A stretch of DNA of 10,230 nucleotides from Promicromonosporaceae bacterium (GTDB taxonomy: Bacteria > Actinomycetota > Actinomycetes > Actinomycetales > Cellulomonadaceae): positions 1 to 10,230 of the forward strand of contig WRIF01000032.1 in assembly GCA_009782865.1 (NCBI GenBank). Reading direction: 5' to 3'. The notes below the pieces were generated by a model. The model was not told the origin of the DNA. It ran no database searches and saw only the letters and a list, made by a program, of their open reading frames with translations. Both the position numbers and the translations under genes were made by a program. Positions within the stretch are counted from its first letter, which is position 1, and each line of letters begins with the position of its first letter. Below, in pieces: positions 1 to 10,230 of this stretch.

Positions 1-377
1 TCATACTCCGACATGCAGCGGCAGGCGGGGGCTGTCACGCCCTTTCGGTCACGGTTTGGCCACGGCCGCTAACGGTCCGATAACGACGACCAAGCGCCCC
101 TGCCTCGCCCTAGATCGGCCCTACTTGACCAACTCGGCAGACGCCGGGGCGAGGGTTTGAGCGACGCCGGGCCGGGGAAACGCCTCTCGGCGCGTGGCCG
201 CTCGCAGCGGCTGAATATGGAGCCCGGGGGCTTCCACACGACCCGACGTCGCACCCCCACCCTACGCCAAAAATGCGTCGCGCATAAGTCGAGTCGCTGA
301 ACGTGGCCAGGCTGGCCGCCCGTCCGCAGCGGGAACTGATCGCACCATCTTCGGGGTGGTGGCGGCCGGGCGTACCG
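1..377. other. Non-coding stretch with several inverted repeats
   Basis: I see no reading frame here that looks like a real gene. The frames that cross it are short, arginine- and proline-rich, and mostly antisense to the gene at 378-839. Several inverted repeats are visible: CCTCGCCC at 103-110 against GGGCGAGG at 147-154 (8 bp, loop about 36); GCCGCT at 197-202 against AGCGGC at 206-211 (loop 3); a roughly 7-bp hairpin with one G-T pair around 215-232 (GGAGCCC/GGGCTTCC); and ATGCG/CGCAT at 273-285. I recognise no tRNA, rRNA or named RNA family. It may be the 3' region between a gene to the left of the window and the leftward gene at 378-839. Confidence 0.5.
269..285 (-). terminator. Candidate intrinsic terminator of the 378-839 gene
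   Basis: Read on the minus strand, ATGCG-CGA-CGCAT forms a 5-bp stem with a 3-base loop and is followed directly by a run of T (five counting the last stem base). It lies about 90 bases past the stop codon of the leftward gene at 378-839. The stem is short, so the hairpin would be weak. This is a shape-based guess only. Confidence 0.3.
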
Positions 378-839
378 TCAGGCAAGCTGTCCGCGGCGCC
401 AGAGGTGGGCGGCGTGCCGCAACTCCTCTGCCGTCTCCGGGGCACCGTCTCCGAGCAGGGCGGCTCCCTGCTCACACAGTTCGGCCAGGTCTCCCGTGAA
501 CTGCCCGGCAAAAAGATCGTCCAGATCGAAGGCGAAGTCGGTGCCATTGCCGTCGGCCAGGGCCCGCAGTGGCAGGAGGCGCCACAACACGCCCGGCAGG
601 GTGGTGGCGGGGGCGTCGGCCCACAACTCGGCCATTTCGTCTAGCCCGTCGTCGTCGACCAGTTTGGCGACGCGGGCGACGACATCGGCGTCAACCCTTG
701 CCCGTTCGCCGAGCACGACGGCCCGGGCCGTGGCGTGCGCGAGATCGTCACGCAGTTCGGGATCGCCGGGATTGGGAATCTCTACGGCCTCGTCCCAGTC
801 GAGTTGGGCCGGGCGGCGAAAGTGCATCTGCGAACTCAT
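378..839 (-). CDS. Conserved-looking acidic protein of unknown function (153 aa)
   Basis: I do not recognise the family. The protein is strongly acidic, with many Asp/Glu, and appears all-helical and soluble, with no signal peptide or membrane segment. Visible landmarks are an N-terminal MSSQMHFRRPAQLDWDE, a TLPGVLWRLLPLRAL stretch around residues 79-93 and a C-terminal AEELRHAAHLWRR. High GC in third codon positions supports coding. The start is ATG at 839; a second in-frame ATG four codons later (827) is an alternative. GAGG ends only one base before the first ATG, which is too close for a normal ribosome site, and a -10-like CATAAT sits so close that the transcript could be leaderless. It is read in the same direction as the aldo/keto reductase but is separated from it by 151 bases carrying the parS-like pair, so it probably has its own promoter. 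A role linked to ParB or the nucleoid cannot be argued from sequence. Confidence 0.7.
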   Translation of the reverse strand: MSSQMHFRRPAQLDWDEAVEIPNPGDPELRDDLAHATARAVVLGERARVDADVVARVAKLVDDDGLDEMAELWADAPATTLPGVLWRLLPLRALADGNGTDFAFDLDDLFAGQFTGDLAELCEQGAALLGDGAPETAEELRHAAHLWRRGQLA

Positions 840-844
840 GCCTC

Positions 845-874
845 ATTATGGGCACGTTCCACCGGTTCCCACAA
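845..874 (-). promoter_or_regulatory. Candidate promoter for the 378-839 gene
   Basis: On the minus strand TTGTGG (874 to 869) is followed after 18 bases by CATAAT (850 to 845). These resemble -35 and -10 boxes of the main sigma factor. Initiation about 6-7 bases downstream would fall at or next to the ATG at 839, which would explain the lack of a properly spaced ribosome site (leaderless mRNA, common in actinobacteria). The nearest parS-like site lies just upstream, at 884-899. Confidence 0.35.
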
Positions 875-883
875 CGCCAGTCA

Positions 884-899
884 CTTTTCACGTGAAACG
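884..899. other. parS: parS-like ParB-binding site 1
   Basis: The core TTTTCACGTGAAAC (885-898) is a near-perfect palindrome centred on CACGTG (889-894). Against the known bacterial parS consensus TGTTTCACGTGAAACA it matches 13 of 16 positions over 884-899. ParB binds such sites, spreads along DNA and, with ParA and SMC, drives origin segregation. The site is intergenic and has a second copy 22 bp away. CACGTG occurs nowhere else that I noticed in the window. Confidence 0.75.
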
Positions 900-905
900 C
901 ACCCG

Positions 906-921
906 GTTTTCACGTGAAACA
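906..921. other. parS: parS-like ParB-binding site 2
   Basis: GTTTTCACGTGAAACA matches 14 of 16 positions of the parS consensus TGTTTCACGTGAAACA; the palindromic core CACGTG is at 911-916. Its 14-bp core is identical to that of site 1, including the departure from consensus (T for G at the first position of GTTTCACGTGAAAC). The centres are 22 bp apart, about two helical turns, so two ParB dimers would sit on the same face of the DNA. Chromosomal parS sites in actinobacteria normally cluster near oriC. Confidence 0.8.
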
Positions 922-942
922 CGGCGGTCGAAGGCGGGGGAG

Positions 943-978
943 GCCAGTGACCTGCACAAACCCGCCGTCACAACTGGC
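943..978 (-). terminator. Candidate hairpin terminator after the aldo/keto reductase
   Basis: GCCAGTGAC (943-951) can pair with GTCAC (967-971) and TGGC (975-978), giving 9 bp interrupted by a 3-base bulge with a 15-base loop. It begins 12 bases past the reductase stop codon on the minus strand. No T-run follows, so it would be an atypical terminator of the kind often proposed in GC-rich actinobacteria. It would separate the pat-reductase operon from the gene at 378-839. Confidence 0.35.
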
Positions 979-990
979 AGGATCGGGCGC

Positions 991-1830
991 TCAGCGGTCC
1001 AGGCGATCCTCCAGGTCGGGGTGGGTGCCGGAGCGTTGATCGCGGTCGAGCGCGGTGATCTGCCCCATCTCCTGGGGGGTGAGTTCGAAGTCGAAGACGT
1101 CCGCGTTTTGCGCCAGGCGTTCGGGATGCGAGCTCTTGGGGAACACCACGAACCCCTGCTGGAGGTGCCAGCGCAGCGCCACCTGGGCCGGTGACTTGCC
1201 GTGGGTCGCGGCGATGGCTGCCAGCCTGGGGTCGCCCAGCACGGCCGCGCGACCCAGGGGGGACCAGGCCTCGGTGACAATTCCTCGCGCCTGGTTGTAG
1301 GCGGTGACCTCGGCGTTTACAAAGTAGGGGTTGACCTCGACCTGGTTGACCGCCGGGGTGATGGTTCCGGTTTCGGCCAGCGTCTCCAGGTGGGCGGGCT
1401 GGAAGTTGGAGACCCCGATTGCCCGGGCGCGGCCACTGGCGTAGATCTCCTCCAGGGCGCCCCACGCCTCCGAGTAGAGGCCGTACATTGGCAGGGGCCA
1501 GTGGATCAGGTAGAGGTCAACGTAGTCGGTACCGAGCTCCTGCAACGAACGCTCAAAGGCGGCGAGCGCGTCGTCATGCCGGTGATAGGCGTTGTTGAGC
1601 TTGGTGGTCAGGAATATCTCCTCGCGCGACAGGCCGGAGTCGGAGATTCCCTGGCCCACCTCGCGCTCGTTGCGATACATCGCCGCGGTGTCGATGTGGC
1701 GATAGCCGAGTTCCAGGGCCTGGCGCACCAGCGCGCGCCCTTGGGCCGCCTCCACCTTGTAGGTGCCGAGGCCGAGTTGGGGAATCTCTACGCCGTTGTT
1801 GAGGGGAATCTGGGGGACCTTGAGGCTCAT
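991..1830 (-). CDS. Aldo/keto reductase (AKR, 2,5-diketo-D-gluconate reductase-like)
   Basis: A 279-residue NADPH-dependent carbonyl reductase of the aldo/keto reductase superfamily, a single cytoplasmic TIM barrel. The family's catalytic tetrad is visible as Asp47 and Tyr52 (GYRHIDTAAMY), Lys77 (TTKLNN) and His110 (LYLIHWP). The GVSNF motif is at 139-143 and the NQVEVNPY stretch at 162-169. The cofactor segment FPKSSHPERLAQN (230-242) provides the Lys-Ser and Arg expected for the 2'-phosphate of NADPH. Length is normal for prokaryotic members such as DkgA/DkgB or YvgN, which reduce methylglyoxal and other aldehydes; the true substrate cannot be told. The start is fixed: a stop codon in the same frame lies one codon upstream of ATG 1830. 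The ATG overlaps the stop of the upstream aminotransferase (ATGA), implying translational coupling, which may compensate for the poorly spaced GAGG one base before the ATG. Confidence 0.93.
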   Translation of the reverse strand: MSLKVPQIPLNNGVEIPQLGLGTYKVEAAQGRALVRQALELGYRHIDTAAMYRNEREVGQGISDSGLSREEIFLTTKLNNAYHRHDDALAAFERSLQELGTDYVDLYLIHWPLPMYGLYSEAWGALEEIYASGRARAIGVSNFQPAHLETLAETGTITPAVNQVEVNPYFVNAEVTAYNQARGIVTEAWSPLGRAAVLGDPRLAAIAATHGKSPAQVALRWHLQQGFVVFPKSSHPERLAQNADVFDFELTPQEMGQITALDRDQRSGTHPDLEDRLDR

Positions 1831-3233
1831 GCCTCAATTGTGCCCGGACGCGGCGGCGTTCGCCTCCACCGGGCGGCGAGGTTGAGCAGGGCATCGCCTG
1901 CCTCCGGCTCGCCAATCGAGACGCGGATGCCTTCACCGGCAAAGGGGCGCACCAAGATGCCGGCCGCTCGCGCCTCGGCGGCGGCCTCGGCGGCGGCCTC
2001 GCCAAGCGGGAACCAGACAAAGTTGGCCTGCGTGTCTGGCAGGCTCCACCCCTGCTCGCGCAGGGCGCCGGTCACCCGCTCGCGCTCGGCGATGAGCGCG
2101 GACACGCGAGCCCACAACTCCTCCTGGGCGGGCGCAGCGAGGGAGGCGAGCGCCGCCTCCTGCGAGACGCCCGTCACACCAAACGGGGTGGCCACCGCGC
2201 GGACGGCGGCCGCCACCTCCGGTACCGCCACGCAGTACCCCACGCGCAGGCCGGCCAGGCCATACGCCTTTGACAGCGTCCGGAGGATGACCAGGTTGGG
2301 GCGGCGCGCCAGCGTAGCGGGCAGCCCGCCCACCGCCTCGTCACAATCCGCCTCATCGGCCTCGCCGCGGGCCGGGGCGCGGGGCTCGGGGGTGGGGCCA
2401 GCCGGAGACCAGGCGGTGGGCTCGGCCACGAACTCCAGGTAGGCCTCGTCAAACACCACCAAGACGTGGGGCGGAACGGCCGCGAGGAAGGCCTCGAACT
2501 CCCGCCTGGCGACGGTGGGACCGGTGGGATTGTTGGGCGAGCAGACCAACACCATTCGCGTCCGGGGGGTGATCGCGGCGAGCATGGCCGGGAGGTCGTG
2601 CCGCCCATCTGGCAGGAGAGGCACTCGCACCTGCCTGCCGCCGGCAATATCGACGGCAATCGGGTACGCCTCGAACGAACGCCAGGCGAACACCACCTCA
2701 TCGCCTCGGCCCGCCTCAACGTAGGCGGAGAGCAGGTGGGCGAGGACGGCCACCGAACCGTTGCCGACCACCAGGCAGGAGGCATCCACCCCTGCATGTG
2801 CCGCGAGCGCCGCTGCCACGTCGGTGGCGTACATGTCCGGGTAGCGGTTGAGCGATTCGGCCGCCCGGGCGACGGCCTCCAGGACGCTGGGCAGGGGCGG
2901 GTAGGGGTTCTCGTTCGAGGACAGCTTCCACAGTCGCTGACCTGGGTCGGGGCGCGCTCCTGGAACGTAGGGGGGCAGGGCGGCGACCGCCGGGCGCGGG
3001 CCGCCGGGCCGGGCGCCATCCCCGGCGGCACGGCGAGCGCCTTCCCCAGCACCGTCTCGAGCGCCGCCCCCAGCTCTGCCCCCAGCGGTGTCGGGAGCGC
3101 TGCCTCGGACGCCTTCTCGGGCGCGCTCTCGAGCGCCGTCTCGGGCGCCCTCTTGGCTGCCGCGCTCCGCCTGGTCGGGGCGGGCCTCCCCCTTGGCGTC
3201 GTCGCGGAAACTGGAAGCCATGGCGCCGATCAT
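1827..3233 (-). CDS. pat: Phenylalanine/histidinol-phosphate-type aminotransferase (HisC2/Pat family) with extra low-complexity segments
   Basis: A pyridoxal-phosphate aminotransferase, fold type I, closest in motifs to the actinobacterial HisC2/Pat group that transaminates aromatic 2-oxo acids or histidinol phosphate. The conserved core starts near residue 80: LPPYVPG (86-92), KLSSNENPYPPLP (103-115), the RSFEAYP stretch (185-191), SPNNPTG (232-238), FDEAY (261-265) and SKAYGLAGLRVGY (321-333) with PLP lysine Lys322. RVSIG near 437 carries the carboxylate-binding arginine. At 468 residues it is about 100 longer than the usual 350-370. The excess is an Ala/Gly/Arg/Glu-rich N-terminus (about 1-79) and an insert between FDEAYLEFV and LPATL (about 270-304). 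From residue 6 to 85 no codon can serve as a start (Val42 and Val83 are GTC, Leu86 is CTG), so the extension is genuine unless the sequence is in error. The start is ATG 3233 or 3221; neither has a clear ribosome site. It is first in an operon with the reductase. Confidence 0.9.
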   Translation of the reverse strand: MIGAMASSFRDDAKGEARPDQAERGSQEGARDGARERAREGVRGSAPDTAGGRAGGGARDGAGEGARRAAGDGARPGGPRPAVAALPPYVPGARPDPGQRLWKLSSNENPYPPLPSVLEAVARAAESLNRYPDMYATDVAAALAAHAGVDASCLVVGNGSVAVLAHLLSAYVEAGRGDEVVFAWRSFEAYPIAVDIAGGRQVRVPLLPDGRHDLPAMLAAITPRTRMVLVCSPNNPTGPTVARREFEAFLAAVPPHVLVVFDEAYLEFVAEPTAWSPAGPTPEPRAPARGEADEADCDEAVGGLPATLARRPNLVILRTLSKAYGLAGLRVGYCVAVPEVAAAVRAVATPFGVTGVSQEAALASLAAPAQEELWARVSALIAERERVTGALREQGWSLPDTQANFVWFPLGEAAAEAAAEARAAGILVRPFAGEGIRVSIGEPEAGDALLNLAARWRRTPPRPGTIEA

Positions 3234-3282
3234 GCCCGCAATGTTGCCATGGAACCGGTGGTGTCCGTGTCAGGATTCACCC

Positions 3283-3705
3283 ATGTACTTCGTGATCCGC
3301 GTAATCGTGACGGCCGTCGCGCTGTGGCTGACCCAGTGGTTGATGGGCAGGGTCGAGATTGTCAGCGACGGCTCCACCTGGGACGTCATTCTCGCGGTTC
3401 TGGTCTTGGCGCTGCTGCTTAACCTGGTGCACTCGATCATCAAGCCGCTGGTCAAGGCGCTGGCCTGGCCACTGTATCTGCTGACGCTCGGGCTGTTCTC
3501 CCTGGTGGTCAACGCGCTGATGCTGTGGCTGGTCACCTGGGTGACCGGGCCGACCGGCTGGTTCTCCGGCCTGCCGTGGGCGCTGGAGATCAACGGCGGG
3601 TTCTGGAGTTACGTGCTGGTCGCGCTGGTGCTGGCGTTCCTGCAGGCGGTGGTCGGAGTGTTTGCCCCGAGCCGTCGCCGCTCAAGCGTCGTGGTGGTCC
3701 GCTAG
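3283..3705 (+). CDS. Four-helix membrane protein, phage holin superfamily IV (mycobacterial-type)
   Basis: A 140-residue integral membrane protein with four predicted membrane segments at about 2-20, 33-53, 59-86 and 107-128, and a basic tail ending SRRRSSVVVVR. The order, the NLVHSIIKPLVK stretch after helix 2 and the LYLLTLGLFSLVVNALML helix match the phage_holin_4_2 family, widespread in bacterial chromosomes and of unknown function despite the name. I chose ATG 3283: AGGA at 3272-3275 is 7 bases upstream and the hydrophobic first helix begins at once. The same frame is open back to 3088, but that part is an antisense shadow of the aminotransferase's repetitive N-terminus. It is divergent from the aminotransferase, with only 49 bases between the start codons for two promoters. 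No phage genes are nearby, so this is not evidence for a prophage. Confidence 0.88.
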   Translation: MYFVIRVIVTAVALWLTQWLMGRVEIVSDGSTWDVILAVLVLALLLNLVHSIIKPLVKALAWPLYLLTLGLFSLVVNALMLWLVTWVTGPTGWFSGLPWALEINGGFWSYVLVALVLAFLQAVVGVFAPSRRRSSVVVVR

Positions 3706-3716
3706 CCGGGACGGCG

Positions 3717-3742
3717 GCGCGCTGGTCGGGAAGGTCGCGCGC
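3717..3742. terminator. Weak candidate bidirectional hairpin between convergent genes
   Basis: The 36 bases between the convergent stop codons contain GCGCGC at 3717-3722 and again at 3737-3742. The element is self-complementary, so the two copies can pair (6 bp, loop 14), and they also read as a direct repeat GCGCGCT-G. No T-run is present. It is the only structure available for terminating either gene here. Confidence 0.22.
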
Positions 3743-5322
3743 TAGTCAGAATCGCGTCGCGCGGTGGCATAGAAGGTGGTCTCGGCCCTCTCGCCCTGCA
3801 TCACCTCCTCGATTCGCTCCGTCACCTGCCGCACGGCCTGGTTATCGCTGGCCCTGGCCGCAGCCAGGGTGCGCAGGTGGGTGTCGATCCCGTGGGCGGC
3901 CCCCAGGCTGCCCACGGCGGCCAGGTCTGCCAGGTCGGGCGAGTCTATGAGCGAGCGGGTGACGGTCACCCGGTCGACGCTTTGCGGGTTTCCCCGCGCC
4001 GGCAACCCATCGAGGGCAGAGACCATGTCCTCGGCATTCTCAAGGTGCAGTACCGGAATGCCGGCGGGGATGACGAAGGTGGCGGTGGGCGAACCCGCGG
4101 TGACCACCCCGCCGAGGGTGTAGCGCTCTGCGAACCACGGGGTGGCGGCGGCCGCCGCCGCCGTGATTCCGCCCAGGGAGTGCCCCAGCAACACCACCGG
4201 TTCGGCCTTGGCCACCCCAGCCTGGGCGAGCGCCCCGTCAAGGGCGAGCAGCATCTCGGCCGACCCGTGGGCCATCAGCTGCAGGTCGCTGAGCCCATCG
4301 AACACATGCTCTCCCATCAACGCGGACTGAGTGCCGGGAAGCAGCACGTTCCAAGAGACGGAGCCGTCGGCATGTGCCACCCGCTGGACCGCGAGCGTGC
4401 CCGGGGGAACCCCGGCCCGCGCCTCGGGCGCCCCGCTGCCGGTGAGCGACGGCAGGCGAGCCAGCGCCGCGTCGATGGAGCCGTCGTACTCCGCATCCCA
4501 GTCTCCCCCTGGACCGGCTCCACCCAGGCCTACTCCCCCTAAGCCAATTTCTCTTGGGCCGGTCGGGAACACGGGGTGGACGTCGACACCGGCCGCGCCC
4601 GTGATTGCCAGCGCGCCGCGCGAGAGCACCCTTGCCGCTCCGGTGACGGAAAGATCGCCCCCGACAAACGGCAGGAAGGCCAGGGAGAGGCCGAGCCCGA
4701 GGTCGCCGACTAACTCGTCGTAGCAGTTCGCCACCGCGGCGCTGAGGCGTCGTGCCCAACCCGAACCGGCGAAGGCCCAACTCACCAGGCCCAGCAGGGC
4801 CACGTTCCGCTTTTGCCGATGACAGATGAAGGATTGGAGGAAGCCCTCGGTCTCGGAGTAGATGCTGGCCGCCTGCAGCAGCCGCCGCCGCCAGAGGTCG
4901 GCCAGGTCTGCACTGGCGCGCAGCATCCCCGCCAGCGCCGACGCCCTCTCCGCCCATGCCCGCAGCAAACTCGGCCGCGCGGCGATCCCCGGACAGACCG
5001 GCGCCAGGGTCACGGTCTCTCGCCTGGCGATGCCCGCCGTGACCGAAAGCGGAGCTGGCTGCCAGGACCTTCGCCTGGCCGCGCCGGCCGCCGCCGCCAA
5101 CCGGCAGGAGGCCAGGCGCAGATCGGTGATCCCGGCCGCCAGGCGTGCGGCGGCGCCCAGGATCGCCGCGACCTCCACCTCGCTCGGACGGGCGCCGCCA
5201 TAGACTCGAATGGCGTCAGAGGCATCGGGGTGGCCGGGGTAGTCGGAGGAACCTGGGTGGCCGGAGGAACCGGGGTGGCCGGGGTGGTCGGGGTGGTCGG
5301 GGTGGTCGGGGTGGTCGGTCAC
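3742..5322 (-). CDS. Alpha/beta-hydrolase (lipase class 3-like) with helical N-terminal half; possible type VII secretion effector
   Basis: A 526-residue protein. Residues 1-36 are a repeat of DHP/GHP and GSS units. About 45-170 is Ala/Leu-rich and helical, ending in YSETE (155-159), which fits the YxxxD/E motif of type VII secretion substrates. About 174-245 is hydrophobic and 256-275 glycine-rich. The C-terminal 210 residues form a hydrolase domain: SWNVLLPGTQ (322-331), the nucleophile elbow GHSLGG (380-385, Ser382), NAEDMV with a likely catalytic Asp432, and a likely catalytic His482 (GIDTHL) or His477. The start is GTG 5322, overlapping the upstream stop as GTGA; the frame is open for 78 more codons upstream, but those are antiparallel to a better-coding frame. 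There is no classical signal peptide. The family suggests ester or lipid hydrolysis; the substrate and export are inference. It could instead be a cytosolic hydrolase. Confidence 0.82.
   Translation of the reverse strand: MTDHPDHPDHPDHPGHPGSSGHPGSSDYPGHPDASDAIRVYGGARPSEVEVAAILGAAARLAAGITDLRLASCRLAAAAGAARRRSWQPAPLSVTAGIARRETVTLAPVCPGIAARPSLLRAWAERASALAGMLRASADLADLWRRRLLQAASIYSETEGFLQSFICHRQKRNVALLGLVSWAFAGSGWARRLSAAVANCYDELVGDLGLGLSLAFLPFVGGDLSVTGAARVLSRGALAITGAAGVDVHPVFPTGPREIGLGGVGLGGAGPGGDWDAEYDGSIDAALARLPSLTGSGAPEARAGVPPGTLAVQRVAHADGSVSWNVLLPGTQSALMGEHVFDGLSDLQLMAHGSAEMLLALDGALAQAGVAKAEPVVLLGHSLGGITAAAAAATPWFAERYTLGGVVTAGSPTATFVIPAGIPVLHLENAEDMVSALDGLPARGNPQSVDRVTVTRSLIDSPDLADLAAVGSLGAAHGIDTHLRTLAAARASDNQAVRQVTERIEEVMQGERAETTFYATARRDSD
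5227..5316. repeat. 9-bp and 18-bp in-frame tandem repeats inside the lipase-like gene
   Basis: GGGGTGGTC occurs four times in perfect tandem at 5281-5316, preceded by a one-mismatch copy at 5272-5280. Two imperfect 18-bp units (5236-5253 and 5254-5271) share the core CGGAGGAACC, and another GGGGTGGCC lies at 5227-5235. On the minus strand they encode DHP, GHP and GSS-containing units immediately after the start codon. All units are multiples of three, so copy-number change would alter protein length but not the reading frame. Confidence 0.9.
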
Positions 5323-5549
5323 TGTAGCGCCTCGATCCGCCACAGGCTCTCCCGCAGGGCGGCAAGCTGATCCGTCGCCCTCACCTCCTGTTCTCCCAAC
5401 TCCGCCAGGCGCTCTCGGAAGGTGTCGGCCGCCACCGATTGCCAGGTGAGGCCCTGCGCCTCCCGCAACCTGCTGGCCCAACCCACCAGGTTCGCGGCGG
5501 CCGAGGCGAGCATGATGAAGGGGTCGTCTAGCCCCGGCTCGATCTGCAC
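5319..5549 (-). CDS. Small WXG100-like (ESAT-6-type) helical protein, 76 aa
   Basis: A short all-helical protein: helix about 10-32, a turn containing W36-Q-S38, then helix about 39-75. The WQSVAADTF stretch matches the WxG-x-A-A-x-x-F pattern of WXG100 proteins except that Ser replaces Gly, and the helix-turn-helix layout also fits. WXG100 proteins are small dimeric substrates or chaperone-like partners of type VII secretion. At 76 residues it is shorter than the usual 90-100. The start is GTG 5549 with a textbook AGGAGG six bases upstream. It ends in a GTGA overlap with the lipase-like gene, so the two are probably made in linked amounts and may bind each other. No secretion ATPase or membrane component lies in the window. 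The family call rests on pattern only; another small helical protein is possible. Confidence 0.78.
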   Translation of the reverse strand: MQIEPGLDDPFIMLASAAANLVGWASRLREAQGLTWQSVAADTFRERLAELGEQEVRATDQLAALRESLWRIEALQ

Positions 5550-5555
5550 CTGACA

Positions 5556-5561
5556 CCTCCT
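5556..5561 (-). promoter_or_regulatory. Strong Shine-Dalgarno site that fixes the GTG start of the WXG100-like gene
   Basis: On the minus strand TAGGAGGTG precedes GTG 5549, with AGGAGG six bases from the start codon. This is the best ribosome site in the window and argues that translation of the operon begins here, not at the in-frame start at 5556 of the longer overlapping frame. Confidence 0.85.
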
Positions 5562-5650
5562 AAGGGATCGCTGCCCTCAACGTAACCCCGTGTCGCTCGC
5601 TGAGAAAAGGGGCGGTTTGCCCGGCTGTGAACGTGCCGCAGCCATCGGGC

Positions 5651-5659
5651 TGTGGATAA
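5651..5659 (-). promoter_or_regulatory. Perfect DnaA-box sequence upstream of purB
   Basis: TGTGGATAA on the plus strand is TTATCCACA on the minus strand, the exact DnaA-box consensus. It lies in the 143-base gap between the divergent WXG100-like operon and purB, 33 bases before the purB start. I see only one such box, so it is not an origin by itself; it might titrate DnaA or regulate purB. A 9-base match in 10 kb can occur by chance, though less often in GC-rich DNA. Confidence 0.45.
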
Positions 5660-5692
5660 CCATCACCGCGCGGGCCGTGGGAGAATCTGCCC

Positions 5693-7156
5693 GTGACCGC
5701 TTCTCCCACGTATCGCAACCTCGCAGAGATCGAACCCCCCCTCGCGCTCGGACCGCTAGACGGCCGCTATCGGACAGCCGTGGCCCCCCTGGTGAACCAT
5801 CTCTCCGAGGCGGCCTTGAACCGCGCCCGCCTGCTGGTCGAGGTCGAGTGGCTGATCGGACTGTGCGGCGGCAACGGCATGTCGCCCACCGCCGTCGTGC
5901 CCGGCGCCCCGACGCTGACGGAAGCCGAGATCGCCTACCTGCGCGCGATCCCCGCCACCTTCGGCGCCGCCGAGATCGCCGAACTTGCCGAGATAGAACG
6001 GGTCACCGTGCACGACGTCAAGGCGGTCGAGTACTTCATCAAGCGCCGCCTCGAGCCCGCCGCCCTGCAGGCCGCCGGGCTGGGCGACTCCCTGGCCAGG
6101 GCCAGCGAGCTGGTCCACTTCGCGTGCACGTCTGAGGACATCAACAACCTGGCGTACGCGGTGATGATCAAGGGGGCGGTCGAACAGGTGTGGCTCCCGG
6201 CCGCCACCTTACTGGCCGACGACCTGGCCGCCATGGCCGTCGAACTCAAGGCCGTGCCCCTGCTCTCCCGCACGCATGGACAGCCCGCCACCCCCACCAC
6301 GCTCGGCAAGGAAATCGCCGTCACCGTCCACCGCCTGCGCCGCCAGCTCGCCCGCATTGAGGCCGACGAGATTCTCGGCAAGATCAACGGGGCGACCGGC
6401 ACCTACGGCGCCCACACGGTGGCCGTGCCTGGCGCCGACTGGCCGCGGGTGTCCCGGGCGTTTGTGGAGGGGCTTGGCCTCACCTGGAACCCGCTGACCA
6501 CCCAGATCGAGAGCCACGACTGGCAGGCCGAGCTCTACGCGGACATCGCCCGCTACAACCGCATCGCGCACAACCTCGCCACCGATGTGTGGACCTACAT
6601 CTCGCTCGGGTTCTTCACCCAGATCCCAGTGGCCGGGGCGGTCGGCTCCTCGGCGATGCCGCACAAGATCAACCCGATCCGCTTTGAAAACGCCGAGGCC
6701 AACCTGGAGATCGCCAACGCCCTGCTCGACACCCTCGCCTCCACGCTGGTCACCAGTCGCCTGCAGCGCGACCTGACGGACTCCACCACGCAACGAAACG
6801 TGGGAACCGCGTTCGGTCATTCCCTGCTCGCCATCGACAACCTGCGCCGCGGCCTGCGGGCCCTGCACGCCAACGCCGCGGCCATGGCGGCCGACCTGGA
6901 TCAGAACTGGGAGGTGCTCGCCGAGCCCATCCAGACCCTGATGCGGGCCGCCTCCGTGGCCGGCGTGCCCGGAATGGACAACCCGTACGAGACACTCAAG
7001 GACCTCACCCGCGGCCACCGGGTCACGGCCGAGGGCATGCGCGATTTCGTCTCTGGCCTGGGACTTCCCGCCGAGGATGCCGCCCGCCTGCTGGACCTCA
7101 CCCCGGCCACCTACACGGGCCTGGCCGAGCAACTGGTGGACGACTACCTGGCCTAG
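5693..7156 (+). CDS. purB: Adenylosuccinate lyase
   Basis: Catalyses two fumarate-releasing steps: SAICAR to AICAR in purine synthesis and adenylosuccinate to AMP. It is a cytoplasmic homotetramer of the fumarase/aspartase superfamily. At 487 residues it belongs to the longer, E. coli-like PurB group, shown by SPLDGRY-like ALGPLDGRY (18-26), TSEDINN (146-152), RTHGQPATPTTLGKE (193-207) with catalytic His195, and the superfamily signature GSSAMPHKINP (318-328), whose flexible loop supplies the catalytic serine and Lys325. The C-terminus is intact. The start is GTG 5693 with GGGAG at 5679-5683, nine bases upstream. It is divergent from the WXG100-like operon and followed by a hairpin before nrdD. 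No other purine gene is in view, so it is probably monocistronic. Confidence 0.96.
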   Translation: MTASPTYRNLAEIEPPLALGPLDGRYRTAVAPLVNHLSEAALNRARLLVEVEWLIGLCGGNGMSPTAVVPGAPTLTEAEIAYLRAIPATFGAAEIAELAEIERVTVHDVKAVEYFIKRRLEPAALQAAGLGDSLARASELVHFACTSEDINNLAYAVMIKGAVEQVWLPAATLLADDLAAMAVELKAVPLLSRTHGQPATPTTLGKEIAVTVHRLRRQLARIEADEILGKINGATGTYGAHTVAVPGADWPRVSRAFVEGLGLTWNPLTTQIESHDWQAELYADIARYNRIAHNLATDVWTYISLGFFTQIPVAGAVGSSAMPHKINPIRFENAEANLEIANALLDTLASTLVTSRLQRDLTDSTTQRNVGTAFGHSLLAIDNLRRGLRALHANAAAMAADLDQNWEVLAEPIQTLMRAASVAGVPGMDNPYETLKDLTRGHRVTAEGMRDFVSGLGLPAEDAARLLDLTPATYTGLAEQLVDDYLA

Positions 7157-7163
7157 ACCGCGC

Positions 7164-7181
7164 GCCTCCCCTCCCGGAGGC
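7164..7181 (+). terminator. Candidate hairpin terminator of purB
   Basis: GCCTCC (7164-7169) pairs perfectly with GGAGGC (7176-7181) across a 6-base loop, and three more pairs can form outside a single C-A mismatch. It starts 7 bases past the purB stop codon. No T-run follows, which is common in GC-rich genomes, so termination efficiency is uncertain. Confidence 0.5.
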
Positions 7182-7202
7182 ACGCCCGGGTGGATCATGT
7201 AC

Positions 7203-7229
7203 CGGTCGGTTATCACGGTCGGCACCGAC
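7203..7229. repeat. Direct repeat CGGTCGG x2 plus inverted partner upstream of nrdD
   Basis: CGGTCGG occurs at 7203-7209 and 7216-7222 (13 bases start to start), followed by CCGAC at 7225-7229, which can pair with GTCGG of either copy. TTATCA lies between the copies. The element lies in the 164-base gap before nrdD and could be a regulator site or a switchable hairpin. It does not resemble the AT-rich NrdR box, and I see no NrdR box elsewhere in this gap. The nature is unknown. Confidence 0.3.
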
Positions 7230-7304
7230 GCCTGAAGGTGGCACTTACCTGGCCCGCTCGAGGACTTTGTCAGTGGCTCGTTCTAACATCGACTACCTAC
7301 GCAA

Positions 7305-7312
7305 AAGGAAGG
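7305..7312 (+). promoter_or_regulatory. Shine-Dalgarno site that fixes the nrdD start
   Basis: AAGGAAGG at 7305-7312 ends 8 bases before ATG 7321. This supports that ATG over the in-frame TTG 18 codons upstream (7267), which has only a poorly spaced GAGG and would add 18 residues outside the conserved ATP-cone region. Confidence 0.75.
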
Positions 7313-7320
7313 CACCGGCA

Positions 7321-9870
7321 ATGACCCTGCTCGACCCAGTTACCGACGCGGACGTCCTTTCTACCGTCTTCGCGGACCCGCCCACGGTCATCAAGCGCGA
7401 CGGTCGCAAGGCCCTGTACAACGCCGCCCGGATTCGGGATGCGGTGCTGCCTGCGTGGCGCTCTGCGTACAACGGTGACATTGATGAGGGGGCCTTCAAC
7501 CAGGCGGTGGACGCCATCGACGCGCAGGTGCGCGCCCGCTACGACAGCGGGGCGGTCGAGGTGTGGGAGATCGAGTCGATTGTCGAGCAGACGTTGGTCT
7601 CGCAGGGGCATGCGCCGGTCACGGAGCACTATGCCACCTACCGGGTGCAGCGCGCCCGGCAGCGCACCGAGGCCATGTCGGTGGAGCATCAGGTGGGGCG
7701 TCTGACCTCTTCTGAGGTGAAGCACGAGAACGCCAACAAGGACGCCCGGGTCTATCACGTCCAGCGTGACCGCATGGCCGGCTCTGTGGCCAAGGCTAAG
7801 GGCATGGCGATGCTGCCGCGCCGGGTGGCCGAGGCGCACGCCAAGGGGCAGATTCACTACCACGACCTCGACTACAGCCCGTACACCCCGTTTACCAACT
7901 GTTCCCTGCCCAACTTTGAGGGGATGCTGCGCGACGGTTTCACCATGGGTTCGGCGAACATTGAGACCCCCAAGTCGATCCTCACCGCCTCCTCGGTGTT
8001 GGCCCAGATCATCGTGGCCGTCTCCTCTGCCCAGTACGGCGGCATCACGGTCGAGTCGATCGACCGGCTGCTGGCCCCGTACGCCGTGCGCTCGCATGAA
8101 AAGCACCTGGCCGACGCGGCGAACTGGATTCCGGGCGACGACGCGCAGGCGGTGGCCCGGCGCGAGGAGTTCGCCCGCTCTCACACCGTCAAGGACATCT
8201 ACGACGCCCTGCAGTCGCTGTTGTTCAACCTGAACACCACCTGCTCCACCCAGGGGCAGACCCCGTTCATCTCGTTCGGGTTTGGGCTGGGCACGTCCTG
8301 GTTTGAACGCGAGGTGCAAAAGGCCGTGCTGGCCGTGCAGCTGCGCGGCCTGGGGGCCGAGGGCCGCACCCCGATCTTCCCCAAGCTGATCTTCACCCTG
8401 CGCCGCGGCGTCAACCTGGAGCCGTCCGACCCCAACTACGACATCAAGCAGCTGGCCATCGAATGCTCGACCAAGCGCATGTACCCCGATGTCATCTCGT
8501 ACGACAAGATCGTAGAGATCACCGGCTCGTGGAAGACCCCGATGGGTTGCCGCTCGTTCCTGCAGGGCTGGACCAATGAGCAAGGCGAGTCCGAGACCAT
8601 CGGACGGATGAACCTCGGCGTGGTCACCCTCAACCTGCCGCGCATCGCCCTAGAGACCCGCGGCGACCTCGACGGCTTCTGGCGCCTGCTAGATGAACGC
8701 CTGACCGTGATGCGCGAGGCCCTGGCCTACCGGGTGCAGTCCTGCGTGACCGCCCGGCCCGAAAACGCCCCCATCCTGTACCAAAACGGCGGCTTCGGCT
8801 CTCGCCTTGAGGCCGGAGAATCGGTGCTGCAACTCTTCCGCGACGGCCGCGGCACGGTGTCGCTGGGCTACATCGGCCTCTACGAGGTCGCCACCGTGTT
8901 CTTCGGCGCCGAATGGGAATCCCTGCCAGAAGCCAAGGACTTCACCCTCGCGATCATCCGCCGCATGAAGAACGCGGCCGGCATGTGGACCTCACAGTCG
9001 AACGACGGCGTGTGGCGCTCCGTCTACGCCACCCCCTCCGAATCACTGACCGACCGCTTCGCCCGCATGGACCTCGAAAAGTTCGGGCCGGTAGAAAACA
9101 TCACCGACAAGGGCTACTACACCAACTCCTTCCACTTCGACGTCCGCAAGAACCCCACCCCGTTCGAGAAGATCGACTTCGAGATGGACTACCCCCTGGC
9201 CGGCTCCTCTGGCGGATTCATCCACTACGTCGAATACCCGGTGATGACCTCCAACCCCAAGGCCCTCGAAGCCGTCTGGGACTACGCCTACGACCGCGTC
9301 GGCTACCTGGGCACCAACACCCCCATCGACAAGTGCTACACCTGCGGATTCACCGGCGACTGCGTCTCCACCGACGACGGCTTCATGTGCCCCACCTGCG
9401 GGGAGACCGACGGCGAGGCCCTCGACGTCGTCAAGCGCGTCTGCGGCTACCTCGGCTCCCCCGCCGTCCGCCCCTGGGTCAAGGGACGCCGCCTCGAACA
9501 CAGCGCCCGCGTCCGCCACGTACTGACCCCAGAGACCCTGCCCGCCGAGGCCGCCCAGGCGACGGCCTGTGGACGCACCGCTCCGACCGCCACCTCGTTC
9601 GAATTCCAGGTGGCCGCCACCGACCCGGGCCTGCCCGGCGAGGACGGGCGAGGCCTGGACGGCGGCTCGACGCCGGCCGCCGCTCCGACCGGGCAGGCCG
9701 GGCAGGCCGGGCAGGCCGGCGAGGAGGCCTCGGCGCAGCTTGGCATCCCCTTCGGAGAGTTTCCCTCCGCCTATCCGGAGCCGCGCGAGTCCGAACTGCG
9801 GCGGCCACCGGTTTCCGCCAGCGGCGATGAGGGCGACGACGTCCTCTTCGCCCTGCCGTCGGGCAAATGA
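7321..9870 (+). CDS. nrdD: Anaerobic ribonucleoside-triphosphate reductase, class III, with C-terminal extension
   Basis: Reduces ribonucleoside triphosphates to deoxyribonucleotides without oxygen, using a glycyl radical installed by NrdG. Of 849 residues, about 20-110 is an allosteric ATP-cone (VIKRDGRKALYNAARI). The ten-stranded barrel core follows, with TNCSLPNF (Cys194) and PMGCRSF (Cys410), which I take to match the paired active-site cysteines of the family, Cys410 being the likely thiyl-radical site. The C-terminal zinc site is CYTC (672, 675) and CPTC (690, 693). The glycyl-radical loop RVCGYLGSP places the radical on Gly709. The family normally ends shortly after the GRRLEHSARVRHV segment (about 734); here about 115 extra residues follow, low in complexity, with GQAGQAGQAG at 791-800. 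All catalytic elements are present, so the enzyme should be active. nrdG follows 86 bases downstream. Confidence 0.97.
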   Translation: MTLLDPVTDADVLSTVFADPPTVIKRDGRKALYNAARIRDAVLPAWRSAYNGDIDEGAFNQAVDAIDAQVRARYDSGAVEVWEIESIVEQTLVSQGHAPVTEHYATYRVQRARQRTEAMSVEHQVGRLTSSEVKHENANKDARVYHVQRDRMAGSVAKAKGMAMLPRRVAEAHAKGQIHYHDLDYSPYTPFTNCSLPNFEGMLRDGFTMGSANIETPKSILTASSVLAQIIVAVSSAQYGGITVESIDRLLAPYAVRSHEKHLADAANWIPGDDAQAVARREEFARSHTVKDIYDALQSLLFNLNTTCSTQGQTPFISFGFGLGTSWFEREVQKAVLAVQLRGLGAEGRTPIFPKLIFTLRRGVNLEPSDPNYDIKQLAIECSTKRMYPDVISYDKIVEITGSWKTPMGCRSFLQGWTNEQGESETIGRMNLGVVTLNLPRIALETRGDLDGFWRLLDERLTVMREALAYRVQSCVTARPENAPILYQNGGFGSRLEAGESVLQLFRDGRGTVSLGYIGLYEVATVFFGAEWESLPEAKDFTLAIIRRMKNAAGMWTSQSNDGVWRSVYATPSESLTDRFARMDLEKFGPVENITDKGYYTNSFHFDVRKNPTPFEKIDFEMDYPLAGSSGGFIHYVEYPVMTSNPKALEAVWDYAYDRVGYLGTNTPIDKCYTCGFTGDCVSTDDGFMCPTCGETDGEALDVVKRVCGYLGSPAVRPWVKGRRLEHSARVRHVLTPETLPAEAAQATACGRTAPTATSFEFQVAATDPGLPGEDGRGLDGGSTPAAAPTGQAGQAGQAGEEASAQLGIPFGEFPSAYPEPRESELRRPPVSASGDEGDDVLFALPSGK
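9691..9717. repeat. 9-bp in-frame tandem repeat in the nrdD C-terminal extension
   Basis: GGGCAGGCC is repeated three times without mismatch and encodes GQA three times within the non-conserved tail of NrdD. It lies after the glycyl-radical loop, so copy-number change should not touch the catalytic part. The unit length of nine resembles the array in the lipase-like gene, but the sequence is different. Confidence 0.9.
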
Positions 9871-9882
9871 TGCCGCATCTGT

Positions 9883-9918
9883 CCCAGCCGCAACCGTTAG
9901 CCCAGCCGCAGCCGTTAG
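9883..9918. repeat. 18-bp direct repeat between nrdD and nrdG
   Basis: CCCAGCCGCAACCGTTAG (9883-9900) is followed at once by CCCAGCCGCAGCCGTTAG (9901-9918); they differ at one base. The pair starts 12 bases after the nrdD stop and lies in the 86-base gap before nrdG. Every unit ends in a TAG in one frame. It could be simple duplication or a protein-binding pair acting between the two genes. I see no strong hairpin there. Confidence 0.85.
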
Positions 9919-9956
9919 CTCAGACGGAGTCGGCGGCCCGAGCGGAATCACGGTAG

Positions 9957-10230
9957 ATGAAACCGCTGGATAGGGCGCTGCCTCACGAGGAGGCGGCGCG
10001 GGCCACCGATGCCGTGGTGCGCCCGGCCCAACCGGGCAGGCAGTCACGGCCGCCGGACTACCTGCGGGGCTGGACCAAGTTTTCGGGCTGGGACGACTTT
10101 GCAGGCGGCGACCCGGAAACGCTCTCCGAGCGGCGCATCGCCGACTACAAGCCGTTCACCATGGTCGACGGCGAGGGGGTGCGCTGTTCCCTGTACGTTT
10201 CGGGCTGCCTGTTTGATTGTCCGGGCTGTT
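9957..10230 (+). CDS. nrdG: Anaerobic ribonucleotide reductase activating enzyme (radical SAM), 5' part only
   Basis: The first 91 codons of the NrdD-activating enzyme; the gene runs off the window. RIADYKPFTMVDGEGVR (60-76) and the radical-SAM cluster motif CLFDCPGC (Cys84, Cys88, Cys91; CX3CX2C) are diagnostic. The three cysteines bind the [4Fe-4S] cluster that cleaves S-adenosylmethionine to make the NrdD glycyl radical. About 55-60 residues precede the usual family start, whose proteins typically begin close to the ADYKPF segment. ATG 9957 has only a weak GGTAG nearby. A good GAGGAGG at 9987-9993 is not followed by an in-frame start at proper distance (the nearest are GTG 10014 and 10017, 20 or more bases away), so the true start is uncertain. 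The segment GWTKFSGWDDF near 39-49 looks protein-like, favouring an upstream start. It is probably co-transcribed with nrdD. Confidence 0.9.
   Translation, partial: MKPLDRALPHEEAARATDAVVRPAQPGRQSRPPDYLRGWTKFSGWDDFAGGDPETLSERRIADYKPFTMVDGEGVRCSLYVSGCLFDCPGC

Follow-up and report, generated by a model that had tools for sequence, protein, structure and literature searches.

A pair of parS-like sites away from the parAB cluster of a Promicromonosporaceae bacterium: probable accessory loading points for ParB

The contig WRIF01000032.1 of assembly GCA_009782865.1 (Promicromonosporaceae bacterium), 10,230 nucleotides long and called the window below, carries two neighbouring copies of a parS-like palindrome in one intergenic gap. 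They are probably true parS sites of the chromosome, of actinobacterial type, and would act as accessory, lineage-specific loading points for ParB, outside the parAB cluster and inside the origin domain. The elements of the window that bear on the pair are the following:

378-839, minus strand: conserved actinobacterial hypothetical protein of 153 aa, without a Pfam or NCBIfam match
840-990, strand not applicable: intergenic gap of 151 bp, from the stop of the aldo/keto reductase gene to the start of the conserved hypothetical gene
845-874, minus strand: weak promoter-like pair recognized by eye (TTGTGG at 874-869, CATAAT at 850-845), ending near the ATG at 839
885-898, strand not applicable: parS-like site 1, TTTTCACGTGAAAC, agreeing with GTTTCACGTGAAAC at 13 of 14 positions, right half-site intact
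899-906, strand not applicable: spacer of 8 bp separating the two 14-mers, which lie 22 bp apart centre to centre
907-920, strand not applicable: parS-like site 2, TTTTCACGTGAAAC, agreeing with GTTTCACGTGAAAC at 13 of 14 positions, right half-site intact and the same half deviant as in site 1
991-1830, minus strand: aldo/keto reductase (PF00248); in four near-complete congeners its orthologue and the parS cluster are 175-236 kb apart

The two copies, 22 bp apart in the 151-base gap, had been described in the initial annotation and were present as reported. Their 12-base core TTTCACGTGAAA is exact at 886-897 and 908-919, and a scan of the window allowing up to two mismatches gave no core matches beyond these two. 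Shuffled windows contained 0.09 cores on average, and two cores were seen in none of 200 shuffles. The scores of 13 and 14 of 16 given earlier for the pair are correct against the B. subtilis parS consensus TGTTNCACGTGAAACA, as listed in a table of PMC7022226. The same table gives GTTTCACGTGAAAC, with three copies, as the parS form of Mycobacterium smegmatis, and this form is a better yardstick for the window sites than that of Bacillus. The T at the fifth of 16 positions is no real deviation, because the initial annotation had used the Bacillus form. The sole departure of both window sites from GTTTCACGTGAAAC is a T replacing the first G of the left half-site. For comparison, 305 exact cores were counted in 71 genomes of the family. 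Half-deviant sites, counted with a pattern that leaves out sites deviant at both ends, number four in three of 150 family genomes; two are the window pair, both with T, and one site in each of two other genomes has C.

In the whole assembly (2,006,558 bases, 367 contigs, 77.6% complete, contamination estimate 0.72%) the core occurs at five places on three contigs, to which allowing one mismatch of 12 added none, compared with a chance expectation of 0.016 per 2.0 Mb in a first-order Markov estimate. The core is thus not scattered over the genome. The three places other than the window pair, on contigs C14 and C54, are:

C14:10982, gap between rsmG and parA: parS, perfect GTTTCACGTGAAAC
C14:11774, inside parA: parS, perfect GTTTCACGTGAAAC
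C54:194, inside parB: parS, perfect GTTTCACGTGAAAC

Contig C14 carries rsmG and parA with two sites, and C54 carries parB with one. RsmG and ParB score above NCBIfam cut-offs, ParB exceeding that of TIGR00180, and ParA was named from ParA-type matches below the family cut-offs and from its position. Both the parS identity suggested earlier and the location of the pair outside the parAB locus are borne out by these sites.

A single ParB_N protein was detected in the assembly. When it was aligned to Caulobacter ParB (PDB 6t1f), with the numbering transferred from the residues named in the relevant sections of PMC7383237, the specificity positions were found to be R173, T179, K184 and G201. R173, K184 and G201 are present in all eight ParB proteins compared (this genome and seven congeners) and T179 in seven of them, the eighth, from congener G009, having S. 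According to the same sections, R173 of ParB contacts guanine 1, lysine is permissive at either 179 or 184, and Caulobacter ParB carrying RTKG is promiscuous, binding several different sites (PMC7383237). This literature, read together with the residues found, suggests that the window sites would bind ParB more weakly than the sites at parAB and would still be permitted. The idea that the shared deviation reflects adaptation to a divergent ParB was rejected, because the four specificity residues equal those of six congeners (G009 differs at one) and the genome, with its one ParB_N protein, has three perfect sites.

The position of the pair on the chromosome was read from four near-complete congeners (G002, G005, G008 and G010) of a Xylanimonas-like genus. 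In each of the four, all six to eight exact cores lie within 5 kb and surround parB, as well as parA and rsmG where the fetched stretch reaches them. The PurB orthologues are found 156-211 kb from this cluster, on the same side as the aldo/keto reductase, and the orthologues of the hypothetical gene 320-374 kb from it, on the opposite side of ori, with G010 taken as a circular contig. Since the orthologues of the genes flanking it sit on opposite sides of ori, the gap 840-990 is a synteny breakpoint with respect to these four genomes; the gene orientations would be consistent with a single inversion across ori. In G010, with the contig end assumed to be ori, the genes of the window have their counterparts 163-183 kb away from it. 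By congener synteny the pair likely lies about 175-235 kb from parAB, inside the ori domain, a distance taken from the gene positions of relatives for a genome that is fragmented and in which the gap itself is the breakpoint. The proximity to the origin assumed in the initial annotation is therefore likely, the neighbouring genes lying 156-236 kb from the parS cluster in all four near-complete congeners.

The closest named relatives of the aldo/keto reductase are those of Xylanimonas oleitrophica (67%) and Isoptericola (63%); for the hypothetical gene, the genome contigs searched gave no named relative. The order HisC, holin, gene 3742-5316, PurB is retained in the congeners, and NrdD-NrdG in G007. 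The start of the aldo/keto reductase gene overlaps the stop of HisC by 4 bases (1827-1830), which looks like genome compaction, and in the four near-complete congeners about 14-20 kb separates the two genes. HisC (1827-3233, minus strand), with the start codon of the longest frame, has about 79 extra N-terminal residues, with a high content of Arg, Glu, Gly and Ala, ahead of the aminotransferase match. In gene 3742-5316 (minus strand) tandem repeats of the GGTGGTCGG type at 5220-5320 encode HPDHPDHPD near the start; its product, without a Pfam or NCBIfam match, is one that we take to be hydrolase-like from the motif GHSLGG alone.

The search for the pair in relatives covered 33 homologous loci, namely 21 around the aldo/keto reductase, HisC or PurB and 12 around orthologues of the hypothetical gene. 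None of these loci, all from relatives other than close ones, held a site with up to two mismatches. As the cores of the four near-complete congeners are confined to 5 kb at parAB and none of the 33 loci has a site, the pair looks lineage-specific; among the genomes examined it is private to this one.

Ten of the 150 family genomes, this one included, have close pairs, defined as cores separated by a gap of at most 30 bp; in the other nine the pair is situated at the parAB locus or next to a gene adjoining parB. The pairs in G001, G004 and G010 were considered as the same feature and rejected, since it is the parAB locus that holds them. The spacings in the family are 22 (window), 26, 26, 30, 31, 34, 35, 37, 40 and 42 bp and have no common helical phase; helical phasing, which had been pointed out for the window pair, is thus not a rule, the nine others spanning 26-42 bp. 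Throughout the order, close pairs were found in 37 of 396 genomes, made up of 27 with new loci (one each, a second pair of G458 being left out), seven without a locus and unclassified, G000, and two placed earlier. In 23 of the 27 further loci the genes correspond to positions -1 to -12 or +7 to +10 kb relative to ori of G010; the remaining four (L373, L375, L377 and L388) could not be placed. Pairing by itself is not unusual in the order, given these 37 genomes, but most of the pairs that were placed are found at parAB or near ori.

Single sites far from the cluster are also known in the family. Among the positions listed, for about 16 of the 71 genomes, G070 (C1:60408) and G082 (C1:361567) have in common a distal exact core (L332:10009 and L333:9968) that is 242-267 kb away from the parAB cluster and has conserved flanks; in G062 two sites are found outside the cluster. 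A distal parS site thus has precedents in the family, whereas a pair that is both distal and half-deviant is rare. Compact clusters of three to eight sites were observed in eight congeners.

Two further arrangements were noted. At L375:1501-1553 and L377:1501-1553, in genomes of another family within the order, close parS pairs are arranged as a long inverted repeat whose outer first position is T. The divergent congener G009 (65% complete; L051-L067, L285-L300) has 18 exact cores on 16 contigs, eight of them inside the longer palindrome ATGTTTCACGTGAAACAT. Five of these 16 contigs carry genes located within 32 kb of ori in G010, compared with none of 20 control contigs; other core contigs of G009 map farther, to about 330 kb, and six were unmapped in the 800 kb compared.

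ParB proteins that have been studied load at parS, close into a clamp with CTP, slide along the DNA and have ParA and SMC as partners. This is described in part in PMC7022226. By analogy with these proteins, a ParB dimer would dock on each palindrome of the window, bind CTP, close into a clamp and slide along the flanking DNA, and the small ParB complex at the pair would join the ParB zone of the ori domain that serves SMC loading and segregation driven by ParA. With T in place of G at position 1 of one half-site, as in both copies, each site would be weaker, and two neighbouring docking points may partly offset this weakening. According to PMC5815017, Caulobacter best tolerates an additional parS cluster when it is placed inside a zone of about 500 kb surrounding the native cluster, and in Pseudomonas, according to PMC5098823, parS is functional in a zone of about 650 kb. 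For C. glutamicum, PMC7083940 states that degenerate sites with at least three mismatches recruit no ParB and that the ten good sites do. One mismatch of 14 in the window, against at least three in the non-recruiting sites, points together with the tolerated zones to loading sites that are probably accessory and of weak to moderate strength. The rarity of the lesion, the outcome of the search for the pair in relatives and the position at a breakpoint count against this explanation, as do the match of the NCBIfam Noc model to the ParB and the weak tie of the contig to the genome in tetranucleotide use.

The first three of these observations are the basis of the main rival, that the sites are decaying or neutral: parS copies would have arrived, for instance with a rearrangement, been duplicated and be losing strength, the contact with ParB being weak and without a role in segregation. 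The loss of the same half-site G from both copies, rare across the family, would fit such a history, as would the breakpoint at 840-990 and the lack of a site at this locus in any relative examined. However, the 12-bp core is intact twice, and the two 14-mers are identical while the eight bases following each copy agree at only three of eight positions (by eye), which suggests constraint on the 14-mers or separate origins; decay is regarded as unlikely. The expression of the neighbouring gene, which the initial annotation thought might be affected, leads to another reading, in which the pair, with ParB bound to it, regulates the hypothetical gene 378-839, which starts about 45 bp away. A review, PMC7022226, mentions in one of its parts that in Pseudomonas ParB on the intergenic sites parS3 and parS4 represses adjoining genes, and the window pair is located just upstream of the weak promoter-like pair that was recognized by eye on the minus strand. 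The consensus promoter scan nevertheless reported none in the gap, and none of the 12 orthologue loci of the hypothetical gene has a site with up to two mismatches; control of this kind would therefore be private to this genome, and we consider it very improbable.

That the palindromes act in RNA, pairing as a 12-bp stem of a hairpin or terminator in the transcript downstream of the aldo/keto reductase gene, is scarcely credible. The stem did appear in all three folds made, but such a stem arises from any two copies of a palindrome and folding was marginally better than in shuffles (z -1.0, -1.6 and -1.9). Moreover, the stem is A+T-rich without a T run, a terminator-like site was not found, and the G-C pair that would lengthen the stem is exactly the one that was lost. 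Nor is it at all probable that the contig comes from another organism through an error of binning or assembly, as might be feared for a genome in 367 contigs of which the window is one entire contig. Its tetranucleotide correlation is 0.67 with the parA contig and 0.74 with the parB contig, but 0.55-0.68 with six stretches of G010 and 0.32-0.59 with eight stretches of other genomes; the test thus hardly separates congeners and ties the contig only weakly to the genome. Against an artefact are the gene order HisC, holin, gene 3742-5316, PurB, NrdD, NrdG, which is that of congener G007, the similarity of the contig proteins to those of congeners, about as high as for the proteins of the parA and parB contigs, and the contamination estimate of 0.72%.

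It may be speculated, as a rather improbable extension, that the pair represents a young second centromere patch, in which two weakened adjacent parS sites became established in a lineage of smaller genome, where an inversion-type breakpoint lies about 180 kb from ori, as an intermediate in the expansion of parS territory. The lost G, tolerated by virtue of the permissive lysine of ParB, could then tune down the ectopic site and spare the main cluster competition. The growth of centromere-like regions is named as an open question in part of PMC5815017, and the family offers natural cases of compact clusters, a distal site kept in two species, a distal weakened pair and the dispersed set of G009. 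For the window alone the finding is modest.

A second element was recognized on the other side of the hypothetical gene:

157-256, minus strand: structured RNA of about 95 nt, 3' of the hypothetical gene 378-839, with a 14-bp closing stem, strong covariation and inner hairpins

A covariance model (E of at most 0.001) detected the element in 156 of the 296 class genomes. In each of the 30 best-scoring loci, that of the window included, the hypothetical gene stands ahead of it on the same strand, no more than about 0.4 kb away. In an alignment of 49 sequences the 29 predicted pairs are standard in 98.4% of cells and 12 pairs change on both sides; none of 500 shuffles reached any of the five measures, and slid structures scored far lower. 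Neither the window nor three relatives gave an Rfam 15 match, and a search of the open-licence literature on this RNA found nothing relevant. The element probably represents either a small RNA or part of a 3'-UTR, conserved in both cases, and can be put forward as a candidate new RNA family. Its assignment as the leader of a DUF47-pit operon was rejected, pit genes being downstream in five of the 30 loci (about 1.5 kb was covered on that side) against the hypothetical gene before it in all 30.

The window sites may finally be compared with known binding sites. The Noc binding site (NBS) differs from parS at positions 1 and 6 only, as given in a section of PMC7383237, and the window sites likewise depart from parS at position 1, in a single half-site. 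However, position 1 is T and not A, position 6 is A as in parS, and the sole ParB_N protein detected carries R173 and G201, the residues of ParB; the NCBIfam Noc model matches this protein with the better E-value, yet at 207 bits against a cut-off of 315 bits. In the absence of A1 and C6, and with the single ParB_N protein below the Noc cut-off, identity with NBS was rejected. The distal sites of G070 and G082 resemble the pair in having an exact core 242-267 kb from the parAB cluster; they differ in being single, perfect and kept in two species of another genus, and no gene there is common with the window. The chromosomal parS sites of actinobacteria, for which a table of PMC7022226 lists 10 copies in C. 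glutamicum and 21 in Streptomyces coelicolor, differ from the window sites in that the latter match at 13 of 14 positions, form a pair, 22 bp apart, away from the parAB cluster and are without the first G in one half of each copy. The likeness lies in the 12-bp core, the palindromic layout, the presence of several copies and the occurrence in the same genome as parAB with a conserved ParB. The pair probably represents minor additional copies of an already known system.
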